From positions 62,001-126,000 of the forward strand of contig CANGGP010000002.1 in the NCBI GenBank assembly GCA_947453445.1: a stretch of DNA of 64,000 bases, read 5' to 3'. Of this stretch, positions 1-64,000 are shown piece after piece. The position numbers and the translations under genes are program-made. The notes under the pieces were generated by a model. It did not search any database. It was not told where the DNA came from and saw only the letters and a program-made list of their open reading frames with translations. Positions within the stretch are counted from its first letter, which is position 1, and each line of letters starts with the position of its first letter. Source of the DNA: Sphingobacteriaceae bacterium. Its GTDB lineage: Bacteria > Bacteroidota > Bacteroidia > B-17B0 > Aurantibacillaceae.

Positions 1-1309
1 ATAATCGCCCTGTTGGATGGCCTAATATACTGGTATAAGGATTTTCGATGGCTTTGATTAAACGTTGATTGGCTTTTTCTTCGCTCATTTTTAAGTTCGA
101 ATGCACCGAGGCAACTACAAAATCAAATGTTTTTAAAATATCGTCAGAATAATCCAATGAACCGTCGTTTAAAATATCACTTTCAATGCCTTTTAATATT
201 TTAAAATTTTGGTATTGCGCATTGAGCTGATCTATTTCTGCCTGCTGGGCCAAAACCCGCTCAACACTTAAGCCATTGGCATAAAAGGCCGATTTTGAAT
301 GGTCGCAAATACCGAAATATTCATAACCCAAGGATTGGCAATAATCGGCCATTTCTTTCAAGGTATTCACACCATCGCTATAGGTTGAGTGGTTGTGTAA
401 AATGCCTTTTAGATCTTTTAATTCAATTAAATTTGGAATTTTATTTTGTTTGGCAGCATCAACCTCCGTTAGTCCCTCGCGTAATTCGCTTTGAATGAAT
501 GGCAAGCCAAGTTTGGCGTATACCGCCGACTCGTCGCTGTAATAGGCTGGCGCCAAACTGCCAAAATTTATTTTTTCGAGGTGTTCATTTGTTGAACTGC
601 CTTCGATGCACTTGTAATAAAATTGATTGGCTTCACAAAAGTGATAGTTTATTTTTAAAGGAATCAACTGCTCCAAAGCCGAATAATCTTTTTGCAGTGT
701 TTGATCAATTAAAATATCGATGCTGTCAATTACTTCCAGTTTGCGAGCCATGGCACCAATTAATGCTATTTGAACATTTTTTTCATTTGCTCTTATGGCA
801 TCAATGAGTTGATAAACCGGCTTTTCCAATGCCGCATAATGAAATTTATTGTTGTTCGAAATTTTAAATTCTATGCTTTGTTTTACGGCCTTTTGCGTTT
901 TATCACCAAATCCTTTCAATGTCACCAATCGGTTTTCGTTGCAAGCATATAATAATTCACCAACACTTTCAATGTTTAATTCCTGCCACAGGGCCCGAAC
1001 TTTTTTCGGACCAAGGCCTTTAATGCCCATCATGTCGATAACGCCTGCGGGTGTTTTGTCAACCAATTCTCTAAGCTCTTTTAATTCGCCTTGTTCAAGC
1101 AACTCCATGATTTTGGCTGCCATGCTCTTGCCGATGCCTTCAATGCTTTCAATGTCACTTTTCGTTTTTCCTTCAAAATGATACCGCAGTTTATTGAGCT
1201 TAAATGCCGCATTGGCATAAGCTTTCGACTTAAAAGGATTGTCTTCGTGCAAATCAATTAATTTGCCGGTTAATTCGAGGCTTTCAATTATTTCGTCATC
1301 GCCCATCAT
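1..1309 (-). CDS. polX: PolX-type protein (Pol beta-like plus PHP domain), 3' end beyond window
   Basis: Reading the minus strand gives an open frame from an ATG at 1309 (or the adjacent ATG at 1306) to the window edge, about 436 residues; family members are about 550-580. In order: N-terminal helix-hairpin-helix segments (IEGIGKSMAAKI near residue 60, MMGIKGLGPKKV near 95), a shrunken Pol beta palm, then a PHP phosphoesterase domain. The PHP part keeps its metal ligands: LHNHSTYSDG, ICDHSKS, KGIESDILNDGSLD, ASVHSNLK and LGHPTGR. The palm does not look active. The expected G-D-x-D motif reads DSID (Ser196, Asp198), GSxRR reads GAMAR, and the palm is about 20 residues short before the third Asp. 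PolX proteins normally do gap-filling synthesis and 3'-5' exonuclease or AP-endonuclease work in base excision repair. Here I infer that mainly the PHP nuclease remains. The start overlaps the ispD stop by 14 nt, so it is the last gene of xth-ispD-polX. Confidence 0.9.
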   Translation of the reverse strand, partial: MMGDDEIIESLELTGKLIDLHEDNPFKSKAYANAAFKLNKLRYHFEGKTKSDIESIEGIGKSMAAKIMELLEQGELKELRELVDKTPAGVIDMMGIKGLGPKKVRALWQELNIESVGELLYACNENRLVTLKGFGDKTQKAVKQSIEFKISNNNKFHYAALEKPVYQLIDAIRANEKNVQIALIGAMARKLEVIDSIDILIDQTLQKDYSALEQLIPLKINYHFCEANQFYYKCIEGSSTNEHLEKINFGSLAPAYYSDESAVYAKLGLPFIQSELREGLTEVDAAKQNKIPNLIELKDLKGILHNHSTYSDGVNTLKEMADYCQSLGYEYFGICDHSKSAFYANGLSVERVLAQQAEIDQLNAQYQNFKILKGIESDILNDGSLDYSDDILKTFDFVVASVHSNLKMSEEKANQRLIKAIENPYTSILGHPTGRL

Positions 1310-1991
1310 CACAAAACGCTTTAGCAATAATTAAATCAGAAGGTGTAGTAATCTTAATATTCTCAACATTGCCTTCTACCAAGTTGATTTTTTCTCCGGC
1401 AGTTTCAAGTACCGAAGCGTCGTCGGTAAAGGCCAATCGATATGTTTGATCAAATGCTTTACGGATAACACTCAATTCAAAGCATTGGGGTGTTTGAATA
1501 ATTTTAAATGCATCGCGGTTTACAATATGACTGCCTGAGGTGTTCATCTCCCGCAAACTTTCATGTATTGATAAACATGGTGTGGCATTGCCCAGTTTTG
1601 CGGCAGTTTGATAACAGTTAGTAATGGTGGCAATCGAAACAAAAGGACGTGCGGCATCATGAATGCCAACAATGCCTGTTTCATTTTCCAAACAATTCAA
1701 TCCGTTTTTTACGGAATCAAATCTGGTGGCGCCACCCAAGCATATTTTAATTTTACCAACATCAATAGTCGATTCTTTCAGTGTTTCGATGAGCAATGCT
1801 TGGTAATCGGCATGCACCACAATTACCATGTTGATTTCAGGATTGTATGTGAAAAATTTTTCGATGGTTCTTGTGATAATTGGCTTCCCCAATATTCGCA
1901 TGAACTGTTTAGGCACATCGCTTTTCATGCGTGTTCCGCTTCCTCCGGCAACTATAATCACATGTTGTTTCAAAATCTTTACATTATTCAA
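1296..1991 (-). CDS. ispD: 2-C-methyl-D-erythritol 4-phosphate cytidylyltransferase
   Basis: Transfers CMP from CTP to methylerythritol phosphate, the third step of the non-mevalonate isoprenoid pathway, in the cytosol. The N-terminal nucleotide-binding loop is clear at residues 14-29 (VAGGSGTRM followed by VPKQF). The family motif GIHDAARPF lies near residue 110 and VNRDAFKIIQTPQCF near 160. At 231 residues it is the usual length for a stand-alone IspD, with no fused IspF domain. The start ATG overlaps the end of xth by 8 nt and the stop overlaps polX by 14 nt, so the three are probably one transcript. Two unlinked DNA-repair-type nucleases flanking an isoprenoid gene suggests an operon of convenience. 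The family assignment is firm. Confidence 0.95.
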   Translation of the reverse strand: MNNVKILKQHVIIVAGGSGTRMKSDVPKQFMRILGKPIITRTIEKFFTYNPEINMVIVVHADYQALLIETLKESTIDVGKIKICLGGATRFDSVKNGLNCLENETGIVGIHDAARPFVSIATITNCYQTAAKLGNATPCLSIHESLREMNTSGSHIVNRDAFKIIQTPQCFELSVIRKAFDQTYRLAFTDDASVLETAGEKINLVEGNVENIKITTPSDLIIAKAFCDDGR

Positions 1992-2745
1992 TTTCTAATA
2001 CCACCGGACAATGGTCGCTGTGCATGGCTTGTGGTAAAATACAAGCATTTTTAATTTTATTTTCGAGGTGATGGGCCACCATGTTATAATCAATGCGCCA
2101 ACCTAAATTTTTGCCTCTCGAACCGGCCCTGTAACTCCACCAACTGTAATGGTGCGGTTCTTTGTTTAAATGTCTGAACGAATCAATAAATCCCGAATTC
2201 ACAAAGCCTTCCATCCATTCACGTTCCTCAGGTAAAAAACCACTGGTGTTGGCATTCGATTTAGGATTGTGAATATCAATGGCGCGGTGACAAATATTAA
2301 AATCTCCGCAAAGAATTAAGTTGGGTTGTTGCTGTCTCAATTTCTCAATGTAGGTTTGATAATCACTTAACCATTTCATTTTAAAAGCTTGTCGATCTTC
2401 ACCACTGCTGCCACTTGGATGATAAACACTCATCACGGTGTAATTGTCAAACTCTGCCGTTAAAATTCTTCCTTCATCATCATATGCCTTTATGCCACAA
2501 CCGTAAGTTACTTTTTTTGGTTCTTGTTTCGAAAAAATAGCAACGCCACTATATCCTTTTTTTTGGGCCGGATACCAATAATGGTGATAACCTAATTCTT
2601 CAAATTCAAAAACGCCTACTTGGTCGGGACTGGCTTTTATCTCTTGCAAACACAATACATCCGGGTCTTCGCTGCGAATCCAGTCAATGAGTCCTTTCGA
2701 CATGGCAGCCCTAATGCCATTTACATTATAGGTAATAACTTTCAT
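1984..2745 (-). CDS. xth: Exodeoxyribonuclease III / AP endonuclease
   Basis: A Mg-dependent nuclease of the exonuclease-endonuclease-phosphatase fold. It cleaves 5' to abasic sites in base excision repair and degrades duplex DNA 3'-5'. At 253 residues it matches the ExoIII/ExoA length. Visible catalytic motifs are TYNVNGIRAA at the N terminus, LCLQEIKA with the metal-binding Glu35, GDFNICHRAIDIHNP near residue 150, and SDHCPVV near the C terminus with the catalytic Asp244-His245 pair. It is the first gene of xth-ispD-polX, and placing it upstream of a PolX nuclease gives two base-excision repair enzymes on one message. I could not see a convincing promoter in the short upstream gap, which also follows a separate T9SS cargo gene. 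Confidence 0.95.
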   Translation of the reverse strand: MKVITYNVNGIRAAMSKGLIDWIRSEDPDVLCLQEIKASPDQVGVFEFEELGYHHYWYPAQKKGYSGVAIFSKQEPKKVTYGCGIKAYDDEGRILTAEFDNYTVMSVYHPSGSSGEDRQAFKMKWLSDYQTYIEKLRQQQPNLILCGDFNICHRAIDIHNPKSNANTSGFLPEEREWMEGFVNSGFIDSFRHLNKEPHHYSWWSYRAGSRGKNLGWRIDYNMVAHHLENKIKNACILPQAMHSDHCPVVLEIE

Positions 2746-2802
2746 GACATGAATTTACATGTTTACAAATGAATAGAGAAATTAAAAATCCGAATGCCGT
2801 GT

Positions 2803-4644
2803 TTACTCCGATTTGATGAGTTTGTATACGTTTGGTGATTCATTTATTTTTAGATAATAAATGCCAGCGGCCATATTCTCTAAATGAATATCGGCAGTGG
2901 TGCCTTGTATATTTTGTTTTAACACCAAAGCGCCCGTTAAATCGTATACACTAATTACAGCGTTTACTTCACGTTCGCTGCTTAAATGAAATACATTCTT
3001 AAATGGATTTGGGAAAATGTTCAATTGATTGGCCGAAGCAGAATTTTCATTGATGCCCGTGCAAGCATTTACCTTCAGTGCAATGGTTGTAGCATTTGTA
3101 CAACCCAAAGTATTGGTTCCTGATACAGTAAATATCTGCGCAGCATTGGAAACTGTTGGCGTAAATACCAATGAACTGGTGTTCGCAATGCCAATCCAAT
3201 TAAATGTGCTTGCACCAACAGCAGTTAAAGTCACTGTTTCTTTAATACACAAACTTGTTCTTGTAGAGCTGGCTAATATTGTTGGCAATGGCGCAACCGT
3301 TAGTGTTGAAACAGCGTTACCCACACAGCCATTTGAGGCAATACCCCAAACCATGTATGAGAAAGTACCGGTGGTGGTTGGACTAACCGTTGTAAACAAA
3401 CTTGAATAAGAGTAATTCACTGCACCGGCCGGCGACATGGTAAAGGTAGAACCCAAACACATGCTGCCACTGTTTACCACAACAGTTGGTGTTGCATTTA
3501 CATTCACTGGCGCCAAGCCCGGATTAACGGAAATACAACCGTTGCTGTTATCGCCATAAACAGAATAGGTGATGTTGGTCATAGGCATTACCGTAAATGG
3601 TGGTGTGCCTGTAATATTACCCGGCATTACCGTGTAGTTGATGCCACCTGTTGCACTAATACTAACAACACTTCCTGAACATAATACCGAAGGGGAAACA
3701 TTGGTAACAGAAACAACCGGACTAGGAATCACATTTACCGAAAATTGCGCAGGGCCGGATGTGCCGCATGTATAAGTAGCTGTAACCGATAAATTACCGC
3801 CAACACCCGCTGTAGCTGTTAAGGCCGTGGTGGTAGTTGATCCACTCCATCCGCCGGGAAGCGTCCAGCTATAAGAACTTGCGCCGGGCATCGAGATACA
3901 TGAAAAACTGCCTGGGGAACTAAAACACAATACAGAATTGCCGCCAACACTGGTAGGCGGGGTGCCTTGCACAAGATTTGTAAAGGCATATGCTGAATTA
4001 CTCGCCGACCAAAAAGTAGTGGTTCTTCCCGGAACATTCACCCCAGATGTGCCACCCTGATTTTCGATGCCTTGCGATGAAGCGTATGATTGCGTGCCAA
4101 TTGTAGCAGTGTGTACTTCAATCATGTTACTGGTTTCATACAACACAATTTGTCCTGAACAGGTTAGTGTGGCAGTAGGTGCGGTGGAGTACCAATAAGG
4201 CACATTACTGTATGTTACAATGAATTTTTGATTTGGCGTAGTGCCAATGGTGGTAAAGGTTACAGCTCCACCTGCACCGGCATCTAAATCGCACATGTTT
4301 AAGGCAATAACACCGTTCGGATTGGTTGTACTAGGAAAAGATTGTGCAGGGTCGGCTCCGCCTATACTTGGCAAGCTACCTAAAACAATAAAACCATTTG
4401 AGCAGATATAAGCACTCGTATAAGTGGTACAATAATAATTAAAGCTAAAACCAATCGGTACCGGTGAAGTATATCCATCATCTGAATTCGGAGAAAATGC
4501 CGAACTCACATTGGTGCCGCCTGTAGGAAACAGTGAATAGGTGGTTGGGTTAACAGTGTATGCCGAACAATTGGGAACACATTGTGATTTAACAGTGTTG
4601 AATCCAAAAATAAGAATTCCTAAAATGCATAATGTTTTTTTCAT
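2803..4644 (-). CDS. Secreted protein with T9SS type A sorting domain
   Basis: 613 residues with an N-terminal signal peptide (MKKTLCILGILIFGF, cleavage near TVKSQC). The first third resembles a beta-rich domain found in other T9SS cargo, with a phrase like FSFNYYCTTYTSAYICSNGF. The middle holds several Thr/Ser-rich Ig/PKD-like repeats marked by phrases such as VCSG-SVVSISATGG and SMCLGSTFTMSPAG. The last 75 residues form a type A sorting domain: IFPNPFKNVFHLSS, VISVYDLTGALV, AAGIYYLKI, ending KLIKSE. The protein is therefore expected to cross the outer membrane by T9SS and be anchored or released at the surface. No enzymatic motif is visible, so a binding or adhesive role is only a guess. 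It stands alone between xth and the pyrophosphatase gene. Confidence 0.85.
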   Translation of the reverse strand: MKKTLCILGILIFGFNTVKSQCVPNCSAYTVNPTTYSLFPTGGTNVSSAFSPNSDDGYTSPVPIGFSFNYYCTTYTSAYICSNGFIVLGSLPSIGGADPAQSFPSTTNPNGVIALNMCDLDAGAGGAVTFTTIGTTPNQKFIVTYSNVPYWYSTAPTATLTCSGQIVLYETSNMIEVHTATIGTQSYASSQGIENQGGTSGVNVPGRTTTFWSASNSAYAFTNLVQGTPPTSVGGNSVLCFSSPGSFSCISMPGASSYSWTLPGGWSGSTTTTALTATAGVGGNLSVTATYTCGTSGPAQFSVNVIPSPVVSVTNVSPSVLCSGSVVSISATGGINYTVMPGNITGTPPFTVMPMTNITYSVYGDNSNGCISVNPGLAPVNVNATPTVVVNSGSMCLGSTFTMSPAGAVNYSYSSLFTTVSPTTTGTFSYMVWGIASNGCVGNAVSTLTVAPLPTILASSTRTSLCIKETVTLTAVGASTFNWIGIANTSSLVFTPTVSNAAQIFTVSGTNTLGCTNATTIALKVNACTGINENSASANQLNIFPNPFKNVFHLSSEREVNAVISVYDLTGALVLKQNIQGTTADIHLENMAAGIYYLKINESPNVYKLIKSE

Positions 4645-4704
4645 GCGATAGAGTTTAGTTTAGATAAATGTAGTAAAAACTAACTTAGAAAAAAAGAGCA
4701 TAAA

Positions 4705-4730
4705 AAAAGGGATTCAATTGAATCCCTTTT
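4705..4730 (-). terminator. Rho-independent terminator, perfect 26-bp palindrome
   Basis: Four A, GGGATTC, AATT, GAATCCC and four T form a perfect palindrome. It lies 22 nt past the pyrophosphatase stop codon, so it most likely ends that transcript. Because it is symmetric it has a U-run on either strand, but no plus-strand gene ends here. Confidence 0.8.
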
Positions 4731-4751
4731 AAAATGATAAAAATCATAGCA

Positions 4752-7523
4752 CTATAGGGCTTTGTTGCCCTCTAAACTAATTTTAATGGTAATTTCTTCA
4801 GCAGCGCCGCCGCCTTCAATACCAAAGTCGTTACGGTTAATCAAAGCCTCACCTTCAAATCCACAAACACTGAATTTTTTTCCGTCGTATTCTTGCTCAG
4901 ATGATCCTTGGTAGTTAAATTTTAAAGACACTTCTTTGCTCACACCTTTTAAAGTTAATTTTCCTTTGGCGATGTATGCATAGTTCATTTCTCCTTCCAA
5001 TTTTTCAATACTGGTAGCTTCAAAAATGGCAGAAGAGAATTTTTTTACATTAAAGAAATTTTCTTTGTTTTTTAAATGACCGTCGCGCATATCATTTTGT
5101 GTAGTTAATGAATTCATGTTCATCACCACATAAATTTTTGATCCTGCTGCATTATCCAATTGAACATAACCACTGTCGATTTTAATTGAACCCGAGGTGT
5201 TGCTGATAATGTGTTTCACGTTAAAGTTTACTGAGCTGTGCGCCCCATCTACCATGTATTTACCAATTAATTCTGCAATGTCTTTTCTGCCTACATTCAT
5301 AATGCTATCGCATTGTGATTTGCTTGTACAAGTGTATTCTTGACCGTTGATGTTGCATTTTAATACTTCTTCAGTTAGCATTTTTGCACCGTTGTGTGCG
5401 GCATCATCAATGCTGTTCACTGAAATGTATGGCGCAATTACCAACGAAACAATACTCATTAATTTAATTAAGATGTTCATCGAAGGACCTGAGGTATCTT
5501 TAAATGGATCACCTACTGTATCACCGGTTACTGAAGCTTTGTGTGGTTCTGATTTTTTGTAGAATGTTTCTCCGTTAATCACAACACCTTTTTCAAACGA
5601 TTTTTTAGCATTGTCCCATGCACCACCGGCATTTGATTGGAAGATACCCATCAACACACCGCTTACAGTTACACCGGCCAATAAACCGCCTAATACTTCA
5701 GGACCAAAAAGGAAACCTACAAGAACAGGAGTTACCAAGGCAATACCGCCCGGTAACATCATTTCGCGAATAGAAGCTTTGGTAGAAATGGCCACACATT
5801 TTTCGTATTCAGGTTTTGCTTTGTATTCCATAATACCCGGAATTTCGCGAAACTGACGACGTACTTCTTGTACCATGTCCATGGCTGCTTTACCAACCGC
5901 TTGGATACAAAGGGCTGAGAAAATAAATGGAATCATTCCACCCACAAATAAACCTGCCAATACATTGGCTTTGTAAATGTCGATGGCGTGAATACCTGCA
6001 ATACCTACAAAGGCTGCAAAAAGCGCCAATGAAGTTAATGCCGCAGAAGCAATCGCAAAACCTTTTCCTGTTGCAGCAGTGGTGTTACCTACAGCATCTA
6101 AATTATCGGTACGTTCGCGCACTTCAGGCGGTAACTGACTCATTTCGGCAATACCACCGGCGTTATCGGCAATAGGACCAAAAGCATCAATGGCCAACTG
6201 CATGGCTGTGGTTGCCATCATACCGGCTGCAGCAATCGCCACACCGTATAATCCTGCAAAGTAATAAGATGCCATAATACCGCCCGCAAGGGTTAAAATA
6301 GGAATTACGGTTGATTTCATCCCAACAGATAAACCACCAATAATATTGGTGGCATGTCCGGTTGATGATTGTTGAATAATTGACAATACAGGTTTTTTAC
6401 CCATAGCTGTGTAATATTCTGTTACAATACTCATAATAGCACCTACAATGGTTCCAACCACAATGGCTAAAAACACATTGAGTTTCGAAAACTCATATCC
6501 GCGTAAACTCAATGTGTCAGGTAACATCCAATTTACCACAAAATAAGAAGCAACAACAGTTAACAACATCGACGACCAATTACCCATGTTTAAGGCATTT
6601 TGAACGTTTGATTTATCATCTTTAATGGTTACAAACCAAGTACCTACAATCGAGAAAATAATACCTAAACCACAAATCACCATTGGTAATAAAATTGGCG
6701 ACATGCCGCCAAAATTATCTACCGCCACAATTTCTTGTCCCAATACCATTGTTGCTAAAATAGTGGCAACATAAGAACCAAATAAATCGGCACCCATACC
6801 GGCCACATCACCTACGTTATCACCTACATTGTCGGCAATTGTAGCAGGATTACGAACATCATCTTCAGGAATTCCTGCTTCAACTTTACCTACTAAATCG
6901 GCACCCACATCGGCAGCTTTGGTATAAATACCACCACCAACACGTGCAAATAAGGCGATTGATTCAGCACCCAATGAAAAACCGGTTAATACTTCAATGG
7001 CCGTTTTAACAGTGTTTTCACCCAATCCGGCAAATATGTTTAAGAAAGCAATGAATAATCCGCCCAAACCTAAAACTGCTAAGCCGGCAACGCCTAAGCC
7101 CATTACAGTACCACCTGTAAAGGATACTTTTAAAGCTTGTTTTAAACTTGTACGGGCAGCTTGTGTTGTGCGTACATTGGCTTTAGTAGCCACTTTCATA
7201 CCAATGTATCCTGCTGTAGCAGAAAACACGGCACCGATAATAAATGAAATTGAAATAATCCAACTTGAGTGGATTTCTAAACCATTTACCTCATGAATGG
7301 TGCCTGAATACGCCAATAAGGCTGCGGCAAACACCACAAAAATACTTAACACTTTCCATTCGGCTTTTAAAAAGGCCATTGCGCCATCGGCAATATAACC
7401 TGCCAATTCTTGCATGTTTTTATCGCCTGCATCTTGCTTGCTTACCCAAGCAGATTTAATGGCCATCACAATCAATCCTACAATACCAAGTGCAGGAACT
7501 AAATAAATAATACTCTCGTTCAT
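4752..7523 (-). CDS. hppA: Membrane-bound ion-pumping pyrophosphatase fused to a YceI-like domain
   Basis: Hydrolyses pyrophosphate and uses the energy to pump Na+ and/or H+ out of the cytoplasm. Residues 1 to about 695 are a complete membrane pyrophosphatase of about 16 membrane helices. They include the substrate loop [22 protein letters not shown], the Asp-rich [12 protein letters not shown], and [15 protein letters not shown] near the end. The motif [11 protein letters not shown] has Ala where K+-independent enzymes carry Lys, which points to the K+-dependent subfamily. After a linker of about 55 residues with four Cys, residues 753-923 form a YceI-like lipid-binding barrel: [43 protein letters not shown]-PPases end on the outside of the membrane and YceI proteins are periplasmic, so the topology is consistent. 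The usual family length is 650-800 residues. Whether it pumps Na+ or H+ cannot be told here. Confidence 0.93.
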
Positions 7524-7543
7524 ATTTTTAAATTATCGGGTTG

Positions 7544-7574
7544 CAAAAATAGGTAAATTCTGTTAATTAGAAAA
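7544..7574 (-). promoter_or_regulatory. Bacteroidota-type promoter for hppA
   Basis: On the minus strand the -7 box TATTTTTG (7544-7551) matches TAnnTTTG exactly. A TTTT, one base off the -33 consensus TTTG, lies 19 nt upstream. The predicted transcript starts about 10-15 nt before the hppA ATG, giving a very short leader. Confidence 0.5.
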
Positions 7575-7711
7575 TAATATAATTGATTGATTTACAATCG
7601 TTAAGTAACTCTACATAAAACTAAGTTCAAAAATGCTCTTTTATCGCTCTTTCATCATTTTCAGACCCGGCTTGATCCAGAATTTAAAATTTAATGTAAA
7701 TTCACCATTTC

Positions 7712-9187
7712 ATGGAACATTTCGATTTAATAGTGATTGGTGGCGGACCTAGCGGTTATGCAGGCGCCATGAGAGCATTGGATTTTGGTAAAAAAGTCCT
7801 GCTCATTGAAAAGAAACGCATTGGTGGAGCCGGTGTTTACAGCGGTGTGCTTACCTCCAAAACCCTTTGGGAGCAAGCCTTAAAAGTGGCCTCAATCCGC
7901 GAGGTGATTCCGGGTTTTGAAGCCAAATTTGAAGATTTTTCAAAAATAGTGGATGAAGCGGTTTTTGAACGCAAAACCCAAATGAGCGTGCACTTACAAT
8001 TGCTCCAAAAGCTTCAAAACAAGCTTTTTTATTACGAAAAAGGCACTGCCTATATCATCGATAAAAACACAGTTCAACTTACCAAAGAAGATGGCAGCAC
8101 CAAAAACATCAGCGCCGCCAACATATTAATCGCCACAGGCAGCAGTCCCCGCAAGCCCGCCAACATACAAGTGGATGAAAAAATTATTGTTACAAGCGAC
8201 GGCATTATCAACTTTAAAGATTTTCCAAAAAGCATGGTGGTATTGGGCGCCGGGGTAATTGGTTGTGAATTTGCCACCATTTTTTCGGCCTTTGGCAAAA
8301 CAAAAGTTTATTTAATTGATAAAGCCGATCGCATCTTACCCTTCGAAGATGAAGATGTAGCCAAGGTGGTGACCGATAACCTTGAAGGCCAAGGCGCACA
8401 TGTTCACCACGGTGCTTCTTTAAAACGCATGGAAGTGAAAGATGGTAAAGTGGAATACGAACTTGAATTTAAAGATGGCCACCATGAAGTGCTTCAAGTT
8501 GATAAAGCCCTCGTGTCGATTGGTAGAGCAGCAAATGTCAGCAGTCTAGGTCTCGAAAACATTGGCATAAAATTTAACGATCGCGGCGGTATTTGGAACG
8601 ATGATACCCAAACCAACATCAGCAATATTTATGTGGCCGGCGATGTGACCACCGAAGTAGCCCTTGTTAATGTTGGCGAGCGTGAGGCACGACACGCCGT
8701 GGTGCGCATGTTTGGTCCTTTGGTAAAACCACTCAACTATAAAAACATTAGCACCATCATGTTTTTAAATCCCGAGGTGGCCGCGGTTGGTATGAGTGAG
8801 CAAGACCTTGTTTCGAAAGGCATTCCACACAAAGTGGTGAAGTTGGATTATACCACCAACGCCCGTGCCATTGCTATGCGCAAAACAAAAGGCTTTTTTA
8901 AAATCATTGTCACCAACGATAATGCCATGCGTATTTTAGGCATGCGTGTGGTTGGTGAACACGCCAGTAGCGCCATTCAAGCTGTGGCTTATTTGATTTA
9001 CACCAACCAAGGCATTCGCGAATTGGCCGACATGATGCATCCACACCCAAGCATCATCGAAGGTGTGCAAGAATGTTTGCGCATGTTGCTCAATAAATCA
9101 ATATACAAACCTTATATTTTCACCGACCGATTAAAATGTTATGTCACCGAAAATGGGGTTTCAACGGCGGTAAAAAGTTTAGAATAA
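7712..9187 (+). CDS. Dihydrolipoamide dehydrogenase-like flavoprotein lacking redox cysteines
   Basis: 491 residues with the full two-dinucleotide-binding and dimerisation fold of the pyridine nucleotide-disulfide oxidoreductase family. The FAD Rossmann motif is VIGGGPSGYAG (8-18), the NAD motif is VVLGAGVIGCEFA near 182, FAD binding continues at IYVAGDVT near 310, and the C-terminal MHPHPSIIEG motif is near 440. The active-disulfide stretch, GGTCLNVGCIPSK in E3 proteins, reads GGAGVYSGVLTSK (38-50), so both Cys are gone (Gly41, Val46). Disulfide relay to lipoamide, glutathione or mercury is therefore unlikely. Known relatives without the disulfide include soluble transhydrogenase, which moves hydride between NADH and NADP; that is the nearest functional analogy. 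It lies 63 nt upstream of a histidine kinase on the same strand, so it may be co-transcribed with that two-component pair. Substrate unknown. Confidence 0.85.
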   Translation: MEHFDLIVIGGGPSGYAGAMRALDFGKKVLLIEKKRIGGAGVYSGVLTSKTLWEQALKVASIREVIPGFEAKFEDFSKIVDEAVFERKTQMSVHLQLLQKLQNKLFYYEKGTAYIIDKNTVQLTKEDGSTKNISAANILIATGSSPRKPANIQVDEKIIVTSDGIINFKDFPKSMVVLGAGVIGCEFATIFSAFGKTKVYLIDKADRILPFEDEDVAKVVTDNLEGQGAHVHHGASLKRMEVKDGKVEYELEFKDGHHEVLQVDKALVSIGRAANVSSLGLENIGIKFNDRGGIWNDDTQTNISNIYVAGDVTTEVALVNVGEREARHAVVRMFGPLVKPLNYKNISTIMFLNPEVAAVGMSEQDLVSKGIPHKVVKLDYTTNARAIAMRKTKGFFKIIVTNDNAMRILGMRVVGEHASSAIQAVAYLIYTNQGIRELADMMHPHPSIIEGVQECLRMLLNKSIYKPYIFTDRLKCYVTENGVSTAVKSLE

Positions 9188-9250
9188 CCATTGCGCTTAT
9201 TTTGCATTTATTAAGGCCATGTCATTTCAAATTCCATTACTTTTGTTGCA

Positions 9251-10798
9251 ATGAATAAACCGTTATTAACCATCATCTCCATTTCATTTTCATTGGCCTT
9301 GTTGGTGCTCATTTGTTTTCAGGTTTTTTGGATTTCGAACGATTTTGATGCCCGACAAGATTTGTTTAAAGACCGCGTTGATAAAGCCCTCAACATCACT
9401 TCGGGCAAACTCGAAAAACTTAGCCACCGCGGAAATTATACCCGCATCACCAAAAGAACTCAGGGTATCGCGGCATTAAACCGCATGAACATTAAAGATC
9501 CCATCTCTTTTCGTTTAAGCGAAGAATTAAGTGTTGATAGCAACGGGCACCAAGTAAGCCGACTCACTACCAAAGACATTTCAAAAGACTCAACCTTCTT
9601 TGAATTTAATGCCACTGCCAACGGTTTTTTAAAACGCATTCGCAATCAGCAATCGGGTGGTCAGGCCAGCAGCAACGATTTGTTTAAGAACTTTCCAAAT
9701 GAAGTGAGTTTCTTTAACCGCACACTCACAGAAGACTTTTACAACGATTACAATTTAAAAGTAGATACTGTTTTATTGGACTCCATTTTAAAACACGAAT
9801 TATTAAAACAAAAAATCAAAGCCAATTACATCTATTATTTAACTTCACTCTATCCCGGAAGTCCGCACCACAGCGATTTGCAGCAAGCCGAAAATGTAAG
9901 CGATTCTTTGGGTGTTGACCATTATAAAGTAAATCTTTCACCGGGTAACCGTTTTGTTGAATCTGAATATTTAATCGTGGTGTTCCCTTCTCAAAAGGGA
10001 TATGTGTTTAAACAAATGTGGCCTTTCCTCATTACATCGGTGATTGTGATCATCATTTTAATTCTTTCCTTTTATTACATCACGGCCAATAATTTAAAAC
10101 AAAAGAAACTCTCTGAAATTAAAAATGATTTCATCAGTAACATGACCCATGAGTTTAAAACACCCATCAGTACCATTTCTTTGGCCAGCGAAATGCTTTC
10201 AGATGCCAGCATTGTACAAACACCCGAAAAACAAAGCAGGTTTTTAAAAATGATTCGTGATGAAAATAAGCGCCTGAGTGTTTTGGTTGAAAGCATCTTA
10301 CAAACCTCCATTTTAGATAAAGGCGAATTTAAACTCAAACTCAGTGAAGTGGATGTACATGAAATTATTAATACCGCCATTAACAACACCCAACTCTTAA
10401 TCGACCAACGAAACGGCATTATTCATACACAATTGGATGCATTGAAATTTAAACTTCAAGCCGACCGTGTGCATCTTACCAATATCATTTTTAATTTAAT
10501 TGACAATGCGATTAAATATTCGAGTAGCACGCCCGAAATTGTAATTACCACTTTTAATACAGCCGAAGGCATTATGGTGCAGGTAAAAGACAATGGCATT
10601 GGCATTTCAAAAGAAAACCAACGCAAAATATTTGATAAATTTTACCGTGTGCCCACAGGCAACGTGCACAATGTAAAAGGCTTCGGCTTGGGATTATCAT
10701 ACGTATTGGCCGTAGTGATGAAACACAATGGCACCATTTCGGTTAACAGCGAGGTGGGCAAGGGTAGTACTTTTAACGTACACTTGCCAATTTCGTAA
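9251..10798 (+). CDS. Sensor histidine kinase
   Basis: 515 residues. An N-terminal membrane helix (residues 5-25) and a second near 258-280 bracket a periplasmic sensor region of about 230 residues that I do not recognise. The cytoplasmic kinase follows. It has the H-box SNMTHEFKTPIS with phospho-acceptor His near 300, the N-box NLIDNAIKYSS, the G1 box VKDNGIGIS, the F-box KIFDKFYRV and the G2 box GFGLGLSYV. It pairs with the OmpR-type regulator that starts 70 nt downstream. A -7-like TACTTTTG sits only 5 nt before the ATG and lacks a -33 partner, so I do not call it a promoter. The signal is unknown. The neighbouring flavoprotein and the lack of a PAS domain do not settle it. Confidence 0.92.
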   Translation: MNKPLLTIISISFSLALLVLICFQVFWISNDFDARQDLFKDRVDKALNITSGKLEKLSHRGNYTRITKRTQGIAALNRMNIKDPISFRLSEELSVDSNGHQVSRLTTKDISKDSTFFEFNATANGFLKRIRNQQSGGQASSNDLFKNFPNEVSFFNRTLTEDFYNDYNLKVDTVLLDSILKHELLKQKIKANYIYYLTSLYPGSPHHSDLQQAENVSDSLGVDHYKVNLSPGNRFVESEYLIVVFPSQKGYVFKQMWPFLITSVIVIIILILSFYYITANNLKQKKLSEIKNDFISNMTHEFKTPISTISLASEMLSDASIVQTPEKQSRFLKMIRDENKRLSVLVESILQTSILDKGEFKLKLSEVDVHEIINTAINNTQLLIDQRNGIIHTQLDALKFKLQADRVHLTNIIFNLIDNAIKYSSSTPEIVITTFNTAEGIMVQVKDNGIGISKENQRKIFDKFYRVPTGNVHNVKGFGLGLSYVLAVVMKHNGTISVNSEVGKGSTFNVHLPIS

Positions 10799-10868
10799 TA
10801 ATTGTTAATTTTGTTAAAACACATCTTTTACTTTATACCTTTAATCATATCATTTTAACAAATAAAAT

Positions 10869-11570
10869 ATGGATACTGTTAAAACAAAAATATTATTAGT
10901 CGAAGATGATCCTAGTTTGGGACCTCTTTTATTGGAGTACCTCGAAGCAAAAGGCTTTGAAGCCAAGCTAGCCGAAGACGGAAAAAAGGGCAGCGACATG
11001 TTCTTTAAAGGCACTTACGATTTATTACTTTTAGATGTGATGATGCCTGTAAAAGACGGACTCACTTTGGCAAAAGAAATACGTGTAGCAGATAAAAACG
11101 TGCCGATTATTTTCCTCACAGCCAAAAGCATGAAGGAAGACACCATTGAAGGTTTTAATGCCGGTGCCGACGATTATATTACCAAGCCATTTAGCATGGA
11201 AGAATTATTGGCACGCGTTACCGCTGTTTTGCGTCGCACCAACAAAATGCGTTCATCGGCCGGTGAAGAAGTTGATTTTAAAATCGGTAAATACCAATTT
11301 AACGCCGAAAAACAAGTATTGCAACACAATGGCGAAGAACAAAAATTAACCACCAAAGAAAGCCAACTATTGCGTTTGTTATGCGTGCATAAAAATGATG
11401 TGTTGGATAGAACTTTCGCCCTTAAATCAATTTGGCACGATGATAATTACTTTAACGGCCGAAGCATGGATGTATACATTGCCAAATTACGCAAGTACCT
11501 AAAGGATGATACCAAAGTAGAAATCATTAACATTCACGGCAAGGGTTTTAAATTGTTGATTAATCAATAA
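10869..11570 (+). CDS. OmpR-family response regulator
   Basis: 233 residues. The receiver domain holds the acidic pair (EDD, residues 12-14), the phosphorylation site Asp56 in LLLDVMMP, Thr84 and Lys106 in DDYITKPF. A winged-helix DNA-binding domain follows from about 135 (LTTKESQLLRLL, SMDVYIAKLRKYL, IHGKGFKLL). It should bind DNA as a dimer when phosphorylated by the kinase encoded just upstream. Together they form a complete two-component system, with the kinase gene first, the less common order. The gene ends before a strong bidirectional terminator shared with the converging protease gene. Target genes cannot be read from the sequence. Confidence 0.95.
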   Translation: MDTVKTKILLVEDDPSLGPLLLEYLEAKGFEAKLAEDGKKGSDMFFKGTYDLLLLDVMMPVKDGLTLAKEIRVADKNVPIIFLTAKSMKEDTIEGFNAGADDYITKPFSMEELLARVTAVLRRTNKMRSSAGEEVDFKIGKYQFNAEKQVLQHNGEEQKLTTKESQLLRLLCVHKNDVLDRTFALKSIWHDDNYFNGRSMDVYIAKLRKYLKDDTKVEIINIHGKGFKLLINQ

Positions 11571-11587
11571 ATTAAAATAAAGGCATA

Positions 11588-11622
11588 AAAAAATCCCCAT
11601 TCACTTCGAATGGGGATTTTTT
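11588..11622. terminator. Bidirectional rho-independent terminator
   Basis: A 15-bp stem (AAAAAATCCCCATTC and its complement) encloses the loop ACTTC, with an A-run on the left and a T-run on the right. It lies between the response regulator (plus, stop at 11570) and the secreted protease (minus, stop at 11639). It can end both converging transcripts. Confidence 0.88.
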
Positions 11623-11638
11623 GTTTTGTAGATGATTT

Positions 11639-13951
11639 TTATTCCTTCACCAATTTAAACATCGATTGCTGGTTGCCATTCACCAATTGAATAAAGTACA
11701 CACCGTTTGGCAATTCGCTTAAATTCAAATCTTCATTTAATTGCGATTTGTTTTTGTAATGGTTTTGCAGTACCGATTGTCCGAGTACATTGCGAATTGT
11801 TAGATTGGTAAGCTCTTTACTGTTTAGAGTAGAAGCACTTAAATAAATGCTTTGTTTAAAAGGATTTGGATACACTTGTAAACCAAGATTATTTTCTTTA
11901 CTAATCACTTTTACATTCACATCAGATGGTGGTGGTGGTGCATCGGTGGTGATGGTAAACACATTGTTGCCAATATCATAAAAAACATTGCCTTTGCTTT
12001 CAACTTTAATACGGCAAGTGGTAATATTGGCACTAACGGTTGGCACTGTTACCATTTGATAACCATCGTTTGGTGTTGATGCCATTAATACCGAATAAGT
12101 AGTGCCACTATTAAACGAAATTAAAATACGTACCGAGTCACATGCCACCGGGGCTTGATCAGTACCATTCACATCCCACTTCACGGTATCTAAAGCACTC
12201 GAATACCATACAACCCCTGTTGCACTTGGATAAGTTACGGTAAAGGGTCCTGATGCATCAACCACCACTTGGTTGTTGGCATAACACACGCCGCCGCCGC
12301 CCATTTTATTGTCGCGAGCTGTCAAGCGGAAATTTAATGTTTGTGCAGTACTTGGTAAATATTCGCCACGGGTTCCGGTATAATTGCCACTGTTCACCAC
12401 AGTTGCATTAGGAAAAAAGCGCGTTACGTTTGTGTTGGGTATATACGAACGGAAATAGGGTCTTGCACCTGTATTCCAACTGCTGGTTGTTAAACCGGCA
12501 TCCATTTCTTCCCAAGAATAAGTTAATGCATCACCATCAGGATCAGTGGCACTGCCGGTTAAAAAGAAAGGCGTTGATTTTGGAATGGTGTAGCTCATTG
12601 AACCATTTACCACAGGTGCTTGATTGCCGGATGGAATGATCACTGCACAACTATTGCCGCTCGAAAAGTTTGTGTAATTAATAATCTCATCATAACTCAC
12701 GGCATGAAAATAAGCGATGCTATTGTTGGCTAAATTATCAATCGAGCCACAAATACCGGCATAAGCCATAATGGTTACACCACTGCCCGGTTCCATTGAA
12801 GTTGAACCATTTCGGTTACCTGAACAACTTCCTGTTCCACAGTTAAAAGTATGATTACCGCCAAATTGATGTCCCATTTCATGCGCTACATAATCAATGT
12901 CGTATGGATCGCCTACAGGACTTGGGCTTCCGGTGATGCCCTTGGCTTTGATACCTGATTGACACACACAACCTAAATTGGCTAAGCCGCCGCCGCCTGT
13001 GCTAAAAGTATGACCAATGTCGTAATTGGCCGAACCAATGTTGGCATTAATCACCGTTTGACTTTCGTTGATTAAAGTATTTGCATTGTTATTTCCGGCA
13101 AAAGGATCGGTGCTTGCATTGGTAAATACCACCGCTGTTTCGGTAGCAACCAAAACCAAACGCACTGCAATTTCTTTTTCATAAACGCCATCCACACGGT
13201 TAACGCTGGTAACTATTTTGGCCAATGTTTGTGCTACACTTGGCGCGCCAACACCGGTTGCTGCAGCGGCATATTCACCGGTACAAGCCACCGCCAAACG
13301 GTAACTTCTTAAATTAGCACCAACACAAGGCGCTGCGGCAGTTTTAGCGCCAGTGTTTGCGTTATTTGATTTATTCGGTTTTTGTTCCCCGTTTTCTTTG
13401 AGTCCCAATACACCCGATTCAATCATCACATCACTTGCAGATTTCACAAAATCGTTGGTGTAATAACTAATGTATTGATTGGTATTACCCAAACAATATG
13501 GGTCGATAAAAAAATCGCCATTGATGCTTAACACCATGCCATGGAATCCGAATTCAGTCCAATCTAATTTGCCGCTGGCATAAGGATCATCAATGCCTTT
13601 AATGCTAAATGTTTTCATATTTGGAAAAGCCGCCGCCAAGGCTTCTTCCATCATGGGCGCTTCAATCACTCTGAAACGTTGAATGCGACCGTCGGGCAAA
13701 GGCAAGTTGATGACACATGCGCTTTGATTAATGGTCACATTTTTTTCGAGTGGCGCCGAAAACAAAGCAGATTTAAAGGCTTGCACATCCAACTGTAAAC
13801 TGATGAATTTTTGTGGCACAATTTGACGTTTGCCGCTTACTTGCACCGATGATTCATCGATCACTTGCCAATTGCTGCTTGCGCCGCCTTGGGCCAAAAC
13901 CGGTCCGCTCAAGCAAAGTACTGAAGCAAGACTAATAAATAATTTTTTCAT
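11639..13951 (-). CDS. Secreted reprolysin-like zinc metalloprotease with T9SS sorting domain
   Basis: 770 residues. Signal peptide MKKLFISLASVLCLSGPVLAQ, then a propeptide-like region of about 190 residues. The metalloprotease domain (about 205-450) has the extended zinc signature HEMGHQFGGNHTF near residue 356, the HExxHxxGxxH of the metzincin clan. It is followed by MAYAGICGS, where Met can form the Met-turn. Next come an Ig-like segment (PVVNGSMSYTIPKSTPFFL and DPDGDALTYSWEEMD), a Pro-rich hinge (PPPPS) and a type A T9SS sorting domain (VYPNPFKQSIYLSAS ... LPNGVYFIQLVNG). It should be exported as a zymogen and work outside the cell on proteins. It is transcribed alone, from a promoter with a good Bacteroidota consensus. 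Confidence 0.92.
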   Translation of the reverse strand: MKKLFISLASVLCLSGPVLAQGGASSNWQVIDESSVQVSGKRQIVPQKFISLQLDVQAFKSALFSAPLEKNVTINQSACVINLPLPDGRIQRFRVIEAPMMEEALAAAFPNMKTFSIKGIDDPYASGKLDWTEFGFHGMVLSINGDFFIDPYCLGNTNQYISYYTNDFVKSASDVMIESGVLGLKENGEQKPNKSNNANTGAKTAAAPCVGANLRSYRLAVACTGEYAAAATGVGAPSVAQTLAKIVTSVNRVDGVYEKEIAVRLVLVATETAVVFTNASTDPFAGNNNANTLINESQTVINANIGSANYDIGHTFSTGGGGLANLGCVCQSGIKAKGITGSPSPVGDPYDIDYVAHEMGHQFGGNHTFNCGTGSCSGNRNGSTSMEPGSGVTIMAYAGICGSIDNLANNSIAYFHAVSYDEIINYTNFSSGNSCAVIIPSGNQAPVVNGSMSYTIPKSTPFFLTGSATDPDGDALTYSWEEMDAGLTTSSWNTGARPYFRSYIPNTNVTRFFPNATVVNSGNYTGTRGEYLPSTAQTLNFRLTARDNKMGGGGVCYANNQVVVDASGPFTVTYPSATGVVWYSSALDTVKWDVNGTDQAPVACDSVRILISFNSGTTYSVLMASTPNDGYQMVTVPTVSANITTCRIKVESKGNVFYDIGNNVFTITTDAPPPPSDVNVKVISKENNLGLQVYPNPFKQSIYLSASTLNSKELTNLTIRNVLGQSVLQNHYKNKSQLNEDLNLSELPNGVYFIQLVNGNQQSMFKLVKE

Positions 13952-14009
13952 TTTGATGTATTAATTTATATGTAATTCTTGGGGTTTTGAATTGCAAAAG
14001 CCCAATTTC

Positions 14010-14039
14010 CAAATATAGGAAATCAACCAAACAATCAAA
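14010..14039 (-). promoter_or_regulatory. Bacteroidota-type promoter for the secreted metalloprotease
   Basis: On the minus strand TTTG (14036-14039), an 18-nt spacer and TATATTTG (14010-14017) match both boxes of the consensus TTTG-N19-TAnnTTTG with one base less spacing. It lies about 60 nt before the protease ATG at 13951. Confidence 0.6.
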
Positions 14040-14178
14040 TATAAATTGAAAAAATGAGGGAAAAATAAGAATGGATAGGGCGAATGGAAAGAGCCGTGCA
14101 ACAGATGAACTTTAACGAAAAAATAGTAACTTAGTTAAAACCTCTATTTGCCTAAAATATCCCTTGTAATTTATTCCG

Positions 14179-14703
14179 ATGTTTAAATACCTTAAAATAT
14201 TTATCTTTTTAACGCTAATTCTCCTAACCAACTTTGCCTGTCGCAAATACGAATATCCCGAAAGTACATTCAAGGGCGACCCAAGTACACCATCAAATAA
14301 TCCATTGTATGGCAGCATTACAAAGTACAATGTTAATGGCATTGATAGTTTAAATCTTCTTGATGTATACATTGATACAGCCTACAGCATTAGCAAGGTG
14401 GGTAGAAATTTTAAAATTCAAATTAAAGAATGTGAAATTAGTAATTTAACCATGAGAGGCAATTATGTTGACCTTGGCTATGGCTGGGGAGACAGGGGCA
14501 TGGCACTAATAAGTTATACCTTTAGTAAAGATAGAAAAAAAGTAAAAATTAATTTTATGAATAATCATATCGCACTCGATAAAAACTTATTTATTGATAA
14601 AGATATTTGGTGGCAGATAATTAGATTAACGCCGGATCAGAGCCCCTTTAAATTAAAAACGACTCTTGACAACGGCAATACTTACGAAATACAAATTAGA
14701 TAA
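14179..14703 (+). CDS. Small putative lipoprotein of unknown function
   Basis: 174 residues. The N terminus is Lys-rich and then strongly hydrophobic, ending in a Cys (IFIFLTLILLTNFAC, Cys near 22). This resembles a lipoprotein signal, although the residues before the Cys are not a textbook lipobox. The mature part is hydrophilic with alternating beta-strand-like stretches and no motif I recognise. The region, together with the ORF6N gene next door, looks more AT-rich than its surroundings, which could mean later acquisition. No gene partner lies close by: the protease is divergent and the next gene is on the other strand. It could be a lineage-specific envelope protein. The open frame is convincing by length and signal, the function is unknown. 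Confidence 0.6.
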   Translation: MFKYLKIFIFLTLILLTNFACRKYEYPESTFKGDPSTPSNNPLYGSITKYNVNGIDSLNLLDVYIDTAYSISKVGRNFKIQIKECEISNLTMRGNYVDLGYGWGDRGMALISYTFSKDRKKVKINFMNNHIALDKNLFIDKDIWWQIIRLTPDQSPFKLKTTLDNGNTYEIQIR

Positions 14704-14909
14704 TGAGTAAATGAAATGAGAGTGTAATCAAAATTTCAAGACACACAGATTCAATAAAATTCTTGGAAACTAAGAATAAGATTATGAAAAAATTTAAATG
14801 TTTAATCTAAATCTTATTTTCATTGCAAAATTTATTTTTCGCACCTAAATGTTAGGATAGAGGATGTTTTCTTTATCGATAATCTTTAATTTTTTCTTAG
14901 AGAGCCTGC

Positions 14910-15389
14910 TTAAAGACTTTGATTAAATCCAATCTGTTTTGTTGATTTTGTTTTAATTTTCTGATCCATCAGTTCATCGAGGTATTGAAAGACAAGCTCA
15001 ATATTTTTTGTATTATTTTCGGTTTTATGGATTAATTTTTCAATTGCCAATCGCAGCTCAGTATGATCAATCATGGCTTGCCTTAGTTTTGAAAATAGTC
15101 GCATGATTTGAATGTTAACCGTAATAGCCTTTTTGCTGTTCAGAACACTTGAGAGCATTAGCACGCCATGTTCTGTGAACGCATAAGGTAAAAACTTACT
15201 GTGTTTCCCCCTTTTTAAGGTGCCAAATTGGCTCCTTAAAATGTCATTCTCTGAATTTGTTACTTCAAACATAAAGTCTATAGGAAATCTATCGATGTTT
15301 CTATTCACTTGTCTTTTAAGTTGTTTGGTATCAACGCCATATAGTTCAGCTAAATCTCTATCAAGCATTACCTTTTGATTTCTTAGCAA
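14910..15389 (-). CDS. ORF6N-domain protein, start uncertain
   Basis: The body is an ORF6N domain, a phage-type DNA-associated domain often found next to KilA-N or BRO proteins: VMLDRDLAELYGVDTKQLKRQVNRN, then RFPIDFMFEVT, and LPYAFTEHGVLMLSSVL. The C-terminal part is a helix carrying FQYLDELMDQK and ends in KQIGFNQSL, as intact relatives do. The listed start is a TTG at 15389. Family similarity (VPEEVLQNKIY) continues upstream in the same frame for about 15 further codons to near 15430 without any ATG before an in-frame TAA. So the original ATG is probably lost or replaced by a rare start, and the gene may be decaying or poorly expressed. Such genes are scattered through Bacteroidota chromosomes, often on accessory DNA. 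Confidence 0.75.
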   Translation of the reverse strand: MLRNQKVMLDRDLAELYGVDTKQLKRQVNRNIDRFPIDFMFEVTNSENDILRSQFGTLKRGKHSKFLPYAFTEHGVLMLSSVLNSKKAITVNIQIMRLFSKLRQAMIDHTELRLAIEKLIHKTENNTKNIELVFQYLDELMDQKIKTKSTKQIGFNQSL

Positions 15390-15506
15390 ATAAATTTTGT
15401 TTTGAAGGACCTCTTCGGGAACTATTAAATTATTTTCAGGGTTTTTAATTTGAAATATAAAATTAGCTTAGAATAGCTCAATTGCTTGCCAGAAATTATA
15501 GCAAAT

Positions 15507-15539
15507 AAAAAAGCCCCTCAGTTTTTACCGAGAGGCTTT
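15507..15539 (-). terminator. Rho-independent terminator after nrdA
   Basis: On the minus strand AAAGCC-TCTC pairs with GAGG-GGCTTT around a short A-rich loop and is followed by six T. It lies about 75 nt past the nrdA stop codon and beyond the palindrome at 15549-15606. Confidence 0.72.
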
Positions 15540-15548
15540 AATATATTT

Positions 15549-15606
15549 GCCACGAATTTCACTAATTACCACGAATAGATTAGTGTAAATTCGTGCAATT
15601 CGTGGC
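15549..15606. repeat. Intergenic imperfect palindrome of the CACGAATT family
   Basis: Outer arms GCCACGAATT (15549-15558) and AATTCGTGGC (15597-15606) are perfect complements. Inner arms CACTAAT (15560-15566) and ATTAGTG (15579-15585) also pair. The same words (AATTCGTG, AAATTAGTGG, AATTCGTGGC) form the core of the tandem array at 46591-47053. It lies between the nrdA stop and its terminator. Confidence 0.7.
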
Positions 15607-15613
15607 TTATTTC

Positions 15614-18031
15614 TTAAGATCCACAAGCCTCACAGCCTTCAGGATTATCCAAACTGCAAGCCAATTGCGCTTGTTGTTCTTCAAAACTCAACACATGGCC
15701 TTGTCCGCGGTCAACCACCAATTGGTCTTCGTTGCCTAACACAAAAGTTGGTTGTGCCAAAGCACCTTGATCAACCGTAAACTTAATGGCATCGGCTGCT
15801 GCTTTGGTACGTAAATAATACATGCCGGTTTTTAATCCTTTTTTCCAAGAATAGAAATGCGCCGAGCTCATTTTTGCAAAGTTGGCGTCTTGAATAAACA
15901 AGTTCAACGATTGCGATTGATCAATAAAGGCACCTCTATCAGCAGCCATATCAATAATGGTACGTTGTTTAATTTCCCAAACAGTTTTGTACAACTCCTT
16001 AATGTTTTGTGGCACTTCAGGAATATTTTGTACCGAACCATTAGCGGCAATAATTTTGTTTTTTAAGTTCTCGTTCCAAATACCCAATTTTACTAAGTCG
16101 CGTAACAAGTGTTTGTTCACCACTACGAACTCTCCGCTTAATACGCGGCGTGTGTAAATGTTGCTGGTGTATGGTTCAAAACATTCGTTGTTGCCTAAAA
16201 TTTGAGAAGTGCTTGCTGTTGGCATTGGTGCTAACAATAAACTGTTGCGGATACCGTATTTCATGATTTCTTCACGCAATACATCCCATTCCCAACGCGG
16301 ACTTGGCGTTACATTCCACATATCGTGTTGGAAAATACCTTTTGATACCGGTGAACCAGGATAAGTTTCGTAAGCACCATCCACTTTCGCCAAATCTTTA
16401 CTGGCAGTTAAGGCCGCAAAATAAATGGTTTCGAAAATTTCTGAATTTAATTTTTTGGCTTCTTCACTTTCAAAAGGGTAACGCATTAAAATAAATGCAT
16501 CCGCTAAACCTTGCACACCTAGACCAATTGGGCGGTGACGCATGTTGCTGTTTTTTGCCTCAGGTACCGGATAATAATTGCGGTCGATGATTTTGTTGAG
16601 GTTTAATGTGGCTTGATACGTGATTTCAAATAATTTGTTGTGGTCGAATGTGTTTGCTTTTTCATCCACAAAACGTGGTAAAGCAATAGATGCAAGGTTA
16701 CAAACGGCTACTTCATCAGGACTGGTATACTCAAGAATTTCGGTACACAAGTTGCTCGATTTAATGGTACCTAAATTTTGTTGGTTTGATTTTGAATTGG
16801 CAGCATCTTTAAATAACATGTAAGGATTACCGGTTTCAATTTGCGCTTCGATAATGGCAGCCCATAATTCGCGTGCTTTAATTTGTTTACGGAAACGACC
16901 TTCACTTTCATACTTTGTATACAAGGCTTCAAAAGCTTCGCTGTGGCAGTCGCTGAGGCCCGGACATTCGTTCGGACACATCAAACTCCAATCACCTTCT
17001 GCTTCCACACGTTTCATAAACAAATCCGGAATCCACAATGCGGTGAACAAATCACGTGCACGCATTTCTTCTTTACCGTGGTTTTTACGAATGTCTAAAA
17101 AGTCATAAATATCAGCATGCCATGGCTCTAGGTAAACGGCAATTGAACCTTTGCGTTTTCCGCCGCCTTGGTCAACATAACGGGCAGTTTCGTTGTACAC
17201 TTTCAACATTGGGATAATACCATTGCTGGTACCATTGGTGCCCTTGATGTATGAGCCGGTGGCGCGTACATTGTGAATGCTAATACCAATACCGCCTGCG
17301 CTTTGCGAAATTTTAGCGCATTGTTTTAAAGTATCGTAAATGCCGTCGATGCTGTCGTCTTTTACTTGCAACAAGAAACACGAGCTCATTTGTGGTTTTG
17401 GTGTACCGGCATTAAATAAGGTTGGTGTAGCATGTGTGAACCAACGTTCACTCATTAAATTATAAGTACGAATAGCAGCTTCAATATCGTTTTTGTGAAT
17501 GCCTACAGCAACACGCATAATCATGTGTTGTGGGCGTTCAGCAACACGATTATTCATTTTTAATAAATACGATCTTTCTAAAGTTTTAAAACCAAAATAA
17601 TCATAACCAAAATCACGGTCGTAAATAATCGATGAATCCAAGGTATGTGCATTGGCCATTACGATTTCGTATACATCGTCGGCAATTAAAGCGGCGCGTA
17701 AACCGTTTTTAGGATCGATGTAGTTGTATAAAGCTTCAACCGTTTTTGAAAATGATTTGATTGTGTTTTTGTGTAAGTTGCTTACAGCAATGCGTGATGC
17801 CAACTGCGCGTAATCAGGATGACGAACAGTTAATGAAGCGGCAGTTTCTGCAGCCAAATTATCCAATTCGCTGGTGGTTACACCATCATAAACACCATCA
17901 ATTACTTTTTTAGCTACTAAAATTGGATCCACATGTGTGGGCTCCAAACCATAACTAAGTTTTTGAATACGTGCAGTAATTTTGTCGAATTTTACTGATT
18001 CACGGGTGCCATCTCTTTTTAATACAAACAT
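15614..18031 (-). CDS. nrdA: Class Ia ribonucleoside-diphosphate reductase, alpha subunit
   Basis: Large catalytic subunit (805 residues) that reduces ribonucleoside diphosphates to deoxy forms for DNA synthesis. An N-terminal ATP-cone ([22 protein letters not shown]) gives dATP/ATP control of overall activity. The active-site Cys lies in SSCFLLQV near 215. The radical Cys with its Asn and Glu partners is in NLCTEI near 427, and the second disulfide Cys is in [11 protein letters not shown]. The radical-transfer tyrosine pair is in GMYYLRTKA. The C-terminal tail ends [14 protein letters not shown], the swinging Cys pair re-reduced by thioredoxin. It lies 240 nt downstream of nrdB on the same strand. 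A small hairpin with a GAAA-type loop (CCGAT/ATCGG, 18065-18078) sits in its leader. Confidence 0.97.
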
Positions 18032-18271
18032 ACGCCTTTGGTTTAAATTAGTTTTTGAGTTAAGCCGATTTTCATCGGGTTTTGGTTATAACAAGATACT
18101 TTCAAAAAGTGCCTTTTAATTTTCGTTTTTTTTAATGTTTCAACAATTCAATTTTAATTAGTTCTTTATCCTTTTTTTAAAATTTGGGGGCTAAAATTCC
18201 CCTGCCGGCTAAAAACCGACTTATCAAGTTACCACTTTAAAATAGGGAATAAAAACCTTAAATGTTAAAAT

Positions 18272-19243
18272 TTAGAAATCCTCATCTAAATTAAACACGT
18301 TGTTTTCTTCTTTGTTATTCATCACGCCGGCCTTTTGGTATTCAGCCACGCGTTTTTCAAAGAAGTTGGTTTTACCCTGCAACGAAATCATTTCCATGAA
18401 ATCGAATGGGTTGGAAGCATTGTAAAACTTATTGCAATCAAGGGCCACCAATAATCTGTCTGCCACAAACTCAATGTATTGGCACATTAAGTCTGAATTC
18501 ATTCCAATTAATTTCACCGGAATGGCATCCACCACAAATTTCTTTTCAATGCTTACGGCATCGGTAATAATTTGGGTTACTTGTTCTTTTGGTAATTTGT
18601 TTTTTACATAGTGGGCATACAACAAACAAGCAAAATCACAATGCAAACCTTCATCACGGCTAATTAACTCATTACTGAATGTTAAGCCCGGCATTAAACC
18701 ACGCTTCTTCAACCAGAAAATAGAGCAAAATGAACCTGAAAAGAAAATTCCTTCAACAGCCGCAAAGGCAATTAACCTTTCGGCAAAAGAACCGTTATTA
18801 ATCCAACGCAAAGCCCATTGTGCCTTTTCGCCAACACAAGGTACCGTGTCAACAGCATGCAACAGATGGTCCTTTTCAGTAGGATCTTTAATATAAGTGT
18901 CAATTAATAATGAGTATGTTTCGGAATGGATATTCTCCATCATGATTTGAAATCCGTAAAAACAACGGGCTTCAGGGTATTGCACTTCGTTTAAGAAGTT
19001 AATCGCTAAGTTTTCGTTTACAATACCATCGCTGGCAGCAAAAAATGCCAACACATGTTTAATAAAGTGTTTTTCGTTATCGTTTAATTTATTGTTCCAA
19101 TCTGTAATGTCTGAAGCAAGGTCAATTTCTTCGGCCGTCCAAAAGCTCGCTTCGGCTTTTTTGTAAAATTCCCAAATGTCTTTGTATTTGATTGGGAAGA
19201 GGACGAAGCGGTCCTTATTTTCAACAAGTATTGGTTCTATCAT
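18272..19243 (-). CDS. nrdB: Class Ia ribonucleoside-diphosphate reductase, beta subunit
   Basis: 323-residue small subunit that holds the di-iron/tyrosyl radical needed by NrdA. The metal and radical motifs are present: FWTAEEID near 35, MENIHSETY near 107 (Glu, His and the radical Tyr), and [10 protein letters not shown] near 195 (Glu and His). The tyrosine is retained, so this is a conventional class Ia rather than a radical-less class Ic enzyme. The C terminus NVFNLDEDF is the docking peptide for the alpha subunit. nrdB precedes nrdA with a 240-nt gap that holds no gene and no clear terminator, so a common message is possible. I did not find an NrdR box. Confidence 0.96.
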
Positions 19244-19604
19244 AGTTTTAAAATGCTTATGTCAATTTTTAGAAGTCTAAATCACAATTGCAAATAAATG
19301 TAAAAATCATCCCAATAGATAATTAAATGAATTAACACAGTGACCAAGTTTTAAACAAGGATAATTGGTGATAAAATTTTTAAAATTTTCAATAGTGTTG
19401 ATTTACAACCGAGTAATAAAATTGCGAAAAAAAACACAAAAATTGTTGCGTTTTAAAAAAATGTTTTTACAAGTTCAAGTAATTCACAAAATGGTTAAAA
19501 AACTTGTTGATACCTTCCGCCAACATACTGCATTTATGCGACTTTAATCGAATAACTTTACACGAATGCCTTGTAAAGGGTGGATACACAATTGAATTAA
19601 ACGA
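19244..19604. other. AT-rich intergenic region between divergent nrdB and sigma-like gene
   Basis: 361 nt without a credible gene; the only short reading frame is Lys-rich low-complexity sequence. It must hold the promoters for nrdB (minus) and the sigma-like gene (plus). The best plus-strand -7-like box is TAACTTTA (19553-19560), one base off consensus and without a clear -33 partner. I see no repeats, no RNA gene and no DnaA-box cluster here. Confidence 0.5.
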
Positions 19605-20171
19605 ATGACTGCATCGGCGGACTTATTACAACTCATACACAAAAAGGATCCAAAAGCACTAAAGCAGCTTTTTGATGAGCTTTATCCAAAGTTTTCGGCC
19701 ATTGCCTTACGTTACGCAAAAAACACCCTTCAAGCCGAACAGCTCTTGCATCAAGGCTTGTTGCATTGTTTTAACAGTGCCCAACAACAAAGGCATCTTA
19801 AGGCCATTGAATTTGATGCTTTTCTCGAATCGGCCTTTATTTTGTCCTGCATACAAACCATCAAAGAAATCCGAAACGAATATTATGTATCAAGCACGGT
19901 GCACGCCACCGAAAGCCAGCCTGGTATTTATAATTTATTCGACAGCCAAGAGTGGACCGATTTAAACCAAGTGAGTACCGAGGTTTTAATCCTTTCTTTA
20001 CAACAATTGGTGCCTTCGCAGCGCTTGGTTTTTAACCTGCATGTGATTGATGGTAAAAGTTTAAACGATGCTGCCAACTTTTTAGAATCGAGTATTGAAA
20101 CCGTCAAAAGTAACCTCGAGAAAGCCCGTTATCACCTTCAAAAAAACATAGAGAAAAATTTAAAAAAATGA
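19605..20171 (+). CDS. ECF-like RNA polymerase sigma factor
   Basis: 188 residues. The N-terminal half resembles sigma region 2 (KALKQLFDELYPKFSAIALRYAKN, then AEQLLHQGLLHCF). The C-terminal half is a better match to region 4, the -35-binding helix-turn-helix: LSLQQLVPSQRLVFNLHVIDGKSLNDAANFLESSIETVKSNLEKARYHLQK. Its stop overlaps the start of a one-pass membrane protein by 4 nt (ATGA), the standard layout of a sigma factor with a membrane anti-sigma. Region 2 is divergent, notably in the -10 melting segment, so it could recognise an unusual promoter or act only as a regulator. It is the first gene of a three-gene unit ending in a truncated globin. Confidence 0.75.
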   Translation: MTASADLLQLIHKKDPKALKQLFDELYPKFSAIALRYAKNTLQAEQLLHQGLLHCFNSAQQQRHLKAIEFDAFLESAFILSCIQTIKEIRNEYYVSSTVHATESQPGIYNLFDSQEWTDLNQVSTEVLILSLQQLVPSQRLVFNLHVIDGKSLNDAANFLESSIETVKSNLEKARYHLQKNIEKNLKK

Positions 20172-20866
20172 GCGGCCACTTTGTTTACGAAATAGATGAA
20201 CGAAAATTGCGGGTGCGCCTTCAAGAATTTGAAGTTGAACCCAAACAAGAAGCTTGGAGCAATTTTGAGGCCTATTACCATTCGGTTCAACAACAAAAAA
20301 ACGATCGCCAAGGCTTAAAATTTAATGTGCCAATTTCAATGAATGTTTTGCTGCCAATTGTTTTTGGCGCCGTTATCATTGTTATTGCCGTACTGTTATT
20401 TCAATTTATCAGCATTAAAAACCCGCCGGTAAATGACGTTGAAAAAGTGATTGAACCCGCTAAGCAAATAAAGGATACTAGCGCGATTAAACCTATAAAA
20501 CCACTTGTTTTAACGCACCTCGATTCAATTGCCAAAGGCCTTGTTTCGGTGCCAACCAAAAGCGCAGAGCCCTTGCAAAACGACACATTAATCGCTGCGC
20601 CCCCAGCCCAAACGTTGTCGGCATCAAACAACAGTTCTAAGCAGGTTGTGACAAATAAAGTCGCCTTAAGCGATACGGGCCGAAAAAACAAAGAACTGAG
20701 CAAAAGCAAAACTGAGATTAAAAACGATAAAGAAAACACCAAGCCCAAGAAGAAAAAATCTAAAAAGAGCAGCAACGAAACTTCCGAGCAAGAAAAATTG
20801 ATTGAAGAATTACCGGGCAACACAGTTGACGAAACCGGCGCTTCATTAAAACCAAATACCCCATGA
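20168..20866 (+). CDS. One-pass membrane protein, candidate anti-sigma factor
   Basis: 232 residues. A cytoplasmic N-terminal part of about 57 residues (FEVEPKQEAWSNFEAYY) precedes a single membrane helix (MNVLLPIVFGAVIIVIAVLLF, about 58-80). A long Pro/Ser/Lys-rich outer segment follows, with a highly basic stretch near 195-210 (KPKKKKSKKSS). There is no recognisable zinc anti-sigma motif. The role as anti-sigma is inferred from topology, from the 4-nt overlap with the sigma-like gene upstream, and from the conserved WxxFE-type N terminus often seen in Bacteroidota membrane proteins downstream of such sigma genes. Its stop overlaps the globin start by 4 nt as well. Function otherwise unknown. 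Confidence 0.65.
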   Translation: MSGHFVYEIDERKLRVRLQEFEVEPKQEAWSNFEAYYHSVQQQKNDRQGLKFNVPISMNVLLPIVFGAVIIVIAVLLFQFISIKNPPVNDVEKVIEPAKQIKDTSAIKPIKPLVLTHLDSIAKGLVSVPTKSAEPLQNDTLIAAPPAQTLSASNNSSKQVVTNKVALSDTGRKNKELSKSKTEIKNDKENTKPKKKKSKKSSNETSEQEKLIEELPGNTVDETGASLKPNTP

Positions 20867-21225
20867 AGCAGGATATAACAAACAAGCAAGATCTTGAAGT
20901 ATTAATCGACACTTTTTACACCCGCTTGTTATTACTCGATGGAATGCCTGCTGTTTTTGAGGGATTAAACTTCGAAGCCCACAAGCCACGCATTGTGCAA
21001 TTTTGGGCTTTTGTTTTGTTGGATGAATCGGGTTATACCACCAATGTGTTCGACAAGCACCTGCATCTTCCCATTAAATTATACATGTTTCAACAGTGGT
21101 TGCAAGCTTTTGTTGCTACCGTGAATGATTTGTTTGAAGGCGAAAAGGCCCAAATGGCCATACAGCGCGCCACTGTACTCACATTTACATTCGAAAGCAA
21201 GTGGCAAAAATTAAAGCCTGAATGA
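20863..21225 (+). CDS. Group III truncated hemoglobin
   Basis: 120-residue two-on-two globin. It shows the TrHb3 pattern: FYTRL with Tyr19 at helix position B10, PAVF with Phe32 at CD1, FWAFVLL in helix E, the proximal heme-binding His at NVFDKHLHLP (about residue 66), and QQWLQAF with Trp79 in helix G. TrHb3 proteins bind O2 and NO and have been linked to microaerobic or nitrosative conditions in other bacteria; the exact chemistry here is unknown. The start overlaps the preceding membrane-protein gene by 4 nt, so translation is probably coupled. Its stop codon directly abuts the stop of the converging T9SS gene, with no spacer and no terminator visible. The globin fold assignment is good; the physiological role is inference. 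Confidence 0.85.
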   Translation: MKQDITNKQDLEVLIDTFYTRLLLLDGMPAVFEGLNFEAHKPRIVQFWAFVLLDESGYTTNVFDKHLHLPIKLYMFQQWLQAFVATVNDLFEGEKAQMAIQRATVLTFTFESKWQKLKPE

Positions 21226-23904
21226 CTAGTTAAGAATGATTTTCTTAACCGCGAGTTGTCCTAAGGAATTTACTATTTTCACATAGTAACAACCAGGATT
21301 TGCATTTAATTCAATTTTAGAATTTTTTTCTGTTATTTCCTTGTTGTAAACTAAACTTCCTTCTACATTATAAATTAAACATTTCACTTGAGAATCAATG
21401 TTTTCAAGGTTAATGTTAAAACTACCTTTGTTCACACTAGGGAATATATTGAACAGAATATTTTTTTTTGATTCCAATTCTTTCTCCCCTAAAATTGTAA
21501 TAGAACTTAATGTAGTTTCCCATAATCCCCTTCCGAATGTTGAAACATAAACCTTATTTACAGAAGGATTAAATTCAATGTCTGTAATAATTACATTAGG
21601 TAGACCATTACTATTTAGAATCCAAGTGTTGTTGACCAAATTATAAATTCCAAAATCAGCCCCAACAATTACTTGATTTGAATTAGGAATATACTTCACG
21701 CAATTAATCGGAATATTTGGCAAATTAAAAGAGATGTTTGTCCATGAAAGACCGCCATTTAGTGTTTTGAACACCTTACAGCCACTAGCAAATCCAGCCA
21801 TTGAAACCACGACCTCGTTAGCATTATTTGGATTCACGTCAATACCAGTAAAATATAAACTGTCTGGCAAATTTGCGGTGATGTTAGTGAAAGATAAACC
21901 ACCATTAATAGTTTTAATAACTACACCATTTATCCCAAGTTCGTATCTTACCCTTCTAACTGCGTATATAACATTGCTATTTGTATTCGCAATCGTCATT
22001 GCACTAATTTCAGTATTACTGAACGTCGAATTGTTCGAATAAATTGTTGCAAGTGATGCCCAATTTTGACCACCATCTGTTGATTTGACAACATTTTCAT
22101 TCCCTATGTATAAAACTCCAGGATGATTATAGTCTGATATAATTGGGGTTGTCCATTCAGAGCTTTCATTTAGAGGGTTTGAATTTACTACTAGGCCTGA
22201 TACACCGTCATCATTACTGTAGTAGAATGTTCCATACTGACTAGAGCCAATAATCACTTGATTATTATTTGGATCTAAATAATTATCCATTCCATCTCCA
22301 CCAAAAATTGTACCCCATTGAGAACCATTGTAGTAAAAAGTTGAATTATCTTGAGCTCCGGCAATAATTCGGTTTTGCGTATTTCTAGAGCTTGAAAGCC
22401 TGTAAAAGGATGTACATTGGATTCCATTACTGAGATTTGTCCAAGTAGCAGGGCAATTCGTCCCTGAAATTTGCATTGAATAGCTTTTGTAAATACCTCC
22501 ATCACAGCATAGAAAAACTTTATGACTAATAGGCTGTCGAATTAAATTGTGCATGTCAACATGAATCGTGTTATATGAAGTCCCAATCAGTTGATCACAA
22601 ACATAATTGAAAGTGGTTCCTGTATCTAGTGAACCCCACAAATTAATGCCACCAACATAAATTTTTGACTTATTCACATTGTCCACTAGCAAAGCTAAAT
22701 CGTAGGTGCCTTGTCCTCCTGAATTGCTCCCACCTCCAGGCCATGAAAGAATATTCACGGTCGATGTCTTCTTTCTCCATGTTATACCACCATTTGTGCT
22801 GATATAAACGCCATCAAAACCTTCTAAATTATCACATGCTACTGCATAAATGTAATTATGATCTGTTGGCGCTATTGCTATTTTAATTCTTTGAACGAAC
22901 CCTTGAAATGGAATACCGGTATTTAAAATTGTCCAAGTATTTCCAAAGTCTGAACTCTTATAAATTCCAGCAAAGCCAGTATTAGAGTTTTTTATCCATG
23001 CTGTTGCTGCATAAATAATATTCGAATTTTGTGGATCTTGTTCCATATCACAAAATAAAGAGTCTAGTTTTTTTGACCAGCTATTACCGCCATTTATAGA
23101 ACGATACATGCCGCTGACTCCACAAGCTAAAACCTCATTAGAATTGGATGGATTAACAACAATTTTTTTTATCAAAGTCACATCATGTTGATTAAGTTGA
23201 AATGATAATCCTGTTGGTGACCAAGTAATACCTGCATCAGTGCTCTTATATACCCCTAAACCATAATGTGTGTTTCTTTTTCTGCCGTCGTAAAATAATC
23301 CTTTACCAATATATTCGTAATCACACACTGAAATGTAAATTATGTTTGGATTGTTAGGATCCAAACAAATATCACTAACTCTTGTTATGGGCAGATTATC
23401 TGTCAGGGGCATGTAGGATTGCCCTCCATTAATTGTCTTCCAAACACCTCCTTGAGCTACACCAACATAAAATGTATTTGTGTCAGTTGGATGGAATGCA
23501 GCACAGTTTACTCGACCAATCCCAAAAAAGGTGCTAGAATTACTATTGTTTGGCGTTAATACAGGGCCGATTGGATTCCAAATAGAACTGGCAATTGAAT
23601 TTTCATCCTTTTGTTTTGAAGCAATTATGGCGTCATTTAAGTAGCTTTCGAAATTACTTGGTTCGCCTTGTGTATTTGTATGCAATTGCATGTCGGCCTC
23701 AAAGCGTTTGTAATTTTTCCAACACTTTTGGTTTGTTAAGTCATTGTTTTTTTTGAATTCTGCAAATTGCAATTGCATTTCTTTAAAGCTTAATGCTTTA
23801 CCTTGTTTGTTGGTTATAAAATTTTGAGACAGACTCTCAGGCGAATCGAATGAAAAAGCAAGAATTACAAGAATAAATCTTAATGACTTAAAATGGGTTA
23901 GCAT
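21226..23904 (-). CDS. Large secreted beta-propeller (BNR/Asp-box repeats) with T9SS sorting domain
   Basis: 892 residues. N-terminal signal peptide (MLTHFKSLRFILVILAFSF). The body is built of sortilin/VPS10-like Asp-box repeats, seen again and again as GG-x-[ST]-W: VWKTINGGQSY, VYKSTDAGITW, MYRSINGGNSW, IYKSSDFGNTW, VYISTNGGITW, KSTDGGQNW and KTLNGGLSW. These make one or two multi-bladed propellers. The C-terminal 80 residues are a type A sorting domain (IFPSVNKGSFNINLEN, CLIYNVEGSLVY, NPGCYYVKIVNS). Asp-box propellers occur in sialidases and in many non-enzymatic surface proteins; I see no sialidase active-site set, so call it a surface binding or hydrolytic protein of unknown target. The gene looks somewhat more AT-rich than its neighbours. 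Its stop abuts that of the globin gene. Confidence 0.87.
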   Translation of the reverse strand: MLTHFKSLRFILVILAFSFDSPESLSQNFITNKQGKALSFKEMQLQFAEFKKNNDLTNQKCWKNYKRFEADMQLHTNTQGEPSNFESYLNDAIIASKQKDENSIASSIWNPIGPVLTPNNSNSSTFFGIGRVNCAAFHPTDTNTFYVGVAQGGVWKTINGGQSYMPLTDNLPITRVSDICLDPNNPNIIYISVCDYEYIGKGLFYDGRKRNTHYGLGVYKSTDAGITWSPTGLSFQLNQHDVTLIKKIVVNPSNSNEVLACGVSGMYRSINGGNSWSKKLDSLFCDMEQDPQNSNIIYAATAWIKNSNTGFAGIYKSSDFGNTWTILNTGIPFQGFVQRIKIAIAPTDHNYIYAVACDNLEGFDGVYISTNGGITWRKKTSTVNILSWPGGGSNSGGQGTYDLALLVDNVNKSKIYVGGINLWGSLDTGTTFNYVCDQLIGTSYNTIHVDMHNLIRQPISHKVFLCCDGGIYKSYSMQISGTNCPATWTNLSNGIQCTSFYRLSSSRNTQNRIIAGAQDNSTFYYNGSQWGTIFGGDGMDNYLDPNNNQVIIGSSQYGTFYYSNDDGVSGLVVNSNPLNESSEWTTPIISDYNHPGVLYIGNENVVKSTDGGQNWASLATIYSNNSTFSNTEISAMTIANTNSNVIYAVRRVRYELGINGVVIKTINGGLSFTNITANLPDSLYFTGIDVNPNNANEVVVSMAGFASGCKVFKTLNGGLSWTNISFNLPNIPINCVKYIPNSNQVIVGADFGIYNLVNNTWILNSNGLPNVIITDIEFNPSVNKVYVSTFGRGLWETTLSSITILGEKELESKKNILFNIFPSVNKGSFNINLENIDSQVKCLIYNVEGSLVYNKEITEKNSKIELNANPGCYYVKIVNSLGQLAVKKIILN

Positions 23905-23944
23905 TGTTTTTAATTTAATATGAATTTCAATAAAAAAATATCAT

Positions 23945-23975
23945 TTTGCAAGCACTGGCTTATTAAGTACTTTTA
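23945..23975 (+). promoter_or_regulatory. Bacteroidota-type promoter for kynU
   Basis: TTTG (23945-23948), exactly 19 nt, then TACTTTTA (23968-23975), one base off TAnnTTTG. It lies 30 nt before the kynU ATG. Confidence 0.6.
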
Positions 23976-24005
23976 TCGGCTCAAAATCGCCTTTTATATC
24001 ACAAC

Positions 24006-25271
24006 ATGACTTCATTCAAAAATGAACTTTCTTTTGCACAATCTTTAGATGCAAATGATCCATTAAAAAAATACCGTCAAAAATTTTTATTCCCCCAACA
24101 CAATAACCGCGATGTGGTTTATTTTACAGGAAATTCATTGGGCTTGCAGCCTATTACCACCAAAGATTATTTGCAGCAAGAACTCAACGATTGGCATGCC
24201 TTTGGGGTTGAAGGCCATTTTTTAGCCAAAAACCCTTGGTTGTCGTACCACGAATTGCTCACCGATAAAATGGCGAAAATAGTTGGGGCACTGCCTGAAG
24301 AAACTGTGATGATGAACCAACTCACCGTTAATTTACATTTATTAATGGTGTCGTTTTACCGCCCTACCAAAAGCAGATATAAAATACTTTGTGAGGCCAA
24401 AGCTTTTCCAAGCGACCAATACGCTTTGCAATCGCAAGTGAAGTTTCATGGTTTTGATCCCGCCGAAGCATTGGTAGAAGTATGGCCTAGAGAAGGTGAA
24501 TTCCACATTCGTGAAGAAGACATTGAAGCAGCCATTGAAAAAAACAAAAATGAATTGGCTTTGGTAATGATTGGCGGCGTGAATTATTTTACCGGTCAGG
24601 TGTTCGACATGAAACGCATCACGCAAGCAGGCCATGCAGCCGGCGCCATTGTTGGTTTCGACTTGGCCCATGCAGCAGGTAATGTGCGCTTGGCTTTGCA
24701 TGATTGGGAAGTTGATTTTGCAGCCTGGTGTTCTTACAAATATTTAAACAGCGGTCCGGGTAGCGTGGCCGGCGCCTTTGTACATCAAAAACATTTAAAC
24801 AACACCAATTTGCCCATGTTTGCCGGATGGTGGGGACACGATAAATCAAGCCGTTTTTTAATGGATAGCACATTTGTACCGATGAAAACTGCAGAACGTT
24901 GGCAAATGAGCAATGCGCCTATCCTTAGCATGGCCGCCTGCAAAGCCAGTTTGGATATTTTCGATGAAGTTGGCCTCGATGCCTTAATTCAAAAACGCGA
25001 ACAATTGGTAGCGTATTTGGAATTTATTGTGCAGGAAGTCAACAAAGAAAAAAACAACTGCTTACAAATCATTACGCCACAAAATAACCGTGGTAGTCAA
25101 TTGTCGATTGTGGCCAATGGTTACGGAAAAAAACTCTACAACCAATTGATTGAAAATGGCGTGATTCCTGATTGGCGTGAACCTAACGTGATTCGCTGCG
25201 CCGCAATTCCGCTTTACAATTCTTTTGAAGATATGTACCGCTTCGGTGAGATTTTAAAATCTTTGCTTTAA
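24006..25271 (+). CDS. kynU: Kynureninase
   Basis: PLP enzyme that cleaves kynurenine to anthranilate (or 3-hydroxykynurenine to 3-hydroxyanthranilate) and alanine in tryptophan breakdown or NAD synthesis from tryptophan. 421 residues, normal length. Visible family features are VYFTGNSLGLQP near 40, WLSYHELLTDKMAKIVGA, FDLAHAAGNV near 220 and the PLP lysine in AAWCSYKYLNSGPGS (Lys about 245). FAGWWGHDKSSRFLMD follows, then the C-terminal PDWREPNVIRCAAIPLYN. No other kynurenine-pathway gene (dioxygenase, monooxygenase, formamidase, HAD) is in the window, so the rest of the pathway must lie elsewhere. It is transcribed singly from a good promoter, and its stop codon overlaps the stop of the converging DUF3108 gene in the sequence TTAA. 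Confidence 0.95.
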   Translation: MTSFKNELSFAQSLDANDPLKKYRQKFLFPQHNNRDVVYFTGNSLGLQPITTKDYLQQELNDWHAFGVEGHFLAKNPWLSYHELLTDKMAKIVGALPEETVMMNQLTVNLHLLMVSFYRPTKSRYKILCEAKAFPSDQYALQSQVKFHGFDPAEALVEVWPREGEFHIREEDIEAAIEKNKNELALVMIGGVNYFTGQVFDMKRITQAGHAAGAIVGFDLAHAAGNVRLALHDWEVDFAAWCSYKYLNSGPGSVAGAFVHQKHLNNTNLPMFAGWWGHDKSSRFLMDSTFVPMKTAERWQMSNAPILSMAACKASLDIFDEVGLDALIQKREQLVAYLEFIVQEVNKEKNNCLQIITPQNNRGSQLSIVANGYGKKLYNQLIENGVIPDWREPNVIRCAAIPLYNSFEDMYRFGEILKSLL

Positions 25272-26113
25272 CGCACAAACGACAATGGACTGTTTAAGTT
25301 CTTCACCGAACTGATATCCATTTTTATACTGCCAATTAAAATATCGGCTTGTGCCCTTAATGGAATATGGTTGTTGTCGTCGCTAATCCAAACATTTAAA
25401 TCTTCATCGTGTTTAAAAATGCGTCCCTTTTGCACCACCGGTCTAAATTTTAAAGCATGCACCTTACCAAGGTCGGTTTCAATGTCTTCGCGACCAACAA
25501 ATCTGATTTTTAGGGGCCAAACTTCTTTGTCAACAAAACAAGTTAAACTGTAAATGTCGCCATCTTTGGCATGGCTTAAATCTAAATTTCGGGCTGAGTA
25601 AAAAGCACTAACCATATCCTGCACCCCAAAAGGAATATCAAAGTTTTGGTTGTTGCCAATGTCTACTTTTTTGGTGTAATGGTTAAAGGTATAATCCTGA
25701 CTAAATTTATAGCCGCCCTCGTTTACCCTGCGCACAAATAACCAAGGCAATAAGGCGTCTTTATCCATATAGGTTTCGTAACGGTCGCGCACTTTAAAAA
25801 ACACATCGGTTGAACCGGTACTGTATCCACTGCCAACAATGTGATACACTTTTCTGCCATTCACATCAATTAAATTGGGTTTTACTTCTAAAATGGCCAC
25901 ACCGGCGTTAATAGGACCGTAATGCAAACGGTAACTTAAAATTTCACCTTCTTTAAAGGCTGTATTTTTTCTGGAAGGTAATTCGGTAAAGTTATTGCGT
26001 GTCACTTTTTCTAATGACACAGTTTCAGCGTTATTCAAAGTGGCCGATAAGAAAGCCAAAGCGCCTACAGCAATCCCAAAAATAAATATTCGAGTGGTTT
26101 TCATACGCTTCAT
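25268..26113 (-). CDS. DUF3108 domain protein, exported
   Basis: 281 residues. A short basic start and a hydrophobic helix (IFIFGIAVGALAFLSATL) make a signal peptide or anchor. The mature part is a DUF3108 domain: FKEGEILSYRLHYGPINAGVAIL, YHIVGSGYSTGSTDVFFKVRDRYETYMD, LPWLFVRRVNEGGYKFSQDYTF, and the C-terminal VWISDDNNHIPLRAQADILIGSIKMD. The domain is a beta-rich, probably lipocalin-like barrel with no assigned activity, located in the periplasm. It follows plsC on the same strand after 26 nt, so the two may be one operon, which hints at an envelope role. An alternative start is the Met at 26104. Family assignment is fairly certain, function unknown. Confidence 0.85.
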   Translation of the reverse strand: MKRMKTTRIFIFGIAVGALAFLSATLNNAETVSLEKVTRNNFTELPSRKNTAFKEGEILSYRLHYGPINAGVAILEVKPNLIDVNGRKVYHIVGSGYSTGSTDVFFKVRDRYETYMDKDALLPWLFVRRVNEGGYKFSQDYTFNHYTKKVDIGNNQNFDIPFGVQDMVSAFYSARNLDLSHAKDGDIYSLTCFVDKEVWPLKIRFVGREDIETDLGKVHALKFRPVVQKGRIFKHDEDLNVWISDDNNHIPLRAQADILIGSIKMDISSVKNLNSPLSFVR

Positions 26114-26139
26114 CTTTCAAATTTGATGCCAGATTGTTT

Positions 26140-27468
26140 TTAGAGGCCGGCTTTGAGATTGTTAATTAAAGTTATCAATTTTTCTCTTTGTATTTTCAAA
26201 TCAGCGAATTTTTCTTTGTGCATGCTAAAATGCCACATGGCCATGGTTTTTTTGTAGAAAGGATGGTAATACAAAGCAAAAAACCCTGCCAAAACCGAAA
26301 GCACACAAATGCCGATACTATATAAGGCATGGTGTGTAATGGCATGCATGATAAAATAAAGCAACAAATAATTAAGCAAGAAAATCAACATGCCCAAAGC
26401 GATGGCAATGGACGAATAAAACTCAATGAATTTGATGATTTTTTTTGTGAAGTAATCGGTTAAAAACAAAGGCACAAAATTGCCAATTAAGGCCACCAAA
26501 TAAATGGGTGATGTGATGAGCAATAAAATAATTCTGAGCATTAATAAACCAAACCCGGTAAATTTATTCTGCAAAGGATTCAGTAAAGTATCCGTGATTT
26601 TATTTTTTTGAAGGGCATCAAAATATTTTTTAGCTTCTTCTTTAAATGTTAACCATTGCGTCTCTTTTTGAACAGCAGCAGTGTTTACCAAGGATGTTAT
26701 TTTTTGGGTAATGATAAAATCATGTTCTAAATTGTTAGGATTTAATTTTTCGGCTTTAATCCAATCCTTCTTGCACATTTCCTCAATCCACAGTACAGCC
26801 TGGTCGTTGTTTTTATCATTGATGTGTGTTACCAAAGGTTTTAATTGGTCTTCCAAATCTTTTAAAAATACATTGGCTGTTTTTGCGGGATTTTTTTGAT
26901 ACTCCTCAATATAATCTTTCACCAAAATGGGTTCGCCCACTTGGTAAAAAATATCGCTTCGAAGCTGGTGCGGCATGCTGTAATTCACGCCAACGGGCAA
27001 TACAATTAACTCGTCGTTTTGAATGTTTTCATAAGCACCAAAAGCCATGCGCGCAACACCTTTTTTTAAAGGACGGAGTCGGCGCTCTTGAATACACAAG
27101 CCTTCGGCGAAGATGATGAGTTTTGAATTTCTTTTCAGCAAATGATAAACACGGCGGTAAGTTTCTTCATTCTTCATCAAGCCTTCTTTACCGCCATCTT
27201 GAATTCTGAAGATGGGCACAATGCCAATTTGTTCGAGGATGAGTGATACAACGCCAGGTTTAAAGGCATCACCGCGGGCCAAGTATTTTAAACGCAAAGG
27301 ATGTGTTAGATAGGTAATGATGATAGGATCGGTAAAGGCATTGGGGTGATTCATGGCCACAATAACAGGACCTTTTACCAGCAAACGTTCCTTGTTTTTA
27401 ATGCCAATGCGTTTGTAAAACACAGGAATAAAAAAAGTAACCCAATATCGAAGCAAATGCCAAATCAT
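26140..27468 (-). CDS. plsC: 1-acyl-glycerol-3-phosphate acyltransferase-like protein
   Basis: 442 residues. The first 230 are a PlsC/LPLAT domain that acylates lysophosphatidate or a related lipid. Motif I (NHPNAFTDP, the HxxxxD catalytic pair) lies near residue 40. Motif III is IFAEGLCIQERRLRPLKKGVARMAF, where the E-G pair binds the phosphate. A region of about 90 hydrophilic residues follows, and then a C-terminal block of three to four hydrophobic helices (LLMLRIILLLITSPIYLVALIG, IALGMLIFLLNYLLLYFIM, IGICVLSVLAGFFALYY). This makes it much longer than housekeeping PlsC (about 240 residues). The extra membrane block is common in Bacteroidota paralogs, so its exact acceptor is uncertain. It precedes the DUF3108 gene in a likely two-gene operon. 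Confidence 0.88.
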   Translation of the reverse strand: MIWHLLRYWVTFFIPVFYKRIGIKNKERLLVKGPVIVAMNHPNAFTDPIIITYLTHPLRLKYLARGDAFKPGVVSLILEQIGIVPIFRIQDGGKEGLMKNEETYRRVYHLLKRNSKLIIFAEGLCIQERRLRPLKKGVARMAFGAYENIQNDELIVLPVGVNYSMPHQLRSDIFYQVGEPILVKDYIEEYQKNPAKTANVFLKDLEDQLKPLVTHINDKNNDQAVLWIEEMCKKDWIKAEKLNPNNLEHDFIITQKITSLVNTAAVQKETQWLTFKEEAKKYFDALQKNKITDTLLNPLQNKFTGFGLLMLRIILLLITSPIYLVALIGNFVPLFLTDYFTKKIIKFIEFYSSIAIALGMLIFLLNYLLLYFIMHAITHHALYSIGICVLSVLAGFFALYYHPFYKKTMAMWHFSMHKEKFADLKIQREKLITLINNLKAGL

Positions 27469-27602
27469 TCAAAAAATTTAGGTCTAAAAGTACATTAAAA
27501 TTTTGCTAAAAAAATGTATAGATTGTTAGTAACATTTATGCAGTTTTTTTGACCTTATTCCCTAATCTTTCAGTATATTTAAAGGATAATTAAGAAAGAT
27601 AG

Positions 27603-29567
<1,965 letters not shown>

Positions 29568-29574
29568 AATTTAA

Positions 29575-30045
29575 ATGATATCAAAGGCCGATACGCCTGA
29601 ATCTTATCTTTTAGCCCTTCCGGAAGAAAGGCAGTTGGCCCTGCGCAAATTGCGTGCGGTATTAATAGAGCATTTACCCAAAGGTTTTGAAGAAGTGATG
29701 GCCCATGGTATGATTGCTTATGTTGTACCGCATAGTTTATTTCCGGATGGTTATCATGTGAATCCAAAAGTTCCTTTGCCTTTTATCAGCATGGCTTCTC
29801 AAAAAAACTTTGTGGCTATTCATCACATGGGTTTGTATGGCAATACAACTTTATTAAAATGGTTTCAAAACGAATATCCCAAACATGTTCAATCAAAGTT
29901 AAACATGGGTAAGGCTTGTATTCGTTTTAAAAAAATGAATGAGATACCCTATCAATTGATTGCCGAACTGGCTGAAAAAATGAGTCCTCAAAAGTGGGTA
30001 GAATTTTACCAACTGGCTTTAAGGAATTCTAAATCGGGTAAATAA
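29575..30045 (+). CDS. DUF1801 (YdhG/YjbR-like) domain protein
   Basis: 156 residues. It matches the DUF1801 fold, a small alpha-beta domain: TPESYLLALPEERQLALRKLRAVLIEHLPKGFEEVMAHGMIAYVVP, then FISMASQKNFVAIHHMGLYGN and ACIRFKKMNEIPYQLIAELAEKM. The family is cytoplasmic and widespread; I know of no assigned activity. Starting 8 nt after gyrB on the same strand, it is probably read through from gyrB, but there is no functional reason to link them. The start codon ATG at 29575 is the first available after the gyrB stop. Confidence 0.85.
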   Translation: MISKADTPESYLLALPEERQLALRKLRAVLIEHLPKGFEEVMAHGMIAYVVPHSLFPDGYHVNPKVPLPFISMASQKNFVAIHHMGLYGNTTLLKWFQNEYPKHVQSKLNMGKACIRFKKMNEIPYQLIAELAEKMSPQKWVEFYQLALRNSKSGK

Positions 30046-30090
30046 TGCATGGTGTTTTTTTAAGAATGCTTAACTTGCCCTGAGTACAGG

Positions 30091-31080
30091 ATGTTTTCGG
30101 GTAAACATATTTTAATTGCACCACTCGATTGGGGCATGGGGCACGCCACACGCTGCGTACCAATTATCAACGACTTGGAAAAAAATAACCGAATCCTTAT
30201 TGGTGTAACTTCAAGTACTAAACAAATTTTTCGCGACACTTTTCCGCATATCAATACAGTTGATTTGCCTGAATATAAAATCAAGTACGCGCGTTACTTA
30301 CCGGTATGGTTAAAAATTTTGTTCGATTGGCCGCGCATCAATACAGTCATTAAGCAAGAAAATGCAGCGCTTAAAAATATCATCCAACAACATCAAATCG
30401 ATTGTGTGATTAGCGACAACCGTTTTGGACTATATTCAAAAAAGATTTACTGTATATTTATTACAAACCAGTTGTTTATTAAAGCGCCATTCTTAAATCG
30501 TGCAGCCCAATTCGTTAATCAAAAATTCATCCTTCGTTTTAATGAAGTATGGGTGCCGGATTATGAAGATGAAAAAATAAGTTTAAGCGGTGAATTAAGT
30601 CATGGTAAACATTTTCATGGCAATATAAAATACATAGGCCCACAATCAAGGTTAAATAAGGTACCCGGCATTGCATTAAAATATGATTTTCTGATTTTAC
30701 TTTCCGGACCACAACCGCAACACGGTATATTGGCAGAACAATTTATTGAGATTTCTAATAAATATCCACATTTGAAATTTGCGATGACGAGTTCATTAAT
30801 TCAATTAGAAGCAAGTAAAAATTTAGATGTTTTACATCAACCAAATGCTTTGGAGCTTTCGGATGCAATTATGAAAAGTAAAGCTGTTATTTGTCGGAGT
30901 GGTTATAGTACATTAATGGATATGAATCTGTTGGGGAAGAAAAATTTGTTTCTAATACCTACAAAGGGTCAAACTGAGCAGGAGTATCTGGCAAAGTATT
31001 GGAATAAAAAATATGGAACTTTTTTAATACAAAAAAATGACCTTGAAAGTATTTTTACAAATTCAATTTCTATTGATTAA
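30091..31080 (+). CDS. MurG-like (GT-B) glycosyltransferase family protein
   Basis: 329 residues. The N-terminal Rossmann half begins KHILIAPLDWGMGHATRCVPII, the GxGH glycine loop of UDP-sugar GT28-type transferases. The C-terminal half has the donor-binding motif CRSGYSTLMDMNLLGKKNLFLIP followed by TKGQTEQEYLA. It resembles MurG and mannosyl- or GlcNAc-transferases, but it is too divergent for a substrate call. No membrane helices are visible, so it should act at the inner face of the membrane or in the cytosol. Its stop overlaps the start of the following transglutaminase-like gene by one base (TAATG), so the two are translationally coupled. A role in making a surface glycan is inference. 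Confidence 0.75.
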   Translation: MFSGKHILIAPLDWGMGHATRCVPIINDLEKNNRILIGVTSSTKQIFRDTFPHINTVDLPEYKIKYARYLPVWLKILFDWPRINTVIKQENAALKNIIQQHQIDCVISDNRFGLYSKKIYCIFITNQLFIKAPFLNRAAQFVNQKFILRFNEVWVPDYEDEKISLSGELSHGKHFHGNIKYIGPQSRLNKVPGIALKYDFLILLSGPQPQHGILAEQFIEISNKYPHLKFAMTSSLIQLEASKNLDVLHQPNALELSDAIMKSKAVICRSGYSTLMDMNLLGKKNLFLIPTKGQTEQEYLAKYWNKKYGTFLIQKNDLESIFTNSISID

Positions 31081-33239
31081 TGCTGAGAACATCTCATTTA
31101 TTCGCGCTTTTGTTTTTTGTTTTTTCTTTATGTGTTACGGAAGCACAAAACTTTAAAACAATTGATTTTAGCCCAACCGATCCTGTAACAAGAAAAATAT
31201 ACAACCCCATTCGTCTTGTAAATGTCATCATTAAAGGCAAGGAAAGTGACAAGGAAAAATTTGATGCGATATTTAACTGGGTTGTACAAAACATCGATTA
31301 CGATTATTACACCTATTTTACTTCAGGTGGTTCGTTTCCGATGACCGTAAAAAAAATTCTTAAAACAAAAAAGGGCTTGTGTATTAATTACGCTTTTTTG
31401 ATGGATACATTGTGCGCTATTGCAGAAATTAAGAACACAACCATATTGGGTTATGCCAAAGATGAACTTTTTGACCTTCATGATTCAATTTATGTAGATA
31501 ATCATGCGTGGAATGCTGTAAGGCTCGATGGCTTATGGTATCTGTATGATGTTACTTTTTCTTCAGGTGAGATCTTTTACCGTTATACAAAATTTTATGA
31601 AGTCATCAATTATCTGATACAAAACGTTACACTAGGCTCAAAAAAAATTGAAATAAAAACTAAAAGAAAGTTTTTTTTTGAAAATGATTGTGCCCCTGCA
31701 AAAGATACCGGCGCATTAAATAATGAAAGTTATAGAACAGTAAGTTATATTAAACATAAATTATTGTATGGGCTTTTGAGTTTATTTAAGCCAAAAGTTG
31801 TACGCGCATATAAAAAGGGTTTAAACACGAATTATTATCTCATGAATCCTGATTTTTTTGCCATTGAGCATGTACCGAATAATCCTGTATGGGATTTAAC
31901 TTCTACCAAATCAATAAAGAATTTTGAAGGTGATAGTGCTTTTTATTATTTAGATTCTACAACTTTTAGAAATCAGGTAAGACAAGGAAGGGCCTGTTCT
32001 GATTGCGAAAAAGATTTATCTTATGATTGGTTTAATTGGAATTATAATTTACTCAAAAAAAGCCAGGATTTTAACGCGAAGAACAGATGGGTTACTGCAG
32101 ATTGTGAATATAAAATTGCTAAGATTAAATTTATTGAAGCACAAAAGGCTGACGATTCTTTAACGAAAGTAACCTTGCTCGACACCACTAAATCGTATAT
32201 AAAATATTGTCGTTTAGACTTGCGGCAAAGTGGAATAAATGAAAGAACGAACTACATTTTACAAAAAGAAAAAAACAATAAAAAACTCTATTTATTATTT
32301 GATGAAAATAAATCTCTTCGAGAATTTCTTAATGCTCAAATAAAAATGAACACAAAAGAAACGAAACATTTAAGAGACCTCGAAAATGAAATTGTAGGTT
32401 TTTCAAAAAAAGTTTACAGGAGAGGAAACAGGTTAAACCATTCTAAAAAAGGAGCGACAATTCGAACAGATCGCTTAAAAGTTGAAAACACAATAACTAC
32501 ATTAAAGAACAGATTTTATGAACTCGAAAAACAAATCGATGAAATAAATAAGGTTATTGAGAATAGAAAACTGAATTTCGAAAGTTCCATTCCATTCATC
32601 AACGACATGATTTGGGTGAAGGTTAACGAATATGATTCTGTGAGTAAATTACTTCAAATCGCAACAAAATTGCGTTCAGCGCTGCTTGATGATTACAAAA
32701 AGGAAGTTTTGGAAACGCAGTTAATGATTGAAGCAATGAAACGTAAAGTAAAACTTGGATTTGACAGTACTTTTAACACCATCTCAGAAACTTGTTTAGA
32801 AAACGGCGAAAAAATAATTGATTTAATAGAATTCAGAAATAAACTAACCACCGAATCTTTTAAGGTTCAAGAACAACTTGTTGGCTTCCGAGAAATGAAA
32901 CCTTCCGAATTAGATTTGTATACCAATAAAATTTACACCTCAAACAGAGAGGATTTTTGTTGGTTAAGAGGCAATAAACTTTACACCTTAATTGCCGGTT
33001 ATAAATCTTTAAAGCTTGGGCAAAAAGCGCTTGTTTTCCAAATTAATTTTGAAGATCGTATCGAAAGCACGCGTTCACGAACCGTATTAGCCGAGCATGC
33101 CAGAAGAATGAGAATACACATCAGAATTCTTAGTTATAGAAGAAAGTCTTTGTTTGTTTTTTCTAAAAAAGTGCAAGACTATAAAAAGGCGTACTTGAAA
33201 AAATTATATAAAGAAAGGAAAAGGCAAAAAAAGGAATGA
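31080..33239 (+). CDS. Exported transglutaminase-like protein with long coiled coil
   Basis: 719 residues. Signal peptide MLRTSHLFALLFFVFSLCVTEAQ. Residues 25-165 form a transglutaminase-like (TgpA/TGc) domain: the catalytic Cys in KKGLCINYAF (about 100), His in DNHAWNAV (about 142) and Asp in LYDVTF (about 157). This is a complete Cys-His-Asp triad of the papain-like superfamily. Such domains act as proteases or crosslinkers. The remaining 550 residues are charged and mostly helical. A strong coiled coil runs over about residues 415-560, and the end is very basic (KKLYKERKRQKKE). There is no T9SS tail, so it is probably periplasmic. The gene is AT-rich compared with its neighbours. Coupling to the glycosyltransferase by TAATG suggests a joint envelope function, which remains unknown. 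Confidence 0.75.
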   Translation: MLRTSHLFALLFFVFSLCVTEAQNFKTIDFSPTDPVTRKIYNPIRLVNVIIKGKESDKEKFDAIFNWVVQNIDYDYYTYFTSGGSFPMTVKKILKTKKGLCINYAFLMDTLCAIAEIKNTTILGYAKDELFDLHDSIYVDNHAWNAVRLDGLWYLYDVTFSSGEIFYRYTKFYEVINYLIQNVTLGSKKIEIKTKRKFFFENDCAPAKDTGALNNESYRTVSYIKHKLLYGLLSLFKPKVVRAYKKGLNTNYYLMNPDFFAIEHVPNNPVWDLTSTKSIKNFEGDSAFYYLDSTTFRNQVRQGRACSDCEKDLSYDWFNWNYNLLKKSQDFNAKNRWVTADCEYKIAKIKFIEAQKADDSLTKVTLLDTTKSYIKYCRLDLRQSGINERTNYILQKEKNNKKLYLLFDENKSLREFLNAQIKMNTKETKHLRDLENEIVGFSKKVYRRGNRLNHSKKGATIRTDRLKVENTITTLKNRFYELEKQIDEINKVIENRKLNFESSIPFINDMIWVKVNEYDSVSKLLQIATKLRSALLDDYKKEVLETQLMIEAMKRKVKLGFDSTFNTISETCLENGEKIIDLIEFRNKLTTESFKVQEQLVGFREMKPSELDLYTNKIYTSNREDFCWLRGNKLYTLIAGYKSLKLGQKALVFQINFEDRIESTRSRTVLAEHARRMRIHIRILSYRRKSLFVFSKKVQDYKKAYLKKLYKERKRQKKE

Positions 33240-33246
33240 AGTATTT

Positions 33247-34257
33247 TTAAAACTGATTCACCCCTTGCACCGTGGTGTATTTCATGGTGTATTTTATGCC
33301 CGGATTCATGTATTTATAAGCACTGTGGCTCATTAACGCGGCTTCGTGAAAGCCGCATAAAATGAGCTTTAATTTATTGGTGTAGGTGTTGATATCGCCA
33401 ATTGCGTAAATTCCCGAAACGTTAGTGCTGTAATCATCCGTATTTACTTCAATGGCATTTTTATCGAGGTTTAATCCCCAATTTTCAATTGGCCCTAACT
33501 TTGGGCTCAAGCCAAAAAGCGGAATTAAATGATCGGTTGAAAAGCTTTGTTTATCTTTTGTTTTAATGTTTTCCAATTCAACACTTTCAAGTTTTTCGTT
33601 TCCGTTTACTGAGGCGATGGTGGTGTTCAATAACAATTTAATTTTTCCTTCTTCGGCCAACTTCATCACTTTATTTACGCTGTCGGGGGCACCTCTAAAA
33701 CTTTCGCTGCGGTGCACAAGCACCAATTCGCTGCACACTTCACTTAAAAAAATAGCCCAATCCAATGCGCTATCGCCGCCGCCGGCGATGATCATTTTTT
33801 GGCCACGGTATTTTTCAGGATCAAGGATCATGTAATTGATGCCTTTTCCGTTTTCAAATTTTTCCAATCCGCCTACTTCCGGTTTTCTTGGCTCGAAGCA
33901 ACCTAAGCCGCCCGCAATCACCACCACCTTCGATTCAATCACAGTGCCTAAATTGGTGGTCAATACAAAATCCCTTTCGCCTCTTTTTTCCAAAGTTTCA
34001 ATGCGTTCGCCCAAGGTATAACCCGGCTTAAAAGGTTCGGCTTGTTTTTTTAAATTATCAACCAATTCTTGCGCCAATACTGAGGGGTAGCCCGGAATAT
34101 CATAAATGGGTTTGCGAGGGTAAATTTCAGAAAGTTGACCGCCAATTTGTGGCAAATAATCGATCAAATGGCAACGCATTTTTAATAAACCGGCTTCAAA
34201 AATGGCGAATAAACCTACCGGACCTGCTCCTACAATGGCAATATCTGTTGTAATCAT
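33247..34257 (-). CDS. Ferredoxin--NADP reductase, thioredoxin-reductase-like type
   Basis: 336 residues. FAD motif IAIVGAGPVGLFAIFEAG at the N terminus, then IGGQLSEIYPRKPIYDIPG. The NADPH motif MIIAGGGDSALDWAIFL lies near 160, and the C-terminal GIYAIGDINTYTNKLKLILCGFHEAALM shields the flavin. There is no CxxC, which separates this family from thioredoxin reductase. It passes electrons between NADPH and ferredoxin or flavodoxin. Extending 15 nt upstream, a TTG at 34272 is also in frame. I chose the ATG at 34257 because a perfect -7 box TAACTTTG (34270-34277) overlaps the TTG. It converges on the transglutaminase-like gene with 7 nt between them and no obvious terminator. Confidence 0.92.
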   Translation of the reverse strand: MITTDIAIVGAGPVGLFAIFEAGLLKMRCHLIDYLPQIGGQLSEIYPRKPIYDIPGYPSVLAQELVDNLKKQAEPFKPGYTLGERIETLEKRGERDFVLTTNLGTVIESKVVVIAGGLGCFEPRKPEVGGLEKFENGKGINYMILDPEKYRGQKMIIAGGGDSALDWAIFLSEVCSELVLVHRSESFRGAPDSVNKVMKLAEEGKIKLLLNTTIASVNGNEKLESVELENIKTKDKQSFSTDHLIPLFGLSPKLGPIENWGLNLDKNAIEVNTDDYSTNVSGIYAIGDINTYTNKLKLILCGFHEAALMSHSAYKYMNPGIKYTMKYTTVQGVNQF

Positions 34258-34269
34258 AAAAAATTTGCG

Positions 34270-34277
34270 CAAAGTTA
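34270..34277 (-). promoter_or_regulatory. Candidate -7 box for the ferredoxin-NADP reductase gene
   Basis: TAACTTTG on the minus strand fits TAnnTTTG exactly and lies 12 nt before the chosen ATG at 34257. I cannot find a TTTG at the right spacing upstream. Confidence 0.35.
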
Positions 34278-34387
34278 ATGTTTTGCTTTTAATGGCGCTT
34301 TATTTTTAAAGGACTTAACTTATTTAATAAATTTTCAGGATTCAATAAAAATTCCCTATTTTTATCAAATATAAATTACTTAAGCCA

Positions 34388-36541
34388 ATGAAAAAACAAT
34401 TACTTTCAATGTTTGCAGCGGTTGCCGTTTTTACCGGCATGGCGCAAACCCCAAGTCCTAGCTGGACGATCAATCAGAGTGCTGCATTTACGGCCTCTAT
34501 TTCAGGAACAAAATTTTTAGATGTAGTTGATGCAAACGTAGTTTGGGCTGCCGGTTATGATGGGCAATCACCAAACATGAATTATAACTGGATTTCGCAT
34601 ACCACCAATGGTGGAACAACGTGGACAGTAAACAATGCTTATCCTGACACCAATACTTACGATATGGCTAACTTAGATGCTATTGATGCCAACACTTGTT
34701 GGGTATCTGCTTTTATGAAAGCTTCTCAAAGTCAAGGTGCCATTCACAGAACGACCAATGGTGGTGCTACATGGACCAACATGACTGCTCCGGGGATGTT
34801 TACAAACACCACTGCGTTTACCGATTTCGTTACATTTGTTACGCCTTCAATTGGTGTTGTTGTGGGTGATCCTGTAAACAACAGTTTTGAAATTTGGCGT
34901 ACAGTTAATGGTGGAACTTCATGGACGCCTGTTCCTAGTTCAGCCATTCCTGCTCCATTGAGCGGCGAATATGGAATCGTTGATTTATATTGTAAAGAAG
35001 GTTCAACCAATATTTGGTTTGGTACGCAAAGAGGTAGAATTTACCGTTCATTTGATGCCGGTCAAACTTGGAACGTAGGTGTTGTAGGTGCGATAACTTT
35101 AACCATTACTGAATTAGAATTTAGTTCACAAATGAATGGTGTAGCTTACGGTGTAAACGGTACTACATTTGAAGTTTATAACACAACCAATGGTGGTGCT
35201 ACTTGGACGCAAATTCCACAAGATCCAAACTTAGGAAGAAACGACATGTGTCATATCCCGGGTACAACTTATTATGCTTCTACCGATAATGGTAACCAAA
35301 TGATTTCTTATTCAAAAGACAATGGTGTTACTTGGACCAGTTGGGGCAGCACAGGCTTACCATACTTAAAAGTAGATTTCTCTAGTCCGGTACATGGCTG
35401 GTCAGGTGCATTTAGTGCATTCCCTACAAGTACCATTGGTGGTGTTTGGAAGTACAACGGTGTTACTTTTAACTCTAACTTCTCATTACCGCAATTTGTT
35501 TGTAAACCAATTGGAAATGCAACCATTTCTCCGGTTAACTCTTCAACCGCAGCTACTTTACCTTTAACCTATACTTGGTCGGCCAATTCAGGCGCAGTAT
35601 CATTTGCAAGTGCTAACGCAACTGTACCGGTGATTACTTTCACGGCTAACGGTACCTATACCATTTCACTTGCCGCAGGTAACTCACAAGGCGTGAGCAA
35701 CTCAAGCCAAGTGGTTACTGTATTAACTTGTTCAACACCAATTGCCGGTTTTAATGCCCCTGCATCGGTTTGTAACAACATTGCCCTTACATTAACAAAT
35801 ACCAGTGTTGGTGCACCAAATCCTTCAATCACCATCACTTCCAACCCTGCTAGCAACGTTACAATTACGCCTGGTTCAGGTTCATTGTACACCATGAAAT
35901 TTGGTACAGCAGGTGTTTATACTGTTACTTTATTAGCTTCTAGTGCAGCCGGTACAAGTGCAGTTACACAAACTGTAAACGTAAACAGCTGTATGCCTGT
36001 TGTTAACTTCAGCGTGCCTTCATTATTCTACAGATGTAGCAATACCGACAGAATGCCAACAGCAAACACAACTACTGCGCCTGTTGCAGGTTTAATTACT
36101 TACACTTGGTCTTCATTACCAAGTGCTGGTGTTACTTTCTCTCCTAGCGCAACTGCAAGTAATGTGTCGATTGCATTTAACAGTAGCGTAACTTCTGTTT
36201 ATACAATTACATTGCGTTCAACCAATGCTTCAGGAACTGCTTCTGCTGTTCAAACTGTAACAATGGATTTTTGTACCGGTATCATTGAAAATAAAAACTT
36301 GATGAGCAATCTAGATGTGTTCCCTAATCCTGCGAAGGAAAGTTTACATATATCATTGCCAATGAGTGTGGATGTTTACCAGGTTAAATTGGTGAATGTT
36401 TTAGGTTCAGTTGTGTATGATGAAAAAATCGTAAACAAAGAAAACACAGTGATCAATTTATCGAATAAACCTAAAGGTGTTTATTTCTTAACAGTGATTG
36501 CCAACAATGAAAAAGTAACTAAGAAAATTATCATAGAATAA
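34388..36541 (+). CDS. Secreted propeller/PKD protein with T9SS sorting domain
   Basis: 717 residues. Signal peptide MKKQLLSMFAAVAVFTGMAQ. Residues 25-370 form a VPS10/Asp-box propeller: HTTNGGTTWTVNN, HRTTNGGATWTNM, RTVNGGTSWTPV, RSFDAGQTWNVG and SKDNGVTWTSW. Then two to three PKD/Ig-like domains rich in Ser/Thr (ANGTYTISLAAGNSQG, GTAGVYTVTLLAS, SVTSVYTITLRS). The last 80 residues are a type A sorting domain (VFPNPAKESLHISLP, VYQVKLVNVLGSVVYDE, PKGVYFLTVIAN, KKIIIE). It should be delivered to the surface or medium. PKD repeats suggest a spacer or glycan contact. There is no enzymatic motif I can name. A good terminator follows the stop, so it is monocistronic. Confidence 0.9.
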   Translation: MKKQLLSMFAAVAVFTGMAQTPSPSWTINQSAAFTASISGTKFLDVVDANVVWAAGYDGQSPNMNYNWISHTTNGGTTWTVNNAYPDTNTYDMANLDAIDANTCWVSAFMKASQSQGAIHRTTNGGATWTNMTAPGMFTNTTAFTDFVTFVTPSIGVVVGDPVNNSFEIWRTVNGGTSWTPVPSSAIPAPLSGEYGIVDLYCKEGSTNIWFGTQRGRIYRSFDAGQTWNVGVVGAITLTITELEFSSQMNGVAYGVNGTTFEVYNTTNGGATWTQIPQDPNLGRNDMCHIPGTTYYASTDNGNQMISYSKDNGVTWTSWGSTGLPYLKVDFSSPVHGWSGAFSAFPTSTIGGVWKYNGVTFNSNFSLPQFVCKPIGNATISPVNSSTAATLPLTYTWSANSGAVSFASANATVPVITFTANGTYTISLAAGNSQGVSNSSQVVTVLTCSTPIAGFNAPASVCNNIALTLTNTSVGAPNPSITITSNPASNVTITPGSGSLYTMKFGTAGVYTVTLLASSAAGTSAVTQTVNVNSCMPVVNFSVPSLFYRCSNTDRMPTANTTTAPVAGLITYTWSSLPSAGVTFSPSATASNVSIAFNSSVTSVYTITLRSTNASGTASAVQTVTMDFCTGIIENKNLMSNLDVFPNPAKESLHISLPMSVDVYQVKLVNVLGSVVYDEKIVNKENTVINLSNKPKGVYFLTVIANNEKVTKKIIIE

Positions 36542-36558
36542 TATTGTTTTACTGAAAG

Positions 36559-36590
36559 AAGCCGTTTCGGGAAACCGGAGCGGCTTTTTT
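36559..36590 (+). terminator. Rho-independent terminator after the T9SS propeller gene
   Basis: AAGCCG-T-TTCGG pairs with CCGGA-G-CGGCTT around a GAAA loop and is followed by a run of T. It lies 18 nt after the stop codon and just before fmt. Confidence 0.85.
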
Positions 36591-36603
36591 TATACGTATA
36601 GAA

Positions 36604-37560
36604 ATGAAAATTGTTTTTTTTGGAACACCTGAATTCGCTGTTGCCAGTTTAGAAAATTTAATCAAACACAAGTACGATGTGGTGGCGGTTGTAACTTCAC
36701 CCGATAAACCTGCGGGAAGAGGCTTACAGATGCAATGCTCAGCTGTTAAGACATATTGTTTGGCGCAAGGATTGACAGTACTTCAGCCAAACAATTTAAA
36801 AGATGAATCCTTTGTTGCTGCCTTAAAAAAACTGAATGCCGATTTACACATTGTGGTTGCATTTAGAATGTTGCCTGAACAAATATGGAATATGCCACCA
36901 ATGGGGACTTATAATTTGCATGCTTCTCTCTTACCAAAATACAGAGGCGCTGCACCAATTAACTGGTGTATTATAAATGGTGATAAAGAATCGGGCGTAA
37001 CCACATTTAAATTACAGCATCAAATCGATACCGGAAATATTTTAATGTCGGAAAAAGTTGCACTGAATGACAATATGAATGCCGGCGATTTGCATGATTT
37101 ATTAATGCACACCGGCGCCAACTTACTTTTAAGAACTGTTCAATTGATTGAGCAATCGCTGCACAATAAAAGTGAATTGCATTTTATTTCGCAAAAAGAA
37201 AATGAAGTGAGCCATGCCCCTAAATTATTTAAAGAGCATTGTAAAATTGACTGGTCAAAAACCACGCAACAAATACACAACCTCATCAGGGGTTTAAGCC
37301 CATTCCCGGGCGCAGTGTGTAATTTAAACAATGGCGACAATAAACCAAAGCAGTTTAAAATTTTGTCGAGCAAAATCGTACATTCAAACGAAAGTGGCAC
37401 TAACGGTACGCTAATTACCGACAATCAACAATACATGCACGTGTGTTGTGCAGATGGTGTGCTTGAGCTCAATGAAATACAAATGGAAGGAAAGAAGCGC
37501 ATGAATGTAGAAGCATTTTTAAGGGGTTATAAGTTGGCAGACTGCGCCAAATTGGAATAA
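36604..37560 (+). CDS. fmt: Methionyl-tRNA formyltransferase
   Basis: Formylates initiator Met-tRNA using 10-formyltetrahydrofolate so that translation starts with fMet. 318 residues, normal length. The N-terminal catalytic domain has FFGTPEFAVASLENL, SPDKPAGRGLQMQCS, and the signature NLHASLLPKYRGAAPINWCI near 105-125 with the catalytic Asn-His-Asp arrangement. GVTTFKLQHQIDTGNIL follows. The C-terminal OB-like domain begins near 205 (IDWSKTTQQIHNLIRGLSPFPGAV). It sits alone between two terminator/promoter boundaries, without def or priA. A strong Bacteroidota promoter for the HU gene lies about 150 nt downstream. Confidence 0.96.
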   Translation: MKIVFFGTPEFAVASLENLIKHKYDVVAVVTSPDKPAGRGLQMQCSAVKTYCLAQGLTVLQPNNLKDESFVAALKKLNADLHIVVAFRMLPEQIWNMPPMGTYNLHASLLPKYRGAAPINWCIINGDKESGVTTFKLQHQIDTGNILMSEKVALNDNMNAGDLHDLLMHTGANLLLRTVQLIEQSLHNKSELHFISQKENEVSHAPKLFKEHCKIDWSKTTQQIHNLIRGLSPFPGAVCNLNNGDNKPKQFKILSSKIVHSNESGTNGTLITDNQQYMHVCCADGVLELNEIQMEGKKRMNVEAFLRGYKLADCAKLE

Positions 37561-37707
37561 TTTTTTATTTTGCTCTTCAAAAGGTGGTGAATGCTGCTAT
37601 TTTGGGACTTACGACAGACCAAATCCCTTCTATTAGGCAGTTTCAGGCAAAAATTATTAACAAAAGCCCAATTTATAAACAATTCGCGCCTTTTTTTGAC
37701 TGAAACA

Positions 37708-37739
37708 CTTGACAAACGCGCATTTGCACGCTATGTTTG
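37708..37739 (+). promoter_or_regulatory. Bacteroidota-type promoter for the HU gene
   Basis: CTTG (37708-37711, one base off TTTG), a 20-nt spacer and TATGTTTG (37732-37739), a perfect -7 box. It lies 42 nt before the HU start codon and fits strong expression. Confidence 0.65.
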
Positions 37740-37781
37740 CTGTGTAATAAAAAAATTGTTTAACTCTAAAAAATTAAAAAA

Positions 37782-38063
37782 ATGAACAAAGCAGAATTAA
37801 TCGACGCAATTTCAGCTAGTGCAAAAATTACTAAAGCTGATGCAGGACGTGCATTGGATGCAACAATTGAAAGCATTCACAAAGCATTAAAAAAAGGTGA
37901 CCGTATTGGTTTAGTAGGTTTTGGTTCTTTCTCAGTAGCTAAGCGTGCTGCTCGTACAGGCCGTAATCCTCAAACCGGAAAAGAAATTAAAATTGCTGCT
38001 AAAAAAGTAGTAAAATTTAAAGCGGGTTCTGAATTAGCTGGTTCAGTTAATAAAGGAAAATAA
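37782..38063 (+). CDS. hup: HU-family DNA-binding protein
   Basis: 93-residue histone-like protein that bends and compacts DNA as a dimer. It shows the full family pattern: [28 protein letters not shown] helices, then [25 protein letters not shown] with the arm-forming GRNPQTG, and [15 protein letters not shown] at the end. The codon use (AAA, GCT, GGT and other favoured codons) and the strong promoter fit a highly expressed protein. It is monocistronic, with a terminator hairpin about 20 nt past the stop. Confidence 0.96.
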
Positions 38064-38084
38064 TCACTTTTTAACTTAAAGTGG

Positions 38085-38119
38085 AAATGGTTGTCAATTT
38101 TTGGCAACCATTTTTTTTT
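38085..38119 (+). terminator. Rho-independent terminator after the HU gene
   Basis: AAATGGTTG pairs with CAACCATTT around a loop of about 11 nt, followed by a run of nine T. Confidence 0.85.
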
Positions 38120-38246
38120 AAAATCCTACCACTTGTCAAATTCAAAAAATATTTGGCTCATTTTTAACTTAACTTTATTACAACGAAAGATGTTAAATGA
38201 GGGAAATGCCTCAATATAAGGGGCTAAATGAAGTGCAGAGAAATAT

Positions 38247-38265
38247 CTTTCAAATTATTTGAAAG
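38247..38265. repeat. Small inverted repeat upstream of the T9SS paralog pair
   Basis: CTTTCAAA and TTTGAAAG, eight-base perfect arms around TTA. It lies about 60 nt before the start at 38328, in the 264-nt gap after the HU gene that otherwise holds no gene. It could be a leader hairpin or an operator half-site pair. Confidence 0.4.
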
Positions 38266-38327
38266 AAATTAATATTATCTTTAAATTAGCTAATTCGTAT
38301 AATTAAATAACTAATACCAAATAACAA

Positions 38328-40517
38328 ATGAAAAAACAATTACTATTAGGATCAGCCTTGTTAGCAGCAATAAGCGCTTTTCCACAAAACGCTAAAACGC
38401 GTATTCAACCTGCCGGTAAACTCGACATGGGTGCTGTTTTGGCACAGAAGTATGCCGCACAAATTAGCGAGCCTACTCATAGTGCTGCGCATTACGGGCC
38501 TCAAGCAGGTGATGACAATGCAGTAACCGCTGAAAAGAATGCAGCAACCAGTATCAGCTGGGCATTATTGTGTGGTTCAATGAATACCTACGGTATGTTG
38601 GTAAACCAATCACGACCTTTACAATACAACGCTGCAGTAAATGCTGTGTCGTTTATTCACCGTAAAAGTACTTCTTACACACCTTTTCCTGCTGCCAACA
38701 GCAATGCCGGAACAATTGTGGCTGAAATTTCTTCAAACTGGGGTCAAACTTGGGATAGTACTTGTATTTGGTCTGACGCTACCAATGGTGGTCGTTACCC
38801 TCAAGGTGCTATTTACAGCCCTGCAGGTAATTCAAACATTGCCAATGCATATGTTGTAGGTTGTGGTCCTATTGTAGCAAACAACGCCTTTACAGGTGAT
38901 TGGTACGCAAGCAAAGCATTGGGTGCTCCGGGTTCAGCAGCTTATAATACGACTGCAAGTGCAACACCGGGCGCGCAACAATTTTTATCATTTACTTTAC
39001 CTTCTTACCCTGCTAACCAAGGTCCTCATGGTTGGTCACGTTACGGCTTTACATCTACCAATGGTGGTGTAGTGCGTTCTTTGGCTTTAATTCAAGATGA
39101 CCAAACCGGTTTGTCTACAATGAGAGGTGTATCGGTTGTTAAAGGTACTTTTAATGCAGGTGTATTTGCTTGGACTACCGATTCAATCATTCCTCCAACC
39201 GTAGTTGAAAGTGGCGGAAGCAAAGTAATCAGCTCTGAAGTTCAAATGGCTTTCAACGAAGCAGGAACAGTTGGTTACATTTGTGTACCGGGTGCTTTGG
39301 CAACTTCTCAAGGTCAAAACAGAGGTTACCAACCAATTATTTACAAAACAACCAATAGCGGTTCTTCTTGGTCATTGTTACCTGTGATTAATTTTGCCTC
39401 ACCTTCGATGGCTATTGTAACTGATCATTTAGTAGATGTTGATGCTACAAACGCTTTCCCTGTTCCTTATTTGGTTGATTACGATATGACTGTAGATGCC
39501 AATAACCAATTGCATATTGGTGCTATTTTCTGTAGTGCTGCTATTGCAAATGATGATTCATTAAATTATATCGCGCAATTCACTACCAGTATTAATCCTA
39601 ATGATAAATACAAATGGGCTCACCTTCCAGGTAACCGTCCATACTTATATGATTTCGTAGGTGATGGTACTTCTCCTTGGAAAGCTGCAATGGTTGATTC
39701 AATTTCTTCTGAAGGTCCTTCTTCTGCGAATGGTTACCCTGGTTACTCTGATAATCCTTGGGATAATACAGGCACCAACGGTGCTAAGTTATCGATGGAT
39801 CCACGTATCCAAATGGGCCGCACACCGGATGGTAAATTTGTAAACGTGTCTTGGACTGAAACCGATTCAGCCTTTATTGCACAAAGTAAAAAATGGAACA
39901 TTCAGCCGAACATTAAATCACGTTCTATTGCCATTACCAGCTCAGTAACTACAGGTAACTACAGTACATTCTGCACAGTATCAACAAATGAAATCAATGT
40001 AACTAAACCGGCATCAGGTGATGGAACTCAAAATCCAAAAGTGGTAAACCGTGCTACCTTGCATTATATGTCTCCTACAACTGGAACAGCTGCAGTTACA
40101 TCTGTTGGAAACTGTATTTCAACAGCAGAGTATAACGTTCCATTTACTGTAACAAATAGCAATCCATACGCTCAATTAACAAACAATACCACTTGGTATA
40201 CATCAGCTAAATTGAATTATCAATTTAAATGTACAGTTGGTATTAATGAGATTCAAGGAAATAATGTAAACGAAAGTTTGATTTACCCTAACCCTGCTAA
40301 TGGTTCTGCTTTTGTGAAATTAACTTTAAGCAAAAACGAAAATGTTCAAATTAGTGTAATGAATATCGTTGGTCAAGTTGTTAAATCAACGTCAGCCAAT
40401 GGCAGTGTTGGTGAAAACAACATTCAATTTGATTTAAGCGGATTAAACAGCGGTGTTTACATGGTGAATGTAAAAGCCGGTAACAACAGCAGTACTAAGA
40501 AAATTGTTGTAGAATAA
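38328..40517 (+). CDS. Secreted sialidase-like propeller protein with T9SS sorting domain, copy 1
   Basis: 729 residues. Signal peptide MKKQLLLGSALLAAISAFPQ. The central 550 residues contain Asp-box-type turns (ISSNWGQTWDSTCIW, YKTTNSGSSWSLL), so a sialidase-like beta-propeller is likely. I do not see the arginine triad or Tyr/Glu pair of true sialidases clearly enough to claim activity. The C-terminal 80 residues are a type A sorting domain (LIYPNPANGSAFVKLTL, ISVMNIVGQVVKS, NSGVYMVNVKAGN, KKIVVE). It is closely similar along its whole length to the protein encoded next, for example both read NAVSFIHRKS, TNGGRYPQGAIY and NIANAYVVGCGP. The pair therefore arose by tandem duplication. A strong terminator separates the two, so they can be regulated apart. 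Confidence 0.87.
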   Translation: MKKQLLLGSALLAAISAFPQNAKTRIQPAGKLDMGAVLAQKYAAQISEPTHSAAHYGPQAGDDNAVTAEKNAATSISWALLCGSMNTYGMLVNQSRPLQYNAAVNAVSFIHRKSTSYTPFPAANSNAGTIVAEISSNWGQTWDSTCIWSDATNGGRYPQGAIYSPAGNSNIANAYVVGCGPIVANNAFTGDWYASKALGAPGSAAYNTTASATPGAQQFLSFTLPSYPANQGPHGWSRYGFTSTNGGVVRSLALIQDDQTGLSTMRGVSVVKGTFNAGVFAWTTDSIIPPTVVESGGSKVISSEVQMAFNEAGTVGYICVPGALATSQGQNRGYQPIIYKTTNSGSSWSLLPVINFASPSMAIVTDHLVDVDATNAFPVPYLVDYDMTVDANNQLHIGAIFCSAAIANDDSLNYIAQFTTSINPNDKYKWAHLPGNRPYLYDFVGDGTSPWKAAMVDSISSEGPSSANGYPGYSDNPWDNTGTNGAKLSMDPRIQMGRTPDGKFVNVSWTETDSAFIAQSKKWNIQPNIKSRSIAITSSVTTGNYSTFCTVSTNEINVTKPASGDGTQNPKVVNRATLHYMSPTTGTAAVTSVGNCISTAEYNVPFTVTNSNPYAQLTNNTTWYTSAKLNYQFKCTVGINEIQGNNVNESLIYPNPANGSAFVKLTLSKNENVQISVMNIVGQVVKSTSANGSVGENNIQFDLSGLNSGVYMVNVKAGNNSSTKKIVVE

Positions 40518-40534
40518 TATTAATCTTTAAATAT

Positions 40535-40568
40535 AAAAAGCCGTTTCATTTGAAACGGCTTTTTTTTT
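40535..40568 (+). terminator. Rho-independent terminator between the T9SS paralogs
   Basis: AAAAAGCCGTTTCA, TT, TGAAACGGCTTTTT is a perfect hairpin with a T-run, 18 nt after the stop of copy 1. Confidence 0.9.
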
Positions 40569-40682
40569 GATATTTATACCGCTTATGCTCATAAACAAAC
40601 CAGTTGTCGAATCAACTTAATCAATGGCCTATTCAATGAAACCTTTTTGTATGCCATCGTTATAAATAAAAAAGCAAATCCC

Positions 40683-42854
40683 ATGAAAAAATTTTTACCC
40701 TTCCACATCTTTTATTTTGCAGCCTGCACTGCAATCGCACAATCAGGCGCTTTAGCAAAAATAAATCGCACAGCTGTTTTTATTCAACAATTAAAAACAG
40801 CTGAATCAAAAAATCAATCTGCCTATGTAAATCCCCTGCCGCATGAAAATATGGAGTCGCAGGCCAAAGAAAGTAACGCAAGCACCGCCATCTCATGGTC
40901 TTTATTATGTGGCTCAATGAACGTGTACGGTATGCTGTCGAATCAAAGTAGGCCATTGCAATTTAATCCTTCACTCAATGCCGTATCATTTATTCATCGA
41001 AAAAGCGATTCTTATAACCCATATCCTTTGGCCAATAGCAACTCAGGAAATATTGTGGCTGAAATTAGCAGTGATTGGGGTCAACATTGGGATAGCACTT
41101 GTATTTGGGCCGATGCTACAAATGGAGGGCGATATCCTCAAGGCGCAATATACAATCCACCCGGCAACACCAATATTGCGAATGCTTATGTGGTAGGTTG
41201 CGGACCGGTAGTGGCCAATAATGCTTTTACCGGCGATTGGTATGCAAGCAAACAAATTGGCCAAGCAAGCACTGCAGTTTATAACCCAACACCGTCGACC
41301 GTTAGTGGTGCACAACAATTTTTATCCTTTTCTCTAACGGCCTATCCTGCTCATCAAGCGCCTCATGGCTGGTCGATGCAAGGATTTACTTCAACCGAAG
41401 ATGGCGTAGTAAGATCATTGGCTTTAATTGATGATGATAATACCGATGCCAACACCATGAGAGGCGCTATGCTTGTTATTGGACATTTTAATGCCGGTGT
41501 GTTTGTTTGGACAACGGATTCTTTGGTGCCAAGTGTTGTTGCGCAAAGTAGCGGTAACCGTCAATTTTCAACGAAGGTACAAATGGCCTGGAATCAATCT
41601 GGCACAGTGGGCTATGTAGTTATTATTGGCGCTTTAAATGCGGCAGTTGGCTCAAACAGAGGCTTGCAGCCAATTATTTATAAAACCACCACCAGTGGCA
41701 CCAGCTGGACTTTGTTAAATGGCATTGATTTTAATGCTCCTTCGAATGCCTCAGTAATTAAGCCTTTGGCGGGTGTTGAAACAGATGCTACCTTAAAAAT
41801 ACCTTATGTTGATGATTTTGATTTGGTAGTCGATAAAAATAATTATTTACACATGGGACTTATTTTAGCAAGTACTGCTTCAGATCAAAGTGATTCACTA
41901 CAGTATATATCCCAATTTACCACCAGTATAAATCCTAATGATGAGTATAAATGGAAGCATATACCCGGCAATAGACCCTATTTGTATGATTTTATAGGCG
42001 ATGGTTCTCAAGCATGGAAATATGTATTAATTGATTCACTCTCTTCTGAAGGTCCGGGTTCAGTGGCCGGTTCATCAGGTTTTATCGACAATCCATGGGA
42101 TATTTCGAGTGGTGACAAAATAGCCATAGATTCGCGTTTGCAAATGGGGAGATCCTCAGGTGGTGAGTACATAACTTTCTCTTGGGCAGAAACAGACTCA
42201 GCATTTATTTCGCAAAGTAAAAAGTGGAATATACAACCGAATGTAAAAGTCAGGTCTATCGTCGTGAACAACACCCTGGGGAATCCAACACCGAACATCA
42301 TCATCATGAATGATAAATACAATATTAGCAAACCTTTAGCAAGCCAAGGACAAATCAACACAAAAATAGCAGGTCGATCAACACTTCATTTTATGTCGCC
42401 GGTATTCACCGCAAGCCTTTCAAGCGGGGCCGGTTTTTGCAATGGCCCGGTGAATGGCACGCTAGATTATCAAATTCCCTTTACAGTAACGAATAGCAAT
42501 CCATATTCACAATTAACGAATAATAGCACTTGGTACACTACCGCTAAACTAACATTCTCTTTCTGCATACGTCTTGGTGGATTAAATGAAAAAAATCGCA
42601 ATAATATAGACGCTTTATTGTTGCCAAATCCTGCGAATGAAACGGTGCAATTAAAATTTGCTTCTCGCGAATTCACAACAGCCAATCTTACCTTGTTGAA
42701 TTCTTTAGGTGTAGAAGTTTATTCTGAAAGTAAAGCCGTTAATGCCGGAGAAAATACCATCGAAATGCAAATCCAAAATTTACCAAAAGGTGTTTATTTT
42801 GTGCATGTGACCATGGGAGATTTTGTTTTCACCAAAAAATTAATTGTTGAATAA
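40683..42854 (+). CDS. Secreted sialidase-like propeller protein with T9SS sorting domain, copy 2
   Basis: 723 residues from the ATG at 40683. An in-frame Met at 40647 would put 12 extra, non-signal residues in front of the clear signal peptide MKKFLPFHIFYFAACTAIAQ, so I chose the later start. The body is a paralog of the gene upstream, with the same order of Asp-box turns (ISSDWGQHWDSTCIW, YKTTTSGTSWTLL) and the same blocks NAFTGDWYASK, YPAHQAPHGWS and IPGNRPYLYDFIGDG. It has a type A sorting domain at the end (LLLPNPANETVQLKF, LTLLNSLGVEVYSES, PKGVYFVHVT, KKLIVE). The duplicates have diverged most in the N-terminal 50 residues and in the sorting domain. Surface location is firm by family knowledge; substrate unknown. 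Confidence 0.87.
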   Translation: MKKFLPFHIFYFAACTAIAQSGALAKINRTAVFIQQLKTAESKNQSAYVNPLPHENMESQAKESNASTAISWSLLCGSMNVYGMLSNQSRPLQFNPSLNAVSFIHRKSDSYNPYPLANSNSGNIVAEISSDWGQHWDSTCIWADATNGGRYPQGAIYNPPGNTNIANAYVVGCGPVVANNAFTGDWYASKQIGQASTAVYNPTPSTVSGAQQFLSFSLTAYPAHQAPHGWSMQGFTSTEDGVVRSLALIDDDNTDANTMRGAMLVIGHFNAGVFVWTTDSLVPSVVAQSSGNRQFSTKVQMAWNQSGTVGYVVIIGALNAAVGSNRGLQPIIYKTTTSGTSWTLLNGIDFNAPSNASVIKPLAGVETDATLKIPYVDDFDLVVDKNNYLHMGLILASTASDQSDSLQYISQFTTSINPNDEYKWKHIPGNRPYLYDFIGDGSQAWKYVLIDSLSSEGPGSVAGSSGFIDNPWDISSGDKIAIDSRLQMGRSSGGEYITFSWAETDSAFISQSKKWNIQPNVKVRSIVVNNTLGNPTPNIIIMNDKYNISKPLASQGQINTKIAGRSTLHFMSPVFTASLSSGAGFCNGPVNGTLDYQIPFTVTNSNPYSQLTNNSTWYTTAKLTFSFCIRLGGLNEKNRNNIDALLLPNPANETVQLKFASREFTTANLTLLNSLGVEVYSESKAVNAGENTIEMQIQNLPKGVYFVHVTMGDFVFTKKLIVE

Positions 42855-42883
42855 ACCAATTGAATGGTCAAATACCTGAGGGT

Positions 42884-44140
42884 TTACGACAATTGATTCA
42901 AAGCATTTTTTAATTGGCCGAGCACATTCGGTATTTCCTGCAGCTTACATGTGCCAACCGATAGTCGGTACCAACTCGAATTTTTATCGCTGCCAAATGC
43001 ATAAAAAGGCACAATGGCCAGCTTGGCTTCGTCGAGTAGATATTTTGTGATATCGGCTGTGCTTTCGAGCACTTTGCCTTCATTTGTTTTTTTACCATGC
43101 AATGCAAATTGTACCGTTAAATAAATGGCTGCCTGTGGTGCAATGGCGTTTACCTGAAATCCTTCTGACTTTAATTTTTCGAAGCCCTTGTAAAATGCAT
43201 TCAAACGATCACTGATTTTTTGTTTTTGTATTTCAACAAAAGCCAAGTATTTCTCACTGTTGTTTAAATATCTGGCAGTGGCAATTTGCTCTGCCTTTGG
43301 GGCCCAAGCACCAATGTGCGAAAGGATGGCTTTCATTTTATCGATGATGGGTTTTGGTCCCATGCCCCAACCAACACGTACACCGGTAGCTGCAAGTGAT
43401 TTCGAAATGCCATCAATAAATAAAGTATACGGACGCATTTCGGGGTTTAAACCAACAGGATTAAAATGTTTTGTGTCGCCGAAAGTAAGTGCCCAATAAA
43501 TTTGATCGAACATAAGGTAAAGCGGCTTTGCATCAGGACCTCTGCGTTTGTTTTCAGCTAACACTAAATCACAAATCTCATTCAATCCTTCTTTGGTAAA
43601 TGTGGTACCGGTTGGATTTTGTGGCGAACACAAGGCAAGCATGGCTGCTGATTGAATATACGGTTGAATGTCTTTGGCACGCGGCATAAAATTATTTTCC
43701 GGCAAGGCTTCAATAATAACAGCTTGGGCTTGGTTAAGATAAGAATAGTGGTTGTTGTTCCATGAAGGCGTTGCAAAAATCACATTATCATTTGGATCAA
43801 CAAGGGTTCTAAAGATAGCATATATGATGGGCCTAGCGCCACCGGCAATTAAAATTTCGTCGTTTGCATAGCCGAGTCCCAATTGTTCTTTTAACAATGT
43901 GCTTACAGCCTCACGCAACACCAATACACCATCACCCGGTGGATAATTGGTTTGGTTGTTGTTATATTCTTCAATGATGTATTGTTTGAGTTCATTTGGA
44001 ATCGGAAATTCATGCGGATCAAAATCGCCAATGGTATAATTAAAGATGGCTTCGCCTTGCTTTATTTTTTCATTGATTTCTGCTGCTAGTTTAATGATCT
44101 CGGAGCCGATGATATTTTCGGCTAATTGTGAAACTTTCAT
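42884..44140 (-). CDS. PLP-dependent class I/II aminotransferase
   Basis: 418 residues with the fold-type I aminotransferase pattern: FNYTIGDFDPHEFPIP, TNYPPGDGVLVLREAV, a cofactor-binding GGARPIIYAIFRTL near 105, LCSPQNPTGTTFTKEGL with Asn near 180, and LMFDQIYWALTFG. The PLP lysine is in DGISKSLAATGVRVGWGMGP near 245, and the C-terminal Arg-containing SWYRLSVGTCKL binds the carboxylate. The closest functional group is the aspartate/aromatic aminotransferase family, but the amino acid substrate cannot be told from motifs. It is transcribed from a textbook promoter in the gap after the SprT-like gene. Confidence 0.9.
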   Translation of the reverse strand: MKVSQLAENIIGSEIIKLAAEINEKIKQGEAIFNYTIGDFDPHEFPIPNELKQYIIEEYNNNQTNYPPGDGVLVLREAVSTLLKEQLGLGYANDEILIAGGARPIIYAIFRTLVDPNDNVIFATPSWNNNHYSYLNQAQAVIIEALPENNFMPRAKDIQPYIQSAAMLALCSPQNPTGTTFTKEGLNEICDLVLAENKRRGPDAKPLYLMFDQIYWALTFGDTKHFNPVGLNPEMRPYTLFIDGISKSLAATGVRVGWGMGPKPIIDKMKAILSHIGAWAPKAEQIATARYLNNSEKYLAFVEIQKQKISDRLNAFYKGFEKLKSEGFQVNAIAPQAAIYLTVQFALHGKKTNEGKVLESTADITKYLLDEAKLAIVPFYAFGSDKNSSWYRLSVGTCKLQEIPNVLGQLKNALNQLS

Positions 44141-44159
44141 TCGGTGTGTTTTTCTTTTA

Positions 44160-44190
44160 CAAACCTAATCCTTATTTGCAAAGCAGCAAA
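44160..44190 (-). promoter_or_regulatory. Consensus Bacteroidota promoter for the aminotransferase gene
   Basis: On the minus strand TTTG (44187-44190), exactly 19 nt, then TAGGTTTG (44160-44167). Both boxes and the spacing match the phylum consensus perfectly. The predicted start is about 15 nt before the ATG at 44140. Confidence 0.72.
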
Positions 44191-44210
44191 CAAGAAGCGT
44201 CATATTTTGA

Positions 44211-44861
44211 TTATTTCAGGGGAAAATTTTCAATGGCTTCAAAAACATCCACTTCCACCAAAGGGTTAAAGAGATAAACATTACCGGTGCTCATTTCTTT
44301 GCACTTGTATCGTTTCTTTATTTTTTCTCCTTTTTGAAACAAGCGGTTGCCATTGTATAAAAACATGGTGTGAATGGGTAAATGTTCAATAAATAAAGAT
44401 GGATTGTTGTCGTGTAATTTAAGCGTGCGCAATAATTGAACATCACTGCAACTTGAAGCGGCCGGATTTTGCATGTATTTTCTTAAAGCCGCAAATACTT
44501 CCAGTGGAAAAATATCGGTCGATAAAAATGGTTGAATGAGCTCTTTAAAATTTTGTTTCCATTCCGCACCATGCGGCGCCACAGTGTTTTTAAATTGGTT
44601 GTAGGTCACCAAATGTGCCACTTCATGCACCAGGGTGATGAGAAATGAAAATTTATTGAGGTTGTGGTTAACAGTAATCAGGTGGTTAAGCCCGTTACGC
44701 GGAGAAGTGTAGTCTCCCAAGCGGGTGCTTCTTTCTTTTTTTATTTTGAGTTTAAAATCATACTTCACAATCCATTCGGCAATCAAAGGCACAGCACCTT
44801 CGGGCAAGTATTTTTTTAATACATCCGAATTGCGTTGAAATTGTATGGCCCTTAAATCCAT
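44211..44861 (-). CDS. SprT-like zinc metallopeptidase-domain protein
   Basis: 216 residues. The SprT-type motif LVHEVAHLVTYNQF (HExxH, about residue 85) is preceded by LNHLITVNHNLNKFSFLITL, as in the family. The rest is less typical: a middle region of about 70 residues (TLKLHDNNPSLFIEHLP) and a basic C terminus (RLFQKGEKIKKRYKCKE) that looks like the SprT zinc-ribbon region without its full Cys set. SprT/Spartan proteins in eukaryotes cut DNA-protein crosslinks; the bacterial role is not settled. It lies upstream of the aminotransferase gene, but the latter has its own strong promoter, so they are likely separate units. Confidence 0.82.
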   Translation of the reverse strand: MDLRAIQFQRNSDVLKKYLPEGAVPLIAEWIVKYDFKLKIKKERSTRLGDYTSPRNGLNHLITVNHNLNKFSFLITLVHEVAHLVTYNQFKNTVAPHGAEWKQNFKELIQPFLSTDIFPLEVFAALRKYMQNPAASSCSDVQLLRTLKLHDNNPSLFIEHLPIHTMFLYNGNRLFQKGEKIKKRYKCKEMSTGNVYLFNPLVEVDVFEAIENFPLK

Positions 44862-44920
44862 GGCTAAATTTATTCATCTTTCTCATAAATATTTATTCAA
44901 AACATTAACTTTACCAACAA

Positions 44921-44928
44921 TAAATTTG
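44921..44928 (+). promoter_or_regulatory. Candidate -7 box for nadE
   Basis: TAAATTTG matches TAnnTTTG exactly, 13 nt before the nadE ATG, but no TTTG is found 18-21 nt upstream. Confidence 0.35.
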
Positions 44929-44941
44929 TTAATCCTTACAC

Positions 44942-45718
44942 ATGAAACACCGCGAAGTGATAGAGCACATCAAGGACTGGTTAAAACACTATTCTGATCA
45001 ATCACACACCAATGGTTTCGTGGTAGGAATTTCAGGCGGCATCGATAGCGCTGTTACTTCAACACTTTGTGCTTTAACCGGTAAAAAAGTAGTAGCACTC
45101 AACATGCCCATTCGTCAATTTCAAAATGAATTTAACCGCAGTGTTGAACACATTGCTTGGCTAAAAGCAAACTTCCCGAATGTTGAATCGGAAACTGTAG
45201 AATTAACTGGTGTTTTGGAGGCATATGAAAAAGCTTTACCGCTTGAGACGCAAGATTTTTTGAGTATGGCTAATACCCGAGCAAGAATTCGCATGAGTAC
45301 ATTATACGCCTTTGCAACAAACCAAAAACTGTTAGTGGCAGGAACCGGCAACAAGGTAGAAGACTTTGGCGTTGGTTTTTTCACCAAGTATGGCGATGGC
45401 GGAGTGGATATTAGTCCCATTGCCGATTTATACAAAAGTGAGGTGTATGCTTTGGGAAAGGAATTGGATTTGGTGAAGAGCATTCAGAATGCCGCACCCA
45501 CCGATGGTTTATTTGCCGATGGCAGAACTGACGAAGACCAAATAGGAGCTTCGTATGATGAACTGGAATGGGCCATGGAATATCTTGAACAAAAGTTGGA
45601 AGCGCCTATGACCGATCGTCAAAAAATGGTGATGAAAATTTATCAGCAAAGGAACTTGGTGAATCAGCATAAAATGCAGGCCATTCCTGTTTGTTTAATT
45701 CCTAAAAATTTAAAATAA
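44942..45718 (+). CDS. nadE: NAD+ synthase, ammonia-dependent
   Basis: Converts deamido-NAD to NAD+ with ATP and ammonia, the last step of NAD synthesis. 258 residues: only the synthetase domain, no N-terminal glutaminase, so it uses free ammonia. The ATP pyrophosphatase P-loop is FVVGISGGIDSAVTSTLC (27-44). MANTRARIRMSTLY (about 110) and VAGTGNKVEDFGVGFFTKYGDGGVDISPIADLYKSEVY follow, the NaAD-binding segment. C-terminal PTDGLFADGRTDEDQIGASYDELE. It is followed after 1 nt by the YbaB gene and then by a gamma carbonic anhydrase, so nadE-ybaB-gammaCA is a likely operon. Confidence 0.95.
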   Translation: MKHREVIEHIKDWLKHYSDQSHTNGFVVGISGGIDSAVTSTLCALTGKKVVALNMPIRQFQNEFNRSVEHIAWLKANFPNVESETVELTGVLEAYEKALPLETQDFLSMANTRARIRMSTLYAFATNQKLLVAGTGNKVEDFGVGFFTKYGDGGVDISPIADLYKSEVYALGKELDLVKSIQNAAPTDGLFADGRTDEDQIGASYDELEWAMEYLEQKLEAPMTDRQKMVMKIYQQRNLVNQHKMQAIPVCLIPKNLK

Positions 45719-45719
45719 A

Positions 45720-46025
45720 ATGTTTGGAAAATTTGGCGACATGATGGGCAAGCTCAAAGAAATGAAGGAGCGGGCAGATGAAATTAAAAAAGCACTAGAT
45801 GCAAGAACCTTTCGCGTGAAGGGTGCCGGCGGAGAAATAGAAATGGAGATGACAGGTAACAGAAGAATTTTGCGATTACAAATTGGGGAGGTATTAAAAC
45901 AAGGCGACAAAACACAATTGGAAAATGAATTGGTGGATGTGATGAACAAGGCCTTGTTGCAGGTTGAGAAAATTCACGATGAAGAAATGAAAAAAGCGGC
46001 AAGCGGTTTATTGCCGGGATTATAA
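45720..46025 (+). CDS. YbaB/EbfC family nucleoid-associated protein
   Basis: 101 residues, typical size. The sequence MFGKFGDMMGKLKEMKERADEIKKALDARTFRVKGAGGEIEMEMTGN follows the family, with an amphipathic N-terminal helix and a beta-rich core. It continues with LENELVDVMNKALLQVEKIHDEEMKKAASGLLPG. Family members dimerise and bind DNA without strict sequence preference. In most genomes ybaB sits between dnaX and recR. Here it follows nadE with one base between the stop and the ATG, and the gamma carbonic anhydrase begins 5 nt further on. Confidence 0.92.
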   Translation: MFGKFGDMMGKLKEMKERADEIKKALDARTFRVKGAGGEIEMEMTGNRRILRLQIGEVLKQGDKTQLENELVDVMNKALLQVEKIHDEEMKKAASGLLPGL

Positions 46026-46030
46026 AAAAT

Positions 46031-46564
46031 ATGGCTTTAATACTTCCGATAAAAGGCATTGCGCCTAAAATGGGCGAAAATTGTTATTTGGCGCCTAATG
46101 CCACCCTTGTAGGTGATGTTGTAATGGGTAATGATTGCAGTGTTTGGTTTAATGCGGTGGTGCGCGGTGATGTGAATAGCATACGCATCGGCAATAAAGT
46201 AAACATTCAAGATGGTGCCGTATTGCATTGTACTTACGAGAATTTAGCGGCCGGTCAGCCCGGTACAAAATTGGTATTGGGCAACAATGTATCAATTGGT
46301 CACAACGCCATTGTGCATGGCTGCAACATACATGACAATGTGCTCATTGGCATGGGGGCCATTGTGATGGACAATGTTGAAGTTGGCAGTAATACAATTA
46401 TAGCAGCAGGAGCAGTGGTTACAGAAGGCACCAAAGTGCCGAGCGGTTGTATCTTCGCCGGTGTACCTGCCAAAAAAATAAAAGATATTTCTGAAGAATT
46501 AATACATGGCGAGATCAATCGCATTGCAAATAATTATTTGATGTATAGTAGCTGGTTGAAATGA
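46031..46564 (+). CDS. Gamma carbonic anhydrase / hexapeptide-repeat family protein
   Basis: 177 residues with a left-handed beta-helix of hexapeptide turns: NCYLAPNATLVGDVVMGNDCSVWFNAVVRGDVNSIRIGNKVNIQDGAVLHC. The zinc ligands of gamma carbonic anhydrases are recognisable in GHNAIVHGCNIHDNVLIGMGAIV. C-terminal VPSGCIFAGVPAKKIKDIS resembles the PaaY/YrdA subgroup, some of which are carbonic anhydrases and others thioesterases or proteins of unknown role. CO2 hydration is therefore likely but not proven. It is the third gene of nadE-ybaB-gammaCA. The 118-bp repeat array begins 26 nt after its stop. Confidence 0.88.
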   Translation: MALILPIKGIAPKMGENCYLAPNATLVGDVVMGNDCSVWFNAVVRGDVNSIRIGNKVNIQDGAVLHCTYENLAAGQPGTKLVLGNNVSIGHNAIVHGCNIHDNVLIGMGAIVMDNVEVGSNTIIAAGAVVTEGTKVPSGCIFAGVPAKKIKDISEELIHGEINRIANNYLMYSSWLK

Positions 46565-46590
46565 ATGTAGGATTAAAATGGAATGCGGAT

Positions 46591-47053
46591 GAAGCAGGTT
46601 TTATTATAAATAATGATTTGTTCTAATTCGTGAAATTAGTAGAATTCGTGGCTAATTTTTCATCCACGCCAAATCAGCTTCATCAGCGTAATATCATCTC
46701 ACCCCCCTGAAGCAGATTTTATTATAAATAATGAATTGTTCTAATTCGTGAAATTAGTGGAATTCGTGGCTAATTTTTCATCCACGCCAAATCAGCTTCA
46801 TCAGCGTACTATCATCTCACTCCCCTGAAACAGATTTTATTATAAATAATGATTTGTTCTAATTCGTGAAATTAGTGGCTAATTTTTCATCCACGCCAAA
46901 TCAGCTTCATCAGCGTTCTATCATCTCACCCCCCTGAAGCAGATTTTATTATAAATAATGAATTGTTCTAATTCGTGAAATTAGTGGAATTCGTGGCTAA
47001 TTTTTCATCCACGCCAAATCAGCCTTATCAGCGATCTATTATCTCACTCCCCT
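46591..47053. repeat. Four-copy 118-bp tandem repeat
   Basis: Near-identical units lie at 46591-46708, 46709-46826, 46827-46935 and 46936-47053. Unit 3 is 109 bp because it lacks one 9-bp AATTCGTGG. Each unit begins GAAGCAG-TTTTATTATAAATAATGA. It holds CTAATT-CGTGA-AATTAG, a second AATTCGTGGC, a CGTGG...CCACG hairpin around a T-rich loop, and CAAATCAGC-TTCATCAGCG. It ends TCATCTCAC-CCCCCT. The fourth unit runs over the last codons and stop of the enoyl-CoA hydratase gene (stop at 47044). No unique spacers occur, so this is not a CRISPR. The 479 nt between the two flanking genes hold no other feature. Confidence 0.93.
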
Positions 47054-47820
47054 TTAAACGCTGCTTTTCTTTTTTCTAAAAAAGCATTCACCCCTTCTTT
47101 ATAATCGTAGGTGTTGGCTGATTCAATTTGGATATCACGTTCTAAATCGAGTTGTTGCACCAAGGTGTTATTGTAGCTTTGGTTTAAAAGTCGTTTAGTA
47201 TTGCCAATGGCTTTTGTTGGCATGGCTGCAATGTGTTGCGCATTAATAAATGATTGACTCACCAAGTCGCTGTCTTCAAACTTTTTATAAGCCATACCAT
47301 AATGGATGGCTTCATCGGCGGTTACTTTATCGCCTGTAATCATGAGGGCGCTGGCCATATTAAAACCAATTAAGCGGGGTAAGGTAAAAGTGCCACCACT
47401 ATCAGGGATTAAACCAATTTTACTGAACGCTTGAATAAAACTTGCTGATTTTCCAACAAAAACAATGTCGCATGCTAATGCAATATTGGCGCCTGCACCG
47501 GCAGCCACGCCATTTACCGCGGCTATCACTGGTTTTTCAATATTGCGTATTTTAAGAATAATGGGATTATAATGTTCTTCCACAATTTTTTTAATGCCCG
47601 GTCCGTTTGGATCGATGGCCTCAGATAAATCTTGGCCTGCACAAAATGCCTTGCCTGCTCCGGTAATAACAATGGCTCTAACGGTTTTGTCATTGGCGGC
47701 ATTGTCTAAGGCCTCAATAAGTTGAAGTGCCATTTCGCGGTTAAAACTGTTGAATTTATCCGGACGGTTTAATGTAAGTGTTAATACATTCTCTTTAGTT
47801 TCGGAAAGAATAAAAGACAT
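47044..47820 (-). CDS. Enoyl-CoA hydratase/isomerase family protein, PaaG-like
   Basis: 258 residues of the crotonase fold. It reads TLTLNRPDKFNSFN, TGAGKAFCAGQDLSEAID, VIAAVNGVAAGAGANIALACDIVF (oxyanion hole), FSKIGLIPDSGGTFTLPRLIG with the Asp of the PaaG type, and a C-terminal QLDLERDIQIESANTYDYKEGVNAFLEKR. The closest match I recognise is PaaG, the ring 1,2-epoxyphenylacetyl-CoA isomerase of the phenylacetate pathway. None of paaABCDE, paaZ, paaH or paaK is nearby, so a general enoyl-CoA or isomerase role is equally possible. The last two codons and the stop lie inside the fourth unit of the 118-bp repeat. It follows the arginase gene on the same strand with a 10-nt gap. Confidence 0.9.
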   Translation of the reverse strand: MSFILSETKENVLTLTLNRPDKFNSFNREMALQLIEALDNAANDKTVRAIVITGAGKAFCAGQDLSEAIDPNGPGIKKIVEEHYNPIILKIRNIEKPVIAAVNGVAAGAGANIALACDIVFVGKSASFIQAFSKIGLIPDSGGTFTLPRLIGFNMASALMITGDKVTADEAIHYGMAYKKFEDSDLVSQSFINAQHIAAMPTKAIGNTKRLLNQSYNNTLVQQLDLERDIQIESANTYDYKEGVNAFLEKRKAAFKGE

Positions 47821-47830
47821 AGGCTTATTT

Positions 47831-48784
47831 TTAAAAATCGTTACTCAATTGGTTGGTCGCTTTTTGTAAAATTTCAAAGGCATTTTCAGCCATCAAATTT
47901 TCGCGATCTAATGTGGGATTAATCTCCACCATTTCGAAACAACAAATCTTTTTACTACGCATAATATAATAGATGAGGTTTCCGGCTTCTTTTTCTGAAA
48001 TACCATTTGGTACCGGTGTTCCTGTTCCACTCGAAATTCTTGAATCCATGCTGTCTACATCAAAGCTAACATATACCATGTCGCAATGATCGAGGTAGTT
48101 TAATGCTTCAATGGCGATGCGCTCAACTGCCTTTTTGCGTATTTCCTGTAGGTTAAATACACGTATTTTGTTTTTCTTAATCAGGTAATCTTCCGGACTC
48201 TCATAATCGCGTAAAGCAATGTAAACAAGGTCGTTGTATTGAATCTTCGGACAAATACCTCCCAAATTCTTTAGTTTTTCCCAATATTCGATGGTTTCAT
48301 CATCGGGTTTATTGGCTTGGCGATCGCGGTTATCTTCCCCCAAAACACAGCAAAGCGGCATGCCATGCATATTGCCACTAGGGGTGGTGTAAGGGCTATG
48401 GAGGTCGGCATGTGCATCAATCCAAATCACGCCGAGTTTCTTATCAGGGTAAGCCATGCGAATACCGCTAATGGTACCTAAAGCTGAACTATGATCGCCG
48501 GCTAATACAATTGGTACCTGATCCGCCTTCAGTGTTTTCACAATTTCTTTCGAAAGGCGGTCATTTAGATTGTAAATACCCTTAATTCTTTTGGCGTAAT
48601 CGTGAATGATAGGTTCGAGCAGCAAATTGTTCTCATTTGGCACTTCTACTGACTTAAAGCGTTTAAAGAAAGGAGACCCGAAGTCGAGCGCAGCTATTTT
48701 AATGGCATCAACCCCCATGCTTGAGCCGCGCGTACCGGCGCCAATTTCGCTCTTAACCTCTACTATTTTAATAGGTTTAATCAT
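47831..48784 (-). CDS. Arginase family protein
   Basis: 317-residue ureohydrolase with two manganese ions. The ligands are visible in order: GDHSSA (His98), IDAHADLHSPYTTPSGNMHGMP (Asp123, His125, Asp127) and YVSFDVDSMD near 235. The SGNMHGMP loop is arginase-like, whereas agmatinases usually have a different residue pattern here. The C-terminal GTGTPVPNG fits the family. It should split arginine to urea and ornithine in the cytosol. It is divergent from arginine decarboxylase, with 100 nt between start codons, and upstream of the crotonase gene by 10 nt. If its true substrate were agmatine, the pair would make putrescine; the motif evidence favours arginine. Confidence 0.88.
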   Translation of the reverse strand: MIKPIKIVEVKSEIGAGTRGSSMGVDAIKIAALDFGSPFFKRFKSVEVPNENNLLLEPIIHDYAKRIKGIYNLNDRLSKEIVKTLKADQVPIVLAGDHSSALGTISGIRMAYPDKKLGVIWIDAHADLHSPYTTPSGNMHGMPLCCVLGEDNRDRQANKPDDETIEYWEKLKNLGGICPKIQYNDLVYIALRDYESPEDYLIKKNKIRVFNLQEIRKKAVERIAIEALNYLDHCDMVYVSFDVDSMDSRISSGTGTPVPNGISEKEAGNLIYYIMRSKKICCFEMVEINPTLDRENLMAENAFEILQKATNQLSNDF

Positions 48785-48814
48785 AAAAAAGAGATATTTC
48801 TTGTTTTTTTACTA

Positions 48815-48822
48815 TACTTTTG
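48815..48822 (+). promoter_or_regulatory. Candidate -7 box for arginine decarboxylase
   Basis: TACTTTTG matches TAnnTTTG. It lies 62 nt before the ATG at 48885 and directly beside the inverted repeat, but no -33 TTTG is present at the expected distance. Confidence 0.4.
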
Positions 48823-48852
48823 TTTAAACTAAATGACTTACTTTAGTTTAAA
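48823..48852. promoter_or_regulatory. Perfect 11-bp-arm inverted repeat between arginase and arginine decarboxylase
   Basis: TTTAAACTAAA (48823-48833) and TTTAGTTTAAA (48842-48852) are perfect complements around an 8-nt centre. The repeat begins immediately after the -7 box of the plus-strand gene and so spans its likely transcription start. It resembles an operator for a dimeric repressor, or a leader hairpin. Confidence 0.6.
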
Positions 48853-48884
48853 ATTGTTTAACCAAGTGAATTACATTGCATAAA

Positions 48885-50282
48885 ATGGACAATCTGTATT
48901 CAACCCTCATCCACCAAACCTTTAATTTCCCGCAGGAAGATTTTAAGGTTGTTGATAACGAACTGTACTTCAATGATATACCATTAATGGATATCATTAA
49001 ACAATATGGTACACCTTTACGAATCAGTTATTTGCCAAAAATTAGCAGTCAAATTCAAAAGGCGAAACGATTGTTTAATGTTGCAATGGCCAAAGCTGAT
49101 TACAAAGGCAAATATGTGTATTGTTATTGTACCAAAAGCTCACACTTTAATTTTGTGTTAGACGAAGTACTAAAAAACGATGTACATATAGAAACCTCTT
49201 CGGCTTTCGACATTCAAATAATCAAAGAACAATTTCAAAAAAAAGCGCTCGGCAAAGATACATATATTATTTGTAATGGCTACAAACGCAACAACTACAA
49301 GCAAAACGTATGTGATTTAATCAATGATGGATTTAATGTGATTCCGGTATTGGATCACTTGGAAGAAATTGATTATTACAAAAAACACACCAAAACCGAT
49401 AAGGTGAATTTGGGAATTCGTATTAGTACCGAGGAAGAACCTTCTTTTACTTTTTATACTTCGCGTTTAGGAATTCGCAGCAGCGAAATCATGAGTTTAT
49501 ACAATGAAAAAATTAAAACCAATCCAAAGTTCGATTTAAAACTCTTGCATTTTTTCATTAATACAGGTATCAAAGACACCATTTATTACTGGACTGAGCT
49601 CAATAAATGTTTGCACATTTATAAGGACTTAAAAGCTGTTTGTCCGAGTTTAGATTCCCTCAACATTGGTGGTGGCATGCCTATTCGCACTTCATTGGGT
49701 TTTGATTATGATTACGAATACATGATTGAAGAAATTGTGGCCCAAATAAAAGTTTTTTGCACGCAGAATGATATTCCTGAACCAAATATTTTTACCGAGT
49801 TTGGTTCATTTACTGTAGGAGAAAGCGGAGCTACACTGTATTCAATCATTGATCAAAAACAACAAAACGACCGCGAAACTTGGTACATGATCGACTCTTC
49901 GTTTATCACCACTTTGCCCGATACATGGGGCATTAACCAACGTTTTATTTTGTTGGCCATTAACCACTGGGATAAGCCTTATATACCGGTTAACTTGGGC
50001 GGATTAACTTGCGACAGCATGGATTATTACAACACCGAGGCGCACACCAACCAAGTGTTTTTACCGAAGGTGGAGAAAAATCAAAAACAACCGCAATACG
50101 TGGGCTTTTTTCATACCGGTGCATACCAAGAAGCATTGAGCGGATATGGCGGCACACAGCATTGTTTAATTCCTGCACCCAAACATGTGTTGATTGATTT
50201 GGATGAAGACGGAGAAATCACCACCCGCTTATTTGCGAAGGAACAAAGTTACAAGAGCATGCTTAAAATTTTAGGCTATTAA
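48885..50282 (+). CDS. speA: Biosynthetic-type arginine decarboxylase
   Basis: Makes agmatine from arginine. 465 residues from the ATG at 48885; a TTG three codons earlier (48876) is in frame but less likely. It belongs to the PLP fold-type III (alanine racemase barrel) decarboxylases in a shortened Bacteroidota form, rather than the roughly 650-residue E. coli SpeA. The PLP lysine is in VYCYCTKSSHF near 84. HIETSSAFDIQII, NLGIRISTEEEP, LLHFFINTG, LNIGGGMPIRTS and the C-terminal Cys-containing GGLTCDSMDYYN follow the family. It runs divergently from arginase across a 100-nt region with an operator-like repeat. The product agmatine would feed putrescine synthesis, whose other enzymes are not in this window. 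Confidence 0.92.
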   Translation: MDNLYSTLIHQTFNFPQEDFKVVDNELYFNDIPLMDIIKQYGTPLRISYLPKISSQIQKAKRLFNVAMAKADYKGKYVYCYCTKSSHFNFVLDEVLKNDVHIETSSAFDIQIIKEQFQKKALGKDTYIICNGYKRNNYKQNVCDLINDGFNVIPVLDHLEEIDYYKKHTKTDKVNLGIRISTEEEPSFTFYTSRLGIRSSEIMSLYNEKIKTNPKFDLKLLHFFINTGIKDTIYYWTELNKCLHIYKDLKAVCPSLDSLNIGGGMPIRTSLGFDYDYEYMIEEIVAQIKVFCTQNDIPEPNIFTEFGSFTVGESGATLYSIIDQKQQNDRETWYMIDSSFITTLPDTWGINQRFILLAINHWDKPYIPVNLGGLTCDSMDYYNTEAHTNQVFLPKVEKNQKQPQYVGFFHTGAYQEALSGYGGTQHCLIPAPKHVLIDLDEDGEITTRLFAKEQSYKSMLKILGY

Positions 50283-50378
50283 TTTGTTAACTAATTCTTA
50301 AAATCTTTCCCCTTTTGGTGCGTGCTAAAATCACATTTAGTATCGATTTTTATAACTTTACACCTTTAAGATTTACAT

Positions 50379-51401
50379 ATGGCACTATTTGATTTTTTGA
50401 CGCAGGATATAGCAATTGACCTTGGCACCGCCAATACCATTATCATTAATAATGATAAGGTTGTAGTGGATGAGCCGAGTATAGTGGCCATGGACAGAAC
50501 AACAGGAAGAATTATTGCAGTTGGTCGCCAAGCACAAATGATGCATGGTAAAACACATGAAAATATTAAAACCATTCGTCCGCTGAAAGATGGTGTAATT
50601 GCGGATTTCCAGGCAGCAGAAGAAATGATTAAAGGCATGATTAAGATGATTAATCCCGGCAATCGTTTTTTTAAACCTTCACTTAAAATGGTGATTTGTA
50701 TTCCGAGCGGCATCACTGAAGTTGAGAAACGTGCGGTTCGTGACAGTGCTGAACATGCCGGTGCAAAAGAAGTTTACATGATTCATGAGCCAATGGCCGC
50801 TGCCATAGGGATGGGCATTGATGTTGAAGAACCCATGGGGAATATGATTATTGATATTGGCGGTGGTACTTCCGAAATTGCCGTAATTGCTTTGGGTGGT
50901 ATTGTGTGTGATAAATCTACACGTATTGCGGGCGATGACTTTAATGCCAACATCGAAGAATACATGCGTCGTCAACACAATATTTTAATTGGTGAACGCA
51001 GTGCAGAGCGCGTGAAAATTGAAGTGGGTGCAGCCATGACGGAGATTGAAAATCCACCGCAAGATTACGCAGTGCAAGGACGAGATTTAATGAGCGGTAT
51101 TCCAAAAGAAGTGTATATCAGTTATGTTGAAATTGCACATTGTTTGGATAAATCAATTTCAAAAATTGAAGAAGCGATTTTAAATGCTTTGGAAATGACG
51201 CCGCCTGAATTGGCTGCCGATATTTACCGCAAAGGCATTTACATGGCCGGTGGTGGTTCTTTGTTGAGGGGTTTGGATAAACGTATTTCATTAAAAACAA
51301 AGTTACCTGTGCATGTTTGTGAAGATCCATTAAGAGCAGTGGCAAGGGGTACAGGCATTGCATTAAAGAATGTACACAAGTTCCCATTCTTGATTAAATA
51401 A
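50379..51401 (+). CDS. mreB: Rod shape-determining protein MreB
   Basis: Bacterial actin that polymerises under the membrane and guides side-wall synthesis. 340 residues. Phosphate 1 loop DIAIDLGTANTII, connect motif RAVRDSAEHAGAKEVYMIHEPMAAAIGMGI, phosphate 2 IIDIGGGTSEIAVIAL, adenosine motif YMAGGGSLLRGLDKRI, and the C-terminal DPLRAVARGTG. The N-terminal MALFDFLTQD fits the membrane-binding amphipathic helix. It heads the block mreB-mreC-mreD-mrdA-rodA. A 133-nt gap to mreC holds no clear terminator, only a short CCGTATACGG palindrome at 51409-51418. Confidence 0.97.
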   Translation: MALFDFLTQDIAIDLGTANTIIINNDKVVVDEPSIVAMDRTTGRIIAVGRQAQMMHGKTHENIKTIRPLKDGVIADFQAAEEMIKGMIKMINPGNRFFKPSLKMVICIPSGITEVEKRAVRDSAEHAGAKEVYMIHEPMAAAIGMGIDVEEPMGNMIIDIGGGTSEIAVIALGGIVCDKSTRIAGDDFNANIEEYMRRQHNILIGERSAERVKIEVGAAMTEIENPPQDYAVQGRDLMSGIPKEVYISYVEIAHCLDKSISKIEEAILNALEMTPPELAADIYRKGIYMAGGGSLLRGLDKRISLKTKLPVHVCEDPLRAVARGTGIALKNVHKFPFLIK

Positions 51402-51534
51402 TTCTTAACCGTATACGGCAATGTGATGTTGCCCAAATCAGATAGAATGAATTTTATCCAAAAAACATACACAGTAAATCGTTCTATCGCTAAACAATTT
51501 TGTTGGTTCACAGATTTCTCAAGGCTAACATAAA

Positions 51535-52374
51535 ATGAAAAACCTTCTAGCATTTGTTGTTAAACATAATTTTATTTTTATTTTTCTTGTTTTACAAGTG
51601 CTTTGTATTCTACTAATGGTGAATCGCAACGGTTATCAAGGTTCACACGTCATCAATTCATCGAATGAAGTTGTTGCTAACGTTTATCAAACTGCCGCAA
51701 ACACCCGTGAGTATTTTGCCCTCAAACAAGAAAACGATCGTTTGGCCATAGAAAATGCTGCCTTGCGTAATCTTTTGAAATCAAATTATTCTGCCATTCC
51801 GCTGGCCGAGTATAAGAAAAATGATACGCTGTATAAACAACAGTATTCTTATGTTGCTGCCAAAGTGGTGAATTCATCAGTGAACAAACGCCGTAATTTT
51901 TTAACCTTAAACATTGGGTCCAATATGGGCATTAGTCGCGATATGGCCGTGATGACAAGCAATGGCATTGTTGGTATTGTGACTGATGTGTCGAATAATT
52001 TTTCAACGGTGATGAGTTTGTTGCACAAAGATGTGCGCGTTAATTGTCAGCTCAAACGCGACGGCAGTTATGGTCCGCTGATTTGGGACGGAAAAGATTA
52101 CCGTTATTGTTTGTTAACCGATATTCCGACACATGCAAAAATCGGCAAAGGCGATACCGTTATTACCAGCGAATTATCCGGAATATTTCCTGAAGGCATT
52201 ATTGTAGGCACCATCGAAAGTTTCGAGCGCCGCATCAACGAATCTTTTTACACAGCTACCGTGCTCTTAAGCGCCAATCTTAAAAAAGTAAACCATGTGT
52301 ACGTGATTAAAAACAAACACAAAGGCGAACGCGATTCATTAGAAACCAAAACACAAAAGCAAATTGACGACTGA
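51535..52374 (+). CDS. mreC: Rod shape-determining protein MreC
   Basis: 279 residues. One N-terminal membrane helix (FIFIFLVLQVLCILLMV, about 14-30), then a coiled-coil segment (REYFALKQENDRLAIENAALRNLL) and the periplasmic double beta-barrel MreC core: FLTLNIGSNMGISRDMAVMTSNGIVGIVTDVS and GDTVITSELSGIFPEGIIVGTIESF. It links MreB inside to PBP2/RodA outside. Its last codons overlap the start of mreD by 11 nt, which supports coupled translation. Confidence 0.94.
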   Translation: MKNLLAFVVKHNFIFIFLVLQVLCILLMVNRNGYQGSHVINSSNEVVANVYQTAANTREYFALKQENDRLAIENAALRNLLKSNYSAIPLAEYKKNDTLYKQQYSYVAAKVVNSSVNKRRNFLTLNIGSNMGISRDMAVMTSNGIVGIVTDVSNNFSTVMSLLHKDVRVNCQLKRDGSYGPLIWDGKDYRYCLLTDIPTHAKIGKGDTVITSELSGIFPEGIIVGTIESFERRINESFYTATVLLSANLKKVNHVYVIKNKHKGERDSLETKTQKQIDD

Positions 52375-52882
52375 AATTTTTAGAAATATTTTTCGTTTTA
52401 TTGTATTAATCCTTCTACAAGTTTTGATTATTCAAAACATCAACTTGTCGGGTTACATTATTTTGCTGCCTTATGTTTTGGCCATCATTATTTTACCTTT
52501 CGAAACCAACCGCTTAATAGTTTTATTCGCCTCCTTTTTGTTGGGTGTGTGCATCGATTATTTTTACAACTCGTCCGGCTTACATGCCGCCGCTTGCACC
52601 ATCCTTGGCTTTTCGCGTTATTATGTTTTAAAATATGTGGCACCGCGCGAAGGTTATGACATAGGGGTAAAGCCAATTATCGACGACATGGGCCTGGAGT
52701 GGTTTATCCGTTATGCAGGCACCCTCATTATCATCCATCATTTCTTTTTATTTTACCTCGAGATATTCCGGTTTTCAGATTTCTTCAGCACACTGCTTCG
52801 CGTGATACTAAGTAGTTTGGGCACTTTCGGATTTATTTATTTAATTCAATTTTTATTGTTTTCGAACAAACGTAGAGCATGA
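52364..52882 (+). CDS. mreD: Rod shape-determining protein MreD
   Basis: 172 residues, integral membrane protein with about five to six helices (VLILLQVLIIQNI, IILLPYVLAIIILPF, LIVLFASFLLGVCIDYFY, LIIIHHFFLFYLEIF, VILSSLGTFGFIYLIQFLLF). There is no catalytic motif; it is the membrane partner of MreC. The start is a TTG at 52364, inside the end of mreC, because no ATG fits the expected N terminus. Its stop codon overlaps the mrdA ATG (ATGA at 52879-52882). Identity rests on topology, size and position between mreC and mrdA. Confidence 0.9.
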   Translation: MTTEIFRNIFRFIVLILLQVLIIQNINLSGYIILLPYVLAIIILPFETNRLIVLFASFLLGVCIDYFYNSSGLHAAACTILGFSRYYVLKYVAPREGYDIGVKPIIDDMGLEWFIRYAGTLIIIHHFFLFYLEIFRFSDFFSTLLRVILSSLGTFGFIYLIQFLLFSNKRRA

Positions 52883-54735
52883 GCAATAACGCCCAATTGG
52901 CAGATAGAAAGTTGGTAATAGGGGGTTTTTTCGGCCTCATTGTTTTGATATACATCTGCCGTTTGTTTTACATTCAAATTGTAGATGACAAGTACATGTT
53001 GGCCGCACAAAACAATGCTTTGCGCCGCATGACAGAATACCCTGTGCGTGGATTTATTTTTGACCGCAATGGAAAATTATTAGTTTACAACGATCCTTCT
53101 TATGATTTGGTTGTGATACCCAGAGAAACCAAAGGCTGCGACACGGCTTCCTTGTGCGAAGTGTTGCAAATTACCAAACAAGAATATTTAAAACGCATGA
53201 AACGGGCTTGTCAAGCGCCCAATTCACCGCGCAAGCAGAGTGTTTTCGAAAAACAAATGTCGGCCAAAACCTACGCGGCTTTGCAAGAAAAAATATACCG
53301 CTTCAAAGGATTTTTCGTTGAGAAGCGAACCGTTAGGAAATATCCAAGACCAATTGCGGGACACTTATTGGGCTATATTGCTGAGGTGAGTAAAGAAAAA
53401 GTAGCCATTGATAAATATTACCATGAAGGCGATTACATTGGTAAATCGGGCATTGAGAAATCGTATGAAGAAGCATTGAGAGGAAAAAAAGGGGTGCAAT
53501 TGGTAATCACCGATGTACACAATAAAACCATTGGGCGATATGCCGGCGGTAAATACGATACCTTGGCTGTGCCCGGTCAGCCTTTGTATTGCACCATTGA
53601 TATGGATTTGCAGGAATACGGCGAAAAGTTAATGCAAGGTAAAAAAGGTGCTGTTGTGGCCATTGAACCATCAACAGGTGAAATCTTGGCATTGATTTCT
53701 AGTCCGGGATATGATCCAAATTTATTGGTGGGTGGAAAAGAAAGGGCCAGAAATTTTGCCCGCTTGTATTTAGATTCAACCTTACCGCTTGTAAACAGGG
53801 CCTTGCAAGGAATGTACCCGCCGGGTTCAACGTTTAAATTAATCGACGCATTAATTGCACAAAACGATGGTGTGATCAACCGTTCTACATCTTTCCCATG
53901 TCATCGCGGTTATCCGCCAATGGGCAATAAACCAAAATGCCATCCGCACGCGCCGGTTGATTTGGTTGGATCAGTGGCGGTTTCATGCAATTCATATTAC
54001 AGCTATGTTTTCAGAGAAATTACCGATCAAAAAAAATATCCTCACTTTATCGATGGTTACAATCACTGGCGCGACATGGTTAGAACCTTTGGTCCGGGCA
54101 CCCATTTAGGCACTGACTTGCCATATGATAAACCCGGCAATGTGCCTTCGGTGGAGTATTATAACAAAGTGTTTGGTAAAAATGGATGGCGCAGCAACAC
54201 CATTGTATCGCTTGGCATCGGTCAAGCCGAATTATTGTTGGTGCCTTTACAGATGGCAAATGTTATTGCCACCATTGCCAACCAAGGCTTTTATTATATC
54301 CCGCATTGTGTGAAAGGCATTGGTAATAATCGCACCACCGACAAACGATTCACCGAAAAACATTATGTGGGTGTACAAAAACCGGAGGCTTATTTGAATG
54401 TAATTGACGGCATGCAAATGTGTTTTGACGCCGGTACAGCATATTATGAAAAGGTGCCGGGTGTTGTAGCTTGCGGTAAAACAGGAACGGCCGAAAATCC
54501 ACACGGTAAATCACATGCTGTTTTTATGGCCTTCGCCCCGCGCGATAAACCAAAAATTGTAATTGCCTGTTTGATTGAAAATGCTGGCTTCGGCGGCGTT
54601 TGGTCGGCACCGGTGGTAAGTTTAATGATGGAAAAATACCTCACCGGCAAAGTAACGCGCAAAGCAGAAGAGGAAAAAATAATGGCGGTGGATTTAATTC
54701 ACGGTAAAAATCTATTAACTACCGAATCACACTAA
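52879..54735 (+). CDS. mrdA: Penicillin-binding protein 2, elongasome transpeptidase
   Basis: Class B PBP that crosslinks side-wall peptidoglycan together with RodA. 618 residues. One N-terminal helix (VIGGFFGLIVLIYICRLFYIQIV), a dimerisation domain with GFIFDRNGKLLVYN and HLLGYIAEVSKEK, then the transpeptidase. Its three motifs are GSTFKLID (catalytic Ser about 317), SCN in VAVSCNSYY, and CGKTGTAENPHGKSHA (Lys about 533). The start overlaps the mreD stop by 4 nt and it ends 2 nt before the rodA start codon. Confidence 0.96.
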   Translation: MSNNAQLADRKLVIGGFFGLIVLIYICRLFYIQIVDDKYMLAAQNNALRRMTEYPVRGFIFDRNGKLLVYNDPSYDLVVIPRETKGCDTASLCEVLQITKQEYLKRMKRACQAPNSPRKQSVFEKQMSAKTYAALQEKIYRFKGFFVEKRTVRKYPRPIAGHLLGYIAEVSKEKVAIDKYYHEGDYIGKSGIEKSYEEALRGKKGVQLVITDVHNKTIGRYAGGKYDTLAVPGQPLYCTIDMDLQEYGEKLMQGKKGAVVAIEPSTGEILALISSPGYDPNLLVGGKERARNFARLYLDSTLPLVNRALQGMYPPGSTFKLIDALIAQNDGVINRSTSFPCHRGYPPMGNKPKCHPHAPVDLVGSVAVSCNSYYSYVFREITDQKKYPHFIDGYNHWRDMVRTFGPGTHLGTDLPYDKPGNVPSVEYYNKVFGKNGWRSNTIVSLGIGQAELLLVPLQMANVIATIANQGFYYIPHCVKGIGNNRTTDKRFTEKHYVGVQKPEAYLNVIDGMQMCFDAGTAYYEKVPGVVACGKTGTAENPHGKSHAVFMAFAPRDKPKIVIACLIENAGFGGVWSAPVVSLMMEKYLTGKVTRKAEEEKIMAVDLIHGKNLLTTESH

Positions 54736-54737
54736 TC

Positions 54738-56045
54738 GTGAGGAATAACCAAGATAAAATATTGTATGGCGTTGATCGTGTAACGGTTATCGTATATGTG
54801 CTTTTGGTGGTAATGGGTTGGCTAAATATTTATGCCGCGGTGTTTAATGAAGAACACCAAAGTATATTTGACACTTCTCAAAAATATGGTAAACAACTTA
54901 TTTGGATTTCAGGCGCTGCTATTATTGCATTTAGCATTCTAGTGATTGACGCCAATTTTTACACAGCCTTTGCATACGGTTTTTATGGCTTGTTTATTAT
55001 AGCGAATATTCTGGTTATTTTTTTAGGGCGTGAAGTGAAGGGCAGTCGTTCGTGGTTTCGCTTTGGTGATTTTGGCATTCAACCGGCTGAGTTCATGAAA
55101 TTTGCCACCAACCTGGCCTTGGCAAAGTTTTTAAGCAATCAAAATATTATCGTTAACCAGCAATTTAGACTTCGCTTTAAAGACATTATCAAAAATTACA
55201 AGAACACATTTATTGCTCTGTTTTTTGTAGTAACCCCATTAATCATTATTAAAATTTTACAAGATGAAACAGGCTTGGCCATTGTGTTTATTGCTTTTAT
55301 CATCGTGCTTTACCGTGAAGGTTTAAGCGTTAATTTCTTAATATTTGGTATCCTGGCAGCCATTTTATTTGTGGTGTCGCTTTTGGTAACACAAACCTCT
55401 TCACTTGTTTTGAGTTTGGGCATCATTTCCTTTTCGTCTTTTTTATTCATTCGCCGAAGTCGGAAAAATTTAATCACCGTAACATTGATTTTTTTATCTG
55501 CCGCCGGCGTTGTTTTAACCACCAATTATGTTTACAACCATTTAGAACCGCATCAAAAAGTGAGAATTGACGTGCTCTTGGGCAGAGGCACCGTTGATTT
55601 AAAGAAAGAAGGCTACAATGTAAACCAAGCCAAAATTGCCATTGGCAGCGGCGGTTTTTGGGGCAAGGGTTATTTACAAGGCACCCAAACAAAGTATGAT
55701 TTTGTACCTGAACAGGACACAGATTTTATCTTTTGTACAGTGGGTGAAGAATGGGGATTTATTGGCAGCACAGTGGTTATTTTTCTCGAATTATTTCTCA
55801 TATTACGCATGATTTTTTTGGCCGAAAGACAGCGGTCTGATTTTAGTCGCATTTACGGTTATGGGGTTGCCGCAGTTTTATTCTTCCACTTGGCTGTGAA
55901 TATTGGCATGACCATTGGCCTCATGCCTGTCATCGGGATTCCTTTGCCTTTTTTTAGTTACGGCGGCTCTTCATTGTGGTCATTCACCATTTTGCTGTTT
56001 ATCTTCATTAAACTCGATGCCAATCGCCTATTAATCTTAAGGTAA
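54738..56045 (+). CDS. rodA: RodA, SEDS peptidoglycan glycosyltransferase
   Basis: SEDS-family polymerase of lipid II that works with PBP2. 435 residues and about ten membrane helices. Signature segments are GREVKGSRSWFRFGDFGIQPAEFMKFATNLALAKFL (including the conserved Trp and Pro-Ala-Glu), ILQDETGLAIVFIAFIIVL, the long extracellular loop with GSGGFWGKGYLQGTQTKYDFVPEQDTDFIFCTVGEEWGF, and the final MPVIGIPLPFFSYGGSSL. It begins with GTG, 2 nt after mrdA. It is the last gene of the mreBCD-mrdA-rodA run, and a new promoter-like box occurs before the class A PBP. Confidence 0.96.
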   Translation: MRNNQDKILYGVDRVTVIVYVLLVVMGWLNIYAAVFNEEHQSIFDTSQKYGKQLIWISGAAIIAFSILVIDANFYTAFAYGFYGLFIIANILVIFLGREVKGSRSWFRFGDFGIQPAEFMKFATNLALAKFLSNQNIIVNQQFRLRFKDIIKNYKNTFIALFFVVTPLIIIKILQDETGLAIVFIAFIIVLYREGLSVNFLIFGILAAILFVVSLLVTQTSSLVLSLGIISFSSFLFIRRSRKNLITVTLIFLSAAGVVLTTNYVYNHLEPHQKVRIDVLLGRGTVDLKKEGYNVNQAKIAIGSGGFWGKGYLQGTQTKYDFVPEQDTDFIFCTVGEEWGFIGSTVVIFLELFLILRMIFLAERQRSDFSRIYGYGVAAVLFFHLAVNIGMTIGLMPVIGIPLPFFSYGGSSLWSFTILLFIFIKLDANRLLILR

Positions 56046-56136
56046 ATTTAAATTCAGCATTTTACAGCTTCACTTTAATTAACCAAAGACCTTTTATAAA
56101 TTTTGCTTGACACTAGCGCAATGCGCTCATTTTTAG

Positions 56137-56144
56137 TAATTTTG
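56137..56144 (+). promoter_or_regulatory. Candidate -7 box before the class A PBP gene
   Basis: TAATTTTG matches TAnnTTTG, 20 nt before the TTG start at 56165. A short perfect inverted repeat AGCGCA-A-TGCGCT (56115-56127) lies where the -33 box should be, so a repressor or hairpin could act here. No TTTG is found at the right distance. Confidence 0.35.
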
Positions 56145-56164
56145 TAGCTTATCTTGTTGATTCC

Positions 56165-58414
56165 TTGAAAAAAATCAATCCCTATATTAAATGGCTTTGG
56201 ATTATTTTACTTAGTCCTGTATTCTTGATTTTACTCGTCGTTTTTTTGGTAAGTAGCGGCACCTTGGGTTCTTTGCCCAAAGTTGATGAATTAATGAACC
56301 CAAAAAATAGCTTGGCCACCATTGTATATAGTGGCGACATGAAAATCATTGGCAAGTATTACAGCGAAAACAGGGTGAACGTAAAGTTTAATGAGATTGA
56401 TCAAGATTTAGTGAATGCTTTGATAGCCACCGAAGACGCTCGATTTTATGAGCATAGTGGGGTTGATGTAAAGGCATTATTACGTTCAATGTTGGGCATT
56501 TTTATGGGCGGCAACAAAGGTGGTGGAAGTACCATTACCCAACAATTGGCCAAAATGATGTTCCCCCGCGAAAAGTTAAGTAAGCCTGAATTGATTATTC
56601 GTAAAGTAAAAGAGTGGATCATTGCCACACGTTTGGAAAAATTATACACCAAAGAAGAAATTTTAGCATTGTATCTCAACAAATATGATTTTTTGAATTT
56701 GGCGGTAGGGATTAAATCTGCTTCTCAAATTTATTTTAACCGCTCACAAGACAGTTTAAAAATTGAACAAGCAGCCATGTTAATTGGGATGGCTAAAAAC
56801 TCGGCCTTGTTTAATCCCATTCGTTTTGAAGCGCGCACCAAACAGCGCCGCAATGTGGTATTGAACCAAATGGTGAAATACGGCTATTTATCGGAACAGA
56901 AATATGATAGTTTAAAGTTACTGCCACTCGATCTATCCTTTCGTCCCGAAAATCACAACGATGGTTTAGCCACATATTTTAGAGAGTATTTACGCGATAA
57001 TTTTTTAGATCATTGGTGCAAAAAACACATCAATCCTGAAACCAATAAACCTTATAACATTTACCACGATGGCTTGCGGATTTACTCAACCATCGATTCA
57101 CGTATGCAACAGTATGCCGAAGAGGCTGTTGCTGAACACATGCGCGAACTGCAAAAGGCTTTTAGCAAAGAATGTTTAAATAAAAAAAATGCGCCCTTTG
57201 CTTGGAACGTTTCTAAACAAGAAATTGAGAGCATGATGAACAGCTCAATCAAACGTAGCGACCGTTACAGAGATTTAAAAGAGCAGGGACTTACGCATGC
57301 GCAGATCATTGCCACTTTCTATCAAAAAGTACCCATGAAGGTGTACAGTTTGCGTGGGGAAATTGACACCATGCTAACGCCATACGATAGTATTAAGTAT
57401 TACAAGAGTTTCTTGCAAACAGGCTTTATGGCCATGGAACCGCAAACCGGCTATGTAAAGGCTTGGGTAGGCGGCATTAATTACAAGCATTTTAAATACG
57501 ATCATGTAAAAGTGAGCAAACGACAAGTGGGTTCTACCTTCAAGCCTTTTGTTTATGCCTTGGCCATTCAAGAAGGATTGTCGCCTTGCCACCAAGTACC
57601 GAATGTAAAAACTTGTATCACTACCGAAACCGGTGAAGACTGGTGCCCGAATAACTCCGACGGACCCAATGACAAAAACATTGGGAAAATGATTACGCTG
57701 AAGAAAGCATTGGCCAATTCAATTAACTATATAACGGCTTGGATCATGAAGCAGTATGGGCCACATGCTGTTGTAAATTTGGTAAAACGTTTGGGTATTA
57801 CATCCGATATTCCCGAAGTGCCCTCGATTTGTTTGGGTACACCGGATATCAGTTTGTATGAAATGGTGGCGGCCAATTCTACTTTTGCGAATAAGGGCAC
57901 TTATATACAGCCAACTTTTATTACACGCATTGAAGATAAAAATGGCAAAGTGCTCGAGGAATTTATTCCAACCAGCGATGAAGTTTTTAGTGAAGAAAAA
58001 GCCTATGCCATGATTCAGTTAATGATGGGTGTAGTTGATGGCGGTACCGGCAGCAGATTACGTTTTAGACACAAATTAAAAAATCAAATAGCAGGTAAAA
58101 CAGGCACCACACAACACAATGCCGATGGATGGTTCATTGGTTTAACCCCTGAATTAGCAGCAGGTGTATGGACAGGTGGTGAAGACAGAAGCATTCATTT
58201 TAATTCGATGGAAGAGGGGCAAGGGGCTTCAATGGCTTTACCAATTTGGGGTAAATTCTTCAACAAGATTTACGCCGACAAAACTTTAAAAATGACAAAA
58301 GCTGATTTCCCACGTCCTAAAAACATGGATCCAAATTTGGAGATGGATTGCAGCAAATACGATGATGATATAGATATTCCTACTAAGGATGATGGTGGAG
58401 GGATATTTGATTAA
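56165..58414 (+). CDS. mrcA: Class A penicillin-binding protein 1A-type
   Basis: Bifunctional enzyme that polymerises and crosslinks peptidoglycan. 749 residues. N-terminal helix (WLWIILLSPVFLILLVVFLVSS). The GT51 domain has ATEDARFYEHSGVDVKALLR (catalytic Glu about 90), GGGSTITQQLAKMMF and KVKEWIIATRLEKLYTKEEILALYLN. The transpeptidase domain has QVGSTFKPFVYALA (Ser about 457), the S-x-N of LANSINYITA, and AGKTGTTQHNADGWFIG (Lys about 645). The C terminus is acidic (KYDDDIDIPTKDDGG). The only usable start is TTG at 56165. It follows rodA after 119 nt and probably has its own promoter. Confidence 0.96.
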   Translation: MKKINPYIKWLWIILLSPVFLILLVVFLVSSGTLGSLPKVDELMNPKNSLATIVYSGDMKIIGKYYSENRVNVKFNEIDQDLVNALIATEDARFYEHSGVDVKALLRSMLGIFMGGNKGGGSTITQQLAKMMFPREKLSKPELIIRKVKEWIIATRLEKLYTKEEILALYLNKYDFLNLAVGIKSASQIYFNRSQDSLKIEQAAMLIGMAKNSALFNPIRFEARTKQRRNVVLNQMVKYGYLSEQKYDSLKLLPLDLSFRPENHNDGLATYFREYLRDNFLDHWCKKHINPETNKPYNIYHDGLRIYSTIDSRMQQYAEEAVAEHMRELQKAFSKECLNKKNAPFAWNVSKQEIESMMNSSIKRSDRYRDLKEQGLTHAQIIATFYQKVPMKVYSLRGEIDTMLTPYDSIKYYKSFLQTGFMAMEPQTGYVKAWVGGINYKHFKYDHVKVSKRQVGSTFKPFVYALAIQEGLSPCHQVPNVKTCITTETGEDWCPNNSDGPNDKNIGKMITLKKALANSINYITAWIMKQYGPHAVVNLVKRLGITSDIPEVPSICLGTPDISLYEMVAANSTFANKGTYIQPTFITRIEDKNGKVLEEFIPTSDEVFSEEKAYAMIQLMMGVVDGGTGSRLRFRHKLKNQIAGKTGTTQHNADGWFIGLTPELAAGVWTGGEDRSIHFNSMEEGQGASMALPIWGKFFNKIYADKTLKMTKADFPRPKNMDPNLEMDCSKYDDDIDIPTKDDGGGIFD

Positions 58415-58451
58415 AATGATGAATTTTATTTTTATTTGAATATATTGTATT

Positions 58452-59165
58452 ATGATAAACAGAGAAGTAAAAAATGCTGAAGAAGCATTAAAGGATATAA
58501 AAGATGGCATGACCTTGATGGTTGGCGGATTTGGTTTATGCGGTATTCCCGAAAATAGCATTAATCAATTGGTAAAAATGGGCGTTAAGAATTTAACCTG
58601 TATTAGCAATAATGCCGGGGTTGATGATTTTGGCTTGGGTTTGTTGTTGCAAACCAAACAAATAAAAAAAATGATTTCAAGCTACGTTGGTGAAAACGAT
58701 GAATTTGAACGACAAATGCTAAGCGGTGAATTAGAAGTTGAATTGGTGCCACAAGGCACTTTGGCTACACGCTGTTTGGCTGCCGGATATGGTATGCCTG
58801 TGATTTTCACACCTGCGGGCGTTGGCACTGAAGTGGCCATTGGCAAAGAGGTGCGCAAATTTACTTACCAAGGCGAGGAAAAGGATTATTTGATGGAAAA
58901 AGCTTTTGAAGCCGATTTTGCCATTGTAAAAGCTTGGAAAGGCGATACCGCCGGCAATTTAATTTATAAAAGCACCGCCCGTAATTTTAATCCCATGATG
59001 GCCATGGCTGGCAAGATAACGGTTGCCGAAGTAGAGCATTTAGTTCCGGCAGGAGAATTAGATCCTGATCAAATTCATACACCGGGCATTTATGTACACC
59101 GTATTTTTCAAGGTCAACATTATGAAAAACGGATTGAGCAGCGAACCGTTCGTAAAAGCGCATAA
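58452..59165 (+). CDS. scoA: 3-oxoacid CoA-transferase, subunit A
   Basis: 237 residues, alpha subunit of the family I CoA-transferases: [86 protein letters not shown] and [24 protein letters not shown]. It transfers CoA from succinyl-CoA to acetoacetate or similar acids. The catalytic Glu is in subunit B, which normally follows directly; here the next gene is an unrelated DUF2079 membrane protein. The subunit must find its partner elsewhere, or the pair has been split. It starts 37 nt after the PBP gene. Confidence 0.93.
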
Positions 59166-59170
59166 TCTTT

Positions 59171-60658
59171 TTGAAGCCGGAAGCAAATAAAAGCCAATTC
59201 TTTCTCATATTAAAAGGAGTGGTTTTTTTCTTGGCTTTCCTTCAACTTTATATTGTTCTTTTTAACCACTATAATTTTCGAACTTTCACTTTCGATTACG
59301 GCGTTTATAATTTTGCCTTTTTCGACTTCGCGCATTGGCGGCTTTCAAACTGCCCGATGTCGCTGGTTTTCGATAGTAGATCTAATTTTCTTCAAGATCA
59401 TTTCTCATTAACCTTGCCATTGTTGTCGCCTTTTTTTTGGCTTTTTAAATTTTTTACAGGCACTTATACCTTATTGATTTTACAGTGGTTGTTCATCATT
59501 TATGGTGCTTGGGCCACATATCGTTTGGTTGAATTAAAGTGTAATCAAAAGGAACTCGCGCTCTTGTCGCTTTTGTATTACTTTGTACTTTATGGCAGGT
59601 ATTCTTCATTGCAAAACGACTGCAACCTTGCCATTATTGGCGCTGCGATGATTCCGGTTTTTCTTTATTATTTTGAGGCAAAAAAAACATGGCCTGCTTT
59701 TTTAGCCTTCAGTTTTTTAGTAATCAATCGCGAAGATTTTTCATTGTGCTTAATTTTTGTTTCTCTTTTCTTAGCTTACAATCACCGCAAGGATAGAAAG
59801 TTGTTTCGCTTGTCTTTTTTATTTTTATTTCTTTCGGTGCTTTCATTTATATGCATTTTTCAAATATTAATTCCTTTGGTGGAAGGGCAAAATAATAAGT
59901 ACAAATTGTTCGAATATTCAATTTTGGGTGCAAATCCCAAAGAGGCCCTTCAATTCATAATACTTCATCCGATTCAAACCATAAAATATTTGTTTGTGAA
60001 TCATACAAACGAACCTTACAGCGATAATATTAAAATGGCTTTTTATTTAGTATACGGCATTTCAGGAGGGGTATTGCTTTTGTGGCGACCCATTTACCTT
60101 GTTTTTTTATTGCCATTTATCGCAAAAAAAATGTTCAACGATTACAATAACCGATGGGGTTACGAAATGTACTACAGCATTGAAATTGCCACTTGTTTGC
60201 CCTTGTTGGTATTCACCATAATTGGTGAAAAGTTTTCTCCCAAATGGCGCATTCCCGCCGGTTTTTCAGTTTTGCTTTTTGCCTTAACTGTCACTATTTA
60301 TTGTTTATCAATTGCCAATTATCCGAATCCGTATCAAAAGTTTAACGTCCTTAAAGCCGATTATTACACAGTTGATGCTGAAACCAGATTGGCACATTAC
60401 ATGATTAATCAAATACCGGATGATGCTGCCGTAAGTGCCTCCAGTCGTGTATTGCCCCATTTAGCCTACAGAGAAAATATATACCATTTTCCTGATATAC
60501 GAAATGCCAAATATGTTTGCCTTATGAAAGAAGGAGACACTTACCCGTATTCAAAAACGAAATTCGATTCTACTTGGAAAAGTATGTTGCTTAAAGGTGA
60601 ATGGATCGTGCAATATGATTTGAACAACTTTTTATTGATGCGCCGCAAAAGCCAATAA
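59171..60658 (+). CDS. DUF2079 multi-pass membrane protein
   Basis: 495 residues, about ten membrane helices (ILKGVVFFLAFLQLYIVLF, FFWLFKFFTGTYTLLILQWLFIIYG, LALLSLLYYFVLY, LFLFLSVLSFICIFQILIPL, VYGISGGVLLLWRPIYLVFLLPFI, IPAGFSVLLFALTVTIYCLS). The FDYGVYNFAFFDFAHW segment and LVFDSRSNFLQDHFS after the first helix fit DUF2079, a GT-C-like fold with the charged loop at that place. A soluble C-terminal part has SASSRVLPHLAYRENIYHFPDI. It starts with TTG, 5 nt after scoA. Likely a membrane glycosyltransferase or sugar-polymer enzyme; donor and acceptor unknown. Confidence 0.8.
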   Translation: MKPEANKSQFFLILKGVVFFLAFLQLYIVLFNHYNFRTFTFDYGVYNFAFFDFAHWRLSNCPMSLVFDSRSNFLQDHFSLTLPLLSPFFWLFKFFTGTYTLLILQWLFIIYGAWATYRLVELKCNQKELALLSLLYYFVLYGRYSSLQNDCNLAIIGAAMIPVFLYYFEAKKTWPAFLAFSFLVINREDFSLCLIFVSLFLAYNHRKDRKLFRLSFLFLFLSVLSFICIFQILIPLVEGQNNKYKLFEYSILGANPKEALQFIILHPIQTIKYLFVNHTNEPYSDNIKMAFYLVYGISGGVLLLWRPIYLVFLLPFIAKKMFNDYNNRWGYEMYYSIEIATCLPLLVFTIIGEKFSPKWRIPAGFSVLLFALTVTIYCLSIANYPNPYQKFNVLKADYYTVDAETRLAHYMINQIPDDAAVSASSRVLPHLAYRENIYHFPDIRNAKYVCLMKEGDTYPYSKTKFDSTWKSMLLKGEWIVQYDLNNFLLMRRKSQ

Positions 60659-60728
60659 ATTAGCCTTGTCTGCTCGTATTAAGTGTGTCCGTAAAAATTG
60701 CTATTTTTGAACTTTATAGCTTCAAAAG

Positions 60729-62339
60729 ATGGTCCAAAACCCGAATAGGTTTAAAATAAATTTCGATGCACGTTTGCTGTTTTTTGGGCTAATCATTGGT
60801 CTCTTCTTCATAAATTATTATTCAAAAACCATGTTTTTTCGGCCAAGCGGCACGCACCAATGGCGCCAAGCCGATTGCCTTTCAATTGCAAAAAACTATT
60901 ACGAAGAAGGCATGCACTTTTTTGAACCTAAAATTCATTACGCCGGGGTGAGCAACGGTAAAGCTGTGAGTGAATGCCCTTTGCTCAATTACTCGGCCGC
61001 CGCGCTTTGGAAAGTATTTGGCGAAAAGGAATTTATTTACCGTTTATTGGAGTATTTCATTTTTATCATCGCCATGTATGTTTTTTTTATTGGCATGCTT
61101 AAAAAATTTGCATCGCCTTTGCTGGCTTTTTTTAGTGTTGGCTTGTTACTTACTTCTCCATTATTAGTGTTTTACAGTTTAAATTTTATTGCCGATGTGC
61201 CGGCCTTATCCATTGGCATTATTAGCTTTTGTTTGTTTTATCGGTTTTACGAAAACAAACAGATGAAATATTTTTATTCGGCTTTATTTTTCGGCACCTT
61301 AGCAGTGTTGCTCAAGGCCAGCGCCCTCATGGGTTTAGGTATTTTGTTTTTTTTCAGTCTACTCGATTTATTCGGATTAACACAAAAATTTAAAACAGAA
61401 AAATTATTCAGCAAAAAAGTAATGCCCGGCATCGCATTGTTTTTGTCGGCCTTCATTTTAGTGGCTTGGTACAAATTCGCCTTGCAATACAATAACAATA
61501 ATAACAATAACGTTTTTCTCTTAACCGTATTACCAATCTGGGAATTGGATCAGGTTGAAATCATTAAAAATTTAAAGTTGTTGTTTAATGTTTTGTTTCC
61601 GGTGTTTTTAAATAAGCCAACATTGTTTTTGTTCTTGGTCATCGTGTTATTTGTCATCGCTAAGTTTAAGCAGCTTCCTGTCTTTCTTAAATATGCTTTT
61701 GTTTTTACTGCGGTGTTTTTTCTCGCATACCTTTTGTTCTTTTTTCAAGTTTTTAGCGTACACGACTATTACCTAAGCAACCTGATGATTTTTCCCGTGG
61801 TGGCACTTTTTTGTTTTGCCGATTTGATTGTCAAGAGTGAATGGTTAATCAATAACAAAACTTTTGCCCGTTCTTTTTTGATTCTATTTTTACTTTTTAA
61901 TTCGATGCATGCAGCCGCCATTTACCGTTTGCGAATGATTGAAGATGATAAATTGGCAAGCTGGTTTCCTTTTGTGAGTGCGGAGGATGAGAACCTCGCA
62001 AAATACTTATTTTGGGATTATGGTAACGCCATCAAACGCATCGAAAATTTCGGTCCGGTTTTAAGGGCACATGGCATTAAAAGAGAAGATAAAGTCATCA
62101 GCACACCCGATCAGAGTTTTGATATTTCACTCTATTTTATGGATCAAAAAGGATATACCATCGCAAAGCACCATTTTATTGAAGATACTTTGGTATTGGA
62201 GAAGGGGATGAAAAATAAAGCACAGTATTTGATTATGAGCGATACAACGCTAAAAGCGCAACGCACCTTTCAACGTATGGCCAATCGCCTAGAACCGTTT
62301 TTTATCGAAAACAAAGTGCAGGTATTTAAAATAAAATAA
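60729..62339 (+). CDS. GT39/ArnT-like membrane glycosyltransferase family protein
   Basis: 536 residues, about 11 membrane helices. The first outer loop contains RPSGTHQWRQADCLSIAKNYYEEGMHFFEP, a pattern typical of bacterial PMT/ArnT-like (GT-C) enzymes with conserved His, Trp, Arg and Asp. It is followed by VSECPLLNYSAAALWKVFGEKEFIYRLL. A short run of seven Asn (FALQYNNNNNNNVF) sits in a predicted outer loop near residue 255. The C-terminal soluble region is about 120 residues (DKVISTPDQSFDISLYFMDQKGYTI). The donor is probably a polyprenyl-phosphate sugar by analogy. It is separated by 70 nt from the DUF2079 gene and by 4 nt from the MBOAT gene. Confidence 0.82.
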   Translation: MVQNPNRFKINFDARLLFFGLIIGLFFINYYSKTMFFRPSGTHQWRQADCLSIAKNYYEEGMHFFEPKIHYAGVSNGKAVSECPLLNYSAAALWKVFGEKEFIYRLLEYFIFIIAMYVFFIGMLKKFASPLLAFFSVGLLLTSPLLVFYSLNFIADVPALSIGIISFCLFYRFYENKQMKYFYSALFFGTLAVLLKASALMGLGILFFFSLLDLFGLTQKFKTEKLFSKKVMPGIALFLSAFILVAWYKFALQYNNNNNNNVFLLTVLPIWELDQVEIIKNLKLLFNVLFPVFLNKPTLFLFLVIVLFVIAKFKQLPVFLKYAFVFTAVFFLAYLLFFFQVFSVHDYYLSNLMIFPVVALFCFADLIVKSEWLINNKTFARSFLILFLLFNSMHAAAIYRLRMIEDDKLASWFPFVSAEDENLAKYLFWDYGNAIKRIENFGPVLRAHGIKREDKVISTPDQSFDISLYFMDQKGYTIAKHHFIEDTLVLEKGMKNKAQYLIMSDTTLKAQRTFQRMANRLEPFFIENKVQVFKIK

Positions 62340-62343
62340 TCGG

Positions 62344-63750
62344 ATGTTATTTAACTCACTTTCATTTCTTGTTTTTTTACCGATTGTAGTTCTTCTGTAT
62401 TATCTGATTGCGCCCAAGTACCGATGGCTTCTTATCTTCATTGCGAGTTGTTATTTTTACATGGCCTTTGTGCCCGAGTACATTCTCATTTTGTTTTTTC
62501 TCATTTTGGTTGATTACTTTGCGGCAATACTTATCGAAAGAAATCAAGGCCACAAACGCAAACTGTTCTTAATTGCCAGTTTAACTTGCAACATACTTTT
62601 ATTATTTTTTTTCAAATATTTTAATTTTGCCAATCAAAATTTAGAGGCATTTGGGTCTTTGTTTTCATTACACATAAAACCCTCGCACCTCAATATTATT
62701 CTGCCCATCGGTTTGTCTTTTCATACTTTTCAATCCATGGGTTATACCATCGAAGTATACCGTGGTAAACAAAGGGCAGAAAAGCATTTGGGTTATTTTG
62801 CAAATTATGTTTTGTTCTTCCCCCAAATGGTGGCAGGACCAATCGAGCGGTTTCAAACACTCGGCAATGCTTTAAAAGCAGAGCACCGACCTTTGCTTGA
62901 AAATTTTAAATCCGGATTGCGTTTGATTTTATTTGGACTCTTTATCAAAATGGTAATCGCCGATAATTTGGCCCCGCATGTAAATTTAATTTATGATGCT
63001 CCGCTGCAACACAGTGGCGCTGAGGTTTTAATGGCCATTATTTTTTTCTCGTTTCAAATTTATGCCGATTTTTTTGGATACTCCACCATTGCATTGGGTT
63101 CAGCAAAATTATTGGGAATTGATATCATGGATAATTTTAAAACGCCTTACTTATCGAAAAGCATTTCAGAATTTTGGTCACGATGGCATATTTCTTTAAG
63201 TACCTGGTTTAGAGATTATGTTTACATTACTTTAGGCGGCAATAAGGTTTCATTACCCAAATGGACTTTCAACATCCTTGTAGTGTTCGCCATCAGTGGT
63301 TTATGGCATGGTGCCAGTTGGACCTTTGTCGTTTGGGGCTTATTGCATGGCCTATTGCGTGTAATGGAAAGTTATTTTTCGAAGCTATTCAATTTTAAAG
63401 CCAAGGATAAATGGAACATAATTTCGGTGTTTTTAACGCTGAAAACCTTTGCACTGTGCGCACTTATATGGGTGTTTTTTAGAGCAGAGTCATTTGCCAA
63501 AGCCATGGATATATTTTCCGCATTAACACACAATCCTTTTTTTGGATTGAAATGGCATGAACTTGCCTTTCCGCTCTTATTAATCCTTATCATGATTATT
63601 TGGGATATGGCATTGTACACAAAACGCTTCGATCATTTTATGGATGAACACAAAGCACCTGTGAGATGGCTTATTTACAGCGGATTATTGTTTTTACTTT
63701 TGGCAATGGCAGGCACTCAAAAATTTAATTTTATTTATTTTCAATTTTAA
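62344..63750 (+). CDS. MBOAT-family O-acyltransferase, AlgI-like
   Basis: 468 residues, about 11-12 membrane helices. The MBOAT signature is present: QMVAGPIERFQTLG, FKSGLRLILFGLFIKMVIADNLAPHVN, FWSRWHISLSTWFRDYVYITLGGNK, and the catalytic His in ISGLWHGASWTFVVWGLLHGLLRV near 322. Such enzymes pass acyl (often acetyl) groups across the membrane to a surface sugar polymer, with an SGNH-type partner completing the transfer. The next gene, starting directly at the stop, looks like such a partner. The context with GT-C-like genes upstream points to decoration of a cell-surface polysaccharide. Which polymer is unknown. Confidence 0.92.
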   Translation: MLFNSLSFLVFLPIVVLLYYLIAPKYRWLLIFIASCYFYMAFVPEYILILFFLILVDYFAAILIERNQGHKRKLFLIASLTCNILLLFFFKYFNFANQNLEAFGSLFSLHIKPSHLNIILPIGLSFHTFQSMGYTIEVYRGKQRAEKHLGYFANYVLFFPQMVAGPIERFQTLGNALKAEHRPLLENFKSGLRLILFGLFIKMVIADNLAPHVNLIYDAPLQHSGAEVLMAIIFFSFQIYADFFGYSTIALGSAKLLGIDIMDNFKTPYLSKSISEFWSRWHISLSTWFRDYVYITLGGNKVSLPKWTFNILVVFAISGLWHGASWTFVVWGLLHGLLRVMESYFSKLFNFKAKDKWNIISVFLTLKTFALCALIWVFFRAESFAKAMDIFSALTHNPFFGLKWHELAFPLLLILIMIIWDMALYTKRFDHFMDEHKAPVRWLIYSGLLFLLLAMAGTQKFNFIYFQF

Positions 63751-64000
63751 ATGATCAAATCTATTGCCATAAAATTTCTGCTCTTGCTTTCCATTTTTTG
63801 TGGCTTGAATATTATCTATACGCATACTTTTTATCAAAGCGATTTAGTAAAGTACGCCAAAGAAGATCTAGACATAAAACAATCACAAGAAAATACTGAT
63901 GTTTATTATTTTGGCGAGTCATCAAATATTACCTATGCGCCCGACGATTCAACGCAAGCAAGTATTTCGTCGCTTTGTAATTTGTTTTATCCGCAGTTAA
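63751..64000 (+). CDS. Putative AlgJ/SGNH-like partner of the MBOAT acyltransferase, 3' end beyond window
   Basis: The ATG directly follows the MBOAT stop (TAAATG), so coupled translation is likely. Eighty-three codons are visible. An N-terminal membrane helix (IAIKFLLLLSIFCGLNIIY) precedes an outer segment that contains YYFGESSNITYAPDD. A Gly-Glu-Ser near the start of a soluble domain resembles block I of SGNH-type esterase/acyltransferases (the usual GDS), but the rest of the domain lies outside the window. The role as acyl acceptor or transferase partner is inferred from position. Confidence 0.6.
   Translation, partial: MIKSIAIKFLLLLSIFCGLNIIYTHTFYQSDLVKYAKEDLDIKQSQENTDVYYFGESSNITYAPDDSTQASISSLCNLFYPQL

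Follow-up and report, generated by a model that had tools for sequence, protein, structure and literature searches.

The question raised by this locus is whether three overlapping genes form a single functional cassette in which a gas-binding globin serves a transcription switch, as the initial annotation had proposed. In the window, by which we mean the whole 64,000-nt stretch of DNA that was analysed, three co-directional open reading frames (ORFs) follow one another, and an ATGA is shared at both junctions, exactly where that annotation had placed these overlaps (Table 1). Overlaps of 4 nt were found in 3 of the 29 co-directional neighbour pairs of the window, two of the three being junctions 1 and 2; since such overlaps are this common, a single one is weak evidence, and it is the comparison with relatives that decides. 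That comparison makes it likely that genes 1 and 2 are an envelope-responsive ECF sigma/anti-sigma switch and that the globin is a neighbour co-transcribed with them in the window's lineage only. Almost throughout the genus, the ribonucleotide reductase genes lie divergently to the sigma gene; they are named from their sequences as nrdB-like (18272-19243 in the window) and nrdA-like (15614-18031).

Table 1. Features of the three-gene locus, in window coordinates
Feature	Position	Strand	Product	Remark
Degenerate ECF-type promoter AACTTT-N12-TGTAAAG, upstream of sigma gene	19554..19578	+		Aligned with relatives' GNAACTTT-N13/14-CGTWWAA; scores 10.5/13
Gene 1, ECF sigma factor	19605..20171	+	188 aa	
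Junction 1, ATGA overlap of sigma and TM genes	20168..20171	+		Kept in relatives as -4, -8 or -17 nt
Gene 2, putative anti-sigma factor	20168..20866	+	232 aa	Single-pass membrane protein
Junction 2, ATGA overlap of TM and globin genes	20863..20866	+		Window only
Gene 3, group III truncated haemoglobin	20863..21225	+	120 aa	

ECF sigma factors were taken to be proteins that consist of sigma regions 2 and 4 only, are about 160 to 200 aa long and score above the family cut-off. Gene 1 falls within this class of the sigma-70 superfamily, as it scored 48.2 bits against NCBIfam TIGR02937 (sigma70-ECF; cut-off, 42.9), and a profile of 29 of its relatives aligned end to end with SigW (5wuq; E = 1.3e-13). 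The gene also matched Pfam Sigma70_r4_2, i.e., sigma-70 region 4 (E = 4e-7), and stayed under the curated cut-off of TIGR02985, the Bacteroidetes sigma-70 subfamily 1 (48.2 versus 126.4 bits). Its sequence thus places gene 1 firmly among the ECF sigma factors, and the window's genome has about a dozen ECF-type genes in all. Orthologs were found in 34 of the 37 genomes of the genus and also in the sister genus; the genomes with no clear ortholog were G008, G048 and G051, of which G048 is only 60% complete.

The product of gene 2 has one transmembrane (TM) segment according to both hydropathy and an AlphaFold2 model. In that model, which is of low overall confidence (mean pLDDT, 61.5; helices, 80 to 96), cytosolic helices at residues 11-20 and 27-46 precede the TM segment at about residues 58-84, and the periplasmic remainder is disordered, with no structure beyond about residue 90. 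No sequence match to any known anti-sigma factor was obtained for gene 2 in Pfam, NCBIfam or PDB sequences, the last of which gave no match of any kind. The gene evolves fast; nevertheless, the N terminus is conserved in the alignment of relatives, with Y7, E11 and W30 invariant, and a short motif at the C terminus, AExLExI...ELR or EVRPN, is found again in homologs across the genus. In one subclade the periplasmic part of the homologs includes an SH3_3-like domain, which scored above the Pfam cut-off in one of the three tested; bacterial SH3-like domains were noted at 10 loci of gene 2 homologs. A sigma-adjacent gene, cytosolic N-terminal helices and a TM anchor together make up the anatomy of a membrane anti-sigma factor, and gene 2, with its two-helix-plus-TM layout, is well supported as a putative anti-sigma factor.

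The pairing of these two genes is conserved. Sigma and TM genes overlapped in all 33 genus loci measured, by the lengths given in Table 1, and in the sister genus they overlap by 17 nt, with no globin beside the pair. In more distant Bacteroidia, sigma genes are likewise followed by genes for similarly organized TM proteins, some of which are fused to PKD/CHU_C domains or to a beta-barrel, and the window's genome itself encodes a paralogous sigma factor followed by a Dma-like protein with a TM segment, a tether and a weak barrel. At one locus (L090, 6315-7424) PKD and CHU_C domains, the latter a type IX secretion signal, are fused to the sigma-linked TM protein, which stands in tandem with another sigma-TM pair that precedes UvrC. 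Genes for PorP/SprF type IX secretion membrane proteins were seen after the sigma-TM pair in three genomes. A link of the pair to type IX secretion was considered and rejected: PorP/SprF lie downstream in G002, G054 and G056, but UvrC, kynureninase or other genes do so elsewhere, and because these neighbours vary by genome, the pair has no fixed downstream partner.

Most relatives have an ECF-type promoter, GNAACTTT-N13/14-CGTWWAA, about 42 to 55 nt before the start codon of the sigma gene; the motif was perfect in 22 of 33 relatives, compared with 0 of 1,650 shuffles. Its position suggests that the sigma factor is autoregulated. Because the corresponding promoter of the window is degenerate, autoregulation may be weakened in the window's species. 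A genome-wide scan for the motif gave no enrichment over a reversed control. A conserved ECF-type promoter (AACTTT-N13-CGTTTAA or CGTTATA) was also seen about 90 to 150 nt upstream of rpoD in 19 of 32 genomes, in addition to a proximal housekeeping-like box. As a candidate member of the gene 1 regulon, rpoD was rejected: its site is perfect in G008, which has no gene 1 sigma, and absent from G042 and G043, which have one. Since the site and this sigma factor do not consistently occur together, a different ECF is likelier to use it.

Group III truncated haemoglobins were recognized by the 2-on-2 globin fold together with TyrB10, PheCD1, HisE7, HisF8 and TrpG8. Gene 3 scored below the Pfam globin cut-off and matched Campylobacter jejuni Ctb with an E value of 1e-9; the Ctb structure, 2ig3, was its best PDB match both by sequence and by fold (Foldseek TM-score, 0.83), the AlphaFold2 model having a pLDDT of 93.7. 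Residues Y19, F32, H40, F47, W48, H66 and W79 were invariant in 30 relatives, and with this fold and these haem-pocket residues the predicted product is a group III truncated haemoglobin. The products named in the initial annotation, a sigma-like protein, a one-pass membrane protein and a truncated globin, are thus all borne out, and its reading of the first two as a sigma/anti-sigma pair is well supported by the full-length ECF profile, the conserved overlap, the helix layout and the ECF-type promoter. Functional data on relatives of the gene 3 globin are mixed (PMC5577044). A second group III globin of the window's genome (contig C33, 11017-11376) adjoins genes for NosD, an ABC ATPase, a permease and NosL, a setting consistent with N-oxide chemistry for the globin family.

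The second junction behaves differently from the first. The globin gene lies downstream of gene 2 in 26 of the 37 genus genomes, and at these 26 loci the two genes overlap once, in the window. In all 25 relatives with the adjacency the gap is +20 to +710 bp, compared with -4 in the window, and in five of them an additional ORF intervenes. A TAnnTTTG/A motif, the Bacteroidota -7 box, ends 4 to 6 nt ahead of the globin ATG in 16 of the 25; shuffles gave an expectation of 0.24 and a maximum of 3. A box 4 nt before the ATG suggests that globin transcripts of relatives are leaderless. Housekeeping -7 boxes just 4 nt ahead of the ATG were seen, for example, at eight loci of relatives. No such box was found within 220 nt upstream of the window's globin, and for this reason that globin would most simply be expressed by read-through from the sigma operon.

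These observations fit a switch to which the globin was joined in one lineage. At rest, the two cytosolic helices of gene 2 would hold the sigma factor at the membrane; an inducing signal at the periplasmic tail, with its disordered stretch and conserved C-terminal motif or, in the subclade, its SH3 domain, would release it, and the freed sigma factor would transcribe its own operon from the AAC/CGT promoter. We infer such sequestration and autoregulation, as well as co-expression of the globin in the window's species. Transcription of the globin would normally start at a housekeeping promoter of its own. Since the window's lineage has lost both this promoter and the intergenic region, the globin is probably read into the sigma transcript there, and in this lineage only, and is probably coupled translationally as well; it would be a passenger or an effector and not a sensor. 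Against this reading, retention of the adjacency in 26 of the 37 genus genomes might point to a slight benefit.

The neighbourhood might instead be pure chance, with the globin unrelated in expression to the switch even in the window's species and the overlap a neutral deletion. The commonness of 4-nt overlaps agrees with this, as do the unrelated contexts of globins elsewhere: those of other genera lie, for example, beside nosD/ABC/nosL or Rrf2 genes, and non-adjacent orthologs within the genus lie beside complex I or UvrA genes. The window's globin, however, has no promoter box of its own in the 220 nt examined, and we consider chance an unlikely explanation. Another proposal, that the sigma switch controls the globin as its target throughout the genus wherever the adjacency is kept, draws on the persistence of that adjacency in most genus genomes; it is very unlikely, given that no ECF motif precedes the globin, that the housekeeping box stands there in most of the adjacent relatives, and that wide gaps and intervening ORFs separate the genes.

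The proposal of the initial annotation, in which the globin binds O2 or NO and passes its state to the sigma/anti-sigma pair, has in its favour the overlaps in the window, the adjacency within the genus and the retention of every haem-pocket residue. Against it, the sigma-TM pair occurs without a globin beside it in eight genus genomes, with the globin ortholog elsewhere in G002, G042, G043, G049 and G052 and not found in G014, G023 and G024; in G024, kynureninase overlaps gene 2 instead. On a tree of NrdA and NrdB the non-adjacent cases are mostly one clade plus G002, so the adjacency has likely been lost several times within the genus. In the sister genus the pair and the globin are on different contigs, and at the other globin loci inspected outside the genus no homolog of the gene 1 sigma factor or the gene 2 TM protein adjoined the globin. 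Kynureninase, the next gene, is found beside the globin with about the same frequency as the sigma pair; the globin-kynureninase and TM-globin orders are about equally well conserved, so synteny is general to the block. Mirror-tree partial correlations were 0.61 for sigma-TM, 0.50 for sigma-globin and 0.44 for a kynureninase control, values at which the cognate pair is not separable from the control. With the globin's own promoter in relatives and an overlap confined to the window, a sensor role is highly improbable and the claim of a gas-binding globin tied to the switch is unsupported. The three-gene order on which that claim was to be judged holds for the sigma-TM pair, which overlaps in the sister genus too, but not for the globin, and a single functional cassette is not supported: its tight coupling belongs to the window and its adjacency to one genus. 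Least probable of all is that the captured globin now reports its haem-gas state to the anti-sigma or sigma factor, which would be a new soluble-globin-gated ECF switch. We return to the reading of a conserved switch with a lineage-specific neighbour, under which gene 3 most likely encodes an independent protein of putative O2/NO chemistry.

The locus makes it possible to test by comparison when an operon-like overlap means something: junction 1 is kept across the family, and junction 2 arose in one lineage by an event that removed a separate globin promoter. If read-through is true, the locus is a natural example of a globin gene captured by an ECF operon. Each of the three parts is of a known kind; among the top matches in open-licence papers, none joined a truncated haemoglobin with an ECF/anti-sigma operon.

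The closest counterparts of the pair are CnrY, with CnrH, and the Das/Dma systems. CnrY carries a membrane anchor, as gene 2 does, and the two also share a pair of short cytosolic helices, although sequence similarity between them is not detectable. In CnrY, a class II anti-sigma factor, these helices are the sigma-binding part (PMC7406223). The Das/Dma systems likewise join a Bacteroidota ECF sigma factor to an adjacent anti-sigma factor with a short cytosolic N terminus, one TM helix and a long disordered tether, and the layout of N terminus and TM helix in Dma anti-sigma factors is that of gene 2 (PMC13088901). Dma proteins are defined, however, by a C-terminal outer-membrane beta-barrel, and a Pfam search found no barrel domain in gene 2; for that reason we call it Dma-like in its predicted layout and not a Dma member, a compact, barrel-less relative of this anti-sigma layout with a periplasmic SH3 variant. 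Gene 3 resembles C. jejuni Ctb in fold, length and haem-pocket residues and differs from it in sequence (28% identity), and in C. jejuni Ctb is regulated by NssR and not by an ECF sigma factor (PMC5577044).
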